A DNA stretch of 64,000 nt, taken from assembly GCA_020252645.1 (NCBI GenBank), contig JADCCN010000002.1, positions 744,001 through 808,000 on the forward strand, written 5' to 3'. The notes beneath the pieces were generated by a model. The model searched no databases. It saw nothing but the letters and a program-made list of their open reading frames with translations, and was not told the origin of the DNA. The stretch's first letter is position 1; every line of letters starts with the position of its first letter. Made by a program: the position numbers and the translations under genes. The DNA is from Methylobacterium sp. Its GTDB lineage: Bacteria; Pseudomonadota; Alphaproteobacteria; Rhizobiales; Beijerinckiaceae. This document shows, piece by piece, positions 1 through 64,000 of this stretch.

Positions 1-322
1 CGAGCCCCGTTTTCTCATTCTCGACGAGCCGATGGCCGGAATGAACCAGGAGGAAAAGGAATACATCGCCCGCTTCATCCTCGATGCCCGCGAGGAGCGC
101 GGCGTCACCATCCTGATCATCGAGCATCACATGGATGTCGTGACCGCCATCTGCGACCGGGCGGTGGTTCTGTGCAATGGCGAGATCATCGCGCAGGGGC
201 CGCCACGGCAAGCCATTGCCGAACCGGCGGTGATCAAGGCCTATCTCGGCGAGCGGGCGGCTCGCCGCGCCGGCATGGCCGAGGTGCAGGCGCCCCGTCC
301 ATCCGGGGGCGAGGCAGCATGA
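1..322 (+). CDS. livG: Branched-chain/organic-acid ABC transporter ATP-binding protein LivG, C-terminal part
   Basis: This is the last 106 codons of an ABC ATPase whose start lies before the window. The reading frame enters at base 2 with the Walker B and D-loop segment FLILDEPMAGMN, followed by the switch histidine in IIEHHMDVV and the usual LivG tail (VLCNGEIIAQGPP). The Walker A and signature motifs are outside the window. It energises the LivH/LivM permease encoded downstream, acting on the cytoplasmic face of the membrane. The stop overlaps the next start (ATGA at 319-322), so it is the first visible gene of a tightly coupled operon running to 10062. The alanine/arginine-rich last 25 residues look like an unstructured tail. 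Confidence 0.9.
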   Translation, partial: EPRFLILDEPMAGMNQEEKEYIARFILDAREERGVTILIIEHHMDVVTAICDRAVVLCNGEIIAQGPPRQAIAEPAVIKAYLGERAARRAGMAEVQAPRPSGGEAA

Positions 323-2253
323 ACCCCGCTTCCATTCCCTGGGCCAAGGCACCCGATGGCGAACCCTCCACGCTGGTCGCAGCCCTGCATCGCAATGCCG
401 CGACCTATGGCAGCCGCATCGCCTTCCGCGAGCGCCGCTACGGCATATGGCAGGAGCAGAGCTGGGCCGAAGTGCTGGATGAGACCATGGCCATCGCCAT
501 CGGGCTGGAGAGCGCGGGCCTCAAGCCTGGCGACGTGATGACGCTGATCGGCGACAACCGCCCGCGGCTCTATTACGCGATGTTCGCAGCGATGATGCTG
601 CGCGCGATTCCCTCCCCCGCCTATCCCGATGTGCCGCTGGAGGAACTGATCGCCGCAACCCGTCACGGCGCGCCAAAGCTCGCCATCGCCGAGGATCAGG
701 AGCAGGTCGACAAGCTGATTGAACTGCGTGAGGCCACGGGTCGGCCCACGGTCATCGCCCATGACGATGATCGCGGTCTGCGCGGCTATCCAGGCAACGG
801 GCTGGTTTCGCTCGATGCGCTGATCGAGACCGGGCGAAAGCGCCTCGCAGCCGAACCCGGGCTGATACCCCGGCTCCTGACCGCCGCCCAGCCCGGCGAT
901 TATGCGGTTCTGCTGCATTCCTCCGGCACCACGGGTGTGCCGAAGGGCATTCCGCTGACGCACCAGAACGCGACCCGGGGCGTGCTGAATGCCGCCGCCA
1001 GCGGCTATTTCCACCGTCATGACGAGATATTCGCCTATCTCCCGATGGCCTGGGTGGGGGATTTCGCCTTCATCGTCTCGGCGGCGGTGGTCATGACCTG
1101 CATTACCAACATTCCCGAGCGGCAGGAAACCGTGCTGCATGACCTCCGGCAGGCCTCGCCGACATTCTACCTCGCCGCACCGCGCGCCTGGGACCAGATG
1201 CTGACGCGAATCCAGGTCGGAATGCAGGATTCGACCCCGCTCAAGCGGAAACTGTTCGAAATTTTCATGCCGCGCGCCGTGGCTCTCGAAAAGAAGCGTC
1301 TTGCCGGCCACAGCCCGAACCTGGCGGAACGGCTGATCGATTGGATCGGTGATCTCGTCATCCGCGCCCCGCTGCGGGACTGGATCGGCCTTGCGCGATG
1401 CGACCGCGCCTATACCGGCGGCGAGGCGCTGGGCGAGGATACGTTCGTGTTCTTCCGCGCTCTTGGCATCAAGCTCAAGCAATTCTACGGCCAGACCGAG
1501 ACCTGCGCGCTGACCGCCGCGCAGCAGGAAGGCCATGTGAAGCTGCATACCGTAGGCAGGCCGATGCAGGGGGTCGAGATCAAGCTGAACGAGGACGGCG
1601 AAATCCTCGTCCGGTCACCTTCGGTCTTCACCGGCTATTTCGACGACCCGGAAAGCACGGCGAAGGCGCTGGTCGATGGCTGGCTCCATACCGGGGACGC
1701 TGGCCGGATCGAGCCGGATGGCGATCTGGTCGTGCTTGGCCGCGTCAGCGAGGTGGTCCGCACGGCGGCGGGCGAGCGCTACATTCCCAACTTCATCGAG
1801 AACCGCCTGAAATTCAGCCAATACATCCGCAATGTCGCCGTGCTCGGTGCCGGGCGGGACCGGCTGACAGCCATCATCTGCATTGATTTTGACGCTGTCG
1901 GTCATTGGGCGGAGGAACGGGCGATCTCCTACACATCCTATGCGGACCTCTCCCAGAAGGCAGAGGTGCAGGCCCTGATCGGATCGGTGGTCGATCATGT
2001 CAACGAGATCCAGCCCGAGGGCCTCAAGATCCGCCGATTTGTCAATCTTCACAAGGATTTCGACGCGGATGACGGTGAAATCACCCGCACCCGGAAGCTT
2101 AGGCGCAACGTGATCGAGAGCCATTATGCCACCCTGATCGACGCGCTCTACGGTCCGGCGCGGGAATGCACGTTCCGCGCCGTCATCACCTATGAGAACG
2201 GCGGGAAGGGTGAAATCATCCGGACGCTCACCATCAGCGAGGTGCGATCATGA
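319..2253 (+). CDS. AMP-dependent acyl-CoA synthetase (long-chain type)
   Basis: A 644-residue adenylate-forming enzyme that should activate a carboxylic acid to its CoA thioester through an acyl-AMP. The ATP/AMP-binding P-loop LHSSGTTGVPKG lies near residue 197, the YGQTETC motif near 390 and the hinge/ribose motif HTGDAGRIEPDG near 456. The length and the long insert between motifs fit the FAA1-like long-chain group rather than short ligases. The start at 319 was chosen because it gives a 4-base ATGA overlap with livG; the open frame extends further upstream only as read-through of livG. It sits between livG and livH, so the imported compound is probably activated on entry. The substrate cannot be read from sequence; aromatic or long-chain acids are likely. 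Confidence 0.88.
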   Translation: MNPASIPWAKAPDGEPSTLVAALHRNAATYGSRIAFRERRYGIWQEQSWAEVLDETMAIAIGLESAGLKPGDVMTLIGDNRPRLYYAMFAAMMLRAIPSPAYPDVPLEELIAATRHGAPKLAIAEDQEQVDKLIELREATGRPTVIAHDDDRGLRGYPGNGLVSLDALIETGRKRLAAEPGLIPRLLTAAQPGDYAVLLHSSGTTGVPKGIPLTHQNATRGVLNAAASGYFHRHDEIFAYLPMAWVGDFAFIVSAAVVMTCITNIPERQETVLHDLRQASPTFYLAAPRAWDQMLTRIQVGMQDSTPLKRKLFEIFMPRAVALEKKRLAGHSPNLAERLIDWIGDLVIRAPLRDWIGLARCDRAYTGGEALGEDTFVFFRALGIKLKQFYGQTETCALTAAQQEGHVKLHTVGRPMQGVEIKLNEDGEILVRSPSVFTGYFDDPESTAKALVDGWLHTGDAGRIEPDGDLVVLGRVSEVVRTAAGERYIPNFIENRLKFSQYIRNVAVLGAGRDRLTAIICIDFDAVGHWAEERAISYTSYADLSQKAEVQALIGSVVDHVNEIQPEGLKIRRFVNLHKDFDADDGEITRTRKLRRNVIESHYATLIDALYGPARECTFRAVITYENGGKGEIIRTLTISEVRS

Positions 2254-3140
2254 TCGACTGGATTCTGATCGTCGAACTGGCGATCAACGGCATCTTCATC
2301 GGAATGATGTATTCGCTGATCTCGCTCGGCCTGGTGCTGATTTACAAGACCTCCGGCATTGTCAATCTGGCCCAGGGCGCGATCGCCATGACGGCCGGCT
2401 ATGTCGCTTGGGCGCTCGCCACGTTGATGGCCGTTCCGGTTCTGGTCATCGCCCCGATTGCCATGGCGTTGATGTTCGGCTTCGGCCTGTTGATCGAGCG
2501 GATGGCCCTGCGGCGGATGATCGGCCACCCGGTGCTGATGACCATCATGCTGACCCTCGGCCTCGAGATCTTCCTGCGCGGCCTGTTGCCGGGCGTTTTC
2601 GGAGCAGCGGTGAAGCGGCTGGATCTCGGCATTCCCCAGGCTCCGCTCTTCATCGGCGACATCCTGCTGAACCGCGCCACCCTGACCGGCGGCGTGATTG
2701 CGATGGTGCTCATCCTGCTCTCGATCTGGTTCTTCGGCTCCCGCCAGGGCGTGGTGATGCGCGCCGTCGCGGATGATCAGACTGCCTCGTGGTCCGTCGG
2801 AATCCGCGTCGAACGCGCGATCGCCGTGGCATGGGGCATGGCCGCGATGGCCGCCACCGCCGCCGGCATGCTCTGGGGTGCGACGCAGGGCGTGGATTGG
2901 TCACTCTCGCTGCTTCTGATCAAGGGCCTCGCCATCGCCATTCTCGGCGGCCTCGATTCCATCCGCGGCGTGCTGATTGCCGGCGTCATTGTCGGCATCG
3001 CCGAAAGCCTCGCCACCGGGCTGATCGATCCGCTGGTCGGCGGCGGCACGCGCGATGTCGTGGCTTCCGTCATCATTCTGGTCACCCTGCTGGTCAAGCC
3101 TCACGGGCTGTTCGGCGAAGCGCATATCGAGAGGGTGTAA
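2250..3140 (+). CDS. livH: Branched-chain amino acid-type ABC permease LivH
   Basis: A 296-residue polytopic inner-membrane permease of the LivH family. The N-terminal segment GMMYSLISLGLVLIYKTSGIVNLAQG is typical of LivH and is followed by about eight hydrophobic helices, with the conserved GGLDSIRGVLIAGVIVG region near residue 230. It overlaps the preceding ligase by ATGA and is followed three bases later by livM, so the proteins are co-translated. With LivM it forms the membrane channel for the ATPases LivG and LivF. Despite the family name, many such systems in alphaproteobacteria carry aromatic acids, amides or other organic acids, and the neighbouring CoA ligases favour that here. Confidence 0.9.
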   Translation: MIDWILIVELAINGIFIGMMYSLISLGLVLIYKTSGIVNLAQGAIAMTAGYVAWALATLMAVPVLVIAPIAMALMFGFGLLIERMALRRMIGHPVLMTIMLTLGLEIFLRGLLPGVFGAAVKRLDLGIPQAPLFIGDILLNRATLTGGVIAMVLILLSIWFFGSRQGVVMRAVADDQTASWSVGIRVERAIAVAWGMAAMAATAAGMLWGATQGVDWSLSLLLIKGLAIAILGGLDSIRGVLIAGVIVGIAESLATGLIDPLVGGGTRDVVASVIILVTLLVKPHGLFGEAHIERV

Positions 3141-3143
3141 ACC

Positions 3144-4217
3144 ATGTTCTACCGTCGCTCCGGCATCCGCCACACGCGCTATCAGGACGAAAGGCAGTTG
3201 TTCCCGCTCGGTTTCGACCGGTTCCTTGTTCTTGCGGTGATCGGCATCCTGCTCGCGGCACCCTTCCTGTTCGACCGGCTCTATGTCACCGGGTATCTGC
3301 TGCCCTGGCTCATCTGGTCTTCCGCGGCGCTGGGGTTGAACCTGCTGATGGGCGGCGCCGGTCAGGTTCATCTCGGTTATGGCGCCGTGATGGCGATGGG
3401 TGCCTATGGCTCGGTGCATCTCGTGCGTTTCGGCGCCCCGCTTGAACTGGCGATGATCGCCGGCGGGCTGATCAGCGCTTCCATCGGTATCCTTTTTGGC
3501 GCTGCCGCCTTGCGCGTCAAAGGCATCTATCTCGCCATGGCGACCCTGGCGATGCAATCGATCGTCGATTTCGTCATTTCCCAGACCCCCGCGATTTCCG
3601 GCGGTGCCCTGGCCACCCTGCAGGCCCCGCCGGTCCGCTTCCTCGGCATCTCGCTGGCCGGTGAACGCGAGACCTACTACTTCGCACTGGCGGTCTGCGC
3701 GGTCATTACCCTGTTCATGCTCAATGTCCGCCGCACCAGTTTCGGCCGGGCTCTGGCCGCCGTGCGCGAGAAGGATTATGCCGCCGAGATCCTCGGTGTC
3801 TCGACCCTGCGATACAAGCTGCTGGCCTTCTGGGTCTCGTCCTTCATCGGCGGCGTGGTCGGCTCGGTGCTCGCCATCTGTTATCTCCGCGCCATCTCAC
3901 CGGATCAGTTCCATCTCGACCTGTCGATCCAGATCCTTGCCATGGTGATTGTCGGCGGCCTTGGCAGCGTGCTCGGACCATTCTTCGGCGCGGCCCTTGT
4001 CCTTTTCGCGCCGATCCTGATCAATAATGCGCTGGGCGATGTCCTGGGCACATTCGGCCTTTCCCTGCCGATCGACCTGCGCGCCCATCTGCCGCTCATG
4101 GCCTATGGTGCCCTGGTGATCGGCTTCCTGCTCTACGAGCCTTACGGGCTCGCCAAGATTTATTCGAACGTCCGGACCTATCTCTTCGTATGGCCCTTCC
4201 GCCATGCGCAACGATAG
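3144..4217 (+). CDS. livM: Branched-chain amino acid-type ABC permease LivM
   Basis: A 357-residue multi-spanning permease of the LivM family. After a charged N-terminus of about 25 residues there are about nine hydrophobic segments. LivM hallmarks are WSSAALGLNLLMGGAGQVHLGYG near residue 55, LRVKGIYLAMATLAMQ near 128, and VREKDYAAEILGVS near 215. It is three bases downstream of livH and 30 bases upstream of the binding-protein gene. It pairs with LivH in the inner membrane. The C-terminal tail after the last helix (about 20 residues, aromatic and basic) is cytoplasmic. Confidence 0.9.
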   Translation: MFYRRSGIRHTRYQDERQLFPLGFDRFLVLAVIGILLAAPFLFDRLYVTGYLLPWLIWSSAALGLNLLMGGAGQVHLGYGAVMAMGAYGSVHLVRFGAPLELAMIAGGLISASIGILFGAAALRVKGIYLAMATLAMQSIVDFVISQTPAISGGALATLQAPPVRFLGISLAGERETYYFALAVCAVITLFMLNVRRTSFGRALAAVREKDYAAEILGVSTLRYKLLAFWVSSFIGGVVGSVLAICYLRAISPDQFHLDLSIQILAMVIVGGLGSVLGPFFGAALVLFAPILINNALGDVLGTFGLSLPIDLRAHLPLMAYGALVIGFLLYEPYGLAKIYSNVRTYLFVWPFRHAQR

Positions 4218-4247
4218 GGACCGGCCGCAACCAAGGAGGAGACGCCA

Positions 4248-5513
4248 ATGAAGATGACCAGACGGAGTTTCGTTGCCAGTGCGGCCGCCGGGATCGCGGC
4301 GCCGTCGATCTGCACCACCGGGGCCTTCGCCCAGGAAAAGGTGGTGCGGATTTCCGCGCCGATGGACTTCACGCGCATCTACACGTTTGTAACCTCGGAA
4401 TACAGCCAGGGTCAGCGGGACTACTTTACCCTGCTGAACGAGCGCGGTGGCGTCGGCGGCTTCAAGATCGTCATCGATGTTTCGGACCACGCCAATGATC
4501 TGCCGCGGGCCATCGAGGCCTATGAGCGCGGCAAACGCGAGGGCGCGGTGATGATCGATCCGCTCTCGACCCCCGTCGCCCGGGCACTGGTGCCGCGCGC
4601 GCTGGAGGACAAGATCAACCTCATCACGGCCTATTCCGGCCGGTCGGATGCGGCGGATGGCTCGGCTTTCCCCTATGTGCTGCCGCTCTCGATCAACTAC
4701 TGGACCCAGGCCGGGCTGATCATCCAGCATTTCAAGACGCTGGAAAAAGGCTCTCTGCAGGGCAAGAGGCTGGCCTTCGTGCATATCGACACCCCCTTCG
4801 GCAAGGAGCCGTTGCCGATCCTCGAGGTGCTCGCCAAGCGCGAGGGCTTCACCCTCAACGCCTTCCCCTACACGCCGCCGGGCAATGACCAATCCGCGAT
4901 CTGGCCGCAGGTGCGCCGGGCGCGGCCGGATTTCACGGTGTTCTGGGGGGCGGCGGTCGGCCAGACCGTGGCCTTGTCGGAAGCGATCCGCAACGGCCTG
5001 CCGATGGACCGGGTTTCCTCCAGCGTCTGGCTGTCGGAATCGGACATGGATGTGGTCGGCCGCGCGGCAAGCAAGGGTGTGATGAAGATCGAGCCCTGCG
5101 TTGGCGGTCGCGAGCCCAAGGTGATCAGGGACGTCCTGGCCGAGGTGGTCGCCAAGGGCAAGGGCGCCGGCGCGGAAGCCAAGGTCGGAACCGGCTACTA
5201 CAATTATGGTGTGCAAATGGCATCTCTGATGGCCGAGGGCATCCGCCTCGCGGCCCAGAAGGCGCCGAATGGCCCTGTCACCGGGCCCTGGCTCAATGCC
5301 GGCCTGAGGTCCATCAAGGACTTCACGGCCGAAGGCCTGCTGCCCCCCACCACCATCACCCCGGATGATCACCAGGGCGGAGGCATGGGCCGCGTGGCGC
5401 AATGGGATGGCAGCAGGTTCGTGCCGGTCACCGGCTGGTTCTCCGCGAACCAGGACGTGGTGTGGGACGAAATCCGCAAATACTCGGCGGAGTTCAAGAA
5501 AAGCGGAAAGTAG
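4248..5513 (+). CDS. Periplasmic substrate-binding protein of the Liv-type transporter
   Basis: A 421-residue type I periplasmic binding protein (Peripla_BP_6 family). The N-terminus TRRSFVASAAAG followed by a hydrophobic stretch and a cleavage region near AFAQE (about residue 29) looks like a Tat signal peptide (RRSF). A good ribosome site (aggagg) lies about eight bases before the ATG. It should capture the ligand in the periplasm and deliver it to LivHM. Compared with canonical LivJ it has a divergent N-terminal ligand lobe (RISAPMDFTRIYTFVTSEYSQG), consistent with a non-amino-acid ligand, as for other aromatic or organic-acid binders of the family. A strong stem-loop follows the gene. Confidence 0.85.
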   Translation: MKMTRRSFVASAAAGIAAPSICTTGAFAQEKVVRISAPMDFTRIYTFVTSEYSQGQRDYFTLLNERGGVGGFKIVIDVSDHANDLPRAIEAYERGKREGAVMIDPLSTPVARALVPRALEDKINLITAYSGRSDAADGSAFPYVLPLSINYWTQAGLIIQHFKTLEKGSLQGKRLAFVHIDTPFGKEPLPILEVLAKREGFTLNAFPYTPPGNDQSAIWPQVRRARPDFTVFWGAAVGQTVALSEAIRNGLPMDRVSSSVWLSESDMDVVGRAASKGVMKIEPCVGGREPKVIRDVLAEVVAKGKGAGAEAKVGTGYYNYGVQMASLMAEGIRLAAQKAPNGPVTGPWLNAGLRSIKDFTAEGLLPPTTITPDDHQGGGMGRVAQWDGSRFVPVTGWFSANQDVVWDEIRKYSAEFKKSGK

Positions 5514-5542
5514 GCCGCCGGTCTGCGAACGCGACCCGCCTG

Positions 5543-5570
5543 TCCGCCCGGATCGTCTCGTCCGGGCGGA
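5543..5570 (+). terminator. Intercistronic stem-loop after the binding-protein gene
   Basis: A perfect 10-bp stem (5543-5552 pairing with 5561-5570) closes an 8-base loop. It lies in the 102-base gap between the binding-protein gene and livF. No T-run follows, so it is more likely a 3' mRNA-stabilising or attenuating hairpin than a full terminator. Such structures often allow binding-protein transcript to exceed that of the downstream components. Confidence 0.55.
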
Positions 5571-5615
5571 ACCTTCCGGTCCGCTCTGGCGGGCTGGCGC
5601 GAAGGGAACCCTGCC

Positions 5616-6407
5616 ATGTCATTGCTGACGCTGAACAATATCGAAGTCGCCTATGACCGGGTCTTTCTTGCCGTCAAGGGCGTCTCGATCGAGGTGCCGC
5701 AAGGCGGGCTCGTCACCTTGCTCGGGGCCAATGGCGCCGGGAAAAGCACCGTGCTCAAGTCGATTTCCGGGCTGCTCGCGCCGGAACGCGGTGAGGTGAC
5801 ACGCGGCGAAATCCTGTTCGACGGTCATTCCCTGCTGGCGCTTGATCCGCCGCAGCGTGTCCGGATGGGCCTGGTTCATGTCCTCGAGGGTCGGCGGGTT
5901 TTCGGCCATCTCACCCCGCAGGAAAATCTGCTCGCAGCGACGACCATGCATCGCAACCGCGGCGAGGTTTCCGCGCTGATCGACCAGATCTTCCAGCTGT
6001 TTCCGCGCCTCGCGGAACGGGCCAATGCCTCGGCGGGCTATCTCTCCGGCGGGGAGCAGCAGATGCTGGCCATCGGCCGGGCCCTGATGACGAAGCCGCG
6101 TCTTCTGATGCTGGATGAGCCTTCGCTCGGCCTGGCGCCCTTCCTCGTGGACGAGATTTTCGACATCATCCGCCGCATCAACGAAACCAGCGGCGTGGCA
6201 GTGCTGCTGGTGGAGCAAAATGCCACAGCCGCCCTCGAAATCGCCCATTCCGGGTATCTGATCGAGAATGGCCGCATCCTGATGAGTGGCGATGCCGCCT
6301 CGCTGCGCAGCAACCCCGATGTTGTCGAAGCCTATCTTGGCGGGCATCAGCGCGTCGATTATCACGCGGTGAAGCATTACCGCCGCCGAAAGCGCTGGCT
6401 GTCATGA
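5616..6407 (+). CDS. livF: Branched-chain amino acid-type ABC ATP-binding protein LivF
   Basis: A 263-residue ABC ATPase. Walker A is GANGAGKST (about residue 38), the signature motif is LSGGEQQM, Walker B is LLMLDEPSLG and the switch region is LLVEQNA, which is the LivF version (LivG has IEHxM). It completes the LivGHMF-SBP transporter. The C-terminus carries a 15-residue basic/aromatic extension (YHAVKHYRRRKRW) beyond the usual LivF end. Its stop overlaps the next gene's start by ATGA (6404-6407), so the downstream ligase is translationally coupled to the transporter. Confidence 0.9.
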   Translation: MSLLTLNNIEVAYDRVFLAVKGVSIEVPQGGLVTLLGANGAGKSTVLKSISGLLAPERGEVTRGEILFDGHSLLALDPPQRVRMGLVHVLEGRRVFGHLTPQENLLAATTMHRNRGEVSALIDQIFQLFPRLAERANASAGYLSGGEQQMLAIGRALMTKPRLLMLDEPSLGLAPFLVDEIFDIIRRINETSGVAVLLVEQNATAALEIAHSGYLIENGRILMSGDAASLRSNPDVVEAYLGGHQRVDYHAVKHYRRRKRWLS

Positions 6408-7636
6408 CCGGTCCGGCCTTCTTCGATTCGCTTGAAACGCGTGACCCCGCCACAAGGCTGGCTGATCAGCTGGCAACCCTGCGGGCCTGTCTGGCCACGG
6501 CCATGACCATCCCCGGCTGGCGCGAGCATCTCGGCCCGGTGGAGCCCGCGGCGATCGACCACCTTTCCGCCCTGGCCGGCCTGCCGGTCCTGCGCAAATC
6601 AGACCTGCCTGCGCTTCAGAAGGCCCGGCTCCCGTTCGGCGGCCTGATGCCGGGTCCCTTGGGCGGCTGGAAGCGGCTGATGATGTCCCCGGGACCGATT
6701 TTCGAGCCGGAATCGCAGGAAATCGACCCCTCGCGGGCGGCTCGGGCGATGTTCGCGGCCGGGATCCGCGCCGGCCAGATCGTCCAGAACACCTTTTCCT
6801 ACCATCTCACGCCCGGCGGCTGGTGCTTCGATGGCGGTGCCCGCCTTCTGGGTTGTGCCATCATTCCCGCCGGTCCGGGCAATACTGAGGCCCAGCTGGA
6901 TCTCATCGAAGCCTATCGCCCCGGCGTCTATGCCGGGACGCCGGATTACCTGAAGATCCTGCTCGAATCGGCCGATCAAAAAGGCCGGGACGCCTCCTCG
7001 CTCGAACGCGCCATCGTCTCCGGAGCGGCGTTTCCGCCCAGCCTGCAAGCCTGGGTGGCGGATCGCGGTATCGATGCCTATCAATGCTACGCGACAGCGG
7101 AATGCGGCATCATCGCCTATGAAACCGGCACCCGCGAAGGCATGGTGGTCGATGAAGGCGTGATCGTGGAGCTGGTCCGCCCTGGCACGGGCATGCCGGT
7201 GGAGCCAGGCGAGGTGGGCGAAGTCGTGGTGAGCGTGCTGGACCCGGCGAAGCCGCTGATCCGCCTAGCCGTCGGCGACCTTTCGGCCTTCCTGCCCGGC
7301 CTTTCGCCCTGCGGTCGCACCAGCCTGCGCATCAGGGGCTGGATGGGCCGGGCGGATCAGACCGCGAAGGTCCGCGGCATGTTTGTTCGGCCCGAACAGG
7401 TGGCCTGGCTCCTGGCCACCTTGCCCGGCGGCGTGCGGGCAAGGCTCGTGATCGGCCGGGAGAATGACCGCGATCTGCTCACGCTGCGGCTGGAACAGAC
7501 GGGCGATGGCCCGGACCTCGCCGCCATAGCGGCCGCCAGCCGCGCCATCCTCAAGCTCGATACGATGGTGGAGAGGGTCGCGCTCGGAACGCTGCCGCGG
7601 GATGGCGTGGTCATCGAGGACCGACGGCCGTTGTGA
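6404..7636 (+). CDS. Phenylacetate-CoA ligase-like adenylate-forming enzyme
   Basis: A 410-residue protein of the PaaK-like branch of the AMP-binding superfamily. Matching segments are GLPVLRKSDLP near residue 62, TFSYHLTPGG near 128, YAGTPDYLK near 178, YQCYATAECGIIAYE near 226 and a C-terminal domain with RGMFVRPEQVAWL near 323. Relative to true PaaK, the glycine/serine-rich ATP loop is degenerate (RLMMSPGPIFEPE near residue 86 in place of an SSGTTG motif), a state seen in several PaaK paralogues, so activity is uncertain. It overlaps livF and is the second of three ligases in the operon, supporting uptake-coupled CoA activation, perhaps of an aryl carboxylate. Confidence 0.8.
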   Translation: MTGPAFFDSLETRDPATRLADQLATLRACLATAMTIPGWREHLGPVEPAAIDHLSALAGLPVLRKSDLPALQKARLPFGGLMPGPLGGWKRLMMSPGPIFEPESQEIDPSRAARAMFAAGIRAGQIVQNTFSYHLTPGGWCFDGGARLLGCAIIPAGPGNTEAQLDLIEAYRPGVYAGTPDYLKILLESADQKGRDASSLERAIVSGAAFPPSLQAWVADRGIDAYQCYATAECGIIAYETGTREGMVVDEGVIVELVRPGTGMPVEPGEVGEVVVSVLDPAKPLIRLAVGDLSAFLPGLSPCGRTSLRIRGWMGRADQTAKVRGMFVRPEQVAWLLATLPGGVRARLVIGRENDRDLLTLRLEQTGDGPDLAAIAAASRAILKLDTMVERVALGTLPRDGVVIEDRRPL

Positions 7637-7726
7637 GTGCTTGATCGCGGGTGGCGCCAGACGCCATCATGCCGCGCATGCGAGCCCCGAACGGGCTCCG
7701 CGACGTTCGAGAGGGTTGAGATCAGA

Positions 7727-9274
7727 ATGACAAGCGGCGCCATGGCTCTCCCGGAAACCGCGATGGCGGGTGGCACGACCGTCACCGAATTGTTCTTGCA
7801 CCGGGCCCGGATGAAGCCGGAGGCGGTGGCCCTGCGGGAGAAAGGCCGGGAAATCACCTATGGCGCGCTGCGCGAGCGCGTGCTGCGGCTGGCGACCGTC
7901 TTCCGGGATTTCGGGCTGCAACAAGGCGACCGGATTGCGCTGCTCTCGGAGAATCGCAGCGAATACATCGAGATCCAGCTGGCGGCGGGATGTCTGGGGC
8001 TGATCGTCGCCTGCCAGAACTGGCGGCAATCGACGGCCGAGCTCGATCATTGCATCCGCCTCGTTTCGCCGGCGCTGTTCATCGTCTCGGCACGGTTCCA
8101 GGCCGCCTTTGCCGCGACACGGAGCGCTCTGCCGTGCTGGACGCTGGAAGAGACCTATCGCCATGCCATCGCCGGGGCCGTGCCCCTGAGCGACCGCCCG
8201 GCCATCAGTGGCGAGGCCGGGTTGATTATTCTCTATACCAGCGGCACGACGGGCCTGCCCAAGGGTGCTCTGATCAGCCATCGCGCGGAAATCGCCCGGA
8301 TGGCCGTGGGCCGGATGGATCTCGGCATCACGCGGGATGATGGCTTCATCGCCTGGGCGCCGATGTTCCACATGGGCTCGACCGACCAGATGCTGGCGAC
8401 GCTGATGTCCGGCGGCATCGTGCATGTGGTCGATGGCTTCCAGCCGCGCGAAATCGTGGAAATCATGCGTGATTATCCGTTGGGCTGGCACCTGCTGATG
8501 CCGGGTTCGATCGAACCCGTGGTGGAGATCCTGCGCAGCGAAGAGATCCTGGTAAAGAGTATCCGCATCATCGGCGCCATGCTCGATCTGGTGCCGCGCG
8601 CCCTCGCGATTGATCTCGCGACCCTGTCCGGCACGCCCTACCTCAACAGTTTCGGCTCCACGGAAACCGGTTTGCCGCCCGCTTCGGCGCGGCGCATGTC
8701 ATCGGAGGATCTGCTTGGCCCGATTTCGAAATGGCCGAATTCGCTGGTTGATATCCGGCTGGTCGACAGCCAGGGCAACGCGGTGCCCGATGGCGAACCC
8801 GGCGAGATGGCGGTGCGCGGTCCGACCCTGTTCAGCGGCTATTGGAACGCGCCGGAAACCAACCGCAAGGATTTTGCCGGAGGCCGCTTCCGCATGGGAG
8901 ACATGTTCATCAGGAACCCGGATGGCTCGTTCGATTTCGTTGATCGGGCGAAATACATGATCAAGTCCGGCGGCGAGAACATCTATCCCGCCGAAATCGA
9001 GCGTGTCCTGCTGGCCGATCCACGCATCCGCGATGCGGTGATCGTGCGCAAACGGGATGCGCGCTGGGGCGAGATCCCGGTCGCGCTGATTGCCCGCCAA
9101 GCCGATGATCTCGACGCGGCGGATGTCGATCGGCTCTGCCGTGCTTCGCTCGCCGGCTACAAACGCCCGCGCGAGGTGCATTTCGTCGCCTTCGAGGATC
9201 TGCCGCGCAGCACCACGGGCAAGATCCAGCGCCATGAAGCCGAGAAGATGCTGACCGAGAAGGGAACGCCATGA
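7727..9274 (+). CDS. AMP-dependent acyl-CoA synthetase (fatty-acid/benzoate-type ligase)
   Basis: A 515-residue adenylate-forming ligase with all core motifs: YTSGTTGLPKGALIS, FGSTETGLPP, the hinge GRFRMGDMF, GGENIYPAEIE and the catalytic lysine in PRSTTGKIQR near the C-terminus. It should convert a carboxylic acid, ATP and CoA to acyl-CoA, AMP and PPi. An in-frame GTG at 7637 would add 30 residues with no family resemblance, so the ATG at 7727 was chosen; 7742 is a further alternative. It is the third ligase of the operon and overlaps the crotonase-type gene by ATGA. The 90-base gap before it holds no obvious terminator. Confidence 0.87.
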   Translation: MTSGAMALPETAMAGGTTVTELFLHRARMKPEAVALREKGREITYGALRERVLRLATVFRDFGLQQGDRIALLSENRSEYIEIQLAAGCLGLIVACQNWRQSTAELDHCIRLVSPALFIVSARFQAAFAATRSALPCWTLEETYRHAIAGAVPLSDRPAISGEAGLIILYTSGTTGLPKGALISHRAEIARMAVGRMDLGITRDDGFIAWAPMFHMGSTDQMLATLMSGGIVHVVDGFQPREIVEIMRDYPLGWHLLMPGSIEPVVEILRSEEILVKSIRIIGAMLDLVPRALAIDLATLSGTPYLNSFGSTETGLPPASARRMSSEDLLGPISKWPNSLVDIRLVDSQGNAVPDGEPGEMAVRGPTLFSGYWNAPETNRKDFAGGRFRMGDMFIRNPDGSFDFVDRAKYMIKSGGENIYPAEIERVLLADPRIRDAVIVRKRDARWGEIPVALIARQADDLDAADVDRLCRASLAGYKRPREVHFVAFEDLPRSTTGKIQRHEAEKMLTEKGTP

Positions 9275-10062
9275 CCCAGAGCCCTGTTCTGTGCGACATC
9301 CGCGATGCGATCGCCTGGGTCACACTCAACCGGCCGGAGCAGCTCAACGCGCTTTCGGTCGGCCTGATCCGCGCCCTCGCCACCACGCTCGACACCATCG
9401 CGGCCAGGCCGACCTGCCGTGCCATGGTGCTGACCGGGGCCGGCAAGGCCTTCTGTGCCGGCGGCGATCTCAAGGAGTTCCTCGGCATGCTTGAAGCCGG
9501 CGAGCCGGACCGGCTGGAGGCATTCGTCCGGGAGATCAGTGCGCTGTTCGCTCGGCTGGAGGCGCTGGAAATCCCGGTGATCGCGGCCGTCAACGGCACG
9601 ACGGTCGCGGGCGGACTGGAACTTGTTCTGTGCTGTGATGTGGTTCTGGCGGCGGAGGGCGCGAAAATCGGCGATGGTCATTTGCGCTACGGAGTGCTGC
9701 CCGGCGGCGGAGCGGCGGCCCGCCTGCCACGGAAGATCCCGATCAACAAGGCAGCGGAGCTGTTTCTCACCGGCGCGATGAAGCCGGCCTCATGGTGGGC
9801 AGAGGCCGGGCTTGTGAATGCGGTTCTCCCGGCAGATCAGCTCCTGTCCGAAGCCGGGCGCCTGGCCAGCGCCATGGCTGGCTACAGCCCGCTCGCCCTG
9901 CGGGACGTGAAGCGCATGCTCCGCAAGATGCCCGACCTCAGTCTGGATGAGGGTTTGTCCCATGAACTGGAGGTCTTCGCCGTCCATGCCCGCCGCGAGG
10001 ATCTTGTCGAAGGGCTGCGGGCTTTTTCCGAGAAGCGGAAGCCGGTCTATGGTGGCCGCTAG
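9271..10062 (+). CDS. Enoyl-CoA hydratase/isomerase (crotonase) family protein
   Basis: A 263-residue crotonase-fold protein. The oxyanion-hole segments are AGKAFCAGGDLKEF (residues 57-70) and NGTTVAGGLELVL (108-120). The first catalytic glutamate of enoyl-CoA hydratase is kept (Glu117). The second, normally in a PEIxLG motif, falls at His137 in GDGHLRYGVLPGGG. It therefore may be an isomerase, hydrolase or ring-modifying crotonase rather than a true hydratase. As the last gene of the transporter-ligase operon it probably acts on the CoA ester made by the upstream ligases. Its TAG stop is the first base-triplet of a dispersed palindromic repeat. Confidence 0.85.
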   Translation: MTQSPVLCDIRDAIAWVTLNRPEQLNALSVGLIRALATTLDTIAARPTCRAMVLTGAGKAFCAGGDLKEFLGMLEAGEPDRLEAFVREISALFARLEALEIPVIAAVNGTTVAGGLELVLCCDVVLAAEGAKIGDGHLRYGVLPGGGAAARLPRKIPINKAAELFLTGAMKPASWWAEAGLVNAVLPADQLLSEAGRLASAMAGYSPLALRDVKRMLRKMPDLSLDEGLSHELEVFAVHARREDLVEGLRAFSEKRKPVYGGR

Positions 10063-10063
10063 A

Positions 10064-10107
10064 GTGTTTTCCGAAGAAGTGGATACCGGTTCTTCGAAAG
10101 AAAACAC
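10064..10107. repeat. Dispersed palindromic repeat, GTGGATACCGG core
   Basis: Arms GTGTTTTC and GAAAACAC enclose a second pair CGAAGAA/TTCTTCG around the core GTGGATACCGG. The element starts one base after the TAG stop of the crotonase gene. The same architecture recurs at 15034, 27448, 45262, 50450, 51390 and 52150, each with a GTGGA..CCGGTT-like centre. Established knowledge: palindromic repeats of this look are common in Hyphomicrobiales genomes. Confidence 0.75.
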
Positions 10108-10123
10108 GGTAAATCAAGAGCTA

Positions 10124-10163
10124 AGAGCGGTCGATCTCATTCAGTCAGATCGGTAACCGCTCT
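10124..10163. repeat. Second palindromic repeat family, AGAGCGGT...ACCGCTCT
   Basis: Eight-base arms AGAGCGGT (10124-10131) and ACCGCTCT (10156-10163) enclose GATCT-rich inner arms. A related copy (GAGCGGAC...GTCCGCTC) lies at 45215-45252. The right end overlaps the start of the next element by a shared CTCTAG. Confidence 0.6.
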
Positions 10164-10269
10164 AGAGCATGCTGTGAAAAAGTGGAATCCGGTTTTTCAC
10201 AAAAAAGCATGCGATGATAATAAGATAGGAGCGTGATATGCTTCCGTCTGAACACAGCATGCTCTAGAG
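10160..10269. repeat. 110-bp palindromic element with 17-bp perfect terminal inverted repeats
   Basis: The ends (10160-10176 and 10253-10269) are perfect inverted copies beginning CTCTAGAGCATGCTGTG. The interior carries AAAAGTGGAATCCGGTTTTT and GCATGCGATGATAATAAG. Near-identical versions occur at 15034 and 50497, and a version folded to a 51-bp hairpin is at 27448. It is non-coding and resembles a small non-autonomous, MITE-like or REP-like element. Confidence 0.75.
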
Positions 10270-10341
10270 TATTTTCAAGCGAAGTATGCCCCCGCGAAGG
10301 CAGGGGTGGTTTTGCGGTTCGCGTGATGAAAATGCGACAAG

Positions 10342-10369
10342 AAAAACCCGGCGGAGGCCATCCGCCGGG
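10342..10369 (-). terminator. Rho-independent terminator of katG
   Basis: On the minus strand a 9-bp GC stem (CCCGGCGGA pairing with TCCGCCGGG, 10347-10369) with a 5-base loop is followed directly by a run of five T. It lies 40 bases beyond the katG stop codon. Confidence 0.85.
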
Positions 10370-10408
10370 CTGAAGGTTGTGTCGCCGGATTAGATGGCGG
10401 AATGTATC

Positions 10409-12655
<2,247 letters not shown>

Positions 12656-12675
12656 CTAGCAGCAGAGCTCCATAA

Positions 12676-12697
12676 ATTCCAATTGCATTTTTGGAAT
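12676..12697. promoter_or_regulatory. Candidate OxyR/LysR operator in the katG-oxyR divergent promoter
   Basis: An inverted repeat ATTCCA-N10-TGGAAT lies in the 133-base divergent intergenic space, 19 bases before the oxyR start. The surroundings are AT-rich compared with the rest of the window. Its position suits a LysR-type autoregulated divergent promoter, but the assignment to OxyR is inference. Confidence 0.45.
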
Positions 12698-12716
12698 ACT
12701 TCGATAGGAAAAGCTT

Positions 12717-13619
12717 ATGAAAGCCCTTTCGATGCGCCATCTGCGCTATTTCGATGCGCTGGCCCGTCACGGCCATTTCGGGCGCGCGGCGGAGGATTGC
12801 GCGATCTCTCAGCCCGCCCTCTCTACGCAGATTCGCGACCTTGAGGAGCATCTCGGCTCACAGCTCGTCGAGCGGGGGAGCCGGCAGGCGCGGTTAACCC
12901 ATCTCGGCGAGGAATTCGCCGCACGGGCCCGTGACATCCTGCGGGCCGTGGACGAGCTTGAGGAATTCGTTCGCGCCCGCAGCCAGCCCGTTCTGGGGAG
13001 GCTGCGGATCGGCATCATTCCCACGGTCGCCCCCTATCTGCTTCCCGACCTGATCACTGCCCTGCAGGATCGCTATGCCGGCATCGAATTGCGTCCGCGC
13101 GAGGCAGTGACGCAGAGACTGGTCGAGGACCTGCAGGAGGGACGGCTCGATGCGGCCATCCTCGCGCTTCCGCTCCCCGAATCGGGCCTGACCGGCATGC
13201 CGCTCTTCGAGGAGGAATTCGTGCTGGTGCGCCCGGCGGAGGAGGCGCATCACCCGGTGCCGAGCGCCGAAGGCCTGCGGGCCATGCGGCTGCTGCTGCT
13301 GGAGGAGGGCCATTGTTTCCGCGACCAGGCCATCGCCTTCTGCGCGCCGGCCCAGACCCCGCCCCGTGACCTGATCGAGGGTTCGTCCCTTTCCACGCTC
13401 GTGCAGATGGTCGGTGCCGGAATCGGCGTGACCCTGGTGCCCGAGATGGCACTGCCGATCGAGACGCGTTCGGCCCGCGTGGCGTTGCAACGGCTCGACC
13501 AACCCCGTCCCTCGCGGATAATCGGGATGGTCTGGCGCAATTCGACGCCATTGGCCGACCAGATGCGCGATGTCGGCACGCTGGTCCAGGACATCATGCA
13601 GAAGCGGCCCCGCCCCTGA
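12717..13619 (+). CDS. oxyR: Hydrogen-peroxide sensor regulator OxyR (LysR family)
   Basis: A 300-residue LysR-type regulator. The winged helix-turn-helix covers residues 1-65 (RHLRYFDALARHGHFGRAAE, SQPALSTQIRDLEE). The redox cysteines of OxyR are present as Cys200 and Cys209 in EEGHCFRDQAIAFC, matching Cys199/Cys208 of Escherichia coli. Oxidation to the disulfide activates transcription of peroxide-defence genes. It is divergent from katG, its expected target. The gene ends nine bases before the convergent histidine-phosphatase gene. Confidence 0.95.
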   Translation: MKALSMRHLRYFDALARHGHFGRAAEDCAISQPALSTQIRDLEEHLGSQLVERGSRQARLTHLGEEFAARARDILRAVDELEEFVRARSQPVLGRLRIGIIPTVAPYLLPDLITALQDRYAGIELRPREAVTQRLVEDLQEGRLDAAILALPLPESGLTGMPLFEEEFVLVRPAEEAHHPVPSAEGLRAMRLLLLEEGHCFRDQAIAFCAPAQTPPRDLIEGSSLSTLVQMVGAGIGVTLVPEMALPIETRSARVALQRLDQPRPSRIIGMVWRNSTPLADQMRDVGTLVQDIMQKRPRP

Positions 13620-13628
13620 TGCGAGATG

Positions 13629-14207
13629 TCAGGGCTTGATCCGCCCGAGCACGCGAACCGTGTCGCCCTCGAGCTGCACGACAAGCCCCTCGCCCGAGGC
13701 GGGAACAATGCCGGTGAGCCCGGTGATGTTCACCTGATGCGTGCTCACGACCAGCGCACCTGGTCCGCGCCAGCCCTTCAGCACCTGGCGGGCCGCAGCC
13801 GTCTGGCCCGCCCCCTTCGAGCGGTCATCGAAGAAGGAATTGAAGGCCGGTTCCTCTTCCTTGCGGCCGGGAAAAGCCAGCTCGGCCGTCTCGCGCGTGC
13901 GGCACCATTGGGAAGTGAGAACGCGGCCCACAGGAATGCCACGGCTGCGGAAGGCTTCGCCGATCCGGCGCGCCTGCGCGCGACCCGTTCCATCGAGATT
14001 GCGCTGGCTGGCGCAATCGCCCAGCCGCATCCCCGGCGGATCACCGCCACCGGGCGCATGGGCATGACGGAAGAGCACGATCGCGCCCTGCCCGAGGGCG
14101 GCCCAGGCTTCAGCTTCCGAGGCGCGCGGCGCCGATTGTGGCAGGGAGGACAGGCCGGCCAGCAGGGCGAGCCCCGCGAGGCCGCGGCGCGAGAGCCCCG
14201 GCCTCAT
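13629..14207 (-). CDS. Exported histidine phosphatase family protein
   Basis: A 192-residue protein with a signal peptide over residues 1-30 (LSRRGLAGLALLAGL, a possible Tat motif SRRGLAG) and a histidine-phosphatase domain. The phosphoacceptor is His48 in LFRHAHAPG and the second catalytic histidine is His157 in VVSTHQVN; TSQWCRTRETA supplies a conserved arginine. It would hydrolyse phosphomonoesters in the periplasm. It follows the SUMF1-fold gene by three bases, so both are co-transcribed and both exported. The substrate is unknown. Confidence 0.82.
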   Translation of the reverse strand: MRPGLSRRGLAGLALLAGLSSLPQSAPRASEAEAWAALGQGAIVLFRHAHAPGGGDPPGMRLGDCASQRNLDGTGRAQARRIGEAFRSRGIPVGRVLTSQWCRTRETAELAFPGRKEEEPAFNSFFDDRSKGAGQTAAARQVLKGWRGPGALVVSTHQVNITGLTGIVPASGEGLVVQLEGDTVRVLGRIKP

Positions 14208-14210
14208 GCC

Positions 14211-14927
14211 TCACCCCGCAGCATCGGAGGCACAACGAAAGCCAATATAGACCGCATGGAAGCTGGCAGCCTTCCACTGGGCGCCATCCACCCGGGTCTG
14301 GGCCGGGCCATACCACCAGGAGCCGCCAGCGGTCAGCGCATCGGCACCGCGGCGATCCGCCATCCATTCCCAGACATTGGCGCCCATGTCGAACAGGCCG
14401 TTCACGCCGCGTTTCGTGGTGCCAACGGCAACCTGCGCGCGCCGGTTGTTGTTCATGCCTTCGGGCGCATCACCCACGGGATAGGCGTAAGTCCGGCCCT
14501 TCACAAAACCATCGGAGGGAAGGTCGCGGGTTTCGGTATAGGCCGCAAGACGCCATTCGGCGATGGTCGGCAGGCGCCCGCCGCGTGCAGCGCAGAAGCG
14601 TGAAGCCTCCTCCCAGGTGACATGCGCGGCGGGCTCGTTCTCGGATGCCGGCTGGCCTTGCGGCCGCTCAAAGTTCCAACCCGGCCGCCGCACCCAGCCG
14701 CCGGCATATTCGAAGCCACCGCCTTCCCGCTCGGCTGCGGTGACAAGCCCGGAGGCGCGCGCGAAGGCGCGGAACTCGCCGATGGTGACTTCCATGCGAT
14801 CGATCCCGAAATTGCCGATCCGCACCCGATCCGGCTCCTGCGCAAGGATGGGGAACGCCGCCGGAATGGGCGCAAGAAACGCGCTGGCGACAAGGGCTCG
14901 GCGGAACGGCAGGCGCGAACGGGGCAA
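14211..14927 (-). CDS. Exported SUMF1/formylglycine-generating enzyme-fold protein
   Basis: A 238-residue protein with an N-terminal signal peptide ending near AFPILAQE and a SUMF1-type domain: DRMEVTIGEFRAFARASG, VTWEEASRFCAARGGRLPT, MGANVWEWMAD, GGSWW and the terminal GFRCA. Active formylglycine-generating enzymes carry a cysteine pair shortly before GFRCA. Here that stretch reads AASFHAVYIGFRCA with no pair, so oxidation of sulfatase cysteines is unlikely. No sulfatase gene is nearby. It pairs with the exported phosphatase three bases downstream. A carbohydrate- or protein-binding role is possible but not shown. Confidence 0.8.
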   Translation of the reverse strand: MPRSRLPFRRALVASAFLAPIPAAFPILAQEPDRVRIGNFGIDRMEVTIGEFRAFARASGLVTAAEREGGGFEYAGGWVRRPGWNFERPQGQPASENEPAAHVTWEEASRFCAARGGRLPTIAEWRLAAYTETRDLPSDGFVKGRTYAYPVGDAPEGMNNNRRAQVAVGTTKRGVNGLFDMGANVWEWMADRRGADALTAGGSWWYGPAQTRVDGAQWKAASFHAVYIGFRCASDAAG

Positions 14928-15033
14928 GGCAGGAGCCTCTCTGGCAACGCGATTTCTCCTTTACGCGGCAGGCCTTGCGCCGGTTTTCCCGGTCGGTCCA
15001 GCTCGGCCGCCCGCAGCAGGGCAGGCGAAGCGC

Positions 15034-15205
15034 CTAGAGCATGCTGTGAAAAAGTGGAATCCGGTTTTTCACAAAAAAGCATGCGATAATAATATGATAA
15101 GAGCATTCTCTCGCAAAAGTGGATGCCGGTTTTGTGTAACAAAATGCGACAAAACAATAAGATAGAGCTCGGTTTTGATTCCATCAAAACGAGACGTGCT
15201 CTAGA
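15034..15205. repeat. Composite palindromic repeat, about 170 bp, CTAGAGC...GCTCTAG ends
   Basis: Starts CTAGAGCATGCTGTG and ends GTGCTCTAGA. It contains the AAAAGTGGAATCCGGTTTTT core, GCATGCGATAATAATATG, then a second core (AAAAGTGGATGCCGGTTTTG) and a short hairpin GTTTTGATTCCATCAAAAC (15173-15191). It looks like two repeat modules fused. Its final CTA is the reverse complement of the TAG stop of the mutarotase gene. Bases 14928-15033 upstream carry no gene. Confidence 0.7.
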
Positions 15206-16094
15206 TCCAGTCGGCGCGCTCGACGCCAAAGCGGACCACGCAGCGATGCTCCCGGATCGCGCCAGGTGCGAGCCTTGTCATGGCCGGCAGATCAGCGACC
15301 TCTGCCGTCGAGCCCGCGGGAACCGGCAACCCTTGCCATGGCTCGATGCAGAAGAACGGCGCACCGGGCTTCGACCACAGGCCAAGCTGGGCAAACCCGC
15401 CGAGATCAACCCCGATTCCGGGCCGGTTCGCAGCGCCCAGCCACACGCGCTCGCTTCGAACAGCGCCGAGAACCATGGCGCCCTCGCTCAACCGGGCAGC
15501 CCCCAGCGGCAGATACCGCCCGGAGAGATCGACCGTGCCCTGCGCGGCGACGAGGCCCAGGGGCGTCACGCGATGGAGATGGGTCTCCTCATGCGTGAAG
15601 GCGATGCCGTATTCCGCCAACGGGGCGCCGCTCCCGCCCGGCATCGGCAAGGCAAATCCCGGATGGAACCCCAAGGCATAAGGCATGGACTGCGCGCCCG
15701 TGTTCTCCACGCGCGCGGCCATGGCGAGCATCCGCCCCTCCAGCGCATATTCGATGTCGAGCCGGAACGGGAACGGAAAATGCCGGAGCGTCCCTTCGCT
15801 CTGCGTCAGCCGCCACGTCCCCCGGGCCTGCTCCCGCGTGATCAGCGCAAATTCCGAGAGGGGCGCGAATCCATGGCTCGGCATCGGCCATTCCTGCTGG
15901 CCATAACGAACCAATCCTCCCGGCACAGCCCCGATGATCGGGAACAGCACGGGCGATTGCCGCGCCCAGATGGCAGGATCGCCCTGCCAGAGCCATTCGC
16001 CGCAGGAATCGCGGATGGAGGTCAGCTCTGCGCCGCGTCGTGCGACGGTGATGGAAAGATCGCTGCCCGAAAGGGAGGTCGAGGCGGACATCAT
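15201..16094 (-). CDS. Aldose 1-epimerase family protein (sugar mutarotase)
   Basis: A 297-residue protein of the galactose mutarotase-like superfamily. Supporting segments are VARRGAELTSI at the N-terminus, PVLFPIIGAV, MPSHGFAPLSEF, ALGFHPGFALP (the catalytic-region histidine) and FFCIEPWQG with the likely catalytic glutamate. It interconverts anomers of an aldose so that the dehydrogenase receives the right form. The start at 16094 gives an ATGA overlap with the aldolase; an apparent 241-codon upstream extension is only open frame across the neighbour. Its TAG stop is supplied by a dispersed repeat. It is the last gene of a three-gene minus-strand operon. Confidence 0.85.
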   Translation of the reverse strand: MMSASTSLSGSDLSITVARRGAELTSIRDSCGEWLWQGDPAIWARQSPVLFPIIGAVPGGLVRYGQQEWPMPSHGFAPLSEFALITREQARGTWRLTQSEGTLRHFPFPFRLDIEYALEGRMLAMAARVENTGAQSMPYALGFHPGFALPMPGGSGAPLAEYGIAFTHEETHLHRVTPLGLVAAQGTVDLSGRYLPLGAARLSEGAMVLGAVRSERVWLGAANRPGIGVDLGGFAQLGLWSKPGAPFFCIEPWQGLPVPAGSTAEVADLPAMTRLAPGAIREHRCVVRFGVERADWI

Positions 16095-16717
16095 GCGAGG
16101 GCTGCGATCAGGTGACGCCCACGGACGGCGACAGCCTCGGGCGTCATGCCCGGCTTGAAAAGCGAAGAGCCGAGGCCGAATCCCTGGCAGCCCGCGGCTT
16201 TCAGGCTGCGCATGTTGGTCACGTCGATGCCGCCCACGCCAAGCAGGCAGACATCCTTGGGAAGCACCGCCCGCAGGGCTCTCACGCCCTTCTCTCCAAT
16301 AATCTCCATGGGGAAGAGCTTCAGGGCCGAGGCCCCGGCCTGCAAGGCGCCGAAGGTTTCGGTGGGACTGAGCACGCCGGGCACGGATACGAGCCCCGCC
16401 CTGCGGCTCGCATGCACCACGGCCGGATCGAAATGCGGCGACAGCACAAGACCCGCACCGAGACGGGCGAGTTCCTCCACCTCCGCCGCGCTCATGACTG
16501 TGCCTGCGCCGATCATCGCCCGGCTTCCCAGGGCCTTCACGAGGCGTTTGATGCTCTCGAAGGGCGCGGGCGAGTTCAGCGGCACCTCGATGATGCGCAT
16601 CCCCTCGGCCAACAGCGCCTCGCCGATCGCCACGGCCTCGTCCGGCTTCACCCCCCGCAGGATGGCGATGAGCGGACAGGCCGCGACATGCCGCGCAAAT
16701 TCGTTCGCGGCATTCAT
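16091..16717 (-). CDS. dgoA: 2-dehydro-3-deoxy-6-phosphogalactonate aldolase
   Basis: A 208-residue class I aldolase of the KDPG/KDPGal family. The Schiff-base lysine is Lys133 (ALKLFPMEII) and the general-acid/base glutamate is Glu44 (IIEVPLNSP). It cleaves 2-keto-3-deoxy-6-phosphogalactonate to pyruvate and glyceraldehyde 3-phosphate, the last step of the De Ley-Doudoroff galactose route. The choice of KDPGal over KDPG rests on the IIEVPLNSP sequence and on the overlap (TCAT, i.e. ATGA) with a DgoK-type kinase. Cytoplasmic. Confidence 0.9.
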   Translation of the reverse strand: MNAANEFARHVAACPLIAILRGVKPDEAVAIGEALLAEGMRIIEVPLNSPAPFESIKRLVKALGSRAMIGAGTVMSAAEVEELARLGAGLVLSPHFDPAVVHASRRAGLVSVPGVLSPTETFGALQAGASALKLFPMEIIGEKGVRALRAVLPKDVCLLGVGGIDVTNMRSLKAAGCQGFGLGSSLFKPGMTPEAVAVRGRHLIAALA

Positions 16718-17619
16718 GCCAGCGCTCCGGTGGAAGCCAGCTTGCGAAAGCCTTCCACGGCGGCCTCTGCTGGCCCGATCTCGGCGGCCCGCCCGCGATG
16801 GGCGAGCGCCAGTGCATAGCGCTGGACGAGCACGGGCTCGCCGATCAGAACGAGGCGCGCGGCAGTGCCCGTCTCAAGCGCCAGGCCTGCCGCCAGCTCA
16901 TGCCCGATGAGCATGCCGGAGAGGCGGGACGCGATGGACTCAACCGGAAATGCGCCGAGCAAAGCGCCGCTGCGGGCCGTGAAAATGTCATTCAGCAGGC
17001 TGATCGAAGCCGGGCTGAAGGCGAGATCGACGCCCGCCAGAAAGGCGCCCTCGTCGAAGGGTGCCGGATCCTTCGGCATCAGCCGGCCCACGATGGAATG
17101 CTGGCTCAGCAGGGCGAAGACCTCGCCGGTGAGGAACGTGCGCAATCCGTTGATCGCCCCGCCGGCAACACGCACCCATTTGCTGTGGGTGCCGGGCAGC
17201 ACGATGGTCGCATCATCCGCGGCTCCCACGGTTCCGAAGACCTGCATTTCCTCCCCGCGCATCACATCGGGCGAAGGCGCAAGCGCCGAGACACCGGGCA
17301 TGAAATGCAACCTTGTGCCATCTGCGAGCTCCCGCACCAGCGCATGCTGCGCAATGCCGGCGACCGTCGCGGGGCAGGCAAGATAGGGTGTCTCCACCCA
17401 CCCGTTGCGGCTGGTGATCATGCCCGAGAGACAGATGTCCCGGCCCTCCTTCGCCATCCAGGGCCCGATCTCGCGGCGCAGGGTATCCTCGAAGCGGCCA
17501 TCGATGACCGACAGGATACCCGCCGCCGCCTGATGCCGGTCGATGACCGTGCCATCCGGCCCGAACCGGTAAGCGCGAAAATTGCTCGACCCCCAGTCGA
17601 CGACGATTCTGTCCTGCAT
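16714..17619 (-). CDS. dgoK: 2-dehydro-3-deoxygalactonokinase
   Basis: A 301-residue kinase of the DgoK family. Diagnostic segments are IVVDWGSSNFRAYRF at the N-terminus, CLSGMITSRNGWVETPYL, MRGEEMQVFG and LPGTHSKWV. It phosphorylates 2-keto-3-deoxygalactonate to the substrate of the adjacent aldolase. The ATG at 17619 was preferred to one 28 codons upstream because a GGATGGGA ribosome site lies just before it and because the family begins at this point. It is divergent from the DapA-like gene, with a strong palindrome in the shared promoter region. Confidence 0.92.
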   Translation of the reverse strand: MQDRIVVDWGSSNFRAYRFGPDGTVIDRHQAAAGILSVIDGRFEDTLRREIGPWMAKEGRDICLSGMITSRNGWVETPYLACPATVAGIAQHALVRELADGTRLHFMPGVSALAPSPDVMRGEEMQVFGTVGAADDATIVLPGTHSKWVRVAGGAINGLRTFLTGEVFALLSQHSIVGRLMPKDPAPFDEGAFLAGVDLAFSPASISLLNDIFTARSGALLGAFPVESIASRLSGMLIGHELAAGLALETGTAARLVLIGEPVLVQRYALALAHRGRAAEIGPAEAAVEGFRKLASTGALA

Positions 17620-17702
17620 ATTCCCATCCTGCCCCGAAGACCCGACCCGCGAAACGCCTTGACCGTAACCGGCCGGTTGAGTAAAGTCCATATATAGGTT
17701 CA

Positions 17703-17738
17703 ATGGTCCATAATATGGATCATTCTCAGATGGATCAT
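17703..17738. promoter_or_regulatory. Palindromic operator in the divergent promoter of the galactose-type cluster
   Basis: A 21-base near-perfect palindrome, ATGGTCCATAATATGGATCAT, lies at 17703-17723; its inner 13 bases TCCATAATATGGA are perfect. The right half ATGGATCAT is repeated at 17730-17738, sixteen bases (about 1.5 helical turns) further on. The site is between dgoK and the DapA-like gene, 13 bases before the latter's start. It is the natural target for the IclR-type regulator encoded at 24954, though this is inference. Confidence 0.6.
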
Positions 17739-17750
17739 AAAGGGGGGCTG

Positions 17751-18665
17751 ATGATCAAGGGCGTCTGGCCTGTCCTGTGCACCCCCTTTCTCGCGGATGG
17801 CGCGATCGATGTCCCGGCCATGCGCCGCGTCGCCCGCTTCGCGATCGATTCCGGCGCGGCGGGTGTGGTCTTTCCCGGCTTCGCGAGTGAGGTGGACGAG
17901 CTTCAGCCCCTGGAACGGCGCATGCTGCTCGAGGCGGTCATCGCGGAAACAGGCGGCCAGGTGCCGATCATGGCCGGGGCCAGCGCCAGCAGCCTCGCCG
18001 ACGTCATCGACCGCGTGCGCGAAGTGCTCGCCCTCGGCATCGTGCCGGTGATGATCCAGGCTCCGAAGGCCATCGGGGCGGATGCGGCGGTAGTCTCGGC
18101 CTTCTACGGGGCGATTGCCGAGGCCTGCCCTGCGGCAGAGATCATCCTGCAGAATGCGCCGGCCCCGCGCGGATCGGATCTTTCTCCCGCCGCCGTGCTG
18201 CGGGTGGCGCAAGAGAACCCCGCAATCCGCTATGTGAAGGAGGAGACCATTCCCTCCGGCGGGCCCATCAGCACGCTCCTTGCCGGCAAGCCGGCCAGCA
18301 TCGCCGGCGTGCTCGGCGGCGGGGGCGCGCGCTTCCTCATCGATGAATTCCTGCGCGGGGCCTGCGGCGCGATGCCCGCAGTCGAGATCACCGACATCCA
18401 TGTCGCGATGTGGGCCGCGCTTGAAGCGGGCCGCGAGACGGAGGCGCGCGCCCTCTATGAGCGCACATTGCCGCTGCTGATGATCCAGAGCCATGCACGC
18501 ATGCGCTTCACGAAACGCGTGCTGATGCGTCGCGGCGTGCTGGCGAATGATGTCGTCCGCGCGAAGATTCCCGCCTTTGATCCTCGCGACCTCGCGGAGA
18601 TCGACGCGCTTCTGGCGCGCATTCCCGATCTGCTGACAGCCGCCCCGGTGAGGAAAGCCGCGTGA
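17751..18665 (+). CDS. DapA-family lyase/dehydratase, probably acting on a 2-keto-3-deoxy sugar acid
   Basis: A 304-residue TIM-barrel protein of the dihydrodipicolinate synthase/N-acetylneuraminate lyase superfamily. The Schiff-base lysine is Lys163 in IRYVKEET. The GTTGE-like loop reads GFASEVDEL, and the catalytic tyrosine of DapA (YNVP motif) is replaced by glutamine (Gln134 in LQNAPAPRG), so it is not a dihydrodipicolinate synthase. The ATG at 17751 was chosen for its AAGGGGGG ribosome site; an ATG at 17703 lies inside the operator palindrome. The context argues for a keto-deoxy sugar-acid aldolase or dehydratase. It overlaps the next gene by GTGA. Confidence 0.82.
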   Translation: MIKGVWPVLCTPFLADGAIDVPAMRRVARFAIDSGAAGVVFPGFASEVDELQPLERRMLLEAVIAETGGQVPIMAGASASSLADVIDRVREVLALGIVPVMIQAPKAIGADAAVVSAFYGAIAEACPAAEIILQNAPAPRGSDLSPAAVLRVAQENPAIRYVKEETIPSGGPISTLLAGKPASIAGVLGGGGARFLIDEFLRGACGAMPAVEITDIHVAMWAALEAGRETEARALYERTLPLLMIQSHARMRFTKRVLMRRGVLANDVVRAKIPAFDPRDLAEIDALLARIPDLLTAAPVRKAA

Positions 18666-19828
18666 GGGACACGATCGCCACCGTCGAGAGCTTCGTCATC
18701 ACGATCCCGCGTGACACGCCCTATCTCGGCGCATTGCGGCCGGGCGAGGAGGCCAATGCGCGAGGCTATTTCGTGCGCAAGGGCAACCGTACGGTCTATC
18801 CGGCCTTCGATCGCAACGTGCTGGTGCGCCTGCGCACGCGCCATGGCGTCATCGGCTGGGGCGAAACCTATGGCATCGTCGCGCCTCGCGCGACCATGGC
18901 CATCATCGACGACCTGCTCGCGGATTTCGTGATCGGCACGGACCCCTTCGACGCCACCGCGACGCATGACCGCCTTTACGACCTGATGCGAGTGCGCGGC
19001 TATACGGGCGGTTACTACCTCGATGCGCTCGCGGCGATCGACATTGCGCTCTGGGATATTGCGGCGCAGATCGCCGGCCGGCCGCTCTGCAAGCTGCTCG
19101 GCGGGCAGAGGCGCGAGACGATCCCGGCCTATCTCTCCGGCCTCCCGAAGCCTTCGCGCCCGGCCCGCGCCATGATGGCCGCCGAGTGGCAGGCGAAAGG
19201 CTTCAACGCCTTCAAATTCGCCGCCCCCGTGGCGGATGACGGTGTGGAGCGCGAGATCGAAACCTTGCGAGAGACTCTCGGGCCCAAGGCGCGCATCGCC
19301 TGCGACATGCATTGGGCCCAGAGCGCGGCCGGTGCGCGGATGCTCATCCAGCAGATGGAACCGCATGGCCTCTGGTTTGCCGAAGCGCCGGTGAATCCGG
19401 AAGATCTCGACGGCCTCGCGGAAGTCGCCGCCTCCGTCTCGACGCCCATCGCGGCGGGCGAGGAATGGCGCACGGCCTTCGATGCCCAGGCGCGGCTCGC
19501 GCGGCGGGCCTGCGCGATCCTTCAGCCGGAAATGGGCCACAAGGGCGTCACCGAGTTCATGCGGATCGCCGGCCTCGCGCAGGTGCATCATTGCGAGATG
19601 ATCCCGCATGCGACCATCGGCATCGGGATTTTCCTGGCTGCGAGCCTGCATGCGAGCGCTGCGGCAGCAGCCGTCACGGCGCATGAATTCCAGCATTCCA
19701 TCGTGGTGCCGAACGCGAGATATCTCGACGGTGCCATCGCTTGCGAGGGGGGCGAATACAGCTTGCCGCCCGGTGCGGGCCTCGGCGTGCGCCCCTCTGC
19801 GGCGGCGCTCGCCATTCTCGAACAATAA
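18662..19828 (+). CDS. Enolase-superfamily sugar-acid dehydratase (mandelate racemase/MLE family)
   Basis: A 388-residue enolase-superfamily protein. The magnesium ligands are Asp215 (ACDMHW), Glu241 (FAEAPV) and Glu267 (AAGEEW). A candidate base Lys185 (AFKFAAP) and a histidine at 316 (MIPHATIG) complete the active site. It likely dehydrates an aldonate such as galactonate or arabonate to the 2-keto-3-deoxy acid used by DgoK. It starts with GTG in a GTGA overlap with the DapA-like gene and is followed 26 bases later by the sugar-binding protein. The precise aldonate cannot be read from sequence. Confidence 0.85.
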   Translation: MRDTIATVESFVITIPRDTPYLGALRPGEEANARGYFVRKGNRTVYPAFDRNVLVRLRTRHGVIGWGETYGIVAPRATMAIIDDLLADFVIGTDPFDATATHDRLYDLMRVRGYTGGYYLDALAAIDIALWDIAAQIAGRPLCKLLGGQRRETIPAYLSGLPKPSRPARAMMAAEWQAKGFNAFKFAAPVADDGVEREIETLRETLGPKARIACDMHWAQSAAGARMLIQQMEPHGLWFAEAPVNPEDLDGLAEVAASVSTPIAAGEEWRTAFDAQARLARRACAILQPEMGHKGVTEFMRIAGLAQVHHCEMIPHATIGIGIFLAASLHASAAAAAVTAHEFQHSIVVPNARYLDGAIACEGGEYSLPPGAGLGVRPSAAALAILEQ

Positions 19829-19854
19829 CCAAGAACGACCCAAGGGAGGATGAC

Positions 19855-21126
19855 GTGACACAGACATTCAGGCGGTTGATTCTCGGCAGCGCCGCCGCCA
19901 TTGCACTGGCTGTCGCCGGCCCGGCCATGGCACAGACCAAGACCTTGAAATTTGTCTCCTGGCAGAAGGACGAGCGCGGCGTTGGTGATTGGTGGGCCAA
20001 TGTCATCAAGGCCTTCGAGGCCAAGCACCCCAATGTGAAGATCGAATGGACCAAGGTGGAGCGTGGCGCCTATGCCGACACCATGACCACGCTCTTCGCC
20101 GGCGGCAAGCCGCCGGAAATCGTGCATCTCGCCTCGTTCGAGTTCCAGAAATTCGCCGATCAGGGCTGGCTCGAGGATCTTGGCCCCTATGTGAAGAAGG
20201 CCAATCTCGACCTCAGGGGCTGGGCCGGGCAGAGCGCCTGCGAGTGGAAGGGCAAGACCGCTTGCCTGATGATGCTCTATTTCGGCAATATCTTCGCCTA
20301 TAATGAGGAAATGCTGGCGAAGGAGGGCCTGAAGCCCCCCACCAACTGGGCGGAATATCTCGCGGCGCTCAAGGTTCTGACCAAGGATACCAATGGTGAC
20401 CGCATTCCCGACCAGTTCGGCACCGGCCACGAAACCAAGGGCGGCGGCGGGCAATATCTCAGCGAATTGATGAACTACACGCTCGATGCCGGCGGCCGCT
20501 GGACCGACGACAAGGGCAAGGTGACCATCAACACCCCGCAGATGATCGAGGGGCTGGCCCGCTGGAAGGAAATCGTCCGCAACAGCTATACCCCGCGTGA
20601 TCTCTCCGCCGGCGAAACGCGCCAGATGTTCGCCGATGGCCGCATTGCGATGAAGTTCGACGGCCCGTGGCTCTACCCCATCATCCAGAAGGGCAAGGCC
20701 AGGGACCAGATCAAGATCGCTCCCGTGCCGTTCAACCCGCCGCTCGGCGGCTCCTCGAACATCCTCGGGATGGCCTCGGAAATCCCGGCCGATGCGAAGG
20801 CGCTGGTGTGGGATTTCATCGCCATCGCGAGCTCCGACAAGTTCCAGTCGGATTATGCGACGCTCGCGGCCTCCACCCCGCCCAGCCCGCGCGCCGACAC
20901 CTCGGCCGCCAAGAAGGACACGCCGCATTTCGACATCCTCGTCGACATGGCGAAGAAGGCCTCGGCAGCGGGTGTGGATCGCATCCCCAGGGGGCTGGAA
21001 ATCCAGTACAACGAGTTCGCCAAGATGATCATGGAAGAAGCCCAGCGCATGATCATCAACGATCTCGACCCGAAGGCCGTCGCTGCCACGATGCAGCAGA
21101 AGGCCGAAGCCATCCAGAAGCAGTAA
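19855..21126 (+). CDS. Sugar ABC transporter substrate-binding protein
   Basis: A 423-residue group 1 extracellular solute-binding protein (MalE/UgpB type). A signal peptide covers residues 1-24 (LILGSAAAIALAVAGPAMAQ). The mature part begins KTLKFVSWQKDERG and contains the family segments FAGGKPPEIVHL and GRIAMKFDGPW. The GTG at 19855 was chosen because GGGAGG lies seven bases upstream and the signal peptide starts there. It delivers sugar to the two permeases that follow seven bases downstream. Confidence 0.9.
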   Translation: MTQTFRRLILGSAAAIALAVAGPAMAQTKTLKFVSWQKDERGVGDWWANVIKAFEAKHPNVKIEWTKVERGAYADTMTTLFAGGKPPEIVHLASFEFQKFADQGWLEDLGPYVKKANLDLRGWAGQSACEWKGKTACLMMLYFGNIFAYNEEMLAKEGLKPPTNWAEYLAALKVLTKDTNGDRIPDQFGTGHETKGGGGQYLSELMNYTLDAGGRWTDDKGKVTINTPQMIEGLARWKEIVRNSYTPRDLSAGETRQMFADGRIAMKFDGPWLYPIIQKGKARDQIKIAPVPFNPPLGGSSNILGMASEIPADAKALVWDFIAIASSDKFQSDYATLAASTPPSPRADTSAAKKDTPHFDILVDMAKKASAAGVDRIPRGLEIQYNEFAKMIMEEAQRMIINDLDPKAVAATMQQKAEAIQKQ

Positions 21127-21133
21127 GGCCGGG

Positions 21134-22042
21134 ATGATGGCGGAGAGGCGTTTCCTCGATCTCGCAAGGCCGAGCCGGCAGCACTGGCTCGGCTACCTGC
21201 TGCTGGCTCCGGCCGTGCTGCTGGTGGGCGCGATCATCGTCTATCCGCTCTTCGTTTCCATCGACATCTCGTTCCAGAATGTGGGGATCGCGCGGATCGA
21301 TCAGCCGCGCCGTCCCTTCACGACCGACAACTACACGCGTCTCTTCACCTCGCCGGATTTCTGGAATGCCTGCTGGGTGACGCTGAAGCTCGTGGTGATC
21401 GTCACCGCCTGCTGCTTCCTGCTTGGGCTTTGCACGGCCTTGCTGGTCAATAACCGCTTCAAGGGCCGCGCGGTGGCGCGCCTCCTCGTGGCGATGCCCT
21501 GGGCGGTTCCCGAGGTGATCGCCGTGGTGATCTTCGCCTGGCTGTTCGATTCCTCCTTCGGACTGATGAACTGGCTGCTGATCCAGATCGGCGCCATCGA
21601 CCGGACGATCAACTGGTTCTCCGAGCCCGGGCCGGCTTTCGCGGCCGTCGCCACGACCATGATCTGGAAGGGCTATCCTTTCGTCTCGATCATGGTTCTG
21701 GCCGGGCTGCAATCCATCCCCGAGGATTACCATGCCGCGGCGCGCGTCGATGGCGCGAATGCCTGGCAAAGGCTCGTTCACATCACCCTGCCTTCGCTGA
21801 TGCCGGTGATCGGCGTGACGATCGTGCTGGTGATGCTGTGGATCTTCCGGGATTTCTCGATCATCTACGTGCTGACCGGCGGCGGACCGCTGAAGGCCAC
21901 GCAGACGCTCTCCATCATGACCTATGAGCAGGCCTTCAGCTTCTTCCGCATGGGCTACGCCTCGGCCATCGGCATCGTCACACTGGTCATCTGCGTCATC
22001 GCGGCGAAGCTGATGATGCATCGCGCCCCCGAAAGCCTGTGA
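21134..22042 (+). CDS. Sugar ABC transporter permease (MalF/UgpA type)
   Basis: A 302-residue inner-membrane permease with about six transmembrane helices (first helix YLLLAPAVLLVGAIIVYPLF). The EAA loop is present as DYHAAARVDGANAWQRLVHI near residue 203, which docks the ATPase. It lies seven bases after the binding-protein gene and seven bases before the second permease, with ATG at 21134 or 21137. It forms a heterodimeric channel with the next gene product. Confidence 0.92.
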   Translation: MMAERRFLDLARPSRQHWLGYLLLAPAVLLVGAIIVYPLFVSIDISFQNVGIARIDQPRRPFTTDNYTRLFTSPDFWNACWVTLKLVVIVTACCFLLGLCTALLVNNRFKGRAVARLLVAMPWAVPEVIAVVIFAWLFDSSFGLMNWLLIQIGAIDRTINWFSEPGPAFAAVATTMIWKGYPFVSIMVLAGLQSIPEDYHAAARVDGANAWQRLVHITLPSLMPVIGVTIVLVMLWIFRDFSIIYVLTGGGPLKATQTLSIMTYEQAFSFFRMGYASAIGIVTLVICVIAAKLMMHRAPESL

Positions 22043-22049
22043 GGGCACC

Positions 22050-22880
22050 ATGCGTGCTTCAGCCCTGCAGCAAGCCTTCCTCTATGCCGGCGTGATCCTC
22101 ACCTGCGCGATCCTGATCTTCCCGATCTACTGGCTGGTGGTGACGGCGCTTTCGCAGCCGGATCAACTGCGCCAGCTGCCGCCGAATTTCTGGCCGGCCG
22201 AACCTCGCTGGGGCGTCTTCGCCAAGATCTTCGAGGAGCGGCCGATCCTCCTCTGGCTGGGCAATTCGGCACTCGCGGCCATCGGCGCGGTCTCGATCTC
22301 GATGGTCGTTTCCGTGCTGGCCGGCTACTCCCTCTCGCGATTCCGCGTGCGCGGCGGCGAAAGCCTCGGTCTTTTCATCCTCACCGCGAAGATGCTGCCG
22401 GCGACCTTGCTGGTGATTCCGCTTTTCGGCATCTTCCGCACCTTCGGGCTCATCGGCTCGATGTGGTCGGTCATCTTCGCCCACGCCACGCTCATCATCC
22501 CCTTCACCACCTGGATGCTGAAGGGCTATTTCGACACCATCCCGCGCGAACTCGAACAGGCAGCGATGGTGGATGGCTGCTCGCCGCTCGGCGCGCTGTT
22601 CCGGGTTATCCTGCCGGTCTCGGCGCCGGGGCTCGCGGCAACCGCGCTCTACGGTTTCGTGCTCTCATGGTCGGATTATGCCTATGCGCGCACCTTCCTC
22701 ACCAGCGCGCAGGGCAACTGGACTGCCAATCTCGGCATCACGACGATGAAGGGCGAGTATATCTCGAACTGGGCGGATATCTCGGCGGCGTCCATTCTCG
22801 TCGCGCTGCCGATCCTGCTCATCTACCTGTTTTTCGAGCGTTATCTTGTCGGCGGCCTGACCGCCGGATCGGACAAGTGA
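22050..22880 (+). CDS. Sugar ABC transporter permease (MalG/UgpE type)
   Basis: A 276-residue permease with six predicted helices. The N-terminal helix is LYAGVILTCAILIFPIYWLVV and the EAA motif is ELEQAAMVDGCSPLGALFRV near residue 170. The C-terminus FFERYLVGGLTAGSDK is the typical carbohydrate-permease ending (RYLVGGLTAGAVK consensus). It pairs with the preceding permease and is followed six bases later by the ATPase. Confidence 0.92.
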   Translation: MRASALQQAFLYAGVILTCAILIFPIYWLVVTALSQPDQLRQLPPNFWPAEPRWGVFAKIFEERPILLWLGNSALAAIGAVSISMVVSVLAGYSLSRFRVRGGESLGLFILTAKMLPATLLVIPLFGIFRTFGLIGSMWSVIFAHATLIIPFTTWMLKGYFDTIPRELEQAAMVDGCSPLGALFRVILPVSAPGLAATALYGFVLSWSDYAYARTFLTSAQGNWTANLGITTMKGEYISNWADISAASILVALPILLIYLFFERYLVGGLTAGSDK

Positions 22881-22886
22881 CAGGCC

Positions 22887-23984
<1,098 letters not shown>

Positions 23985-23997
23985 AGGAAGCCTCTCG

Positions 23998-24978
23998 ATG
24001 ATCCTCGTCACCGGCAGTTCCGGACGCATCGGGCGGCACCTCGTCGAGGCCCTGCTGGCGCGGGGCGAAACCGTGCGCGGCTTCGATGCCCGGCCCTCCG
24101 GCCGCAGCACCGAGGGCTATTCGGAAGTGACCGGCGCCTTCAGTGACGCTGACGCCGCAGCGCGTGCGATGGAGGGCGTGCGCATCATATTCCATCTCGG
24201 AGCCTTCATGTCGTGGCTCCTGGCCGATCAGCCCAGGCTCTTCGAGGCGAATGTCGAGGGCACGCGCGTGCTGCTCGCCGCCGCGGCGGCGCAGAAGGCG
24301 CGCCGGTTTCTTTTCGCCTCGTCCGGCGAGGTCTATCCCGAGAATATGCCGCAATATCTGCCGGTAGATGAGGCGCATCCGCTCGCGCCCGCCTCGGCCT
24401 ATGGCCTGACGAAGCTCCTGGGCGAGGAGATGGTGCGCTGGGCCGGGCGCAGTGCGGGCCTCGCCTTCACCATCCTGCGGTTCTCGCACACGCAGGATGC
24501 AACCGAGCTGCTGGATCCCGACAGCTTCTTCTCCGGTCCGCGCTTCTTCCTGCAATCGCGCATCCGCCAGCAGGAAGCCTTCGGCAACCAAGCGGTGGCG
24601 GATCTGCTTCGCCGGCATGATCCCGGGCGACCCGCCATGGTTCTGGCCCGGAATGAAGCGGGGCGCCCTTTCCGCATGCACATCACCGATGCGCGGGACA
24701 TGGTGGCCGGCCTGCTTCTGGCGCTGGACCACGAGGTGACGATTGGCGGCACCTATAATCTCGGTGCAACCGATCCGGTGGATTTCGCCGAAGCCCTGCC
24801 GATGCTGGCCGAGGTCACGGGCTATCCCATCTGCATGGTGGACTTGCCCGGCGCGGGCGTGTTCTACGAAACCAGCAATGCGCGGTTCCGGGCCGAGACG
24901 GGCTTTGCCCCGGCCTGGCCCTTCGCGCGCATGGTCGAGGAGGCTGCCGTCGCATGGCGGGCGAAGCACAGGTCCTGA
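23998..24978 (+). CDS. NAD-dependent epimerase/dehydratase-family sugar dehydrogenase
   Basis: A 326-residue extended SDR protein. The nucleotide-binding motif is GSSGRIG (residues 7-13) and the catalytic pair is in AYGLTKLLGEEM (Tyr-x3-Lys). Family members include UDP-sugar epimerases, uronate dehydrogenases and sugar dehydrogenases; the context of lactonase and aldonate dehydratase favours oxidation of an aldose or uronate to a lactone. The ATG at 23998 was chosen for its GGAAG ribosome site; the frame begins 17 codons earlier within the ATPase gene end. It overlaps the next gene by 25 bases. Confidence 0.82.
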   Translation: MILVTGSSGRIGRHLVEALLARGETVRGFDARPSGRSTEGYSEVTGAFSDADAAARAMEGVRIIFHLGAFMSWLLADQPRLFEANVEGTRVLLAAAAAQKARRFLFASSGEVYPENMPQYLPVDEAHPLAPASAYGLTKLLGEEMVRWAGRSAGLAFTILRFSHTQDATELLDPDSFFSGPRFFLQSRIRQQEAFGNQAVADLLRRHDPGRPAMVLARNEAGRPFRMHITDARDMVAGLLLALDHEVTIGGTYNLGATDPVDFAEALPMLAEVTGYPICMVDLPGAGVFYETSNARFRAETGFAPAWPFARMVEEAAVAWRAKHRS

Positions 24979-26666
24979 AACCCGACGAACGGGATGTGCC
25001 CGGCGGCGCGGCGGCCCTTGCGAAGGGGCTCTATCTGCTCGACCTGATCGGCGAGCGCGACCAGCCCGCGCGCTTCAAGGATCTGCAGATCGCCTCCGGC
25101 CTGCCGAAGGGCACGCTCGCCCGCATGCTGAACACGCTCGTGACCTTCCGGCTGGTGCGCCATGAGCCGAGCGACAACACCTATCGCCTTGGCAACCGGC
25201 TGTTCGAACTGGCGCATCGCGTCTGGGAGACCTTCGACCTGCGCGGGGCCGCTGCCCCGCAGCTCGAACGCCTCGCGACCGAAACCCACGAGACCGTCGC
25301 GCTGACCGCGATGGACAATGACCAGGTGATCTATATCGACCAGCGCAGCGGCGGCGGTCCTTTCGGCTTCCGGATCGAGGTGGGCCGGCGCGCGCCGCTG
25401 CATTGCACCGCCCCAGGCAAGGCGCTTCTCGCCTTCTCGCCACCGCATGACCAGCGGATGATCCTCGCCCGCATCCCGCTCGAACAGCACACGACAACAA
25501 CCATCACGGATGCCGAGCAGCTCGTGGCCGATCTCGCGATCACAAGGGCGCGCGGCTATTCGATCTCGCTCGGCGAGCATCTCGATGGCGTCGTCTCCGC
25601 CGCGGCACCGGTCTTCGACCACACCGGCAAGGCCATCGCGGCCATCGGCGTCTTTGGCCCATCGGCGCGGATCGGGCTCGACCGGCTGCACATCATCGGC
25701 CGCGATCTCATGGAGGCGGCCCGCATGATTTCAGGAAATGTCGGGGCGAGCCTGGTGTCGATCCAGTCGAAATCCGCGCCGCCGCGCGCCGTCTCGCCCA
25801 ATGTGGAATGCGTGCTGCCCTGGGGGGCCAATCTTGCCGAGGGGCCGGTCTGGTCCGCGCGCGAGAACCGCCTCTACTGGATCGATATCCTGGCGCCGGC
25901 GGTCTATCGCTTCGATCCCGCGACCGGCACGAACGATACCTGCCCGCTGCCGCGCCTTGTCGGCGCCATCGTCGAGCGGAAGACGGGCGGTCTCGCTGCC
26001 CTGACCATGGAAGGCCTGGAGGCGCTCGATTTCGACAGGCGCGCGCTCGCAGCCATGGTCGACCCCGAAGCCGACAAGCCGGAAAACCGCTTCAATGACG
26101 GCAAATGCGATGCGCAGGGTCGGCTCTGGGCCGGCACGATGAGCCTCGATGCCATGCGCAAGACCGGCTCGATCTATCGGATCGACCCCGATCTGCGCTG
26201 GCAGCGGATGGATGGCCCCTTCACGGTCGCCAACGGGCTCGACTGGAGCCCCGATGGTCGCACCTTCTACTTCGCCGATTCTGCGGCCGGTGCCATCTAT
26301 GCCTATGATTTCGACCCCGCACGGGGAACGCTCGCCCATCGTCGCGTCTTCGCGATGGTCGATCCCGCCGACGGGCGGCCGGATGGCCTCACGGTGGATG
26401 CCGAGGGCTGTGTCTGGTCCGCTCTCTGGGATGGCTGGGCGGTGCGGCGCTTCGATCCCTCGGGCCGGATGATGAGCGATCTGCGCCTGCCGGTGCCGCG
26501 CCCCACCAGCGTGGCCTTTGGCGGGGCGGATTACCGCACGCTCTACATTACCTCGGCGCGCATCCGCCTGCCCGCGCGCATCCTCGCGGATGCCCCGTTC
26601 TCGGGCGGCATTTTCGCGGCTGATGCGGGCGTGGCCGGCTGGCCCGCCGGGCAATTCGCCGGGTGA
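24954..26666 (+). CDS. IclR-family regulator fused to an SMP-30/gluconolactonase domain
   Basis: A single uninterrupted 570-residue frame. Residues about 18-80 form the IclR winged helix (ALAKGLYLLDLIGE, GLPKGTLARMLNTL), and 95-265 the IclR effector domain (HCTAPGKALLAF, ARGYSISLGEHLDGV). After a short linker (about 268-285), residues 286-565 form a six-bladed SMP-30 lactonase with the metal ligands Glu297 (AEGPVW), Asn427 (VANGLDW) and Asp477 (GRPDGLTVD), and the substrate residues in NRFNDGKCD (379-387). The protein should both regulate the cluster and hydrolyse the sugar lactone. The start at 24954 has GAGGAGG ten bases upstream. A frameshift artefact is unlikely, since one frame covers both domains. 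Confidence 0.9.
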   Translation: MAGEAQVLKPDERDVPGGAAALAKGLYLLDLIGERDQPARFKDLQIASGLPKGTLARMLNTLVTFRLVRHEPSDNTYRLGNRLFELAHRVWETFDLRGAAAPQLERLATETHETVALTAMDNDQVIYIDQRSGGGPFGFRIEVGRRAPLHCTAPGKALLAFSPPHDQRMILARIPLEQHTTTTITDAEQLVADLAITRARGYSISLGEHLDGVVSAAAPVFDHTGKAIAAIGVFGPSARIGLDRLHIIGRDLMEAARMISGNVGASLVSIQSKSAPPRAVSPNVECVLPWGANLAEGPVWSARENRLYWIDILAPAVYRFDPATGTNDTCPLPRLVGAIVERKTGGLAALTMEGLEALDFDRRALAAMVDPEADKPENRFNDGKCDAQGRLWAGTMSLDAMRKTGSIYRIDPDLRWQRMDGPFTVANGLDWSPDGRTFYFADSAAGAIYAYDFDPARGTLAHRRVFAMVDPADGRPDGLTVDAEGCVWSALWDGWAVRRFDPSGRMMSDLRLPVPRPTSVAFGGADYRTLYITSARIRLPARILADAPFSGGIFAADAGVAGWPAGQFAG

Positions 26667-26672
26667 TCCAGC

Positions 26673-27425
26673 GTGCAACCTGCCTACCCTGATCTGGCCG
26701 GGAAGGCCGTGCTCGTCACAGGCGGTGCGGGCGGCATCGGACGCGCCATTGCGGAAGCCTTTCTCGCGCAAGGCGCCCGCGTGGCGATCCTTGATCGCGA
26801 AGCCGGGATGGTCGCGGCATTCCGCGCGCAGAAGCCCGAATTGCTGGCCGAGACGGCCGATCTCGCGGATATTCCGGCGACCCGGGCCGCCATCGCGGCG
26901 CTCGAGGCGCAGACGGGCGGGTTCGATGTGCTTGTCAATAATGCCGGCCAGGATGCGCGCCACCCCTTCATGACGCTGACGCCGGAGCAATGGGACGACC
27001 GGATGGCGGTGAACCTGCGTCATGTGATGTTCGTGACGCAGGCCGTGGCGCCCGGCATGGCCGCGCGCGGAGGTGGCGCCATCATCAATCTCGGCTCCAC
27101 CTCCTGGATGAAGAACACGCCCGGCATGGTGGCCTACACAACCGCAAAGGCGGCGATCCTCGGCTTCACCAAGACCGTCGCGCGGGAATTCGGGGCGGAG
27201 AAGATCCGCGTCAACGCCATCGTGCCGGGCTGGGTGATGACCGAGCGCCAGTTGGCCGAGCGTGCAACCCCGGAAAATCTGGCCAGGGCGCTGGAGCAGC
27301 AGGCCCTGAAAATCCGCATCGAACCGGCGGATATCGCGGCTCTCGCCCTGTTCCTCGCCTCCGAAGCCGCCCGCGCCATCACCGGACAGAGTGTTGTGGT
27401 GGATGCCGGCGGGCCGGGCACCTGA
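26673..27425 (+). CDS. Short-chain dehydrogenase/reductase, probable sugar dehydrogenase
   Basis: A 250-residue classical SDR. The cofactor motif is TGGAGGIG (residues 16-23), NNAG is at 89-92, and the catalytic residues are a serine at 142 or 144, Tyr155 and Lys159 (AYTTAKAAILG). The aspartate at 41 after the second strand (AILDRE) suggests NAD rather than NADP. It starts with GTG six bases after the fusion gene and ends the plus-strand sugar operon. It may be the galactose or arabinose dehydrogenase of the pathway, with the epimerase-family gene at 23998 as an alternative or partner enzyme. Confidence 0.85.
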   Translation: MQPAYPDLAGKAVLVTGGAGGIGRAIAEAFLAQGARVAILDREAGMVAAFRAQKPELLAETADLADIPATRAAIAALEAQTGGFDVLVNNAGQDARHPFMTLTPEQWDDRMAVNLRHVMFVTQAVAPGMAARGGGAIINLGSTSWMKNTPGMVAYTTAKAAILGFTKTVAREFGAEKIRVNAIVPGWVMTERQLAERATPENLARALEQQALKIRIEPADIAALALFLASEAARAITGQSVVVDAGGPGT

Positions 27426-27447
27426 GACGGCTTTCGCTTGCGGCTGG

Positions 27448-27498
27448 CTAGAGCATGCTGTGAAAAACCGGATTCCACTTTTTCACAGCATGCTCTAG
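27448..27498. repeat. Perfect 20-bp-stem palindrome between convergent genes
   Basis: The arms 27448-27467 and 27479-27498 (beginning CTAGAGCATGCTGTGAAAAA) are perfect inverted copies around an 11-base loop CCGGATTCCAC. It is a folded form of the 10160 element. It lies 22 bases after the SDR stop and contains the TAG stop of the convergent binding-protein gene. The stem is preceded and followed by A/T runs within the arms, so it may work as a bidirectional terminator. Confidence 0.8.
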
Positions 27499-28514
27499 CG
27501 CAGGGGGGGCGCGAAGAGGATGCCGCCCTCGCTCCAGAGCTGGTTCAACCCGCGCGGGATGCCCAGACGGGAACCCGTGCCCACATTGCGCTCATAGAGT
27601 TCGGCATAGTTGCCCACGCCCTCGATGGCGCGCCGCGCCCAGTCATCGGAGAGGCCGAGCATCTTGCCGAGGCCGCCTTCCGCACCGATGAGGCGGCGCA
27701 CATCCGGCTTGTTCGATTGCGCGGCGGCGGTGAGCGTTTTGGTGGAAACGCCGAGTTCTTCGGCATTGATCAGCGCGAAGGCCACCCATTTCACGATCAT
27801 GTGCCAGCGCATGTCATCCGCGCGCGTCACCGGGCCGAGGGGCTCCTTTGAGATGATGTCAGGCAGGATCACGGCATCGCCGGGTTTCTCGAGCTTCAGG
27901 CGCTCGGCGAACAGGCCGGAATTGTCAGTGGTCATCGCCTCGCATTCGCCCTTGGTGAAGCCCGCCAACGTGGCCGCCGCATCCGGGAAGACCTTCAGTT
28001 CCACCGTCATTGCGTTCGCCGCGAAATAATCGCGCGCCACGTTCTGGCTCGTCGTGCCGGCCTGCACGCAGACCTTCTTGCCGCCGAGTTCGAGCGCCGA
28101 GGTGATGTTCGCGTTCTTGCGCACCATGAAGCCCTGGCCGTCATGGAACAGCACGCCCGCGAAGATGAGGCCAAGCTCCGCCTCGCGCTGCAGGGTCCAG
28201 GTGGAATTGCGCGAGAGGATATCGATCCTGCCTGACTTCAGCGCCTCGAAACGCTCGGAAGCCGAGAGTGGCAGGAAGCTCACGCGATCCGCGTTGCCAA
28301 GCACGGCCGCCGCCACGGCGCGGCAGAAATCGACGTCGAACCCGGCCCATTTCCCGTTCTGCTGGAAGGAAAAGCCATAAAGGCCCATGCTCACGCCGCA
28401 TTGCAGCGTTCCGCGCTGGCGCACCTGCTCCAGCGTGCCGGTTTGGGCCGAAGCGCCGGAGGCCAGGCCCAGAAGGACGAGCGAGGCGGCCGCGAGGCTC
28501 TTGCGCCAGGACAT
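27495..28514 (-). CDS. Amino-acid ABC transporter substrate-binding protein (AapJ-like)
   Basis: A 339-residue type II periplasmic binding protein of the general L-amino-acid (AapJ/BztA) group. A signal peptide covers residues 1-23 (LAAASLVLLGLASGASAQ). Diagnostic segments are RGTLQCGVSMGLYGFS, GFDVDFCRAVAAAVLG, FEALKSGRIDILSRNSTWTL and VCVQAGTTSQNVARDYF. The ATG at 28514 has GAGGAG nine bases before it. No permease or ATPase gene accompanies it, so it is an orphan receptor that may feed a distant transporter. Its TAG stop lies inside the 27448 palindrome. Confidence 0.88.
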   Translation of the reverse strand: MSWRKSLAAASLVLLGLASGASAQTGTLEQVRQRGTLQCGVSMGLYGFSFQQNGKWAGFDVDFCRAVAAAVLGNADRVSFLPLSASERFEALKSGRIDILSRNSTWTLQREAELGLIFAGVLFHDGQGFMVRKNANITSALELGGKKVCVQAGTTSQNVARDYFAANAMTVELKVFPDAAATLAGFTKGECEAMTTDNSGLFAERLKLEKPGDAVILPDIISKEPLGPVTRADDMRWHMIVKWVAFALINAEELGVSTKTLTAAAQSNKPDVRRLIGAEGGLGKMLGLSDDWARRAIEGVGNYAELYERNVGTGSRLGIPRGLNQLWSEGGILFAPPLR

Positions 28515-28524
28515 GATAATCTCC

Positions 28525-29127
28525 TCAGACCTGCGGTCCGTGCCGGATGATGACTTTCGCGCCAACGGGCACGCGTTCGAAAAGGTCGATCACATCGCCA
28601 TTGGCGAGGCGGAAACAGCCAGAGGAGATCGCCTGCCCGATCGTTTCGGGCTGGTTGGTGCCGTGAATGCGATAGACCGTGGAGCCGAGATAAAGCGCCC
28701 GTGCGCCCATGGGGTTGCCCGGTCCACCCGCCATGAAGCGCGGCAGATAGGGCTGGCGCTGGATCATCTCGGGCGGCGGGGTCCAGTCCGGCCATTCGGC
28801 CTTGCGCATCACCTTCTGCAGGCCCGTCCACTGGAAGCCCTCGCGCCCCACGCCGATGCCGTAGCGAAGCGCGCGGTTGTTGCCCATGACGACGTAAAGG
28901 AAACGCTCGGAGGTGTGAATCACCAACGTGTTCGGCGGCTCATTCGTTCGGAAGAACACCATCTGGCGCGCATAGGGGCCATCCTCGATCACTGTCTCGG
29001 CGGTTGAAACGCGGCCTGGCTCATCCCCGATATCCATGGTTTCAGGCGGCGGCGTGCGCCCCTGCCCCGAAGCCGGGATGGCCGCAACGCTTGCGAGAAA
29101 CGCGAGAAGCAGCGGAAAACGGATCAA
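28525..29127 (-). CDS. L,D-transpeptidase (YkuD family), exported
   Basis: A 200-residue protein with a signal peptide (residues 1-21, LLLAFLASVAAIPASGQ) and a YkuD catalytic domain. The active-site motif spans His155 (YRIHGTNQPETIG) to Cys171 (SSGCFRL), with the conserved arginine at 173. It forms 3-3 cross-links in peptidoglycan or attaches proteins to it in the periplasm. It lies ten bases before the orphan binding-protein gene and twelve after the lipoprotein gene, so the three minus-strand genes probably share a transcript. There is no LysM or PG-binding domain. Confidence 0.9.
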   Translation of the reverse strand: MIRFPLLLAFLASVAAIPASGQGRTPPPETMDIGDEPGRVSTAETVIEDGPYARQMVFFRTNEPPNTLVIHTSERFLYVVMGNNRALRYGIGVGREGFQWTGLQKVMRKAEWPDWTPPPEMIQRQPYLPRFMAGGPGNPMGARALYLGSTVYRIHGTNQPETIGQAISSGCFRLANGDVIDLFERVPVGAKVIIRHGPQV

Positions 29128-29139
29128 TCGGACCTCCCC

Positions 29140-29625
29140 TTACTTGCAGCGGACATAAATGAAGTTGCCGTAGCGGTTATGGATCTCGGGATCGACAAAA
29201 CGCATCACCAGCTGGTCGTTCGAGGCGGAGAGAATGACGCGATCCTGCCAATCGCCGGGCGGGGCCTCGAAGCCCAGATAGGTCTTGCCGTCCGAAGCGC
29301 CCTTGAGGCGCAGTTCGTAGAGCTTGGGATCATCCGCCGCGTGCATCATCACGCCGTTCCGCGGCCCGGCGGTGATCTCATAGGGCTGGCGGGTGCAGAA
29401 GGAGCGCGCCTGCGCGGTGGCGCGCGCGCGGTCCTTCTCCTCGCGGAAGGAGGCAACGCCCCAGCGCCCGATGAGCATCTCGCGCGTGAGTTCCGTCGGA
29501 CGCTCGGTCAGCGCAGAAGCCGGAGCGCCGCTTGCGGGAACACCATCCGAGGTTTCCTGCAACGAAGCACAGCCCGAAACCGCCAGTGCGACACCCAGAA
29601 CCAAGGCAATGAGCCGTATTGTCAT
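29140..29625 (-). CDS. Lipoprotein with an AprI/Inh (protease inhibitor, Omp19-like) domain
   Basis: A 161-residue predicted lipoprotein. The signal peptide IRLIALVLGVALAVSGC ends in the lipobox VSGC (cysteine about residue 19). The mature domain resembles the Inh/Omp19 family: LIGRWGVASFREEKDR, a central cysteine region SFCTRQPYEITAG and the end GNFIYVRCK. Members inhibit metalloproteases or act as outer-membrane lipoproteins. The ATG at 29625 with GGGGGG upstream was chosen over a frame start 26 codons earlier, because the lipoprotein signal begins there. The family call rests on length and overall pattern, so moderate confidence. Confidence 0.65.
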   Translation of the reverse strand: MTIRLIALVLGVALAVSGCASLQETSDGVPASGAPASALTERPTELTREMLIGRWGVASFREEKDRARATAQARSFCTRQPYEITAGPRNGVMMHAADDPKLYELRLKGASDGKTYLGFEAPPGDWQDRVILSASNDQLVMRFVDPEIHNRYGNFIYVRCK

Positions 29626-29783
29626 GATGCCCCCCGCGAAAACCAGAGCCCCGAGCATCAGGATTGAGGCTTCCCCGCAGGCTTCGATCAGCAAGAACCA
29701 CACGCATCCGGAATTGTCAAAATCTGCGCGGGCCCCGGATGTCAGGGGCAGGGCTTGGGCCGGTTCCGCACCACCTGTTCCTC

Positions 29784-29819
29784 CACATTCTCAAGTTCCT
29801 GCACATTCTCAAGTTCCCG
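29784..29819. repeat. Two tandem 18-bp repeats
   Basis: The unit CACATTCTCAAGTTCCTG occurs at 29784-29801 and, with one change, at 29802-29819. It is non-coding and close to the 14-bp array at 29931. Confidence 0.8.
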
Positions 29820-29930
29820 CAAAGTCCCGATCGCGCAAGAAAATTCGGCCGGGACATGGCGATCGTGAAGCACGCCACCACGGCCTGCGCGCCGGGTAAG
29901 GCGGATCGGGCGCTCTCTCGCCGCATCAAA

Positions 29931-30000
29931 AACGCCGCGCCAAGAACGCCGTGCCAAGAACGCCGTGCCAAGAACACTACGCCAAGAACGCCGCGCCGAG
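29931..30000. repeat. Five tandem 14-bp repeats
   Basis: The unit AACGCCGTGCCAAG occurs five times without spacers, with one to four changes between copies. It has no spacers and so is not a CRISPR array. The array probably varies in copy number between strains. Confidence 0.85.
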
Positions 30001-30202
30001 AATTTCGTTCGCCTGATGCGCACGGAAATGCAAGGTTGGGTCGGATCATCAAAATCATGACATGACGTTCGGCTCAGCGCATGAAGTGGTCGTTGCGTTC
30101 GGTTTCCGGGCCGTGTTTTATCCCGGCTGAAACCCGGGAAGTTGCCGGCACAAGGCAACCGCCGGGGAGAAAGCAAGAAGCAAGAAGAAGAGGGAGGATA
30201 CC

Positions 30203-31336
30203 ATGGATCGCCGAATGCTTGTCGCGGCTGCAACGATTCTTTGCCTGTCGCCAGCGCTGGCGCAGGAAAAGGTGAAGCTCGTCAATGTGGTGGAGCTTTC
30301 CGGCGCGGGCGCGACCGCCGGCACCAACTGGAAGAACGGCATCGATATCGCCGTCGCCGAGATCAATGCCAGGGGCGGCATCCTCGGCCGGCAGATCGAG
30401 ATCGTGCATTACGATACCCAGACCAACCCCGGAAACACCCGCGCGGCCGTGCAGCGGGCGATCGACGAAGGCACCTATGCGGTGCTCGGCCCGGTCTTTT
30501 CCGGCCCGATCGGCGCCTCGATGCAGATCTCGCAGCGCGCCGAGATTGCGCAGATTGTCGGCGGCGAGGCGGCGGGCCTTACGAAGCAGGGCAACCCCTA
30601 TCTGTTCCGCACCTCGCTGAGCCAGGCTGCCGCGATGCCGAAGATCGCCGCCTATCTCCAGAACGACGTCAAGGCGAAGAGCGTCGCGGTCGTCTGGGTG
30701 AACAACGATTTCGGCAAGGGTGGCCGCGACGCGATCCTCCCCGAACTCGAGAAACGCGGCATCAAGGTCGTGGCGGATGTCTCCACCGAGCAGGGCCAGG
30801 CGGATTTCGCCTCCGATGCGATCAAGGTGAAGAATGCCAATGCCGATGCGGTGTTCGTCTATCTGAACGAGGAGGAAAGCGCCCGTTTCCTGCGCGCCGC
30901 GAAGCAGCAGGGCATCGAGAAGCCCATGGTGGGTGAGACCACGCTTCTCGGCGCGAAGGTGATCGAGCTTGCGGGCGACGCCGCCAACGGCGCGCGCGGC
31001 CATGTCGGCCTCTCGATCGACGCGCCGGTGCCGGCCTTCCAGGAATTCGGCAGGAAGTTCCAGCAGCGCTTCAACTATGCCTCGGACCATAACGGTCTCA
31101 AGGGCTACATGGCCGTCTACATGGTGAAATGGGCCACCGAGAAGCAGAAGAAGTTCGACAAGAAGGGCCTCGCCGACACGCTTCGTGGCGCGCGCATTAC
31201 CCCGAAGGACGAGCCCGGCATCATGATCGAAACCAGGATTGAGCAAAATGGCGACCTCGATCGCGAAAGCTTCCTCGCCGAGGTCGTGGCGGGCAGGCAG
31301 GTGATCAAGCAGACCCTGCCGATGATCAACCCGTAA
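30203..31336 (+). CDS. Branched-chain amino acid-type ABC transporter substrate-binding protein
   Basis: A 377-residue type I periplasmic binding protein. A short signal peptide (residues 1-21, MLVAAATILCLSPALAQ) precedes ELSGAGATAGTNWKNGIDIA, GGILGRQIEIVHYDTQTNPG and GPVFSGPIGASM, all typical of Liv-type receptors. GGGAGGA lies seven bases before the ATG. It opens the second Liv operon. The neighbouring shikimate/quinate-type genes suggest a hydroaromatic acid as ligand, but this is inference from context. Confidence 0.9.
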   Translation: MDRRMLVAAATILCLSPALAQEKVKLVNVVELSGAGATAGTNWKNGIDIAVAEINARGGILGRQIEIVHYDTQTNPGNTRAAVQRAIDEGTYAVLGPVFSGPIGASMQISQRAEIAQIVGGEAAGLTKQGNPYLFRTSLSQAAAMPKIAAYLQNDVKAKSVAVVWVNNDFGKGGRDAILPELEKRGIKVVADVSTEQGQADFASDAIKVKNANADAVFVYLNEEESARFLRAAKQQGIEKPMVGETTLLGAKVIELAGDAANGARGHVGLSIDAPVPAFQEFGRKFQQRFNYASDHNGLKGYMAVYMVKWATEKQKKFDKKGLADTLRGARITPKDEPGIMIETRIEQNGDLDRESFLAEVVAGRQVIKQTLPMINP

Positions 31337-31355
31337 TCCAAATGGCTCCTCCCTC

Positions 31356-31385
31356 CATCGTCCCGGCCGCAAAGCCGGGATGATG
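31356..31385 (+). terminator. Intercistronic stem-loop after the second Liv binding-protein gene
   Basis: Twelve-base arms 31356-31367 and 31374-31385 (one G-T pair) enclose CGCAAA. It lies 20 bases after the binding-protein stop and before livH. No T-run follows, so attenuation or mRNA protection is more likely than full termination. Confidence 0.5.
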
Positions 31386-31417
31386 TGAACCCCAGAAATT
31401 CCCGGAGACGTAAAGCG

Positions 31418-32296
31418 ATGGCCGAATTCATCGCCTATCTGATCGCGGGCCTCGCGACAGGCGCCATCTACGCGCTGGCCGCCATCGGCTTCACGCTGGT
31501 CTGGCAGACTTCGCAGACCATCAATTTCGCCCAAGGCGAATTCGTGATGCTCCCGGCGATCCTCATCCTCGCTCTGGTCAAGCTCGCGGGCGCGCCGTTC
31601 TGGCTCGCGGCCGTGCTGGGTATCGGGCTGTTCATCGCGCTCTTCGGCTGGGGCTTCAAGATCGCCATCGTCGATCCGATGATCCGGCACGGCGTGCTGC
31701 CCCTGGCGATCGCCACCATGGCGCTGGCGATCATCATGAAGGAAGGCGCGAAGGACGGTTTCTCGGCGGAAGCACAGAGCTTCCCATCCCTGCTCCCGGC
31801 TCAGACCCTGAGCTTCATGGGGATTTCCATCTCGCTGCAGCATATCGCGATCATTATCGTCGCCTCAGTGGCGATTGGCGGGCTGCAATGGTTCGTCACC
31901 CGCACCCGCACGGGAAGGCAGATGCAGGCGGCGGCGCAGAACCCGGGCGTCGCGCTCATCCTCGGCATTCCCGTGGCGCGAATGGTGATGCTGACCTTCC
32001 TCATCAATGCGGGGCTGGCCGCGCTTGCTTCCGTGCTGATCTCGCCGATCTATCTTGCGAAATTCTCGAATGGCGAGGTCATCGGCCTCTTCGCCTTTAT
32101 CGCGGCCATCGTCGGCGGCTTCAACCAGGTGCGCGGCGCGCTGGCGGGCGGGTTGATCGTCGGCGTGCTCGACAGCTTGGCGGCGGCCTATATCTCGACC
32201 TCCTATCGCCTTGCGGTGCCGCTGGTGCTGCTGGTCATCATCATCCTCGTGAAGCCCGAAGGCCTCTTCGGCCGCAAGGAGGAGCGACGCGTATGA
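31418..32296 (+). CDS. livH: Branched-chain amino acid-type ABC permease LivH (second copy)
   Basis: A 292-residue LivH-family permease with about eight helices. Family segments are GAIYALAAIGFTLVWQTSQTINFAQGEFVM near the N-terminus and GGFNQVRGALAGGLIVGVLD near residue 235. The ATG at 31418, with GGAG eleven bases upstream, was preferred to a GTG eleven codons earlier. It overlaps livM by ATGA (32293-32296). It differs clearly from the livH at 2250, so this is an independent transporter rather than a recent duplicate. Confidence 0.9.
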   Translation: MAEFIAYLIAGLATGAIYALAAIGFTLVWQTSQTINFAQGEFVMLPAILILALVKLAGAPFWLAAVLGIGLFIALFGWGFKIAIVDPMIRHGVLPLAIATMALAIIMKEGAKDGFSAEAQSFPSLLPAQTLSFMGISISLQHIAIIIVASVAIGGLQWFVTRTRTGRQMQAAAQNPGVALILGIPVARMVMLTFLINAGLAALASVLISPIYLAKFSNGEVIGLFAFIAAIVGGFNQVRGALAGGLIVGVLDSLAAAYISTSYRLAVPLVLLVIIILVKPEGLFGRKEERRV

Positions 32297-33330
32297 GCGA
32301 TAGCCCGTCCTTCACGGGCGATGCGGCTTCGCCCGCCCGCGCGTTCTGGAGACGCACTGACGGCGTGCTCGTCTCCCTGCTGGTTGCGGCCGTGCTGCTC
32401 TGGTTTGCGCCGGCCGGCATGGGCCGCTACGGCACCTATGTGCTCTCGCTCTGGCTGGTGACGGCCATCGCCGTGATGGGACTGAACCTCACTCTGGGGC
32501 TCGCGGGCCTGAAGAGCCTTGCGCAGGCCGCCTTCATGGGCATCGGCGCCTATGCGACTGGCTTGCTGACGACGAAGCTTGGCATGGGCTGGCTATCGGC
32601 CTTCGCGATTTCCGGCCTGCTGACCTTCGCGGTCGGCCTCGTGCTCGGCTTCCCGGCTTTGCGGGTGAAGGCGCATTATCTCGCCTTTGTGACCCTCGCC
32701 TTCTCCACGCTGGTCTGGCTGGTGCTCCGCAACGAGCAATGGCTGACGGGCGGCGTCTTCGGCCTTTCGAACATCCCGCGCCCGACCCTCTTCGGCATGA
32801 AACTCGACGGCCATCTCGCCTTTCATCGTTTCGTGGTGCTGGTGACGCTGATCCTCGCGCTGGCGCTCTGGTGGCTGATCCGTTCCCCCTGGGGTCGCGC
32901 CTTCCTTGCGCTTCGCGAGAACCCGGTGCGCGCCGCCTCGCTCGGCATCAATATCCGCAATTACACGCTCCTCGCCTTTGCCATCGGCTCGGCCTATGCG
33001 GGATTTGCCGGCGCGCTCTACGCGCCTCTGGTCGAGTTCATCGATCCCTCGCCCTTTGCACTTTCCGCCTCGTTCTTTCTGCTGCTGATGGTGGTGGCCG
33101 GCGGCTCCGGCTATCAGCTCGGGCCGTTCATCGGCGCGCTGCTGGGCGTGGTGCTGCCGGAATACCTGCGCGTCACGGGCGGGCTTTATCTTATCCTCTT
33201 CGCGGCCATCGTGGTGGCTTTGCTGATCGCCTGCCCGCAGGGGATCATGGGCCTTCTCGAACGCGGCTGGAATGCCATCCGCCGCCGCCCGATGGGCCGC
33301 AACCTTCCCGTGAAGGAGGGCAGGCCGTGA
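32293..33330 (+). CDS. livM: Branched-chain amino acid-type ABC permease LivM (second copy)
   Basis: A 345-residue LivM-family permease. After about 25 polar residues it has roughly nine helices, with the family segments AVMGLNLTLGLAGLKSLAQAAFMGIGAYA, FPALRVKAHYLAFVTLAFSTLVW and LRENPVRAASLGINIRNY. It overlaps livH by ATGA and livG by a 4-base GTGA, so translation is coupled along the operon. With LivH it forms the transmembrane channel. Confidence 0.9.
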   Translation: MSDSPSFTGDAASPARAFWRRTDGVLVSLLVAAVLLWFAPAGMGRYGTYVLSLWLVTAIAVMGLNLTLGLAGLKSLAQAAFMGIGAYATGLLTTKLGMGWLSAFAISGLLTFAVGLVLGFPALRVKAHYLAFVTLAFSTLVWLVLRNEQWLTGGVFGLSNIPRPTLFGMKLDGHLAFHRFVVLVTLILALALWWLIRSPWGRAFLALRENPVRAASLGINIRNYTLLAFAIGSAYAGFAGALYAPLVEFIDPSPFALSASFFLLLMVVAGGSGYQLGPFIGALLGVVLPEYLRVTGGLYLILFAAIVVALLIACPQGIMGLLERGWNAIRRRPMGRNLPVKEGRP

Positions 33331-34070
33331 AAACCGTGCTTCAGGTCGAAGGCGTCGCGAAGCATTTCGGCGGCATCCGCGCGGTCGAGGATGTGAGCTT
33401 CGAGGTGCATGAGGGCGAGATCCTTGGCATCATCGGCCCCAATGGCTGCGGAAAATCCACGCTCTTCAACTGCATCCTCGGGCAATTGACGCCCACCTCG
33501 GGCCGCGTGCGGCTCGACGGGCAGGATGTCACCGGCCTCTCTCCCGAGGAGATGAGCAAGCGCGGTGTGAGCCGCACCTTCCAGCTCCTGCAGGTCTTCC
33601 CCGAACTCTCGGTGCGCGAGAACCTCATCCTCGCCGGGCAGGAGCACAGGGGAACCATGCTCTCGCGCCTTTTCGGCCCGCGCGATGCGGGGCTGACCAA
33701 CGAGGCCGAGCGCATGATCGGCTTCTTCCGCCTCGGGCATCTCGCGGATGCGAAGGCGGGCAGCCTTTCCTATGGCCAGCAGAAGCTGCTCGATGCCGCC
33801 ATGGCTTTCATGGCGGGCCCTCGCCTCGTGCTGCTCGACGAACCGGCCGGCGGCGTGAACCTCGCCATGCTCGGCGACCTCAAGGAGCGGCTCAAGATGC
33901 TGAATGCCGAAGCCGGCGCGACCTTCGTCGTCATCGAGCACAACATGGATTTCGTGATGAGCCTCTGCACCCGCGTGGTGGTGATGGCCGAAGGCAAGGT
34001 GCTCGCGGTCGGCACACCCGCCGAGGTGCGTGCCAGCCCGGCCGTCATCGAAGCCTATCTGGGACATTGA
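33327..34070 (+). CDS. livG: Branched-chain amino acid-type ABC ATP-binding protein LivG (second copy)
   Basis: A 247-residue ABC ATPase. Walker A is GPNGCGKST, the signature is LSYGQQKLLDAA, Walker B is LVLLDEPAGGVN and the switch region VVIEHNMDFVM is the LivG form. The GTG start at 33327 follows GAAGGAGGG by six bases and overlaps livM. The C-terminus ends in AVIEAYLGH, the normal LivG ending. It powers the LivHM channel encoded just upstream. Confidence 0.92.
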   Translation: MKTVLQVEGVAKHFGGIRAVEDVSFEVHEGEILGIIGPNGCGKSTLFNCILGQLTPTSGRVRLDGQDVTGLSPEEMSKRGVSRTFQLLQVFPELSVRENLILAGQEHRGTMLSRLFGPRDAGLTNEAERMIGFFRLGHLADAKAGSLSYGQQKLLDAAMAFMAGPRLVLLDEPAGGVNLAMLGDLKERLKMLNAEAGATFVVIEHNMDFVMSLCTRVVVMAEGKVLAVGTPAEVRASPAVIEAYLGH

Positions 34071-34088
34071 GGCATGGAAGAGACCCCG

Positions 34089-34826
34089 ATGAGCGACACG
34101 ATCCTCGAACTTGAGAACGTGGTGGGCGGCTACGGGCACATCACCATTCTCAACGGCGCGAGCTTCAAGGTGAAGCGCGGTGCCATCACCACCGTGATCG
34201 GCCCGAATGGCGCGGGTAAATCCACCGTCTTCAAGGCGATCTTCGGCCTGCTGAACCTTTCCTCCGGCACCATCCGCCATGATGGGCGCGACATCACGCG
34301 CTGGCCGCCGAGGAAGCTTCTGGAAGCCGGCATCGTCTATGTGCCGCAGGGGCGGAACATCTTCCCCGAGCTTTCCGTGCGCCACAACCTGGAATTCGGC
34401 GCGGTGGCGGCGGGGCCGCAGATCACCGACATGGAAAGCCGCATCGAGGCCGCGCTTGATCGCTTCCCGGCCCTGCGCCAGAAAGCCGACATGCAGGCCT
34501 CGACCCTCTCCGGCGGGCAGCAGAAGCAGCTCGAGATCATGCGCGGCCTGCTGCTCGACCCCAAGCTGATCCTGATCGACGAGCCCTCCATCGGCCTCTC
34601 GCCCCTTCTGGTGCAGGAGACCTTCGGCATCCTGAAGGACCTCAGGAACAAGGGCGTGACCATCCTGATGGTCGAGCAGAATGCCCGCTCGGCGCTGGAA
34701 ATCTCCGATGAAGGCCTCGTGCTGGAAACAGGCCGCGCCCGCCTTCAGGGTCCGGCACGGGATATCCTGAATGATCCGCGCGTGGCGCAGCTCTTCCTCG
34801 GCGGCGCGATGGCGGAGGCATGCTGA
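34089..34826 (+). CDS. livF: Branched-chain amino acid-type ABC ATP-binding protein LivF (second copy)
   Basis: A 245-residue ABC ATPase with Walker A GPNGAGKST, signature LSGGQQKQLEIMRG, Walker B LILIDEPSIGLSP and switch MVEQNARSAL. The ATG at 34089 has GGAAGAG six bases before it; an ATG at 34074 would add five residues and is possible. Bases 34820-34826 overlap the start of the MocA-type oxidoreductase gene. It completes the second Liv transporter. Confidence 0.92.
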   Translation: MSDTILELENVVGGYGHITILNGASFKVKRGAITTVIGPNGAGKSTVFKAIFGLLNLSSGTIRHDGRDITRWPPRKLLEAGIVYVPQGRNIFPELSVRHNLEFGAVAAGPQITDMESRIEAALDRFPALRQKADMQASTLSGGQQKQLEIMRGLLLDPKLILIDEPSIGLSPLLVQETFGILKDLRNKGVTILMVEQNARSALEISDEGLVLETGRARLQGPARDILNDPRVAQLFLGGAMAEAC

Positions 34827-35866
34827 TGGTGAGCGAAGCCCCGGTCCGACTGGCCGTGATGGGCGCCGGATTGATCGGCCGGCGGCATATCGAGCATATC
34901 CTCGCCGCGCCGTCCGCCGCTTTGCACAGCATCATCGACCCCTCGCCCGAAGCGCGCGCGCTGGCGGCCGAGCGGGGTTGGCGATGGCAAGCCGGCTTCG
35001 ACGGCTCCGGCCCGGACCAGCCGGATGGCGTGATCGTCGCCACGCCCAACGCGATGCATGTCGCCCACGGCCTCGCGGTGATCGAGGCGGGGATCCCCGT
35101 GCTCGTCGAAAAACCGCTCGCGGATACGGTTTCGGGCGCCGAAGAACTGGTTGCCGCGGCAAAGAAGGCGGGTGTGCCGCTGGCGGTGGGCCATCATCGC
35201 CGCCATAACCCCATCATCACGCGTGCCAGGGCGAAGATCGCGGCGGGGGAACTGGGCGCACTCGTGGCCGTGCACGGTTTCTTCTGGATCGCGAAGCCGG
35301 ATGATTATTTCGACCTGCGCTGGCGGCGCGAGCCGGGCGCCGGGCCGATCCTCGTCAACCTCATCCACGAGGTTGACCTCATCCGCCATCTCTGCGGGGA
35401 AATCACGGAGGTCTGGGCAATTGCGGCCAATGAGCAGCGCGGATTCGCGGTGGAGGACAGCGCCGCCGTGATGATGCGCTTCGCGCAGGGTGCGCTCGGC
35501 ACCTTCACGCTCTCCGACGCCATCCCCTCGCCCTGGAGCTGGGAACTCACCAGCGCGGAGAACCCCGCTTATCCCGCGACCGGGGAGGCCTATCTGATGA
35601 TCGGCGGTCGGGATGCCTCTCTCAGCCTGCCGCGCCTCGAAATCTGGCGGCACAAGCCGAAGCAAGGCTGGTGGCAGCCGATGGTCGGCGAGCGCGAAAG
35701 CCTTCCGCCCGTTGATCCCCTGCGCGCGCAGATCGCGCAATTCTGCCGCGTCATCCGCAACGGCGAGCCGCCGCTCGTGCCCGGCCGCGAGGGTCTCGAA
35801 AGCCTTCGTGTCATCGAGGCGATCCGGCAGGCGGCCGCCACGGGCCAATCGGTGAGGCTCGCATGA
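34820..35866 (+). CDS. Gfo/Idh/MocA-family NAD(P)-dependent oxidoreductase
   Basis: A 348-residue dehydrogenase. The Rossmann motif is AVMGAGLIGRRH (about residues 12-23) and the family EKP motif is VLVEKPLAD near residue 95. HHRRHNPIITRARAKI and GPILVNLIHEVDLIRH carry the conserved lysine/histidine region of the C-terminal domain. It probably oxidises a polyol or cyclic polyol such as a quinate-like compound, given its overlap with livF (ATG at 34820 or 34826) and the following dehydratase fragment. It overlaps that fragment by ATGA at 35863. Confidence 0.85.
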   Translation: MLMVSEAPVRLAVMGAGLIGRRHIEHILAAPSAALHSIIDPSPEARALAAERGWRWQAGFDGSGPDQPDGVIVATPNAMHVAHGLAVIEAGIPVLVEKPLADTVSGAEELVAAAKKAGVPLAVGHHRRHNPIITRARAKIAAGELGALVAVHGFFWIAKPDDYFDLRWRREPGAGPILVNLIHEVDLIRHLCGEITEVWAIAANEQRGFAVEDSAAVMMRFAQGALGTFTLSDAIPSPWSWELTSAENPAYPATGEAYLMIGGRDASLSLPRLEIWRHKPKQGWWQPMVGERESLPPVDPLRAQIAQFCRVIRNGEPPLVPGREGLESLRVIEAIRQAAATGQSVRLA

Positions 35867-36083
35867 TCCCCTCTATCGCCACCGTCTGCATCTCGGGCAA
35901 CCTGCTCGAAAAGCTCGAGGCCATCGCGAAAGCCGGCTTCGGCGCGGTCGAGATTTTCGAGAACGATCTCATCGCCCATCCCGGCTCGCCGGCCGAGGTG
36001 CGCTTGATCTGCGAGGATCTCGGGCTCAAGATCGTCACCTGCCAACCCTTCCGCGATTTCGAGGGAATGCCGGCCGCGCGCCG
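35863..36083 (+). pseudogene. N-terminal fragment of a 3-dehydroshikimate dehydratase-type TIM barrel
   Basis: About 72 codons resemble the start of the sugar-phosphate isomerase/3-dehydroshikimate dehydratase family (PSIATVCISGNLLEKLEAIA, GFGAVEIFENDLI, QPFRDFEGMPAA). Similarity stops abruptly near 36075, and the frame continues as arginine/serine-rich nonsense to a stop at 36255. In intact QsuB-like proteins this domain is about 280 residues and is fused to an HPPD-like domain. Here the HPPD-like part starts at once in another frame. A deletion of roughly 200 codons with a frame change explains this. The metal-binding residues of the dehydratase would lie in the missing part, so this domain is inactive. 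Confidence 0.8.
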
Positions 36084-37154
36084 ATGCCGCCGGCGGCACC
36101 CGTGCAATCCGTCGAGTTCATCGAATTTGCCGTGGACGAGGCCGCAAGAGGGGAATTCGAGGCGCTTCTCGGCGCGCTGGGTTTCTCGAAGGCGGGCCAG
36201 CACCGCTCGAAGGATGTCGCGCTCTTCCGGCAGGGCGAGATCCGGCTCATCGTGAATTCCGACAAGGAAGGCTTCGTGCATTCCTATCAGATCACGCATG
36301 GCACCTCGGTCTGTGCCATGGCCCTGAAGGTGCCGTATGCGCGCGCGCTGATTGCCCGCGCCCGCGCGCTGCTCGAAGCGCCCCATGCCGGTGCGGTGGG
36401 GCCGGGCGAGCTCGACATCCCTGCCGTGCGCGGCCTCGGCGGCAGCCTGATCTATGTGATGGACGATGCCTCGGGCCTCGGCCGCTGGGCCGAGATCGAT
36501 TTCGAACCCCTTCCCGCTGATGGCGCGGCCGATGCCGGGCTGTTTGCGGTCGATCATGTCTCCCAGACCATGCAATATGAGGAGATGCTGACCTGGCAGC
36601 TCTTCTACACCTCGCTGCTGGAGGCACGGAAGACGCCGAGCCAGGCCGTGGTGGACCCCGCCGGCGTGGTGCAGAGCCAGGTGATCGAAAGTGGGATCGG
36701 CGGAGCCGGCGAGGGCCTGCGCCTCGTGCTCAATGGCTCGCAGAGCCATCGCACGCTCTCCGCGCGCTTCGTGACGGACTTCTTCGGCTCGGGTGTGCAG
36801 AACATCGCGCTCAACACGCGGGATATGCGCCGCACCATCGCCAGGTTGCGCAAGAGCGGTGTTTCTATGCTGCCGATCCCCGAGAACTATTACGACGATC
36901 TCGAGGCCCGCACCGACCTCTCCCCGGAGGAAATCGACGCGCTGAAGGCGCTGGGCATCCTTTATGATCGCGATGAACACGGCACGTTCCTGCAGGCCTA
37001 TACGACCACGCTGGAAGGCGGCTTCTTCTTCGAGATCGTGGAGCGCAACGGCTATGCCGGTTATGGCGCGGCGAATGCCGGCATCCGGCTCGCGGCACAA
37101 TCGCGACTGCGCTCTGCCGACGAGAACATGATTATCGACGATCTTGGTCTTTAG
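36084..37154 (+). CDS. HPPD-like (4-hydroxyphenylpyruvate dioxygenase family) domain, detached from its dehydratase partner
   Basis: A 356-residue frame resembling the C-terminal half of 3-dehydroshikimate dehydratase/HPPD-like fusions: SVEFIEFAVDEAARGEFEALL, FAVDHVSQTM (first metal-ligand histidine), and GGFFFEIVERNGYAGYG (ligand glutamate). The second ligand histidine of HPPD, in a VQHIA motif, reads VQNIALNTRD here. The ATG at 36084 immediately follows the deletion point and has no good ribosome site, so it may be untranslated or a relic. Homogentisate formation is not expected. If read with 35863-36083 it forms one disrupted gene. Confidence 0.7.
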   Translation: MPPAAPVQSVEFIEFAVDEAARGEFEALLGALGFSKAGQHRSKDVALFRQGEIRLIVNSDKEGFVHSYQITHGTSVCAMALKVPYARALIARARALLEAPHAGAVGPGELDIPAVRGLGGSLIYVMDDASGLGRWAEIDFEPLPADGAADAGLFAVDHVSQTMQYEEMLTWQLFYTSLLEARKTPSQAVVDPAGVVQSQVIESGIGGAGEGLRLVLNGSQSHRTLSARFVTDFFGSGVQNIALNTRDMRRTIARLRKSGVSMLPIPENYYDDLEARTDLSPEEIDALKALGILYDRDEHGTFLQAYTTTLEGGFFFEIVERNGYAGYGAANAGIRLAAQSRLRSADENMIIDDLGL

Positions 37155-37163
37155 GGCTTTCGC

Positions 37164-38003
37164 TCAGGTCGCGCCGGAAATGCGGCGCAGGCTGGCGGAA
37201 TCCGTCACCGGCAAGCCGAAGAAGGCGAGATAGGCCGGAATCTGCGCATAGAGCATGTCGATTCCAAGCTGGATCTTGTGGCCGCGCGCCTCGGCCGCCT
37301 CGAGCAAGGCGGTCTTCCCGCCCTTCATCACCACATCGCCGACAAAAGCACCGGCCGGCAGGCTCTCCACCGCGATCGGCAGCGGATCGCCGGGCAACAT
37401 GCCGAGCGGCGTCGCATTCACGACGATGTCGCAAGCCTCGGCATCCGCCCGGCCGGTCTCGATGGTCACGGCGGGAAAATGCCGGGCGATGCGCTCTGCG
37501 AGCGCAATGGCCATGGCGGGGTTTGAATCGTGCAGGCGGATCATCGCCGCACCATGCGCGGCAAAAGCCGCAGCGATGGCCGAACCCGCGCCTCCTGCGC
37601 CGAGAATCAGCACGCTGCGACCGGCGATCACCTCGCCCTTCTCTTCCATGGCGCGCACGAAACCCTCGCCATCGAACATGTCGCCCAGGAGCGATCCGTC
37701 CGGGCGGCGCAAAACCGCGTTGCAGGAACCCGCGATCTCCACCGCCGGCGAGATCTCCGCGAGGAAGTCGCGGACGCGGATCTTGTGCGGCATGGTGATC
37801 AGCGCGCCATGCACATTCGTGAGCCGGAAAAGCCCGGGGAAAACCGCGTCGAAATCCTCGGCCTTCAATCCCATGGGGATCACCGCCATCTTCAGGCGGA
37901 TGGAGGCGAAATACGGATTATAGATCAGCGGCGCGCGGAAGCCTTCCGTCGGATAGCCGAGATGAAGGATCAGCCGCGATGTGCCGTCAAGCAGGTCTGT
38001 CAC
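37164..38003 (-). CDS. Divergent shikimate/quinate dehydrogenase family protein
   Basis: A 279-residue member of the shikimate dehydrogenase family. The catalytic lysine and aspartate are present as Lys74 (LITMPHKIRV) and Asp111 (DMFDGEGF), and the cofactor loop is ILGAGGAGSA. The paired serines of the AroE substrate site (HSLSP motif) are replaced by GFRAP, and AVNTV is replaced by SCNAV, pointing to a different substrate such as quinate. The GTG at 38003 follows GGAG. It is convergent with the dehydratase/HPPD remnant and divergent from the TetR gene, with a palindromic operator 25 bases upstream. Confidence 0.85.
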   Translation of the reverse strand: MTDLLDGTSRLILHLGYPTEGFRAPLIYNPYFASIRLKMAVIPMGLKAEDFDAVFPGLFRLTNVHGALITMPHKIRVRDFLAEISPAVEIAGSCNAVLRRPDGSLLGDMFDGEGFVRAMEEKGEVIAGRSVLILGAGGAGSAIAAAFAAHGAAMIRLHDSNPAMAIALAERIARHFPAVTIETGRADAEACDIVVNATPLGMLPGDPLPIAVESLPAGAFVGDVVMKGGKTALLEAAEARGHKIQLGIDMLYAQIPAYLAFFGLPVTDSASLRRISGAT

Positions 38004-38027
38004 GAGGGGTCTCCGGACATGCGCGAA

Positions 38028-38049
38028 GAATGAACCAAATGGTTCATTC
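38028..38049. promoter_or_regulatory. Perfect 22-bp palindromic operator, GAATGAACC-AAAT-GGTTCATTC
   Basis: Nine-base perfect arms with a 4-base spacer lie in the 298-base divergent space between the shikimate-dehydrogenase-like gene and the TetR gene, 25 bases before the former's start. Size and symmetry fit a TetR-family homodimer site. The remainder of the space (38050-38301) carries no gene or other clear signal. Confidence 0.7.
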
Positions 38050-38301
38050 GTCAAGCGGGACTTGACCTTGAACCGGATTTCCGGGCTCAGTCGCGCTCGA
38101 TTTTTCAAGGCCCCTGCGAGGCGCCCATGACCTTCCTGCCCGAGGCAACCGGCCTTGCTCCTTCTGGCTTCGGACCTGGCCTGCAAAACGGGCAAAAGAT
38201 GCGGCACGGGCAAGAGATCCTGTCGCAGGTCACGCCGTGCGAAGCGCCGGCCCGACCCAACAACGCGATTTCGGCCGCGAACAGCCCGGTGAGTCACGCC
38301 A

Positions 38302-38958
38302 ATGGTGGATGACGCCAAGACCAGCGCACCGCGCTCGCATTCCTGGACGCAAGACCCCCAGGGCGTGAAGCGGAACATCCTCGCGGCGGCCCGCGAGGCC
38401 TTCGTGGAGCATGGTTTCTCAGGCGCGCGGGTCGATGACATCGCGGCCCGCACCGCGACCTCCAAGCGGATGATCTATTACTATTTCGGAGACAAGCGCA
38501 GTCTCTATGTCGCGGTGCTGGAGGAAGCCTATTCGGGCATTCGCGGGCATGAACAGCATCTCGATCTGTCGCTGCTGCCGCCGCGCGAGGCTTTGGCGCG
38601 GCTCGCGGGAGAGACCTTCGATTACCACGCGCGCCACCCGGATTTCGTGCGCCTCGTGATGGACGAGAACATCCATTACGCGCGCCATATCGAGAAATCC
38701 GAGCGCGTGCAGACGCTGAACCTCACCGCGCTTTCGACCATCCGCGCGATTTATGATCGCGGCATGGGGGAGGGCGCTTTCCGCGCGGGCCTGGAGCCGA
38801 TCGAGATCCACCTCACGATCAGCGCGCTGTCATTCTACAATGTATCGAACCGCGCGACGATCCGCGCGCTGTTCGGCCATGACATGGGCAGCCCCGCCGC
38901 CTTGGCGAAGCGCCGCGAACAGGTGATCGAGACCGTCCTGCGCTTTGTCTCGCCCTGA
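38302..38958 (+). CDS. TetR/AcrR-family transcriptional regulator
   Basis: A 218-residue regulator. Residues about 22-68 form the TetR helix-turn-helix (VKRNILAAAREAFVEHGFSG, RTATSKRMIYYYFGDKRSLY). The C-terminal ligand domain (HARHPDFVRLVMDENIHYARH) resembles regulators with a C-terminal TetR_C domain. It is divergent from the shikimate-dehydrogenase-like gene and is the best candidate to bind the palindrome at 38028, so it may control the hydroaromatic cluster. It ends immediately before the convergent CoA-transferase gene. Confidence 0.9.
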   Translation: MVDDAKTSAPRSHSWTQDPQGVKRNILAAAREAFVEHGFSGARVDDIAARTATSKRMIYYYFGDKRSLYVAVLEEAYSGIRGHEQHLDLSLLPPREALARLAGETFDYHARHPDFVRLVMDENIHYARHIEKSERVQTLNLTALSTIRAIYDRGMGEGAFRAGLEPIEIHLTISALSFYNVSNRATIRALFGHDMGSPAALAKRREQVIETVLRFVSP

Positions 38959-40965
38959 TCAGCTCTCCGTGCCGAGCCGCGCGCGGGCCTCGTCGGCCGT
39001 ATCATAGATTTGCGGAGCGGCGCCCCGCGTTTCCAGGGCTGATCCCAGCTTCATGCGCAGGAAGCCCGATGTCGTGTAGCGCGTGACATTCGAATAGAAA
39101 TCGCGCGTGAGGCTCGCGACCATTGCGGCATATTCGTCCATCAGGTCGTCGGGGATCGTGAAGTGATCGTAATTGGCGATGGCCTTCACCTTGCGCCCCA
39201 CAGGCGCGAGCATCCGGGTGACAGAGGCCCGGATTTCCTCGATTTCCGCGAGGGATTTCAGGCTCAGCCGCTCGAAATTGATGAAGAAAAGGTTCTCGGC
39301 CGCATCATAGGAGAGGCGCCGCGCGATGGGCAGGGCAAGCATGGCATCGCGCAGGCCGAGCAGCTCTTCGCGGAACAGGCGCTGATCCATCAGGCGCGGG
39401 TTCTTCACGATCGGGCGGAAGGCCATCCGCGCGAGGATATCGCGATCAAGGTCGATGCCCGGCGCGATCTCGATCACCTCCATGCCTTCCGGCGTGAGCT
39501 GCATCACGCAGCGCTCGGTGATGTAGAGCACGCGCTGGCCGCGCTTCAGCGCATAGGCGCCGGAGAAGGTGCGGTGCTCCACCTCCTCGACGAATTTCGT
39601 CGTGCCGCCCTCCTTCAGGATGCGCAAGCCGGCATCGGTGATGGCGATTTCCGTTTCGCCCGCCGTGAAGGTGCCGACGAAATACACCGCCTTCGCGGTC
39701 TGGCTGATGTTGATGAAGCCGCCCGCCCCCGCGAGCCTCGGCCCGAATTTCGAAACGTTGAGGTTGCCGTGCCGATCGGCCTGCGCAAGACCGAGAAAGG
39801 CCTGGTCCAGCCCGCCGCCATCGTAGAAATCGAACTGGTAGGGCTGGTCGATGATGGCCTGCGTATTCGTTGCGGCCCCGAAATTGAGACCCGAGGCGGG
39901 AATCCCGCCGACCACGCCCGGCTCGGCCGTCAGCGTCACGAGATCGACCACGCGCTCCTCCGCCGCCACCGCGGCGATGCCTTCGGGCATGCCGATGCCG
40001 AGATTGACGATCGCATTCGCCCGCAACTCCATCGCGGCGCGGCGCGCGATGATCTTGCGCGCGCTCATCGCCAAGGGCGCAAGCGAATCCTGAGGGACGC
40101 GGATTTCGCCGGCGAAGGCGGGGTCATAGGCGGTCGCGAAAGTCTGCATGTGGTATTCGGGCTTCTCCGCCACCACCACGCAATCCACCATCACGCCGGG
40201 GATCTTGACCTGTCGGGGCGGCAGCGAGCCGCGCTCGGCCACGCGCTCCACCTGAACGATGACGATGCCGCCGGAATTGCGCGCGGCCATGGCGATGGCC
40301 AGGGCCTCCAGCGTCAGCGCCTCGCGCTCCATGGTGATGTTGCCATCGGGGTCGGCGGTGGTGCCGCGCAGCAGGGCTGCATGCACGGGAAAGGCCTTGT
40401 AGAAGAGGAACTCCTCGCCCCCGATCTCGATTCGTGTGACGAGATCCTCCTTCGTCACGCTGTTGATCTTGCCGCCCCCGAATCGCGGATCGACGAAGGT
40501 GCCGAGGCCGATGCGGCTCAAATGCCCCGGCTTCCCCGCGGCGATGTCCCGATAAAGCTGCGAAATTACGCCCTGCGGCAGGTTATAGGCCTCGATCCGG
40601 CCGGAAACCGCGAGGTTCTGCAGCTTCGGCACAAGGCCCCAATGGCCGCCCACCACGCGCTTTACGAAGCCGGAATGGCCGAAATGGTTGAGGCCGCGCT
40701 CCTTGCCGTCGCCCTGTCCGGCGGCATAGAGAAGCGTGAGATCGCGCGGGCTTCCCACTCCATCGGGTGCCTCGCGACCGCTGGCGAGGAAGCGCTCTTC
40801 AAGGGCCACCGCGAGATTTTCGGCAAAGCCGATGCCGACGAAACCGCCGGTCGCGACCGTGTCGCCGTCGCGGATCAGCGCCACCGCCTCCGCCGCCGAG
40901 ACGATCTTGTGCCGCCCGCGCCCGTTTTCCGGTGCCGCGAGCTTGCCAGGCATTCCCCCCGCCAT
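38959..40965 (-). CDS. Acyl-CoA:acetate/3-ketoacid CoA-transferase (fused alpha-beta)
   Basis: A 668-residue class I CoA-transferase carrying both alpha and beta domains in one chain, like propionate CoA-transferase and YdiF. The alpha domain begins [24 protein letters not shown], and the beta domain near residue 330 has [14 protein letters not shown] with the likely catalytic glutamate in TAEPGVVGG. YdiF-type enzymes are about 530 residues. The extra C-terminal 130 residues ([20 protein letters not shown] onward) contain a sulfate-transporter/anti-sigma-like appendage seen in some longer members. The ATG at 40965 follows GGGAGAG. It moves CoA between short-chain acyl groups. Confidence 0.87.
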
Positions 40966-41121
40966 GCCTTCTCTCCCTTTTGCCGGGAATCGTGCCAGCC
41001 GGGGCGGAAAATGCAATCGGGAATCGGCTGAGCATGGCCGCACTTTTAAAAAAACGATGTCTATTTTTGCGTCCAGAATCAAAAAAGGTCGTGTTATGCG
41101 AAGGTCGGGAGTTCTTTCCGC

Positions 41122-41337
41122 ATGACCGATCGCGCAGGCCACGATTTGCTCGAAGCAGCCATCCTCGCCTCTGCCAGGGGCGGCCGGATGGCTTTCTGGC
41201 CGATGCATGAACCGGAAGGCAATGCCCAGGGGGCTCGCCGCCTCTTCCAGCGCACGCCCAAACCGCCGGTTGGCTCACCCGGGGGCGAACCCGCCGGGCC
41301 GATCCTCATGAAGGGCCTCGCGGCGCGGAGCATCTGA
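41122..41337 (+). CDS. Small hypothetical protein upstream of the HAD gene
   Basis: A 71-residue frame with no recognised family ([25 protein letters not shown]-like [36 protein letters not shown]). GGGAG lies nine bases before the ATG, and the stop is six bases from the HAD start, so a two-gene transcript is plausible. The preceding 60 bases (41040-41100) are AT-rich and could hold the promoter. No signal peptide or membrane helix is evident. Confidence 0.5.
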
Positions 41338-41343
41338 CGATCC

Positions 41344-42072
41344 ATGGTTGATTCCGCCCGCCGCCGCGCCATCCGCGCCATCCTCTTCGACAAGGACGGC
41401 ACGCTGATCGATTTCCAGAGGAGCTGGGGCCCGGTTCTGCGCGAGGCCGCGCATCTCGCCGCACCCGGCGATTCCGACCTCGCCCGCCGCCTGATGAAGG
41501 CCGGCGGCATGGACCCGGAAACGCTGATCACCGCCGCGGATACGATCTTCGCGGCGGGAAACACCGCGGAAATCGCCGATCTCTTCCGGGAGCATGGCTC
41601 AAGGCTGCCGCGTGGGCCGCTGATTGCCGATCTCGACCGGCTCTTCGTTTCGACGGCGGAGCGCGGCGTGCCGGTCGTGCCCCTGCGCCCGCTTTTCGAG
41701 GCGCTCGGCGCGGCCGGTTTCCGCCTGGGCCTTGCCAGTTCCGACAGCGAGGCCGCCATCCGCCGCCTGCTGGAACTGGAGAGCATCGCCGATCTCGTGG
41801 AATTCGTCGCGGGCTATGATTCCGGCCATGGCGTGAAGCCCGAACCCGGCATGGCCCTTGCCTTCTCGGCAACCCTCGGCCTTCCCGCCAGCGCCATCGC
41901 GATGGTCGGTGACAACCGCCATGACATGCGCATGGGCCGCGCCGCGCGATGTGGCCTCTGCCTTGCCGTGCTCACCGGAACGGGCACGCCGGAACGCCTC
42001 GCGCCGGAAAGCGATGCCGTGCTCGCGAGCATCGCCGAACTGCCGCGCTTCTTCTCCGAGCAGTCGATCTGA
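41344..42072 (+). CDS. HAD-superfamily hydrolase, phosphoglycolate-phosphatase-like
   Basis: A 242-residue HAD phosphatase. Motif I is LFDKDGTLID (nucleophile Asp16, acid/base Asp18), motif II is in GLASSDSEAA, the motif III lysine is in GYDSGHGVKPEPGM and motif IV is AMVGDNRHDM. The helical cap between motifs I and II fits the Gph/YihX-like subclass I group. The substrate is probably a small phosphorylated metabolite. It is convergent with the carbonic anhydrase gene; a weak 6-bp stem at 42085-42103 lies between them. Confidence 0.87.
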   Translation: MVDSARRRAIRAILFDKDGTLIDFQRSWGPVLREAAHLAAPGDSDLARRLMKAGGMDPETLITAADTIFAAGNTAEIADLFREHGSRLPRGPLIADLDRLFVSTAERGVPVVPLRPLFEALGAAGFRLGLASSDSEAAIRRLLELESIADLVEFVAGYDSGHGVKPEPGMALAFSATLGLPASAIAMVGDNRHDMRMGRAARCGLCLAVLTGTGTPERLAPESDAVLASIAELPRFFSEQSI

Positions 42073-42084
42073 GGGCATCAGGCC

Positions 42085-42103
42085 AACCGGCGCCTGCCCG
42101 GTT
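42085..42103. terminator. Weak stem-loop between convergent HAD and carbonic anhydrase genes
   Basis: AACCGG (42085-42090) pairs with CCGGTT (42098-42103), with a T-rich right flank. The stem is short, so this is a weak candidate. Confidence 0.3.
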
Positions 42104-42113
42104 TGCAAATGCT

Positions 42114-42761
42114 TCACAGGGTGCGCAACAGGCCGGTCTGCACGTCGAACATCGCGCCGTGCAGCGCGAGCTGGCCGCGCCCATGCAGAATGTTCACGCA
42201 AGGGAAGGTCAGCATGTTCTCGATGGAATTGCGGATCGAGGCCACCGCGAGCCTTTCGGCATATTCCCGGTCGCCTTCCTCGTCCTGAGCGGGAAGCGAT
42301 TCCGCCGCCGGGCTGATCAGCGTCATCCAGCGCCCGATGAAATCGCCGGGCGAGAGCGCATCCTCCGCTGTCGGATTGCGTAGGCGGCGCACATAGGAAT
42401 GCACGCCCCCGCAGCGGCCATGGCCCATCACCACGATGTGCCGCACCCTCAGCGCCTGCACCGCGAATTCCAGCGCCGCGGAGGTGCCGTGCAGCTCGCC
42501 ATCTGGCGTGTAGGGCGGCACGAGGTTGGCCACGTTGCGCACCACGAATAATTCGCCCGGCCGCGCATCGAAGATGACCTCGGGCGAGACGCGGCTGTCG
42601 CAGCAGGCGATGACCATGATTTCCGGCTTCTGGCCGTTCTCCGCCATTTCCTCGAAGCGGGCGCGCTCGCGCGGCAGCCGCCCCTCGCGAAAGGTGTTGT
42701 ATCCCTCCAGCAGGCGGGTGGGAAACTCGGCGCAAACAGGGGGGCGCGGCGTTCCGGTCAT
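42114..42761 (-). CDS. Beta-type carbonic anhydrase
   Basis: A 215-residue beta-carbonic anhydrase, which interconverts CO2 and bicarbonate in the cytoplasm. The zinc ligands are Cys54 (IACCDSR), His114 and Cys117 (VMGHGRCGG), and the Asp55-Arg57 dyad is intact. HGTSAALEFAVQAL is the conserved helix before the zinc loop. It stands alone, convergent with the HAD gene. Bases 42762-42887 hold a 20-bp tandem array next to the DUF429 gene. Confidence 0.94.
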   Translation of the reverse strand: MTGTPRPPVCAEFPTRLLEGYNTFREGRLPRERARFEEMAENGQKPEIMVIACCDSRVSPEVIFDARPGELFVVRNVANLVPPYTPDGELHGTSAALEFAVQALRVRHIVVMGHGRCGGVHSYVRRLRNPTAEDALSPGDFIGRWMTLISPAAESLPAQDEEGDREYAERLAVASIRNSIENMLTFPCVNILHGRGQLALHGAMFDVQTGLLRTL

Positions 42762-42840
42762 GAAGCACCGGCTTCACCACGGATTTTCCCGCCCTGCAAG
42801 CCTCGAAACTTGCAGAGGGGGCATCCATAAGGCTCGGATG

Positions 42841-42900
42841 GCGTTCTTTACGCCCAGATGGCGTTCTTTACGCCCAGATGGCGTTCTTTACGCCCAGATG
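42841..42900. repeat. Three tandem 20-bp repeats at the 3' end of the DUF429 gene
   Basis: The unit GCGTTCTTTACGCCCAGATG occurs three times exactly. On the minus strand each unit carries the last codons and TAA stop of the DUF429 gene (CATCTGGGCGTAA), so the array is a triplication of the coding end followed by its stop. Only the first minus-strand copy is in use. Confidence 0.9.
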
Positions 42901-43595
42901 GCGATCGGCAGCCCGAAGCGATCATGCGAGGGTTGTGCCGGGTGGGGAATGGCCTCGCCCCGCGCATGGCGTTCCGCCGTCAGCCAGCAGGCCATGGCAT
43001 CAAGCAGATCATCCGCGCCCGCGCCGGGAGGCGGTGACGCCGCGAGCAGCGCCGGGGGAAGCCCTGCTTGCGCCAGCAGACCGAGGCGTTCGGCACGACC
43101 TTCAGGCAGTTTCTTCGGTTTCGCCAATGGCTCGCCCCTGATGCGCCGGAACACGAGTTCCGGATGTGTCTCGACCACGCGATGCACCATGAAGGGCCGC
43201 GCGCGCAGGAAGCGATCGAGTTCGCGGATTTTCGGGAAGAGGTTGAAGCCCTGCTTCGCCACCTTGCGGGGCGGATCGGACGCCGCAAAAGCCCGCCGGC
43301 AGGCCTCGCCGTAATCCTCGGCCTCCACTGCGGCGCGGGCGGGAATGGAGAAGACGCTCGATTGCCTCTGGCCCAGGAGCGGGCGCACCGCCTTTTCCGG
43401 CGCGCGCCCCGAGCCGTCGATCCGATCCGGCAAACCGATGGGCATGTCGATCGCGAGAGCCACGAGATCGGGCAGCGCGCGCTCGAGTTCGACAAGCGTG
43501 GTAAAGACATGGAACCGGAAGGCACCATCCGGTGTTTCGCGCCAGATTGTCATCCAGCCCGCCCGGCAACCATCCACGCCCGCAATCCGGTTCAT
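42888..43595 (-). CDS. DUF429 protein (predicted RNase H-fold nuclease)
   Basis: A 235-residue protein of the DUF429 family, predicted to have an RNase H-like fold. Typical segments are RIAGVDGCRAGWMTIW at the N-terminus, ALAIDMPIGLPD (acidic active-site region) and GADDLLDAMACWLTA near the end. Its biological role is not established. The ATG at 43595, with GGAAGGG four bases before it, was chosen over a GTG four codons upstream. The last codons and stop are repeated in the tandem array just beyond. Confidence 0.85.
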   Translation of the reverse strand: MNRIAGVDGCRAGWMTIWRETPDGAFRFHVFTTLVELERALPDLVALAIDMPIGLPDRIDGSGRAPEKAVRPLLGQRQSSVFSIPARAAVEAEDYGEACRRAFAASDPPRKVAKQGFNLFPKIRELDRFLRARPFMVHRVVETHPELVFRRIRGEPLAKPKKLPEGRAERLGLLAQAGLPPALLAASPPPGAGADDLLDAMACWLTAERHARGEAIPHPAQPSHDRFGLPIAIWA

Positions 43596-43691
43596 CTGCC
43601 CTTCCACGCCATTTGACCTTGCCTTCGAGGCCTCATGCGTGCCTACGCTGCGAAAGCCGAGCCCGGTTTATCGTTTTCGCAGAGAACTGCC

Positions 43692-44576
43692 ATGTTGTCG
43701 CTTTCCGCCGCCCCCCGGCCCTTCCGCTCCGTCCTCTACGTGCCCGCCACGAACGAGCGGGCGCTGGCCAAGGCCGCGACGCTGGCCGCAGATGCGGTGA
43801 TCCTCGACCTCGAGGATGCGGTAGCGCCGGAAGACAAGGCTCGCGCACGCATGATCGCGCGCGGATTGCTGGAGATCCGGCATTTCGGCGCGAGGCCCGT
43901 CATCGTGCGGGTCAATGGCTTTGCGCAGGACGCGGAGAATGCCGATCTCGCCGAGGATCTCGCGGCCATCCTGCCGGCCAGGCCGCATGCCGTGCTCTTC
44001 CCGAAGATTCGCTTTGCGGCGGATGCGGCGCGCGCGGAGCAGGCCATGGCCGCGAGCCTTGCACCGGATGCGGTTCGCCTGTGGCTGATGATCGAAACCC
44101 CGCAGGCCGTGCTGGATGCGGCGGCCATTGCGAGCCTTGCCGCCGACGAAGGCGCAAGGCTGGAAGCCCTCGTGCTCGGCACCAATGATCTCGCCAAGGA
44201 AATGCGGCTTACCCCGACGCCGTCGCGGCTGGCGCTTCTGCACGCGCTCTCGACCGTTCTGCTGGCTGGCCGCGCCTATGGGCTCACGGTGCTCGATGGC
44301 GTTTTCGGCAATCTTTCGAATGCCCAGGGCTTCGAGAGCGAGGCTTTGCAGGGCCGGGGCCTTGGCTTCGATGGCAAGACCCTGATCCATCCGAAGCAGA
44401 TCGAGCCCGCGAACCGCATCTTCTCGGCCTCGGATGCCGAGCGGTCGGAAGCCCTGGCCATCGTGCAGGCCTTCGAGGCGCAGGCCAATGCAGGCAAGGC
44501 AGTTCTGGTGGTGAACGGAAAGATGGTCGAACGCCTGCATTATGAGCAGTCACTGCGGATTCTGATGAGCGGATGA
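43692..44576 (+). CDS. HpcH/HpaI-family CoA-ester lyase (citrate lyase beta-like)
   Basis: A 294-residue TIM-barrel lyase of the CitE/malyl-CoA lyase family. Segments include PFRSVLYVPATNERALAKA, AVILDLEDAVAPEDKA (metal/substrate acidic region), WLMIETPQAVLDA, LGTNDLAKEM and GFDGKTLIHPKQIE. It would cleave or form a malyl- or citramalyl-type CoA ester. The ATG at 43692 was used because the family begins there; the frame extends 19 codons further upstream. It overlaps mtgA by ATGA, which is coincidental in function. Confidence 0.88.
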   Translation: MLSLSAAPRPFRSVLYVPATNERALAKAATLAADAVILDLEDAVAPEDKARARMIARGLLEIRHFGARPVIVRVNGFAQDAENADLAEDLAAILPARPHAVLFPKIRFAADAARAEQAMAASLAPDAVRLWLMIETPQAVLDAAAIASLAADEGARLEALVLGTNDLAKEMRLTPTPSRLALLHALSTVLLAGRAYGLTVLDGVFGNLSNAQGFESEALQGRGLGFDGKTLIHPKQIEPANRIFSASDAERSEALAIVQAFEAQANAGKAVLVVNGKMVERLHYEQSLRILMSG

Positions 44577-45211
44577 GGCTTCTCCGGCGGCTCCTTCTCG
44601 CGCTGCTCCTCGCCTTTGTGGCGAGCCTCGCGCTTGGCCGTTTCCTGCCCGTCGCATCGACCCTGATGATCGGCCGATGGGTCACCTTCCAGCCGGTCGA
44701 GCGCCACTGGGTGCCGCTTTCCAGCATTTCACCCACGCTCCCCCGTGCGGTGATCGCCTCCGAGGACCAGCGCTTCTGCAGCCATTGGGGGGTGGATTTC
44801 GTGGAGTTGCGGGCCGTGCTCGAAGAGGAGGGGGGAGCCGGCCGCGGTGCCTCGACCATCACGATGCAGGTGGCCAAGAATGTCTATCTCTGGCCGGGGC
44901 GAAGCTACATCCGCAAGGGGCTCGAACTGCCGATCGCGCTGCTGATCGACACCATCTGGGGCAAGAGGCGGGTGATGGAGATCTATCTCAACGTGGCGGA
45001 ATGGGGCGAGGGGATTTTCGGCGCGGAGGCCGCAGCCAGGCATTACTTCCTGAAGTCCGCGAGCGCGCTGAACGCTGCCGAAGCCGCGCGACTGGCTTCC
45101 GTTCTGCCGAACCCGATCCTGCGCGATGCCGGACGTGCGAGCGCCGCCTCCCGCCGCGTGTTCGAGAGGATGGGCGGTGTCGGCGATCTCACCGCTTGCG
45201 TGGAAGGCTGA
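44573..45211 (+). CDS. mtgA: Monofunctional biosynthetic peptidoglycan transglycosylase
   Basis: A 212-residue family 51 glycosyltransferase that polymerises lipid II. An N-terminal membrane anchor (residues 4-25) precedes the catalytic motif ASEDQRFCSHWGVD with Glu64, then GRGASTITMQVAKNVYLW and KRRVMEIYLNVAEWG. It has no transpeptidase domain, and its length is normal for MtgA. It overlaps the lyase gene by ATGA and is followed by a terminator. Confidence 0.95.
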   Translation: MRLLRRLLLALLLAFVASLALGRFLPVASTLMIGRWVTFQPVERHWVPLSSISPTLPRAVIASEDQRFCSHWGVDFVELRAVLEEEGGAGRGASTITMQVAKNVYLWPGRSYIRKGLELPIALLIDTIWGKRRVMEIYLNVAEWGEGIFGAEAAARHYFLKSASALNAAEAARLASVLPNPILRDAGRASAASRRVFERMGGVGDLTACVEG

Positions 45212-45214
45212 TGA

Positions 45215-45263
45215 GAGCGGACCCCGATCTGATTGAATCAGGCCGTCCGCTCACTGTTTTTGT
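45215..45263 (+). terminator. mtgA terminator formed from a GAGCGG-type palindrome
   Basis: GAGCGGAC (45215-45222) pairs with GTCCGCTC (45245-45252), with an inner CTGATT/AATCAG stem, and is followed by a T-run (TGTTTTTGTT). It starts four bases after the mtgA stop. It belongs to the same repeat family as 10124-10163. Confidence 0.75.
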
Positions 45264-45389
45264 TATTTCACGCATTTTCTTCGACCAACCGGCGTCCACT
45301 TGGTCGGAAAATGCTCGGTTTCCTTATTGTTTCACGCATTTTCTTCGACCAACCGGTATCCACTTGGTCGGAAAATGCTCTATTTCGCC
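45262..45389. repeat. Two tandem 64-bp copies of the palindromic repeat
   Basis: Each copy contains TTCACGCATTTTCTTCGACC, AACCGG, GTCCACTTGGTCGGAAAATG and CTC; copies start at about 45267 and 45331. The inner palindrome ATTTTC-TTCGACC...GGTCGGAAAAT carries the same GTGGA..CCGGTT core as the other elements. The right end GCTCTA supplies the TAG stop of the pyrophosphatase gene. Confidence 0.8.
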
Positions 45390-45913
45390 GCCTTGGCACG
45401 CTCCACCGCTTCGGTGATGAGCTTCCTCGCCATGGCGGCATCGCCCCACCCCTTCAGCTTCACCCATTTGCCGGGTTCGAGATCCTTGTAATGCAGGAAG
45501 AAGTGCTCGATCTGCTTCCAGCTGATCTCGGGCAGATCCGTGTAGTTGTGCACATGCGCGTAACGCTGCGTCAGCCTGGGCGATGGCACGGCGATGATCT
45601 TCTCGTCCCCGCCGCCGTCATCTTCCATGATGAGCACGCCGATGGGGCGCACATTGATGACCGCACCGGCGATGATCGGGCGGGTATTGGCCACGAGCAC
45701 GTCGATCGGGTCGCCATCTTCCGAGAGCGTATGCGGCACGAAGCCGTAATTCCCGGGGTAGCGCATCGGGGTATAAAGAAAGCGGTCGACCACGATGGTG
45801 CCGGCCTCCTTGTCCATCTCGTACTTGATGGGCTCGCCGCCGATCGGCACTTCCACGACGACATTGATATCCTCGGGCGGATTCCTGCCGATGGCGATGG
45901 CGTCGAGTCTCAT
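45380..45913 (-). CDS. ppa: Inorganic pyrophosphatase (family I)
   Basis: A 177-residue soluble pyrophosphatase. The signature [11 protein letters not shown] holds the metal-binding aspartates, and [32 protein letters not shown] and [14 protein letters not shown] match the family throughout. It hydrolyses pyrophosphate from biosynthesis, including that released by the acyl-CoA ligases. The stop codon TAG coincides with the edge of the tandem repeat. Single-gene unit. Confidence 0.96.
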
Positions 45914-46065
45914 GGGAGCAGCTCCGGAGCAGGCGTCACGATTTCTGGCTCTCTAACGATCCCGCCGCATCGCAGCAAGACGGACCATCGAATAAGGCCA
46001 ATGCGGAAGGGCCCGCGCGCCGCCCTGTTTTGCAAAGCCGCGCGGGCGATGCTATCCGCATCGCC

Positions 46066-46788
46066 ATGTCCGGCTCTGAATCCAGCGAAGTCCTCGTCAA
46101 TACGCGCCTCCTGAGACGTGAGGCTCGCTGGAACCGGCCTATCCGGTCGTTACGCGAACGTGTGCGCGCCTGGGCCGACCTGCTGGTGGTCGATCATGGC
46201 GTGCTGCGCCTGTTCCATCTCAACCGGCACCGGGTGGGGGAGCGGGTCTGGCGCTCGGCGCAACCGTCTCCGCGCGATCTTGCCCGGCTCAAGGCCAGGG
46301 GGCTTCGCACCATCGTGAACCTGCGTGGCGGACGCGCGCATGGCGCATGGCAACTGGAGAAGGACGCGGCGGAACGCCTTGGCCTGACGGTGGTCGATCT
46401 TGTCCTGCGCTCGCGCGAGGCACCGGATCGCGAGACGCTTCTCGCCCTGCCGGCCTTCCTTGCGAGCCTCGACTATCCCGTGCTTGCGCATTGCAAGTCG
46501 GGCGCGGATCGCGCGGGGCTTTTCGCCGCGCTCTACCTTCTCGTGGCCGAGGGCGCGGATTCGAGGCGCGCCATGCAGGAACTGACGCTGCGGAAACTCC
46601 ATTTCCGCTATGCGCAGGCGGGCATTCTCGATGCCTTCCTCGAGGCCTTCCGCGATGAAGGCGAGACGAAGGGCAAGAGCTTCCTCCAATGGGTGCAGGA
46701 GGATTACGACCCCGCGCGGCTGGCCAGGGATTTCCGGCCCCGCCCGGTTTCGAGCCTCATCGCCGATCGCCTGCTCGGCCGCGAATAG
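46066..46788 (+). CDS. Tyrosine/dual-specificity phosphatase-like protein
   Basis: A 240-residue protein of the cysteine phosphatase superfamily. The P-loop is AHCKSGADRAG with Cys143 and Arg149 (HCX5R), and the family segments VWRSAQPSPRDLARLKARG and RTIVNLRGG precede it. Such proteins include bacterial tyrosine phosphatases and DUF442-like phosphatases; the substrate may be a protein or a phosphoinositide-like metabolite. The ATG at 46066 was chosen over a TTG twelve codons upstream. There is no membrane segment apart from a mildly hydrophobic stretch near residue 40. Confidence 0.82.
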   Translation: MSGSESSEVLVNTRLLRREARWNRPIRSLRERVRAWADLLVVDHGVLRLFHLNRHRVGERVWRSAQPSPRDLARLKARGLRTIVNLRGGRAHGAWQLEKDAAERLGLTVVDLVLRSREAPDRETLLALPAFLASLDYPVLAHCKSGADRAGLFAALYLLVAEGADSRRAMQELTLRKLHFRYAQAGILDAFLEAFRDEGETKGKSFLQWVQEDYDPARLARDFRPRPVSSLIADRLLGRE

Positions 46789-47023
46789 GCCGGGGCGGGC
46801 CCCCCGATCCGACCGAAAATCAGGATATCGCCCATGCACAGATCGCATTGGCGCGCGGCTTGCCTGCGGCCTTATTGTCCCATTCCCGGGCGGGTTCAGG
46901 CGCGCGCCGGGGTTTTCCGAGCCGCGAGGGCCAACCGACTTGCGCAACACATCATTGGGAAGACCGTTCCGGCCCGAGCCGGGCATGACTTCAAAGACAG
47001 GACTTTCAACAGGGAGACAAGAA

Positions 47024-47923
47024 ATGAAGAAACTGGCACTCGCCATGGCCCTTCTGGTCACGCCGGGCCTCGCCTCGGCCCAGACCCTCACGGGCACGCT
47101 GAAGAAGATCAAGGAAACCGGCAGCATCACGCTGGGGCATCGCGAAAGCTCGGTGCCGTTCTCGTATATCGACGACAAGGCCAAGGTAGTCGGCTACGCG
47201 ATGGACATCTGCATGAAGATCGTCGATGCGGTGAAGGCCGAACTGAAGATGGACAACCTCGAGGTGAAGCTCGTGCCGGTCACCTCGGCCACGCGCATCC
47301 CGCTCATCGCCAACGGCACCATTGATCTCGAATGCGGCTCGACCACCAACAATGCCGAGCGGCAGAAGCAGGTGGCCTACACCAACACGCACTTCCTCAC
47401 GGCCTCGGCGTTCGTATCGAAGAAGGCGAACAACCTGAAGAATATCGATGACCTCAAGGGCAAGACGGTGGTCTCCACCGCCGGCACCACCAACATCAGG
47501 CAGGTGGTGGAGGCCAATGCCGCCCGCAATCTCGGCATCACCGTGATCCCGGCGAAGGACCATGCGGAAGCCTTCCTGCTCGTCGAACTCGATCGCGCCG
47601 CCGCCTTCGTGATGGACGACATCCTGCTCGCGAGCCTCGTCGCCTCGGCGCGTGATCCCTCGCTCTACCAGCTTTCGGATGACGCTTTCTCGCTGCCCGA
47701 GCCCTATGGCATCATGCTGCGCAAGGATGACGCGCCGTTCAAGGCGCTCGCGGACAAGGCAACCTCTGCCTTCTATCGCAGCGCGGAAGGCATGCAGACC
47801 TATGGAAAGTGGTTCCAGAGCCCCATTCCGCCGAAGGGCCTGAACCTCAACGTGCCGATGAACGAGAAGATGAAGAAGGTCTTCTCCAGCCCGACGGATT
47901 CGCCGGACCCGGCGGCCTACTGA
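47024..47923 (+). CDS. gltI: Glutamate/aspartate-type ABC transporter substrate-binding protein
   Basis: A 299-residue type II periplasmic binding protein of the GltI/DEBP group. A signal peptide covers residues 1-20 (LALAMALLVTPGLASAQ), followed by ITLGHRESSVPFSYID, VTSATRIPLIANGTIDLECGSTTNN and VVSTAGTTNIRQV. The ATG at 47024 has GGGAG ten bases upstream; the frame extends further only as read-through. It opens a complete four-gene transporter. The 235 bases before it (46789-47023) should hold the promoter, but no clear boxes were identified. Confidence 0.92.
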   Translation: MKKLALAMALLVTPGLASAQTLTGTLKKIKETGSITLGHRESSVPFSYIDDKAKVVGYAMDICMKIVDAVKAELKMDNLEVKLVPVTSATRIPLIANGTIDLECGSTTNNAERQKQVAYTNTHFLTASAFVSKKANNLKNIDDLKGKTVVSTAGTTNIRQVVEANAARNLGITVIPAKDHAEAFLLVELDRAAAFVMDDILLASLVASARDPSLYQLSDDAFSLPEPYGIMLRKDDAPFKALADKATSAFYRSAEGMQTYGKWFQSPIPPKGLNLNVPMNEKMKKVFSSPTDSPDPAAY

Positions 47924-47956
47924 TCGCGCCCGCCATCCATCCGGATCGACGCGAAA

Positions 47957-47986
47957 GGTGCGCGCAAACTCCCCGCTGCGCGCACC
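47957..47986 (+). terminator. Intercistronic stem-loop after the amino-acid binding-protein gene
   Basis: GGTGCGCGC (47957-47965) pairs perfectly with GCGCGCACC (47978-47986) around a 12-base loop, 33 bases after the binding-protein stop and 21 before the permease start. A short CCTTT follows, giving partial termination or mRNA protection. Confidence 0.55.
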
Positions 47987-48007
47987 GCCTTTGGGGGGAG
48001 GGGACAC

Positions 48008-48739
48008 ATGAGCTATCATTGGAACTGGGGCATCTTCTGGGAAATGTCGCCGGAGGCCACCGGCACCTATCTCGACATGCTGCTGATGGGCCTGCGCTGG
48101 ACCATCGCCACGGCGCTTCTCGCCTGGGCGGTCGCGCTGGTCTTCGGCTCGATTGTCGGCGTGATGCGCACCCTGCCGGGCCGCATCGTGGGCATCCTCG
48201 CCTCGGCCTATGTCGAATTCTTCCGCAACATTCCGCTGCTGGTGCAGCTCTTCCTCTGGTATTTCGTTCTGCCGGAATTGCTGCCGAAAGCCGCTGGCAT
48301 GTGGCTGAAGCAATTGCCGAACGCGCCATTCTGGACCGGCGCCGTCGGCGTGGGCCTCTACATGTCCGCCCGCATCGCCGAGCAATTGCGCGCGGGCATC
48401 AAATCGCTGCCGCGCGGGCAGGCCATGGCGGGCATGGCTCTCGGGCTCACCCCCTTCCAGACCTATCGCTACGTGCTGCTGCCGATGGCCTATCGCATCA
48501 TCATGCCGCCGCTGACCTCGGAAGCGCTGAACACCGTGAAGAACACCTCCGTGGCCTTGACCATCGGCCTGATGGAACTCACGGCCCGTGCCCGCGCCAT
48601 GCAGGAATTCTCCTTCCAGGTCTTCGAGGCCTTCACGGCCGCGACGATCCTCTACCTCCTGCTGAACGCGGTGGTGGTTTTCGGGATGCGCCGGCTCGAG
48701 AAATCCATCGCCGTGCCCGGCTATATCGCGGGGAAATGA
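48008..48739 (+). CDS. gltJ: Glutamate/aspartate-type ABC permease
   Basis: A 243-residue HisM/GltJ-family permease with about five helices. The EAA motif is EQLRAGIKSLPRGQAMAGMA near residue 127, and VEFFRNIPLLVQLFLWYF is the typical region before it. GGGGGGAGGGG lies shortly before the ATG. It pairs with the next permease, three bases downstream, to form the channel. Confidence 0.93.
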   Translation: MSYHWNWGIFWEMSPEATGTYLDMLLMGLRWTIATALLAWAVALVFGSIVGVMRTLPGRIVGILASAYVEFFRNIPLLVQLFLWYFVLPELLPKAAGMWLKQLPNAPFWTGAVGVGLYMSARIAEQLRAGIKSLPRGQAMAGMALGLTPFQTYRYVLLPMAYRIIMPPLTSEALNTVKNTSVALTIGLMELTARARAMQEFSFQVFEAFTAATILYLLLNAVVVFGMRRLEKSIAVPGYIAGK

Positions 48740-48742
48740 GCC

Positions 48743-49435
48743 ATGATCAGCGGGTTTGATTTCGACGTCATCTGGCGCTCGCTGCCCTACCTGTTCCGGG
48801 ACGGGATGAGCTTCACGCTGTTGCTGACCGCGCTTTCGGCGCTCGGGGGCCTCGTGCTTGGCACGCTGCTCGCGCTGATGCGCCTCTCGAACATGAAGGT
48901 GCTGGGCGCCATCGCCACCGGCTATGTGAACCTGATGCGATCCCTGCCGCTCGTGCTGGTGATCTTCTGGTTCTATTTCCTCGTGCCCTATCTCGGACAG
49001 ATCATCACCGGATCGGAGCGGCCTCTGGTCGTGGGTGCGTTTTCCTCGGCACTCATCACCTTCACGCTCTTCGAGGCCGCCTATTTCTCGGAGATCATGC
49101 GCGCGGGCATCCAGTCGATCCCGAAAGGGCAGGTTTCGGCGGGCTATGCCCTGGGTCTTACCTACCGGCAGGTCACGAGCTACATCGTGCTGCCGCAGGC
49201 CTTGCGCAACATGCTTCCGGTGATCCTCACCCAGACCATCGTCCTCTTTCAGGATACGTCGCTGGTCTACGTGCTCTCGATCACCGATTTCCTCGGCGCG
49301 GCCTCGAAGGTCGCCCAGCGCGATGGGCGTCTCATCGAGATGTATCTCTTCGCCGCCCTTGTCTTTTTCGTGATCTCGTTTGCCGCCTCGCGCCTCGTGC
49401 GCGCGCTTCAGGCGAAGACCGCCATCATCCGTTGA
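48743..49435 (+). CDS. gltK: Glutamate/aspartate-type ABC permease
   Basis: A 230-residue HisM/GltK-family permease. NLMRSLPLVLVIFWFYFLVP and the EAA motif EIMRAGIQSIPKGQVSAGYA are diagnostic, and QDTSLVYVLSITDFLGAASK follows. It lies three bases after the first permease and nine before the ATPase. It forms the second half of the membrane channel. Confidence 0.93.
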   Translation: MISGFDFDVIWRSLPYLFRDGMSFTLLLTALSALGGLVLGTLLALMRLSNMKVLGAIATGYVNLMRSLPLVLVIFWFYFLVPYLGQIITGSERPLVVGAFSSALITFTLFEAAYFSEIMRAGIQSIPKGQVSAGYALGLTYRQVTSYIVLPQALRNMLPVILTQTIVLFQDTSLVYVLSITDFLGAASKVAQRDGRLIEMYLFAALVFFVISFAASRLVRALQAKTAIIR

Positions 49436-49444
49436 GGTTCATCC

Positions 49445-50182
49445 ATGCCGATGATCGATATAGAGGCCGTCAGCAAATGGTACGGCCCCCAGTTCCAGGT
49501 GCTGAAGGATTGCACCACTGCGGTTCAGAAAGGGGAGGTGGTGGTGGTGTGCGGGCCCTCGGGCTCGGGCAAGTCCACGCTCATCAAATGCGTGAACGCG
49601 CTGGAGCCGTTCCAGTCCGGCGCGATCCATGTCGATGGGATCAATCTTCAGGACCCCTCGACCAATCTGCCGAAACTGCGCGCGCGCATCGGCATGGTGT
49701 TCCAGCATTTCGAGCTTTTTCCGCATCTGAAGATCACCGAAAACCTCTGTCTCGCGCAGGAGAAGGTGCTGCGCCGCAGCCGTGATGAAGCCATGGCCAA
49801 GGCGGTGGCCCTGCTGGAGCGCGTGGGGCTGGAGGCCCATTCCCACAAGTTCCCCGGCGAACTCTCGGGAGGCCAGCAGCAGCGCGTGGCCATTGCCCGC
49901 GCGCTGGCCATGGACCCGATCGCCATGCTCTTCGACGAGCCGACCTCGGCGCTCGACCCCGAGATGATCACCGAAGTGCTGGACGTGATGGTGGAGCTTG
50001 CCCGCGAGGGCATGACCATGATGGTCGTGACGCACGAGATGGGCTTCGCCCGCAAGGTCGCGCATCGCGTGATCTTCATGGACAAGGGCGAAATCATCGA
50101 GGATCGCCCCAAGGACGAGTTCTTCGGCACGCCGCGCAGCGCGCGCGCGCAGGTCTTCCTCTCGAAAATCCTCGCGCATTGA
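49445..50182 (+). CDS. gltL: Polar amino-acid ABC transporter ATP-binding protein
   Basis: A 245-residue ABC ATPase of the polar amino-acid uptake family. Walker A is GPSGSGKST, the signature is LSGGQQQRVAIARAL, Walker B is AMLFDEPTSALDPEM and the switch is VVTHEMGFA. It completes the GltIJKL-type transporter. Immediately downstream lies an IS110 transposase remnant and repeats rather than further operon genes. Confidence 0.95.
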   Translation: MPMIDIEAVSKWYGPQFQVLKDCTTAVQKGEVVVVCGPSGSGKSTLIKCVNALEPFQSGAIHVDGINLQDPSTNLPKLRARIGMVFQHFELFPHLKITENLCLAQEKVLRRSRDEAMAKAVALLERVGLEAHSHKFPGELSGGQQQRVAIARALAMDPIAMLFDEPTSALDPEMITEVLDVMVELAREGMTMMVVTHEMGFARKVAHRVIFMDKGEIIEDRPKDEFFGTPRSARAQVFLSKILAH

Positions 50183-50189
50183 AGCGTGC

Positions 50190-50380
50190 GAACGGCCGGC
50201 ACGCATCGTCTGCGAACCGACGGGCCCCTATCACCGCAAGCTGGAAGCAGCGCTCGCGGCGGCGCAGATGCCCATCGTCAAGGTCAATCCCCGGCAAGCC
50301 AAACGCTTCGCCGACCCGATCGGCCAGCTTGCCAAGACCGCCAGGCTCGACGCGGCCTGCGAAGCGTGGCCAAACCTCAT
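50190..50380 (+). pseudogene. IS110-family transposase remnant
   Basis: A 64-codon stretch reads as the internal part of an IS110-type transposase: RIVCEPTGPYHRKLEAALAA and PIVKVNPRQAKRFADPIGQL followed by AKTARLDA, matching the conserved VNPRQxxxFA..G.LAKTDxxDA block. The N-terminal DEDD aspartate region and everything after this block are missing, and similarity ends near 50345. It lies eight bases after the gltL stop. No flanking inverted repeats were recognised, so it is a dead fragment. Confidence 0.75.
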
Positions 50381-50449
50381 CGCACTTCCCCAGACCATCA
50401 CATCAATCGGAATGCGCTCACAACGGTCAATCATGATGTCCGCTGGTAT

Positions 50450-50601
50450 TCGCCTTTTCTTTCGATCAACCGGTATCCGCCGGATTGGAAAATGCATTAG
50501 AGCATGCTGTGAAAAAGTGGAATCCGATTTTTCACAAAAAAGCATGCGATAATAATAAGATAAGAGCATGATGTGCTTCCGTCTGAATACATCGTGCTCT
50601 A
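50450..50601. repeat. Two adjacent palindromic repeats upstream of the FAH-family gene end
   Basis: The first (about 50450-50496) has CCTTTTCTTTCGATCAACCGG and its inverted partner GGATTGGAAAATG. The second (50497-50601) is a copy of the 10160 element with TAGAGCATGCTGTG at one end, AAAAGTGGAATCCGATTTTT inside and ATCGTGCTCTA at the other. Together with the IS110 remnant they fill the 416-base gap 50183-50598. The last CTA is the TAG stop of the next minus-strand gene. Confidence 0.75.
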
Positions 50602-51303
50602 AACCACCTTCAGCCGCATGGGCGTGAGGCCTTCCACCTCGCCCACCATCACTTGCCCGCGTTTCACCGCGCTGACACCTTCGGGCGTGCCGGTGAAGAT
50701 GAGATCGCCCGCCTTGAGCTCGAAGAACTGCGAGAGAATCGCGATCTGCTCGGGGATCGACCAGATCATCGCGCCGAGTGACGCATCCTGCTTCATCACA
50801 TCATCGACCGAGAGCGTGATGCGCCCCGTGAGTGAAAAGCCCGCCGCGCCCGCGCGGCTGATCGGCCCGACCGGGCCTGAGGCATCCGCGCTCTTGCCGA
50901 TCTCCCACGGCCGGCCCAGCTTCTTCGCCTCGGCCTGCAGGTCGCGGCGGGTCATGTCGAGGCCCACGGCATAGCCGAAGACATGCTCCATCGCCCGGTC
51001 TTCGGGGATGTTCCTGCCGCCCTTGCCAAGCGCTACCACCAGTTCCACCTCATGGTGGTAATCCGACGTGCCCGGCGGATAGGGCAGCGGGGTTTGCACG
51101 CCCGCCTCGACCGGAAAGATCGCCTCCGCGGTCTTCAGGAAGAAGAAGGGCGGCTCGCGATCCGGATCGAAGCCCATCTCGCGGGCATGGGCAGCATAAT
51201 TGCGCCCGATGCAGAAGCCGCGGCGCACGGGAAAGCGCTCCCCCTCCCCCATGATGGCGAGGCTCACGCGCGGTTCGAGAACAGGAACGGGTATGGAGGA
51301 CAT
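50599..51303 (-). CDS. Fumarylacetoacetate hydrolase-family protein
   Basis: A 234-residue FAH-family hydrolase. GFCIGRNYAAHAREMG, EPPFFFLKTAEAIFP, YHHEVELVVALGKGGRNI (metal-binding glutamates), VFGYAVGLDMTRRDLQ and GDLIFTGTPEGVSAV are all family motifs. It is closest in layout to YcgM/fumarylpyruvate hydrolases, which cleave ring-fission products of aromatic degradation. The ATG at 51303 follows GGAAGG. It is divergent from yciB, and its stop is set by a repeat. Confidence 0.9.
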   Translation of the reverse strand: MSSIPVPVLEPRVSLAIMGEGERFPVRRGFCIGRNYAAHAREMGFDPDREPPFFFLKTAEAIFPVEAGVQTPLPYPPGTSDYHHEVELVVALGKGGRNIPEDRAMEHVFGYAVGLDMTRRDLQAEAKKLGRPWEIGKSADASGPVGPISRAGAAGFSLTGRITLSVDDVMKQDASLGAMIWSIPEQIAILSQFFELKAGDLIFTGTPEGVSAVKRGQVMVGEVEGLTPMRLKVV

Positions 51304-51389
51304 GGAAAACCTTCCGGGATGGCCTTGGTCTTTGCGGCTTGCGGCTGGAGGTGTAATGGCAGGGATGCATGGGGTCCAGCCCCGAGCAA

Positions 51390-51434
51390 TCGTATTTTCA
51401 AGCGAAGCGGGGTCCGGTTCGCGGGAAGAAAAAG
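51390..51434. repeat. Dispersed palindromic repeat in the FAH-yciB divergent space
   Basis: GTATTTTCAAGCGAAGCGGGGTC and CGGTTCGCGGGAAGAAAAAGC form an imperfect palindrome with a GGGGTCCGGTT centre. It is the same family as 10064 and lies in the upstream region of yciB, ending 10 bases before its start, so it could affect expression. Confidence 0.6.
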
Positions 51435-51444
51435 CGACCGAAGA

Positions 51445-52101
51445 ATGATGACGGATCGAATGATGACCGAGCCAAACGCCACGCACCGCCCCGAAAACGG
51501 ATTGACGAAACTGCTGCTTGAAATGGGGCCGCTGGTGCTCTTCTTCGCGGCCAATTCGAAGCCCGAATGGTTCAAGCCTGTCGTCGGCGCCCTCTTCGGC
51601 CAGGGCATCGTGAGCGGCGACAAGGCACCGATCCTCATTGCCACCGCCGTCTTCATGGTGGGGATGCTGGCATCGCTGATCGCCACCTGGCTGCTCTATC
51701 GCCGCCTGCCGATCATGCCGCTGGTATCCGGCGCCGTGGTGCTGATCTTCGGCGGGCTGACACTGGCACTTCACGACGATCTCTTCATCAAGCTGAAGCC
51801 GACCATCGTGAATTCGCTGTTCGGCATGGTTCTGCTCGGCGGCCTCGCTTTCGGGAAACCGCTCCTGCCTTATGTGCTCGACAGCGTGTTCCAGCTCGAT
51901 GCCGCGGGCTGGAAGAAGCTCACCTTCCGCTGGGGTGTGTTCTTCTTCGTGCTGGCGGCGATCAACGAGCTCGTGTGGCGCACGCAGACCACCGATTTCT
52001 GGGTGGCCTTCAAGGTGTGGGGCGTCATGCCGCTCACCATGGGCTTCGCGCTGGCGCAGACGCCGATGATGATGCGCCACGGGTTTGATGCGGGGAAATG
52101 A
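51445..52101 (+). CDS. yciB: YciB/septation protein A-type inner-membrane protein
   Basis: A 218-residue membrane protein of the YciB/IspZ family, required for cell-envelope integrity and normal septation. LLLEMGPLVLFFAANSK, ATAVFMVGMLASLIATWLLY, IKLKPTIVNSLFGMVLLGG and GWKKLTFRWGVFFFVLAAIN are family hallmarks over about five helices. Starts at 51445, 51448 or 51463 are possible. The C-terminal coding end (MMRHGFDAGK) is copied twice more in the repeat array that follows. Confidence 0.92.
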   Translation: MMTDRMMTEPNATHRPENGLTKLLLEMGPLVLFFAANSKPEWFKPVVGALFGQGIVSGDKAPILIATAVFMVGMLASLIATWLLYRRLPIMPLVSGAVVLIFGGLTLALHDDLFIKLKPTIVNSLFGMVLLGGLAFGKPLLPYVLDSVFQLDAAGWKKLTFRWGVFFFVLAAINELVWRTQTTDFWVAFKVWGVMPLTMGFALAQTPMMMRHGFDAGK

Positions 52102-52384
52102 TCATCGGGCTTGTTCTTGGATCGCATGTTCTTGGATCGCATGTTCGTGGATCGCATGGCGGACCGGAAAACCGGTTCCCACTTTTCCGCGCCATGCTCT
52201 GCGTGATGATGCGCCACGGGTTTGATGCGGGGAAGTGATCAACGGGCTTGTTCGTGGATCGCATGTTCGTGGATCGCATGGCGGACCGGAAAACCGGTTC
52301 CCACTTTTCCGCGCCATGCTCTGCGTGATGATGCGCCACGGGTTTGATGCGGGCAGAAAATGCACTCGCGGGGAAGTGATCAGC
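52068..52384. repeat. Tandem array copying the 3' end of yciB with embedded palindromes
   Basis: The block GATGATGCGCCACGGGTTTG plus ATGCGGGGAA, stop codon and tail begins at about 52071, 52208 and 52330. Periods are 137 and 122 bases, and the 15-base difference is one extra copy of a 15-bp unit (GTTCTTGGATCGCAT type: three copies in the first block, two in the second). Each of the first two blocks carries a GCATGGCG...CGCCATGC palindrome with the GTGGGAACCGGTTTT core. The third copy has a 19-base insertion. The array ends at the ccmG stop. Confidence 0.85.
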
Positions 52385-52955
52385 CACCAGCGGCCTTGAT
52401 CGCCGGCTCCAGCCGGTCACGGATGATCTCGGGTGTCAGCGGCCCGACATGCTTGAAGACGATGATGCCCCGGCCATCGACAAGGAAGGTCTCCGGCACG
52501 CCATAGACCCCCCATTCGATGGCGTTGCGGCCATCGGGATCGGCGCCCACCCGGGCATAGGGATTGCCGAGCCGCCCGAGGAAACGCCGGGCATTCTCCG
52601 GCTTGTCCTTGTAATTCAATCCGATCATCCCGATGCGCCCGGCCTTGGCGAGATCCATCAGGAACGGATGCTCCTGATGGCAGGGCGCGCACCAGCTTGC
52701 GAAGACATTGACCAGCACGGGCTTGCCCGCGGCGAGATCGGCCGGGCCGAAGCCGGGCATGGGCCTGCCCTCATGCATCAGGCCTTCCACGGGCTGAAGG
52801 GTCAGCGTCGGCGCGGGCTGGCCGATCAGCGCGGAGGGCAGCTTCGACGGATCGCCCGCGAAGAGCCGGAACAGGAACAACACCACCAGACCCGCGAAGA
52901 CCACGAGCGGCAGGAACCAGACCCAGCGGCGGGCGGGACGCGCGGCATCGCTCAT
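52380..52955 (-). CDS. ccmG: Cytochrome c maturation thioredoxin CcmG/DsbE
   Basis: A 191-residue membrane-anchored thioredoxin-fold protein. A single N-terminal helix (residues 12-32) anchors it with the catalytic domain in the periplasm. The redox motif is WCAPC (Cys89, Cys92) and the fingerprint GVYGVPETFLVD includes the cis-proline. It reduces apocytochrome c cysteines before haem attachment. It overlaps ccmD by ATGA and is the last gene of the ccmA-B-C-D-G operon. Confidence 0.94.
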   Translation of the reverse strand: MSDAARPARRWVWFLPLVVFAGLVVLFLFRLFAGDPSKLPSALIGQPAPTLTLQPVEGLMHEGRPMPGFGPADLAAGKPVLVNVFASWCAPCHQEHPFLMDLAKAGRIGMIGLNYKDKPENARRFLGRLGNPYARVGADPDGRNAIEWGVYGVPETFLVDGRGIIVFKHVGPLTPEIIRDRLEPAIKAAGG

Positions 52956-53110
52956 CGCCTGGCTTTCTCGCTCTCGCGCAAGCCCTCGGCCCGGGCAAGG
53001 CGCGTCCTGGCACTGCGATATCGGAGGACCGCACCACCGATCATCGCGCCCAGCACGAGGATCGCCGCCGCGTAAGCGCTCGCGATGAAACCGAAATACT
53101 GCCCCGACAT
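52952..53110 (-). CDS. ccmD: Haem exporter protein CcmD
   Basis: A 52-residue small membrane protein. The sequence QYFGFIASAYAAAILVLGAM forms one helix and is followed by a basic, arginine-rich tail, as in CcmD. It stabilises the CcmABC-CcmE haem-handling complex. It overlaps ccmC (ATGA at 53110) and ccmG. It is easily missed because of its size, but length, order and composition agree with the family. Confidence 0.88.
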   Translation of the reverse strand: MSGQYFGFIASAYAAAILVLGAMIGGAVLRYRSARTRLARAEGLRESEKARR

Positions 53111-53856
53111 CAATCCGCCTCGGCCGCGAGAAGTTCGAGCCGCTCCGCCCGGCGGTTCATCACTTCCGCGCGCATGAAGAGCATCAGCAGCGTGATGTAG
53201 AGCAGCAGGAAAGCGATCCCCATGATGAAAAGCGGGCCGAGCATGGAGCCGTGGATCGTCGGGCCATCCAGGCGGAACACCGAGGCCGGCTGGTGCAGCG
53301 TGGACCACCAATCGACCGAGAACTTGATGATCGGCAGGTTCACTGCGCCCACCAGGGTCAGGATCGCCACAGCGCGCGCCGCGCGATTGGGCTCCTCGAT
53401 CGCCTGCTGGAGCGCGATCACCCCGATATAGATCAGGAACATCACCAGCACGGAGGTCATCCGCGCATCCCATTCCCACCACGTGCCCCACATCGGCTTG
53501 CCCCAGAGCGAGCCCGTGACGAGGCACAGCAACGTGAAGCCCGCGCCGAGCGGGGCAGCGCATTTCAGCGCAACATCCGCCATCGGGTGACGCCAGATCA
53601 GCGTGCCCAGCGCGGAAAGGCTCATCCCGGCATAGACGAACATCGCCATCCAGGCCGAAGGCACATGGATGAACATGATGCGGATCGTCTCACCCTGCTG
53701 GTAATCCGGGGGGGCCACGAAGAACGCGCCATAAAGCCCCCAGATGAACAGCAATGTGGTCAGCACCGCGCACGGGCCGATCAGCCGATCCGCGAGCCGG
53801 TTGAACACGGCCGGATTGGCAAGGCGCAGCAAGGAACCGGAGGTCTGGTCGGTCAT
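53110..53856 (-). CDS. ccmC: Haem exporter permease CcmC
   Basis: A 248-residue membrane protein with six helices. The tryptophan-rich haem-handling motif is present as LWGKPMWGTWWEWDARMTS, with flanking histidines (FIHVPSAWMA and WWSTLHQPAS). It presents haem to CcmE on the periplasmic side. It lies 53 bases after ccmB. No ccmE, ccmF or ccmH gene is in this block, so these must be elsewhere. Confidence 0.96.
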   Translation of the reverse strand: MTDQTSGSLLRLANPAVFNRLADRLIGPCAVLTTLLFIWGLYGAFFVAPPDYQQGETIRIMFIHVPSAWMAMFVYAGMSLSALGTLIWRHPMADVALKCAAPLGAGFTLLCLVTGSLWGKPMWGTWWEWDARMTSVLVMFLIYIGVIALQQAIEEPNRAARAVAILTLVGAVNLPIIKFSVDWWSTLHQPASVFRLDGPTIHGSMLGPLFIMGIAFLLLYITLLMLFMRAEVMNRRAERLELLAAEAD

Positions 53857-53909
53857 GTTTTCCTTCTTCGCCCTCCCTTAACGGCCGGCGCGTTTCCGCG
53901 CAATTCACG

Positions 53910-54575
53910 TCACCCCCGCGCTTGACGAAGCGCAAGGGCAGCCGCAAGGGGCGAAATGGCCAGCGCGAAGAGTGTGGTGCCGCATAAAACCGTCAAGGGC
54001 ATCGCGAAATCGCGACCCTCTGCCGCAGCCTTCGCCACCGCCACACCGAAGATCAGCGTGGGGATCGCGGTCGGCACCACCAGAAGCGACAGCAGCAATC
54101 CGCCGCGATTGAGGCTGACCGTGAGCGCCGCGCCCACAAGCCCGATGAGCGTGAGCGCGGGCGTGCCCACCAGCAGCGACAATGCGAGCGGCAGCATCGC
54201 CTGCGGTTCGATGGCGAGCATCAGGCCCAGAACCGGCGCTGCGAGGCTGAGCGGCAGGCCGGTGACCAGCCAATGTGCGAGCGCCTTCGCCAGCACCAGC
54301 AGCGTGAGCGACCCGCCGGAAAGCAGGAACTGGTCGAGCGCGCCATCCTCCTCATCGGCCTGGAACAGCCGGTCGAGGCCGAGAAGCGTCGCGAGCAGGG
54401 CGGCGATCCAGAGAAGCGCGGGCGCAAGCCGCGAGATCAGCTTCTGGTCGGCCCCGATCGCAAAGGGCACGATGGCAATGAGCACGAGGAAGAACATCAG
54501 CCCGAGGCTCGCCCCGGCACCCGCGCGGCGGGCGAGGCGCAGGTCGCGCGCAAGGACAGCCGAGACGGCGCTCAT
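53910..54575 (-). CDS. ccmB: Haem exporter permease CcmB
   Basis: A 221-residue permease with about six helices. The N-terminus LARDLRLARRAGAGASLGLMFF and the region DRLFQADEEDGALDQFLLSG are diagnostic of CcmB. With CcmA it forms the ABC-type module that releases holo-CcmE. It overlaps ccmA by ATGA (54572-54575). Its 53-base spacer to ccmC carries no clear signal. Confidence 0.95.
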   Translation of the reverse strand: MSAVSAVLARDLRLARRAGAGASLGLMFFLVLIAIVPFAIGADQKLISRLAPALLWIAALLATLLGLDRLFQADEEDGALDQFLLSGGSLTLLVLAKALAHWLVTGLPLSLAAPVLGLMLAIEPQAMLPLALSLLVGTPALTLIGLVGAALTVSLNRGGLLLSLLVVPTAIPTLIFGVAVAKAAAEGRDFAMPLTVLCGTTLFALAISPLAAALALRQARG

Positions 54576-55201
54576 GCCGCAGCCTCCCGGCGCCCGGCAA
54601 GATCGAGCGTCGCGTTGGTGGCGGCGAGCGGCTGATGCGTGGCGACCAGCGCCGAGCCGCCCGCCCCGGCATGCTCCCCGACGAGGGCGGAGACCGTCGC
54701 GACCGCCTCGACATCGAGCGAGGCGAGCGGCTCATCGAGCAGCCAGACCGGGCGGTCGATCACCAGCAACCGCGCGAGGGCCACGCGCCGCCGCTGCCCT
54801 TCGGAAAGCACGCGCACGGGCAGATCGATCAGGCGCGCGACGCCCAGCTTGCCGAGGGCCTCGGGGATGCGCGCCTCATCGCCGCCGAGAAGACCTGCCA
54901 GAAAGGCGAGGTTCTCGCGTGCGGTCAGCGCCGGGCGCAGCCCTTCACGATGGCCGAAATAATGGAGGAAGGAGCCCGTTGCCTCCTCGCCCGCGCCTTC
55001 GAGTTTCACCATCCCGGCATCGGGCGGCGAAAAACCCGCGAGCAGGCGAAGGAGGGTCGATTTTCCGCTGCCATTCGGGCCGGTGAGCTGCATCACCTGA
55101 CCGGGCGCGAGCGTGACATCGAGCCCGCGGAACAGGAAACGGGGCCCGCGCCGCACGGCGAGGCCCGATGCAACCAGACGAAGGCTGGGAAAGGCGGTCA
55201 A
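54572..55201 (-). CDS. ccmA: Haem exporter ATP-binding protein CcmA
   Basis: A 209-residue ABC ATPase. Walker A is GPNGSGKST, the signature is LSEGQRRRVALARL, Walker B is VWLLDEPLASLD and the switch histidine is in LVATHQPL. The N-terminal LRLVASGLAVRRGPRFLF is CcmA-like. No ATG or GTG fits the family start. A TTG at 55201 preceded by GGGGGGA is the most likely start codon, so expression may be modest. It heads the ccmABCDG operon, divergent from acnA. Confidence 0.9.
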   Translation of the reverse strand: MTAFPSLRLVASGLAVRRGPRFLFRGLDVTLAPGQVMQLTGPNGSGKSTLLRLLAGFSPPDAGMVKLEGAGEEATGSFLHYFGHREGLRPALTARENLAFLAGLLGGDEARIPEALGKLGVARLIDLPVRVLSEGQRRRVALARLLVIDRPVWLLDEPLASLDVEAVATVSALVGEHAGAGGSALVATHQPLAATNATLDLAGRREAAA

Positions 55202-55504
55202 GAATCCCCCCGGGATGACCCGCGATGTTGATATGCCAAAGCAGGCCGGTCTCAAACCATCGTTCGTGTAGCGGTCTTTTCGGAAATGATCTATAGACCG
55301 GCCCGGTTGCGCCGCGCGTCCGGTCAAAGACGCGGGGTCCGGGCACTCCCGGAGCGGCGCACGCGGCGCCGGAGAACCCGGTCTGCCGCGCTCGGCCCGG
55401 TGGTCCAATCCCGCCGTTTCGAGGCTGTAACGGCTCCCCCGGCCACCCCGCCTGCGTCCGTTCACGGATTTTTTGACCCCGGATTCTGAACTCAAGGACT
55501 CCCG
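55202..55504. promoter_or_regulatory. Divergent promoter region of ccmA and acnA
   Basis: These 303 bases hold no supported gene. An AT-richer stretch with CGGTCTTTTCGGAAATGATC and TATAGACC near 55270-55300 is the best promoter candidate. Bases 55310-55470 are GC-rich without a clear palindrome. No iron-regulatory (Irr or RirA) box could be assigned with confidence. Confidence 0.4.
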
Positions 55505-58201
<2,697 letters not shown>

Positions 58202-58217
58202 ACCGCTGCTGCCCATT

Positions 58218-58278
58218 GCAAGAATCGATCGCAAGAATCGATCGCAAGAACCGATCGCAAGAATCGATCGCAGGAACC
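58218..58278. repeat. Four tandem 13-bp repeats after acnA
   Basis: The unit GCAAGAATCGATC occurs at 58218, 58231, 58244 (one change) and 58257, with a partial fifth copy at 58270. It starts 17 bases beyond the acnA stop and ends just before a GC stem-loop. Confidence 0.9.
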
Positions 58279-58279
58279 A

Positions 58280-58303
58280 GCCGCCGGGGCCCTCTCCGGC
58301 GGC
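58280..58303 (+). terminator. acnA 3' stem-loop
   Basis: GCCGCCGG (58280-58287) pairs with CCGGCGGC (58296-58303). Only ATTCTCG follows, so this is a weak intrinsic terminator or an mRNA 3'-end hairpin. Confidence 0.5.
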
Positions 58304-58379
58304 ATTCTCGCAAGAAAGCACGAAAAATACACCGGCTTGTGATTCGCAAATTTCGGTGAAACCTGCTTAAGGTCTTCCG

Positions 58380-59147
58380 ATGATGTCACTCCGCCGCCCC
58401 CCCAGCCTCAGCCGCCGTGCCTTCGGTCGCGGAATGGCGGTGGCTTGCCTCGTGCCGGGCCTCGCCCGCGCGCAGGGTGCGGCTCCGGCGCGCATCACGC
58501 TCATCGAACTCTTCACTTCGCAGGGCTGCTCCTCCTGCCCGGCGGCAGATGCACTGATGCTCAGGCTCGCCAGCGAGCCCGGCATGCTGCCGCTGACCTT
58601 CGCCACGGAAATCTGGGATTACCTCGGCTGGAAGGATACGTTCGCCAAGCCGGCCTTCACGCGGCGCCACAAGGCCTATGCGGCGGGCGTCGCCAACAAG
58701 CGCGTCTATACGCCGCAGGCCATCGTGAATGGGCGTGCCCATTGCGTGGGGTCTGATCTGTCGGCGCTCACGCGCCTGCAGCGCTCTCCGGGCAACAGCG
58801 CGGAACTCGCAAGCGTCACGCTGACGAAGGCCGATGCCGGCTGGAAGGCTTCCATTTCCCGTGACGGCGCGGTCCCCGCGCGCATCATTCTCATGCCGGT
58901 CAGCCTGCGCCAATCGGTGGAGATCCGCCGGGGCGAGAACATGGGCAGAACCATCACCTACGCGAATGTGGTGCGCGATCTCGTCGATCTCGGTGCGGCC
59001 ACAAGGGGGAATACGACGGTTGCGATCACCCCCGGGATGCTCGACCATGGGGAAGTCGACGGTTTTTCGCTGGTGGTGCAGGCCGGCAGCCTCGAGGCGC
59101 CCGGCGAGGTGCTGGGCGCTGCGTTCTCCGCCAGCGCCCAAGGCTGA
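58380..59147 (+). CDS. DUF1223 family exported thioredoxin-like protein
   Basis: A 255-residue protein of the DUF1223 family. The N-terminus SRRAFGRGMAVACLVPGLARAQ is a possible Tat signal peptide. The mature domain has the family motif LIELFTSQGCSSCPAADALM with a CSSC redox-type pair near residue 56, then FATEIWDYLGWKDTFAKPAF and YTPQAIVNGRAHCVG. A periplasmic thiol or redox function is suggested by the fold only; the role is not established. Confidence 0.85.
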   Translation: MMSLRRPPSLSRRAFGRGMAVACLVPGLARAQGAAPARITLIELFTSQGCSSCPAADALMLRLASEPGMLPLTFATEIWDYLGWKDTFAKPAFTRRHKAYAAGVANKRVYTPQAIVNGRAHCVGSDLSALTRLQRSPGNSAELASVTLTKADAGWKASISRDGAVPARIILMPVSLRQSVEIRRGENMGRTITYANVVRDLVDLGAATRGNTTVAITPGMLDHGEVDGFSLVVQAGSLEAPGEVLGAAFSASAQG

Positions 59148-59210
59148 TCCATCGGCCCCTTCACATGACGCGGTTGCGGCTGACGTGAAGAAAACAACCG
59201 ACTTATCAAA

Positions 59211-60950
59211 TCAGTAACCGATCGCCGCTGTGCCCCGCTGGCGCGGATCAGCCGCGCCTTGCAGCCATTCCCCCTGCAGCAGGACGGAATTCGCCGAGCC
59301 CGAGACCGCGCCGGGCCGCACGTTCTGGCCGCGCTCCGCGAGCAGCTTCAGGGTATCGGGCGACAGGCCCGGCTCGACGAGCAGCGCATCCGGCTTCCAC
59401 TGGTGGTGGATGCGGGGTGCCGCCACGGCTTCCGCGAGGTTCATGTCGAAATCGATCACGTTGGTGATGACCTGCAAGGTTGTCGAGATGATGCGGCTGC
59501 CGCCGGGCGAGCCCGTGACCATGAAGAGCTTGCCATCGCGGAAGACGATGGTCGGCGTCATCGAGGAGAGCGGCCGCGCGCCGGGATGCACCGAGTTCGC
59601 ATCCGACCCCACGAGGCCATAGGCGTTCTGCGCGCCGGGCTTGGCAGAGAAGTCATCCATCTCGTTGTTGAGCAGCACGCCTGTTCCTGCGGCAACGAGG
59701 CCCAGGCCATAGGAGAAATTGAGCGTGTAGGTGTTCGCGACCGCATTCCCCTCGCTGTCTACAACCGAATAATGCGTGGTCTGGTCGCTCTCATGCGGCA
59801 GCGGATCGCCCGCGCGGATGTCATCGGCCTTGGTGGCTTTTGCGAGGTCGATCTTCGCGCGCTGCTTCTCGGCATAGGCCTTGGAGGTCAGGCCCTTCAC
59901 CGGCACCTTCACGCGGTCGGGATCGCCAAGGAAGGTGGCGCGATCGGCATAGGCCGGCTTCATCGCTTCCGCCAGGGCATGCAGGCTCGCGGCCGAGCCT
60001 GCGCCCATGGCCTTGAGATCGTAGCCTTCAAGAATGTTGAGGATCTGCACGAGATGCACCCCGCCCGAGGAAGGCGGCGGCATGGAGGCAAGCGTGTAGC
60101 CGCGATACCGGCCTGTCACCGCCGGGCGGATCACCGCCTTGTAATTCGCCATGTCCTCGAGCGTCATGATGCCGCCGGTCTCGCGCACGGCGGCGACGAT
60201 CTGCTCGGCGATGCGCCCCTTGTAGAAGGCATCCGGCCCCTGCTGGCGGATGGCTTCAAGCGTGTTCGCGAGTTCAGCCTGCACCAGCATCGAGCCGCGC
60301 GGCAGGGCTTTGCCGTCCTTGGCGAAGATCGCCATCGAGGAGGGGAACCTGCTCATCCGGCCCATGGCGCCCGGCAGCGAATCCGCGAGATCCTCTGCCA
60401 CCGGAATGCCCTCGCGCGCGAGCTTCACGGAAGGCTCGATGAGTTGCGCCAGAGTGAACTTGCCGGAGCCGTATTTCTCAAGCGCCAGCGCCATGCCGCG
60501 CACCGTGCCCGGCACGCCCACCGCAAGCCCGGAATCCCGCGATTTCTGCGGGTCTGGTTCGCCATTCGCGCCGAGGAACATGGTTGGCGTGGAGGCGGCT
60601 GGTGCAATCTCGCGGTAATCGATCGCGACCGTCTCGCCGGTTCTGGCAAGATGCACGAGCATGAAGCCGCCCCCGCCAAGATTGCCCGCGCGCGGGAGGG
60701 TCACCGCCAGGGCGAAGCCCACAGCCACGGCCGCATCCACCGCATTGCCGCCCCGCTTGAGGATATCCACACCGATGGCGCTTGCGAGCCGCTCCTGCGA
60801 GGCGACCATGCCCTTCTGCGCCAGAACCGGCAGCAGCCGGGCATTCTGCGCAATGATCGGCGGGGCTGCGGTCGGCGCGGTCTGGGCGAATGCAACCGCC
60901 ATGCTGCCCAGCCCGATGACGAGCCCCGCGAGAATCCGATGGGTCCGCAT
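59211..60950 (-). CDS. ggt: Gamma-glutamyltransferase (periplasmic)
   Basis: A 579-residue Ntn-hydrolase precursor. A signal peptide covers residues 1-24. Autoprocessing occurs before Thr391 in ESDQTTHYSVVD, giving a large and a small subunit; NAVDAAVAVGFALAV, NLGGGGFMLVH and MPPPSSGG are conserved. It cleaves the gamma-glutamyl bond of glutathione and transfers or hydrolyses it. The ATG at 60950 follows GGAGGG. It stands alone between the DUF1223 and LysE genes. Confidence 0.96.
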   Translation of the reverse strand: MRTHRILAGLVIGLGSMAVAFAQTAPTAAPPIIAQNARLLPVLAQKGMVASQERLASAIGVDILKRGGNAVDAAVAVGFALAVTLPRAGNLGGGGFMLVHLARTGETVAIDYREIAPAASTPTMFLGANGEPDPQKSRDSGLAVGVPGTVRGMALALEKYGSGKFTLAQLIEPSVKLAREGIPVAEDLADSLPGAMGRMSRFPSSMAIFAKDGKALPRGSMLVQAELANTLEAIRQQGPDAFYKGRIAEQIVAAVRETGGIMTLEDMANYKAVIRPAVTGRYRGYTLASMPPPSSGGVHLVQILNILEGYDLKAMGAGSAASLHALAEAMKPAYADRATFLGDPDRVKVPVKGLTSKAYAEKQRAKIDLAKATKADDIRAGDPLPHESDQTTHYSVVDSEGNAVANTYTLNFSYGLGLVAAGTGVLLNNEMDDFSAKPGAQNAYGLVGSDANSVHPGARPLSSMTPTIVFRDGKLFMVTGSPGGSRIISTTLQVITNVIDFDMNLAEAVAAPRIHHQWKPDALLVEPGLSPDTLKLLAERGQNVRPGAVSGSANSVLLQGEWLQGAADPRQRGTAAIGY

Positions 60951-61111
60951 GGCACCCTCCCTTAGCATTGAAAAGTCAATGCTAGACCCGGCCGGGCCGG
61001 CTTGTCGATCCGCGATCCGCGCAAAGCCGATCGGCAGCGCACGAAATCGGGTGGCCTTGGCGGCAGCGCGGCGTTAGCCTGGCTGTTCGTTGCCCGCAGA
61101 AAGCCTCCCTG

Positions 61112-61753
61112 ATGACCTTCCTGCCCGACACCGCGACCATGCTGAGCTATTCGCTCGCCTGCTTCATCCTGTTCATCACGCCCGGACCGGATATGAGCTT
61201 CTTCCTCGCAAAGACCATGCAAGGCGGCCGCCGCGCCGGGATTGCCGCGATGAGCGGCGCGAGCTTCGGGAATTTCGTGCATTCCATGGCCGCAGCTTTC
61301 GGCCTTTCGGCGCTGATCGCGGCTTCGGCCACGGCCTTCACCGTGGTGAAGATCGTCGGCGCGCTCTACCTCCTGTGGATGGCCTATGATGCGATCCGCC
61401 ATGGTTCGGCGCTGAACATCGAGCGGGGAGACCCCAAGGATATCTCCATGCGGCGCACATTTGCGCAGGGGCTGGGGATAAACCTCACCAACCCCAAGAT
61501 CATCCTGTTCTACCTCACCTTCCTGCCGCAATTCGTGGCCGCGAACGATCCCCATGCGCAAGGCAAGCTGCTGTTTCTCGGGATCTACTTCGTGATCTTC
61601 GCCCTGCCGCTCGCGGTGGCGCTCATCCTGGTGGCGGAAGGTTTCATCGAGACCATGCGATGCAATCCGAAGCTGATGCGCGCAATCGATTATTCCTTCG
61701 CGGGCGTCTTCACCTTCTTCGCGGTGCAGGTGCTGCGGACACAGGGTCGCTGA
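61112..61753 (+). CDS. LysE-family amino-acid/metabolite exporter
   Basis: A 213-residue inner-membrane exporter of the LysE/RhtB family with about six helices. The N-terminal LFITPGPDMSFFLAKTMQGG is the family signature, and GLGINLTNPKIILFYLTFLPQF is the conserved mid-region. It exports amino acids or related small molecules. The ribosome site is weak. It is convergent with the YiiX-like gene 25 bases downstream. Confidence 0.9.
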   Translation: MTFLPDTATMLSYSLACFILFITPGPDMSFFLAKTMQGGRRAGIAAMSGASFGNFVHSMAAAFGLSALIAASATAFTVVKIVGALYLLWMAYDAIRHGSALNIERGDPKDISMRRTFAQGLGINLTNPKIILFYLTFLPQFVAANDPHAQGKLLFLGIYFVIFALPLAVALILVAEGFIETMRCNPKLMRAIDYSFAGVFTFFAVQVLRTQGR

Positions 61754-61778
61754 CCGACCAAGCGCAAACCGGGCGGCA

Positions 61779-62630
61779 TCAGCGCGGGGCAGAGGGCACC
61801 CAATCGACGGCAGAGGCACCCGCACCAGGCCCCCGCTGCGGCTCTATCCCCTGCGGCCGGGCACGCGTGGGCGCCACCGCGAAGCCCTTCGTCCATTTCA
61901 GCGCCTTGTAATCGAAGCCGCTCTCGATCGTCGGCTTCACGATCGCGAAATAGGGCGAGATGTCGAAATCGCGCGGCGTGTAGAGCGAGTGGTGGCGGAT
62001 ATGCAGGATCTCCCGCCGCGCATAGCGCGATTTCACCTTGCGGCGACCGTCGACCGTCTCGACCCGCGGCAGGATCGGGTAGCGCACGGACTGGAAGGCC
62101 TCGGCGATGAGCGTGGAGCAGATCGCGCGACTGGGATCCCCCGAGCCGAGCGCCAGCATGCGCCGCCGCCAGCGGGTGGGGACGGGCATCGGCACCAGGA
62201 AGCGCATCAGGTCGAGCACGTTCTTCACATCATAGCCATGCCCGAGGCGGTGCTTCAGGAAGCCGATGACGCGATCCAGGTCTTCCTCCTTCAGCGCCAC
62301 AGGGCGGCATATGCGCAGATGCGTGTTGCGATATTTCGAGAGAGGCGAGGAAACCACGCCCTCGCTCATTTCGGCCTCGATCAGCACATGCGGCTCGCCA
62401 TCCGGCCCGGCGCGACAAAGGCAATCACCGACATAGATCGCCGCATGCGACCAGGTGGATTGCGTGAGATATTTGATGACCGAGGAAACCCGGATATTGC
62501 CCTCGACGAGCACGACGTCACCGGGCTTGAGGACGCAAGTCAGCGCGCTGAAATCCGGCGAGACCGCCGGTTCATAGCCTCGGATCGGCTTTTCCAGAAA
62601 ACGCGCGATGGCGCGGCCGAGCAGATTCAT
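61779..62630 (-). CDS. YiiX/YebB-like permuted NlpC/P60 cysteine hydrolase
   Basis: A 283-residue protein of the permuted papain-like amidase group (YaeF/YiiX). KPGDVVLVEG, TWSHAAIYVGD (catalytic histidine) and AICSTLIAEAF (catalytic cysteine) mark the fold, with VLIEAEMSEGV contributing a conserved glutamate. Such proteins hydrolyse amide bonds, perhaps in peptidoglycan or lipid-linked substrates. No signal peptide is visible, but a short amphipathic N-terminus could associate with the membrane. The C-terminal 40 residues are low in complexity and probably disordered. Confidence 0.82.
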   Translation of the reverse strand: MNLLGRAIARFLEKPIRGYEPAVSPDFSALTCVLKPGDVVLVEGNIRVSSVIKYLTQSTWSHAAIYVGDCLCRAGPDGEPHVLIEAEMSEGVVSSPLSKYRNTHLRICRPVALKEEDLDRVIGFLKHRLGHGYDVKNVLDLMRFLVPMPVPTRWRRRMLALGSGDPSRAICSTLIAEAFQSVRYPILPRVETVDGRRKVKSRYARREILHIRHHSLYTPRDFDISPYFAIVKPTIESGFDYKALKWTKGFAVAPTRARPQGIEPQRGPGAGASAVDWVPSAPR

Positions 62631-62776
62631 GACGCATTCCCTTCGAGTGTCCCCTCGACGAATGCGATCAGGCTAAAACCCCTTCTTTACAAAAACTTTG
62701 CCGATAGCGGGCGGAACGGGGCATTTCCATGCTGAATTCAAGTTAACTTTACACGAACCTGAACATAGAGGCGCAT

Positions 62777-64000
62777 TTATTCCGCACCGAGCGCCAATTG
62801 CTCTTCCAGCATCAGGCGGGCGCGGGCCCGCATCTTCTCGGTATCGCTCTTCAGCTGCCCGCAGGCCGCGAGAATATCCCGCCCGCGCGGCGTGCGGATC
62901 GGCGAGGAATAGCCGGCGGAGAAGACGAGATCGGAAAACTTCTCGATTCTCTCCCAATCCGAGCACTCATAGATAGAACCCGGCCAGGGGTTGAAAGGGA
63001 TGAGGTTGATCTTCGCCGGAATGCCCCTCAGAAGCTTCACCAGGGCTCGCGCCTCGGCGAGGCTGTCATTCACTCCTTTCAGCATCACATATTCGAAGGT
63101 GATGCGCCGCGCATTCGATACGCCCGGATAATCACGGCAGGCCTGCAGCAGCTCGGCGATGGGGTACTTCCTGTTGATCGGCACGAGCTCGTCGCGCAGC
63201 GGGTCATTCGTGGCATGCAGCGAGATCGCCAGCATCGCGCCGGTTTCCGCCCCGAGCCGCGCGATTTCCGGCACCACGCCGGAGGTGGAGACCGTGATGC
63301 GGCGCCGGGAGAGCTGCAAGCCTTCCGGATCGGTCAGCACGCCGATGGCATTGCGCACATTCTCCTCATTATAGAGGGGTTCGCCCATGCCCATGAAGAC
63401 GATGTTCGAGACGAGGCGCCCGCCATCATCCGGCACGAAGGCTCCTTCCGGCGGGGCGCGGCCGGGATAATCTCCCAGGCGATCGCGCGCGACCAGCACC
63501 TGGCCGACAATCTCGCTGACCTCGAGATTGCGCACGAGCTTCTGCGTGCCGGTATGGCAGAAGGAGCAGTTCAGCGTGCAGCCGACCTGCGAAGACACGC
63601 AAAGCGTGCCGCGATCCTTCTCCGGGATGTAGACGCACTCGACCTCGGCACCCTTGTCATAGGCGGTGCGGGAGGGCAGTCGCAGCACCCATTTGCGCGT
63701 GCCATCGACCGAGACCTGCTCGCGTACGATCTCGGGGCGGGCCAAAGTCGCGCTGGCATCCAGCAGCGCGCGAAGGGTTTTTGCGACATTGGTCATTTCG
63801 TCGAAACCGGTCGCGCCGCGCACATAGAGCCAGTGCCAGATCTGGCCGACCCGCATGCGGATTTCCTTCTCCGGCACGCCTTGCCCGCGCAGGAACTCGC
63901 CCAGAGCCGCGCGCGGCAGGCCCGCCAGCGTCGGCTTTGCGGGAACCGGCGAGGCGGCAGCCGCGACGGGCGCCGAGGGAAGAGCGAGATCAGGCGTCAC
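62777..64000 (-). CDS. rlmN: Dual-specificity RNA methyltransferase RlmN (start at window edge)
   Basis: At least 407 residues of a radical SAM enzyme that methylates C2 of A2503 in 23S rRNA and A37 in tRNAs. The [4Fe-4S] cluster motif is [40 protein letters not shown] and [21 protein letters not shown] are diagnostic, and the methyl-carrying cysteine is in [14 protein letters not shown] near the end. The frame opens with GTG at the last base of the window, so the true start may lie just outside. The AT-rich gap 62631-62776 separates it from the YiiX-like gene. Confidence 0.96.

Follow-up and report, generated by a model that had tools for sequence, protein, structure and literature searches.

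In the stretch of Methylobacterium DNA analysed here (64,000 nucleotides, hereafter the window), a single gene joins a complete IclR-type transcription factor to a complete SMP-30/regucalcin-type lactonase propeller, whose metal site is intact in the window protein and has been lost in some of its fused relatives. The protein is best read as a bifunctional enzyme-regulator, in which a lactonase and the regulator of its operon would work on one chain, with the propeller also contributing to regulation. From the sequence comparisons described below, we give this reading a probability of roughly 60%.

The fusion protein and its operon

The fusion gene (24954–26666, forward strand) starts with an ATG and encodes 570 residues. 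The sequence AGGAGG is found at 24938–24943, ten bases 5′ of the start codon, and the 5′ end of the gene overlaps the tail of an oxidoreductase gene. The first-pass annotation had described one uninterrupted 570-codon frame with both domains complete, and the Pfam matches bear this out. The winged helix HTH_IclR spans residues 21–72 (25014–25169; 40.8 bits against a cut-off of 22), with the recognition-helix region LPKGTLARMLNTL, and it is followed by the effector/oligomerisation domain IclR_C at residues 91–260 (25224–25733; 149.7 bits, cut-off 24). A linker (25734–25832) leads to the SMP-30/SGL propeller, residues 294–536 (25833–26561), which covers profile positions 1–246 of 246 with 298.9 bits against a cut-off of 26.3. 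The AlphaFold2 model of the fusion has a mean pLDDT of 87.9 and a pTM of 0.79, with values below 50 at residues 1–17 and 264–269. A search for homologues with the same two-domain order, as the first-pass annotation had proposed, returned full-length fused proteins of 67–76% identity in other genomes, which excludes chance, a local frame error or an assembly artefact as the origin of the fusion.

The N-terminal half shares HTH_IclR and IclR_C, both above their cut-offs, with IclR-family factors such as KdgR, PcaR/PobR and BhcR, and the fusion scores below the cut-off of all eight NCBIfam IclR models that it matched. Ordinary IclR proteins have about 250 residues according to PMC8222616, whereas the fusion has 570 and carries an enzyme domain, SGL, at its C-terminal end. 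We class it as an IclR protein of unusual architecture that should work like one. When the genome was searched with the SGL family, one further protein came up, an SMP-30/isochorismatase fusion encoded on contig C8, which is also an SGL fusion but has no DNA-binding domain among its Pfam matches.

The C-terminal half shares the full SGL profile, the metal triad and the NRFND motif with the SMP-30/regucalcin lactonases, represented by regucalcin (3G4E) and by 7PLB, an SMP-30/Cgr1 family protein that we take to be the Caulobacter xylonolactonase; it differs from them in being carried on a transcription factor and in having some fused relatives without the metal site. Glu297, Asn427 and Asp477 had been named as metal ligands. 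Alignment to regucalcin confirms Asn427 (codon 26232–26234) and Asp477 (26382–26384) and moves the first ligand by one residue, to Glu296 (25839–25841), which is aligned to the glutamate of GESP; the aligned regucalcin residues are presumed to act as metal ligands. All six pocket residues, E296, R379, N381, D382, N427 and D477, are intact in the window protein and line up with regucalcin in the profile alignment; its propeller contains the Glu-Asn-Asp metal site together with the Arg/Asn substrate residues (R379 and N381).

The operon, on the forward strand, begins with a DHDPS-family aldolase/dehydratase gene (17751–18665, start inferred from homologues). It continues with a mandelate racemase/enolase-superfamily protein, a candidate sugar-acid dehydratase (18662–19828), an ABC transporter composed of a solute-binding protein (19741–21126, start uncertain), two permeases (21134–22042 and 22050–22880) and an ATPase (22887–23984), and the oxidoreductase that overlaps the fusion gene, of the NAD-dependent epimerase/dehydratase family (23947–24978). 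The fusion gene is followed by an SDR (26673–27425), a candidate sugar 1-dehydrogenase predicted to supply the lactone, whose best PDB match is sulfoquinovose 1-dehydrogenase. The reverse strand carries a divergent 2-keto-3-deoxy-galactonokinase gene (DgoK, 16714–17619), a 2-dehydro-3-deoxy-6-phosphogalactonate aldolase (16091–16717; 258 bits against a cut-off of 207) and an aldose 1-epimerase (15201–16091). DgoK and this aldolase, together with the mutarotase, may point to a De Ley–Doudoroff D-galactose operon, in which DgoK and KDPGal aldolase would accompany a dehydratase, a lactonase and a sugar dehydrogenase. On the other side, the candidate dehydratase scores 168 against a galactonate dehydratase cut-off of 311, the DHDPS enzyme is unaccounted for, a DgoK-like stretch was seen in the available DNA of only 30 of the 82 fusion loci, and the SDR is closest in the PDB to the sulfoquinovose enzyme. 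The operon had been said to lack a separate lactonase and a separate regulator, and indeed the Pfam scan of the 24 window ORFs around it detected no other lactonase family or DNA-binding regulator.

A candidate operator before the first gene

An operator had been suggested at 17703–17738, and comparison across operons places a conserved palindrome within this stretch, in front of the fusion's own operon. The palindrome, GGTCCA-N5-TGGATC, is 17 bp long (17705–17721), and a weaker second site with four mismatches (17685–17701) is located 20 bp upstream of it, centre to centre. The upstream site overlaps a sigma-70-like promoter, TTGACC-17-TAAAGT (17659–17687, forward strand; one found against 0.1 expected). 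The pattern GGTCCA-N5-TGGAYC matches three places in the genome, among which only 17705–17721 has an all-A/T centre. The window site is one position off the IclR group 1 consensus, GKTYCRYW3RYGRAMC, and the tandem spacing of the two sites agrees with that of IclR sites, in both cases as given in PMC8222616.

A palindrome of the 6-N5-6 form was found in 24 of 33 operons led by a DHDPS gene, against 1.1 expected from shuffling, under a criterion that was set after inspection of the same loci, where it replaced a first consensus that had missed the window's own type. No such site was found in the other nine of these operons. It was present in 3 of 82 coding stretches. Outside the DHDPS-led set, 12 of 49 loci had it, against an expectation of 2.4, and two or more of these 12 sites are GC-rich and chance-like. 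At 32 loci chosen for having a site, the arms of the palindrome vary as compensating pairs, and they vary together with the recognition helix: TLAR occurs with GRTCCA and TFAR mostly with GTRTCA, while TCTCA is frequent with the YR or HR types. By this covariation and by family likeness, the IclR half probably reads the palindrome at 17705–17721.

Fused relatives with and without the metal site

The alignment comprises 82 non-redundant fused homologues, 18 of 100 having been dropped as near-identical. The contig fragments G002:C30/C188 and G059:C38 were left out. Row L173, a 533-residue ORF in a gene that is interrupted downstream, counts towards the 82 and towards the rows with an intact site. 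Tallies from the group searches, which used the fusion or a neighbour as query, are lower bounds because at most three to seven candidates per genome were scored. No IclR gene (above 40 bits with a custom profile) was found beside an unfused SMP-30 in the flanking DNA of 26 loci, and the fusion is present in all five other genomes reached via the neighbouring oxidoreductase gene. Homologues encoded as two separate genes had been envisaged at the outset; those found are fused, with no split pair, and a chance joining of neighbours is rejected on the same counts. Both domain trees require two changes of the fused label, and the fusion may have arisen once or more than once. An intact-site fusion is carried by pSymA of the laboratory strain Sinorhizobium meliloti 1021. 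No account of the IclR-SMP-30 architecture came up in a literature search that covered few subscription journals.

Of the 82 fusions, 62 retain all six pocket residues. The other 20, all outside the window, differ at one or more metal ligands, nine of them at all three; the ratio of 62 to 20 is not a frequency, because the scan of genome contigs looked for intact-site peptides. The state of the metal site changed at least six times on the tree of fusions. Among unfused SMP-30 proteins the whole triad is present in 65 of 67. Of the remaining two, one shows a gap where the Glu should align, and the other had been mis-extracted and proved intact. Six other residues, L313, P315, P515, R536, A547 and S550, are found in 94–99% of fusions against 20–38% of unfused SMP-30s, and they are kept in nine or ten of the ten rows L082–L091.

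The propeller without its full metal site stays mostly under purifying selection. Between the window fusion and L130, dN/dS is 0.21 for the IclR half and 0.24 for the SGL half; of ten further intact-site pairs, nine have both halves at 0.00–0.16 and one has 0.13 and 0.22. The SGL half has values of 0.04–0.29 in seven of the eight altered-site pairs, and constraint is weaker between L084 and L086 (0.46 for IclR, 0.41 for SGL). In 16 of the 18 pairs with both values, dN/dS is lower for the IclR half and the SGL half is the faster-evolving one. The best reading of these sequences is that some relatives retain a non-catalytic propeller that would serve sensing or structure. Catalysis or channelling would then not be the sole reason for the fusion, and a sensing or structural role would be needed too.

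Of 19 site-altered fusions, 6 have a separate SMP-30 gene nearby, compared with none of 60 intact ones (Fisher p = 0.0001, over rows that are related; L028, L171a and L171b were left out of the count). A test on independent pairs, with one or two informative pairs, gave no significant association between site loss and a separate SMP-30, and no other SMP-30 was found at seven further site-less plasmid loci. The idea that loss of the fused site is made good in every case by a separate lactonase is a weak one, since the rows are related and the independent-pairs test was not significant. At one of the seven plasmid loci, L234, a gene annotated as ‘beta-propeller fold lactonase family protein’ is located at a distance of about 6 kb and belongs to a different operon. 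Six of the seven, L230–L235, adjoin genes for RraA-type proteins or aldehyde dehydrogenases, and the gene runs that contain them show no obvious lactone chemistry.

Role of the propeller

In the mechanism that we propose, the IclR half would bind the candidate operator at 17705–17721 and the weaker site beside it, at the promoter that serves the first gene of the operon, and would repress the operon rather than activate it. The IclR effector domain would respond to a pathway intermediate, which may be the lactone, the aldonate or the 2-keto-3-deoxy acid. The propeller would be the operon's lactonase, opening the lactone produced by the adjoining SDR dehydrogenase, and it may also be regulatory, either by serving as another ligand-binding module or by forming part of the oligomer. 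The first-pass annotation had suggested that the aldonate may be channelled to the effector pocket, or the enzyme held at the operator until sugar is present; both stay hypothetical. A regulatory contribution of the propeller would explain why some relatives keep the propeller after loss of the metal site; for the window protein, where the site is intact, the regulatory role is extrapolated from those relatives.

One alternative is a plain co-expression fusion of two independent machines, with fixed stoichiometry as its only consequence and a lactonase that takes no part in regulation. The window pocket is intact, the short linker stretch 264–269 is of low model confidence and both domains are typical for their families, all of which speaks in its favour. 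The linker, however, measured between alignment columns 262 and 291, has 28 or 29 residues in 65 of 82 fusions (range 19–31), relatives without the metal site retain a propeller that is mostly under purifying selection, and the fusion-typical residues outlive the active site, so that we consider this explanation rather unlikely. If the propeller were in every member no more than a sensor or oligomerisation domain, the intact site of the window protein no longer mattering for catalysis, this would fit the repeated site loss among relatives. Such a reading is still less probable given the conservation of all six pocket residues in most of the fusions aligned, the finding of no other SMP-30 gene within the window's operon, and the presence of a separate SMP-30 near site-altered fusions and not near intact ones, although those rows are not independent. 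It is very improbable that a free lactonase is also made from an internal start at Met258, partly undoing the fusion in the cell: the ATG is preceded by an SD-like stretch, but methionine occupies residue 258 in the window protein alone among the 82 fusions, and 15 of them have any in-frame ATG preceded by an SD-like stretch within 250–296. Equally remote is ownership of the palindrome by another regulator elsewhere in the genome, with the fused IclR half idle, for although the genome has two further IclR-like matches, the arms of the palindrome vary with the fusion's recognition helix across operons and the IclR half is the one with the lower dN/dS.

A bifunctional enzyme-regulator of this kind would resemble known transcription factor-enzyme fusions and trigger enzymes, such as BirA, PutA, NadR and the MocR-type proteins, in which a regulator and a metabolic enzyme or enzyme fold share one chain. 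The folds differ, and among the IclR-SMP-30 proteins some lineages have an intact enzyme half and others one that lacks its catalytic site. The retention of site-less propellers suggests that such an enzyme half may help to work a gene switch. A more far-reaching scenario, which we offer tentatively and with more doubt than belief, is that a transcription factor captured a metabolic enzyme that then changed several times from catalyst to pure sensor; the window propeller would both open the lactone and report on it, and its site-less relatives would still bind ligand and gate the IclR half.

Members of the family are annotated in some cases as ‘SMP-30/gluconolactonase/LRE family protein’ and in others as ‘IclR family transcriptional regulator C-terminal domain-containing protein’, so that regulators of sugar-acid operons can hide under an enzyme name. 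To our knowledge, arguments about how enzymes evolve into receptors usually draw on individual cases. The IclR-SMP-30 architecture includes intact members as well as site-less ones, in operons where candidate operators can be recognised, and if the more far-reaching scenario holds, the family would amount to a natural progression from enzyme to receptor inside one transcription factor.

A single chain carrying IclR and SMP-30 domains

The frame at 24954–26666 on the forward strand encodes 570 uninterrupted residues, in which Pfam recognizes HTH_IclR (residues 21–72), IclR_C (residues 91–260) and the full profile length of SGL (residues 294–536), each above its curated cut-off, as expected from the single-chain IclR–SMP-30 protein described in the first-pass annotation. 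In an alignment with regucalcin, Glu296, Asn427 and Asp477, together with Arg379 and the NRFND-motif residues Asn381-Asp382, match the ligand and substrate residues of that protein. Of the three metal ligands originally named, Asn427 and Asp477 stand, and the third, given as Glu297, is corrected to Glu296, one lower. Both domains are confidently predicted in the model of the fusion (mean pLDDT 87.9, pTM 0.79), with pLDDT below 50 at residues 1–17 and 264–269. Among the matches listed in two PDB searches (43 and 25 distinct sequences), no chain had its best stretch over both halves.

Enzyme–transcription factor fusions are already known as a kind (BirA, PutA, NadR, MocR); among them the IclR–SMP-30 architecture appears to be new. 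A literature search, with most subscription journals outside its scope, found nothing on it, and databases list the proteins under two different names.

The two domains were not found as a split pair, in agreement with the one-chain reading. Of the 26 unfused SMP-30 loci in a scan of named genomes, in which flank lengths vary, not one had an IclR gene (custom profile, threshold > 40 bits) in its flank. When 297 genomes of the order were queried with the neighbouring oxidoreductase, at least 6 matched, the window's included, and the fusion adjoins it in all five other genomes reached in this way. In 65 of 82 non-redundant fusions the linker is 28 or 29 residues long. The tree of either domain requires two changes of the label "fused"; the fusion may have a single origin.

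Within the family sample of 199 genomes, at least 39 places in at least 27 genomes span both domains, and two of the ten genomes listed for the genus do so. Matches across both domains occur in at least 5 of 385 genomes of the class sample, the window's included, and its own genome is the only one with both domains among the matches listed for the phylum sample (299 genomes). The named-genome scan retained 80 loci, and the fusion is present at 54, in Bosea, Microvirga, Chelatococcus, Methylobacterium, Devosia, Agrobacterium, Rhizobium, Ensifer, Rhodobacteraceae and others, as well as Tahibacter soli and Paraburkholderia sp. C35, the last two lying outside the Alphaproteobacteria. The Paraburkholderia locus (L171) holds two adjacent fusions in opposite directions, with sites intact in both. 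On plasmids, 144 records contain a match spanning 80% or more of the fusion protein. The hits include pSymA of S. meliloti 1021, where the frame is unbroken; pAt of A. fabrum C58 has the same gene order, and its 1683-bp gene carries a lactonase name. One match, L173:4120-5774, contains three stop codons within one frame, so this gene is broken or wrongly assembled in its MAG.

The operon and its candidate operator

The fusion gene is the second-last of a run comprising a DHDPS-family enzyme, an enolase-superfamily protein, four ABC transporter genes, an NAD-dependent oxidoreductase, the fusion and an SDR; DgoK, 2-dehydro-3-deoxy-6-phosphogalactonate aldolase and aldose 1-epimerase lie on the divergent side. 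Its start overlaps the preceding gene, with AGGAGG ten bases upstream. The earlier view that the operon lacks a separate lactonase or regulator was borne out by a Pfam scan of 24 window ORFs, which detected no second copy of either. Elsewhere in the genome, an SGL search returned one other protein, itself a fusion (G000 contig C8:41501-42262; L096:1414-3024), with SGL followed by isochorismatase in one 537-aa chain. The residue pattern, and the fact that no further lactonase was seen among the operon's genes, suggest that the lactonase half would be catalytically active.

Judged by DgoK and the aldolase, the sugar would be D-galactose, but the matches of the SDR and of the enolase-superfamily protein, a candidate sugar-acid dehydratase, do not point there. 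The best PDB match of the SDR (26673–27425) is sulfoquinovose 1-dehydrogenase (E 1.1e-73), in view of which the sugar may be unusual; its nearest NCBIfam model is D-xylose 1-dehydrogenase, at 284 bits against a cut-off of 400. The dehydratase matches 12 NCBIfam models, under the cut-off of all 12.

A candidate operator, GGTCCATAATATGGATC, is located at 17705–17721, upstream of the DHDPS gene. The 205 bp ending at the DHDPS gene start were searched in 33 operons in which this gene leads to the fusion, for a 6-N5-6 palindrome having CA and TG inside and no more than one mismatch across its four outer pairs. Such a site occurs in 24 of the 33, against 1.1 expected from shuffling, under a criterion set after the same loci had been inspected and an earlier one had failed. 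It also precedes the fusion gene in 12 of 49 other loci (2.4 expected) and appears in 3 of 82 stretches within the coding region. The arms vary in step (GATCCA/TGGATC, GTATCA/TGATAC, GGTTCA/TGAACC, GTTCCA/TGGAAC), and in a non-blind set of 32 loci, picked by site, their type follows the recognition helix that the fusion carries.

For IclR sites in general, Suvorova and Gelfand (2021; PMC8222616) give the main motif as GKTYCRYW3-4RYGRAMC and tandem sites 18–22 bp apart; similarly, a second, weaker palindrome in the window, overlying a promoter-like TTGACC-17-TAAAGT, lies 20 bp upstream of 17705–17721. Repression of the operon by the fused chain is a natural inference, which this operator evidence supports. 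One more GGTCCA-N5-TGGACC copy in the genome, at G000:C23:11760-11776, is a possible second target.

Propellers with altered metal sites

All six pocket residues are intact in 62 of the 82 fusions, and at least one metal ligand is changed in the other 20. Only Asp477 is changed in L075, L028, L159 and L167; in L077, L078 and L177 its loss accompanies Glu296 to Asp. Asp382, Asn427 and Asp477 are changed in L079–L081; in L082 the changes affect Glu296, Asp382 and Asn427, and nine rows, L083–L091, have every metal ligand altered. Seven further plasmid members (L229–L235) also lack all three. Ligand state changes at least six times on the tree. Among unfused SMP-30s the whole triad is present in 65 of 67, one shows a gap where the Glu would align, and the remaining one is intact after re-extraction.

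Arg538 (codon 26565–26567), found in 98% of intact fusions and 3% of unfused SMP-30s, is a candidate substrate-specificity residue; Gly occupies this position in nine of the ten rows L082–L091. The plasmid fusions L230–L235, from Bosea, Agrobacterium, Microvirga, Phyllobacterium, Bradyrhizobium and Sinorhizobium, lie near RraA-type (in L235 annotated as methyltransferase), NTF2-like and enolase-superfamily genes, with an aldehyde dehydrogenase gene in four of the six; this recurring set may represent an undescribed sugar-acid pathway.

A separate SMP-30 gene with an intact ligand triad is found near six site-altered loci (L079–L081, L087, L089, L159) and near none of 60 intact loci, a contrast weakened by the shared descent of the loci. 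No other SMP-30 gene was found at the seven site-less plasmid loci.

Site-less propellers still score 78.6 and 89.3 bits as SGL (cut-off 26.3) and are mostly under purifying selection. The dN/dS of SGL is 0.19–0.20 for three pairs among L089, L090 and L229, 0.04–0.09 for two pairs among L079–L081 and 0.22–0.29 for two pairs among L077, L078 and L177; L084/L086, at 0.41, is under weaker constraint. L313, P315, P515, R536, A547 and S550, common in fusions and present in 20–38% of free SMP-30s, are each retained in nine or ten of the ten rows L082–L091. Taken together, the preserved fold signature, the selection and the fusion-typical residues indicate that the fused propeller probably has a metal-independent job. 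By extension from these site-less relatives, the propeller of the window's fusion would take part in regulation too.
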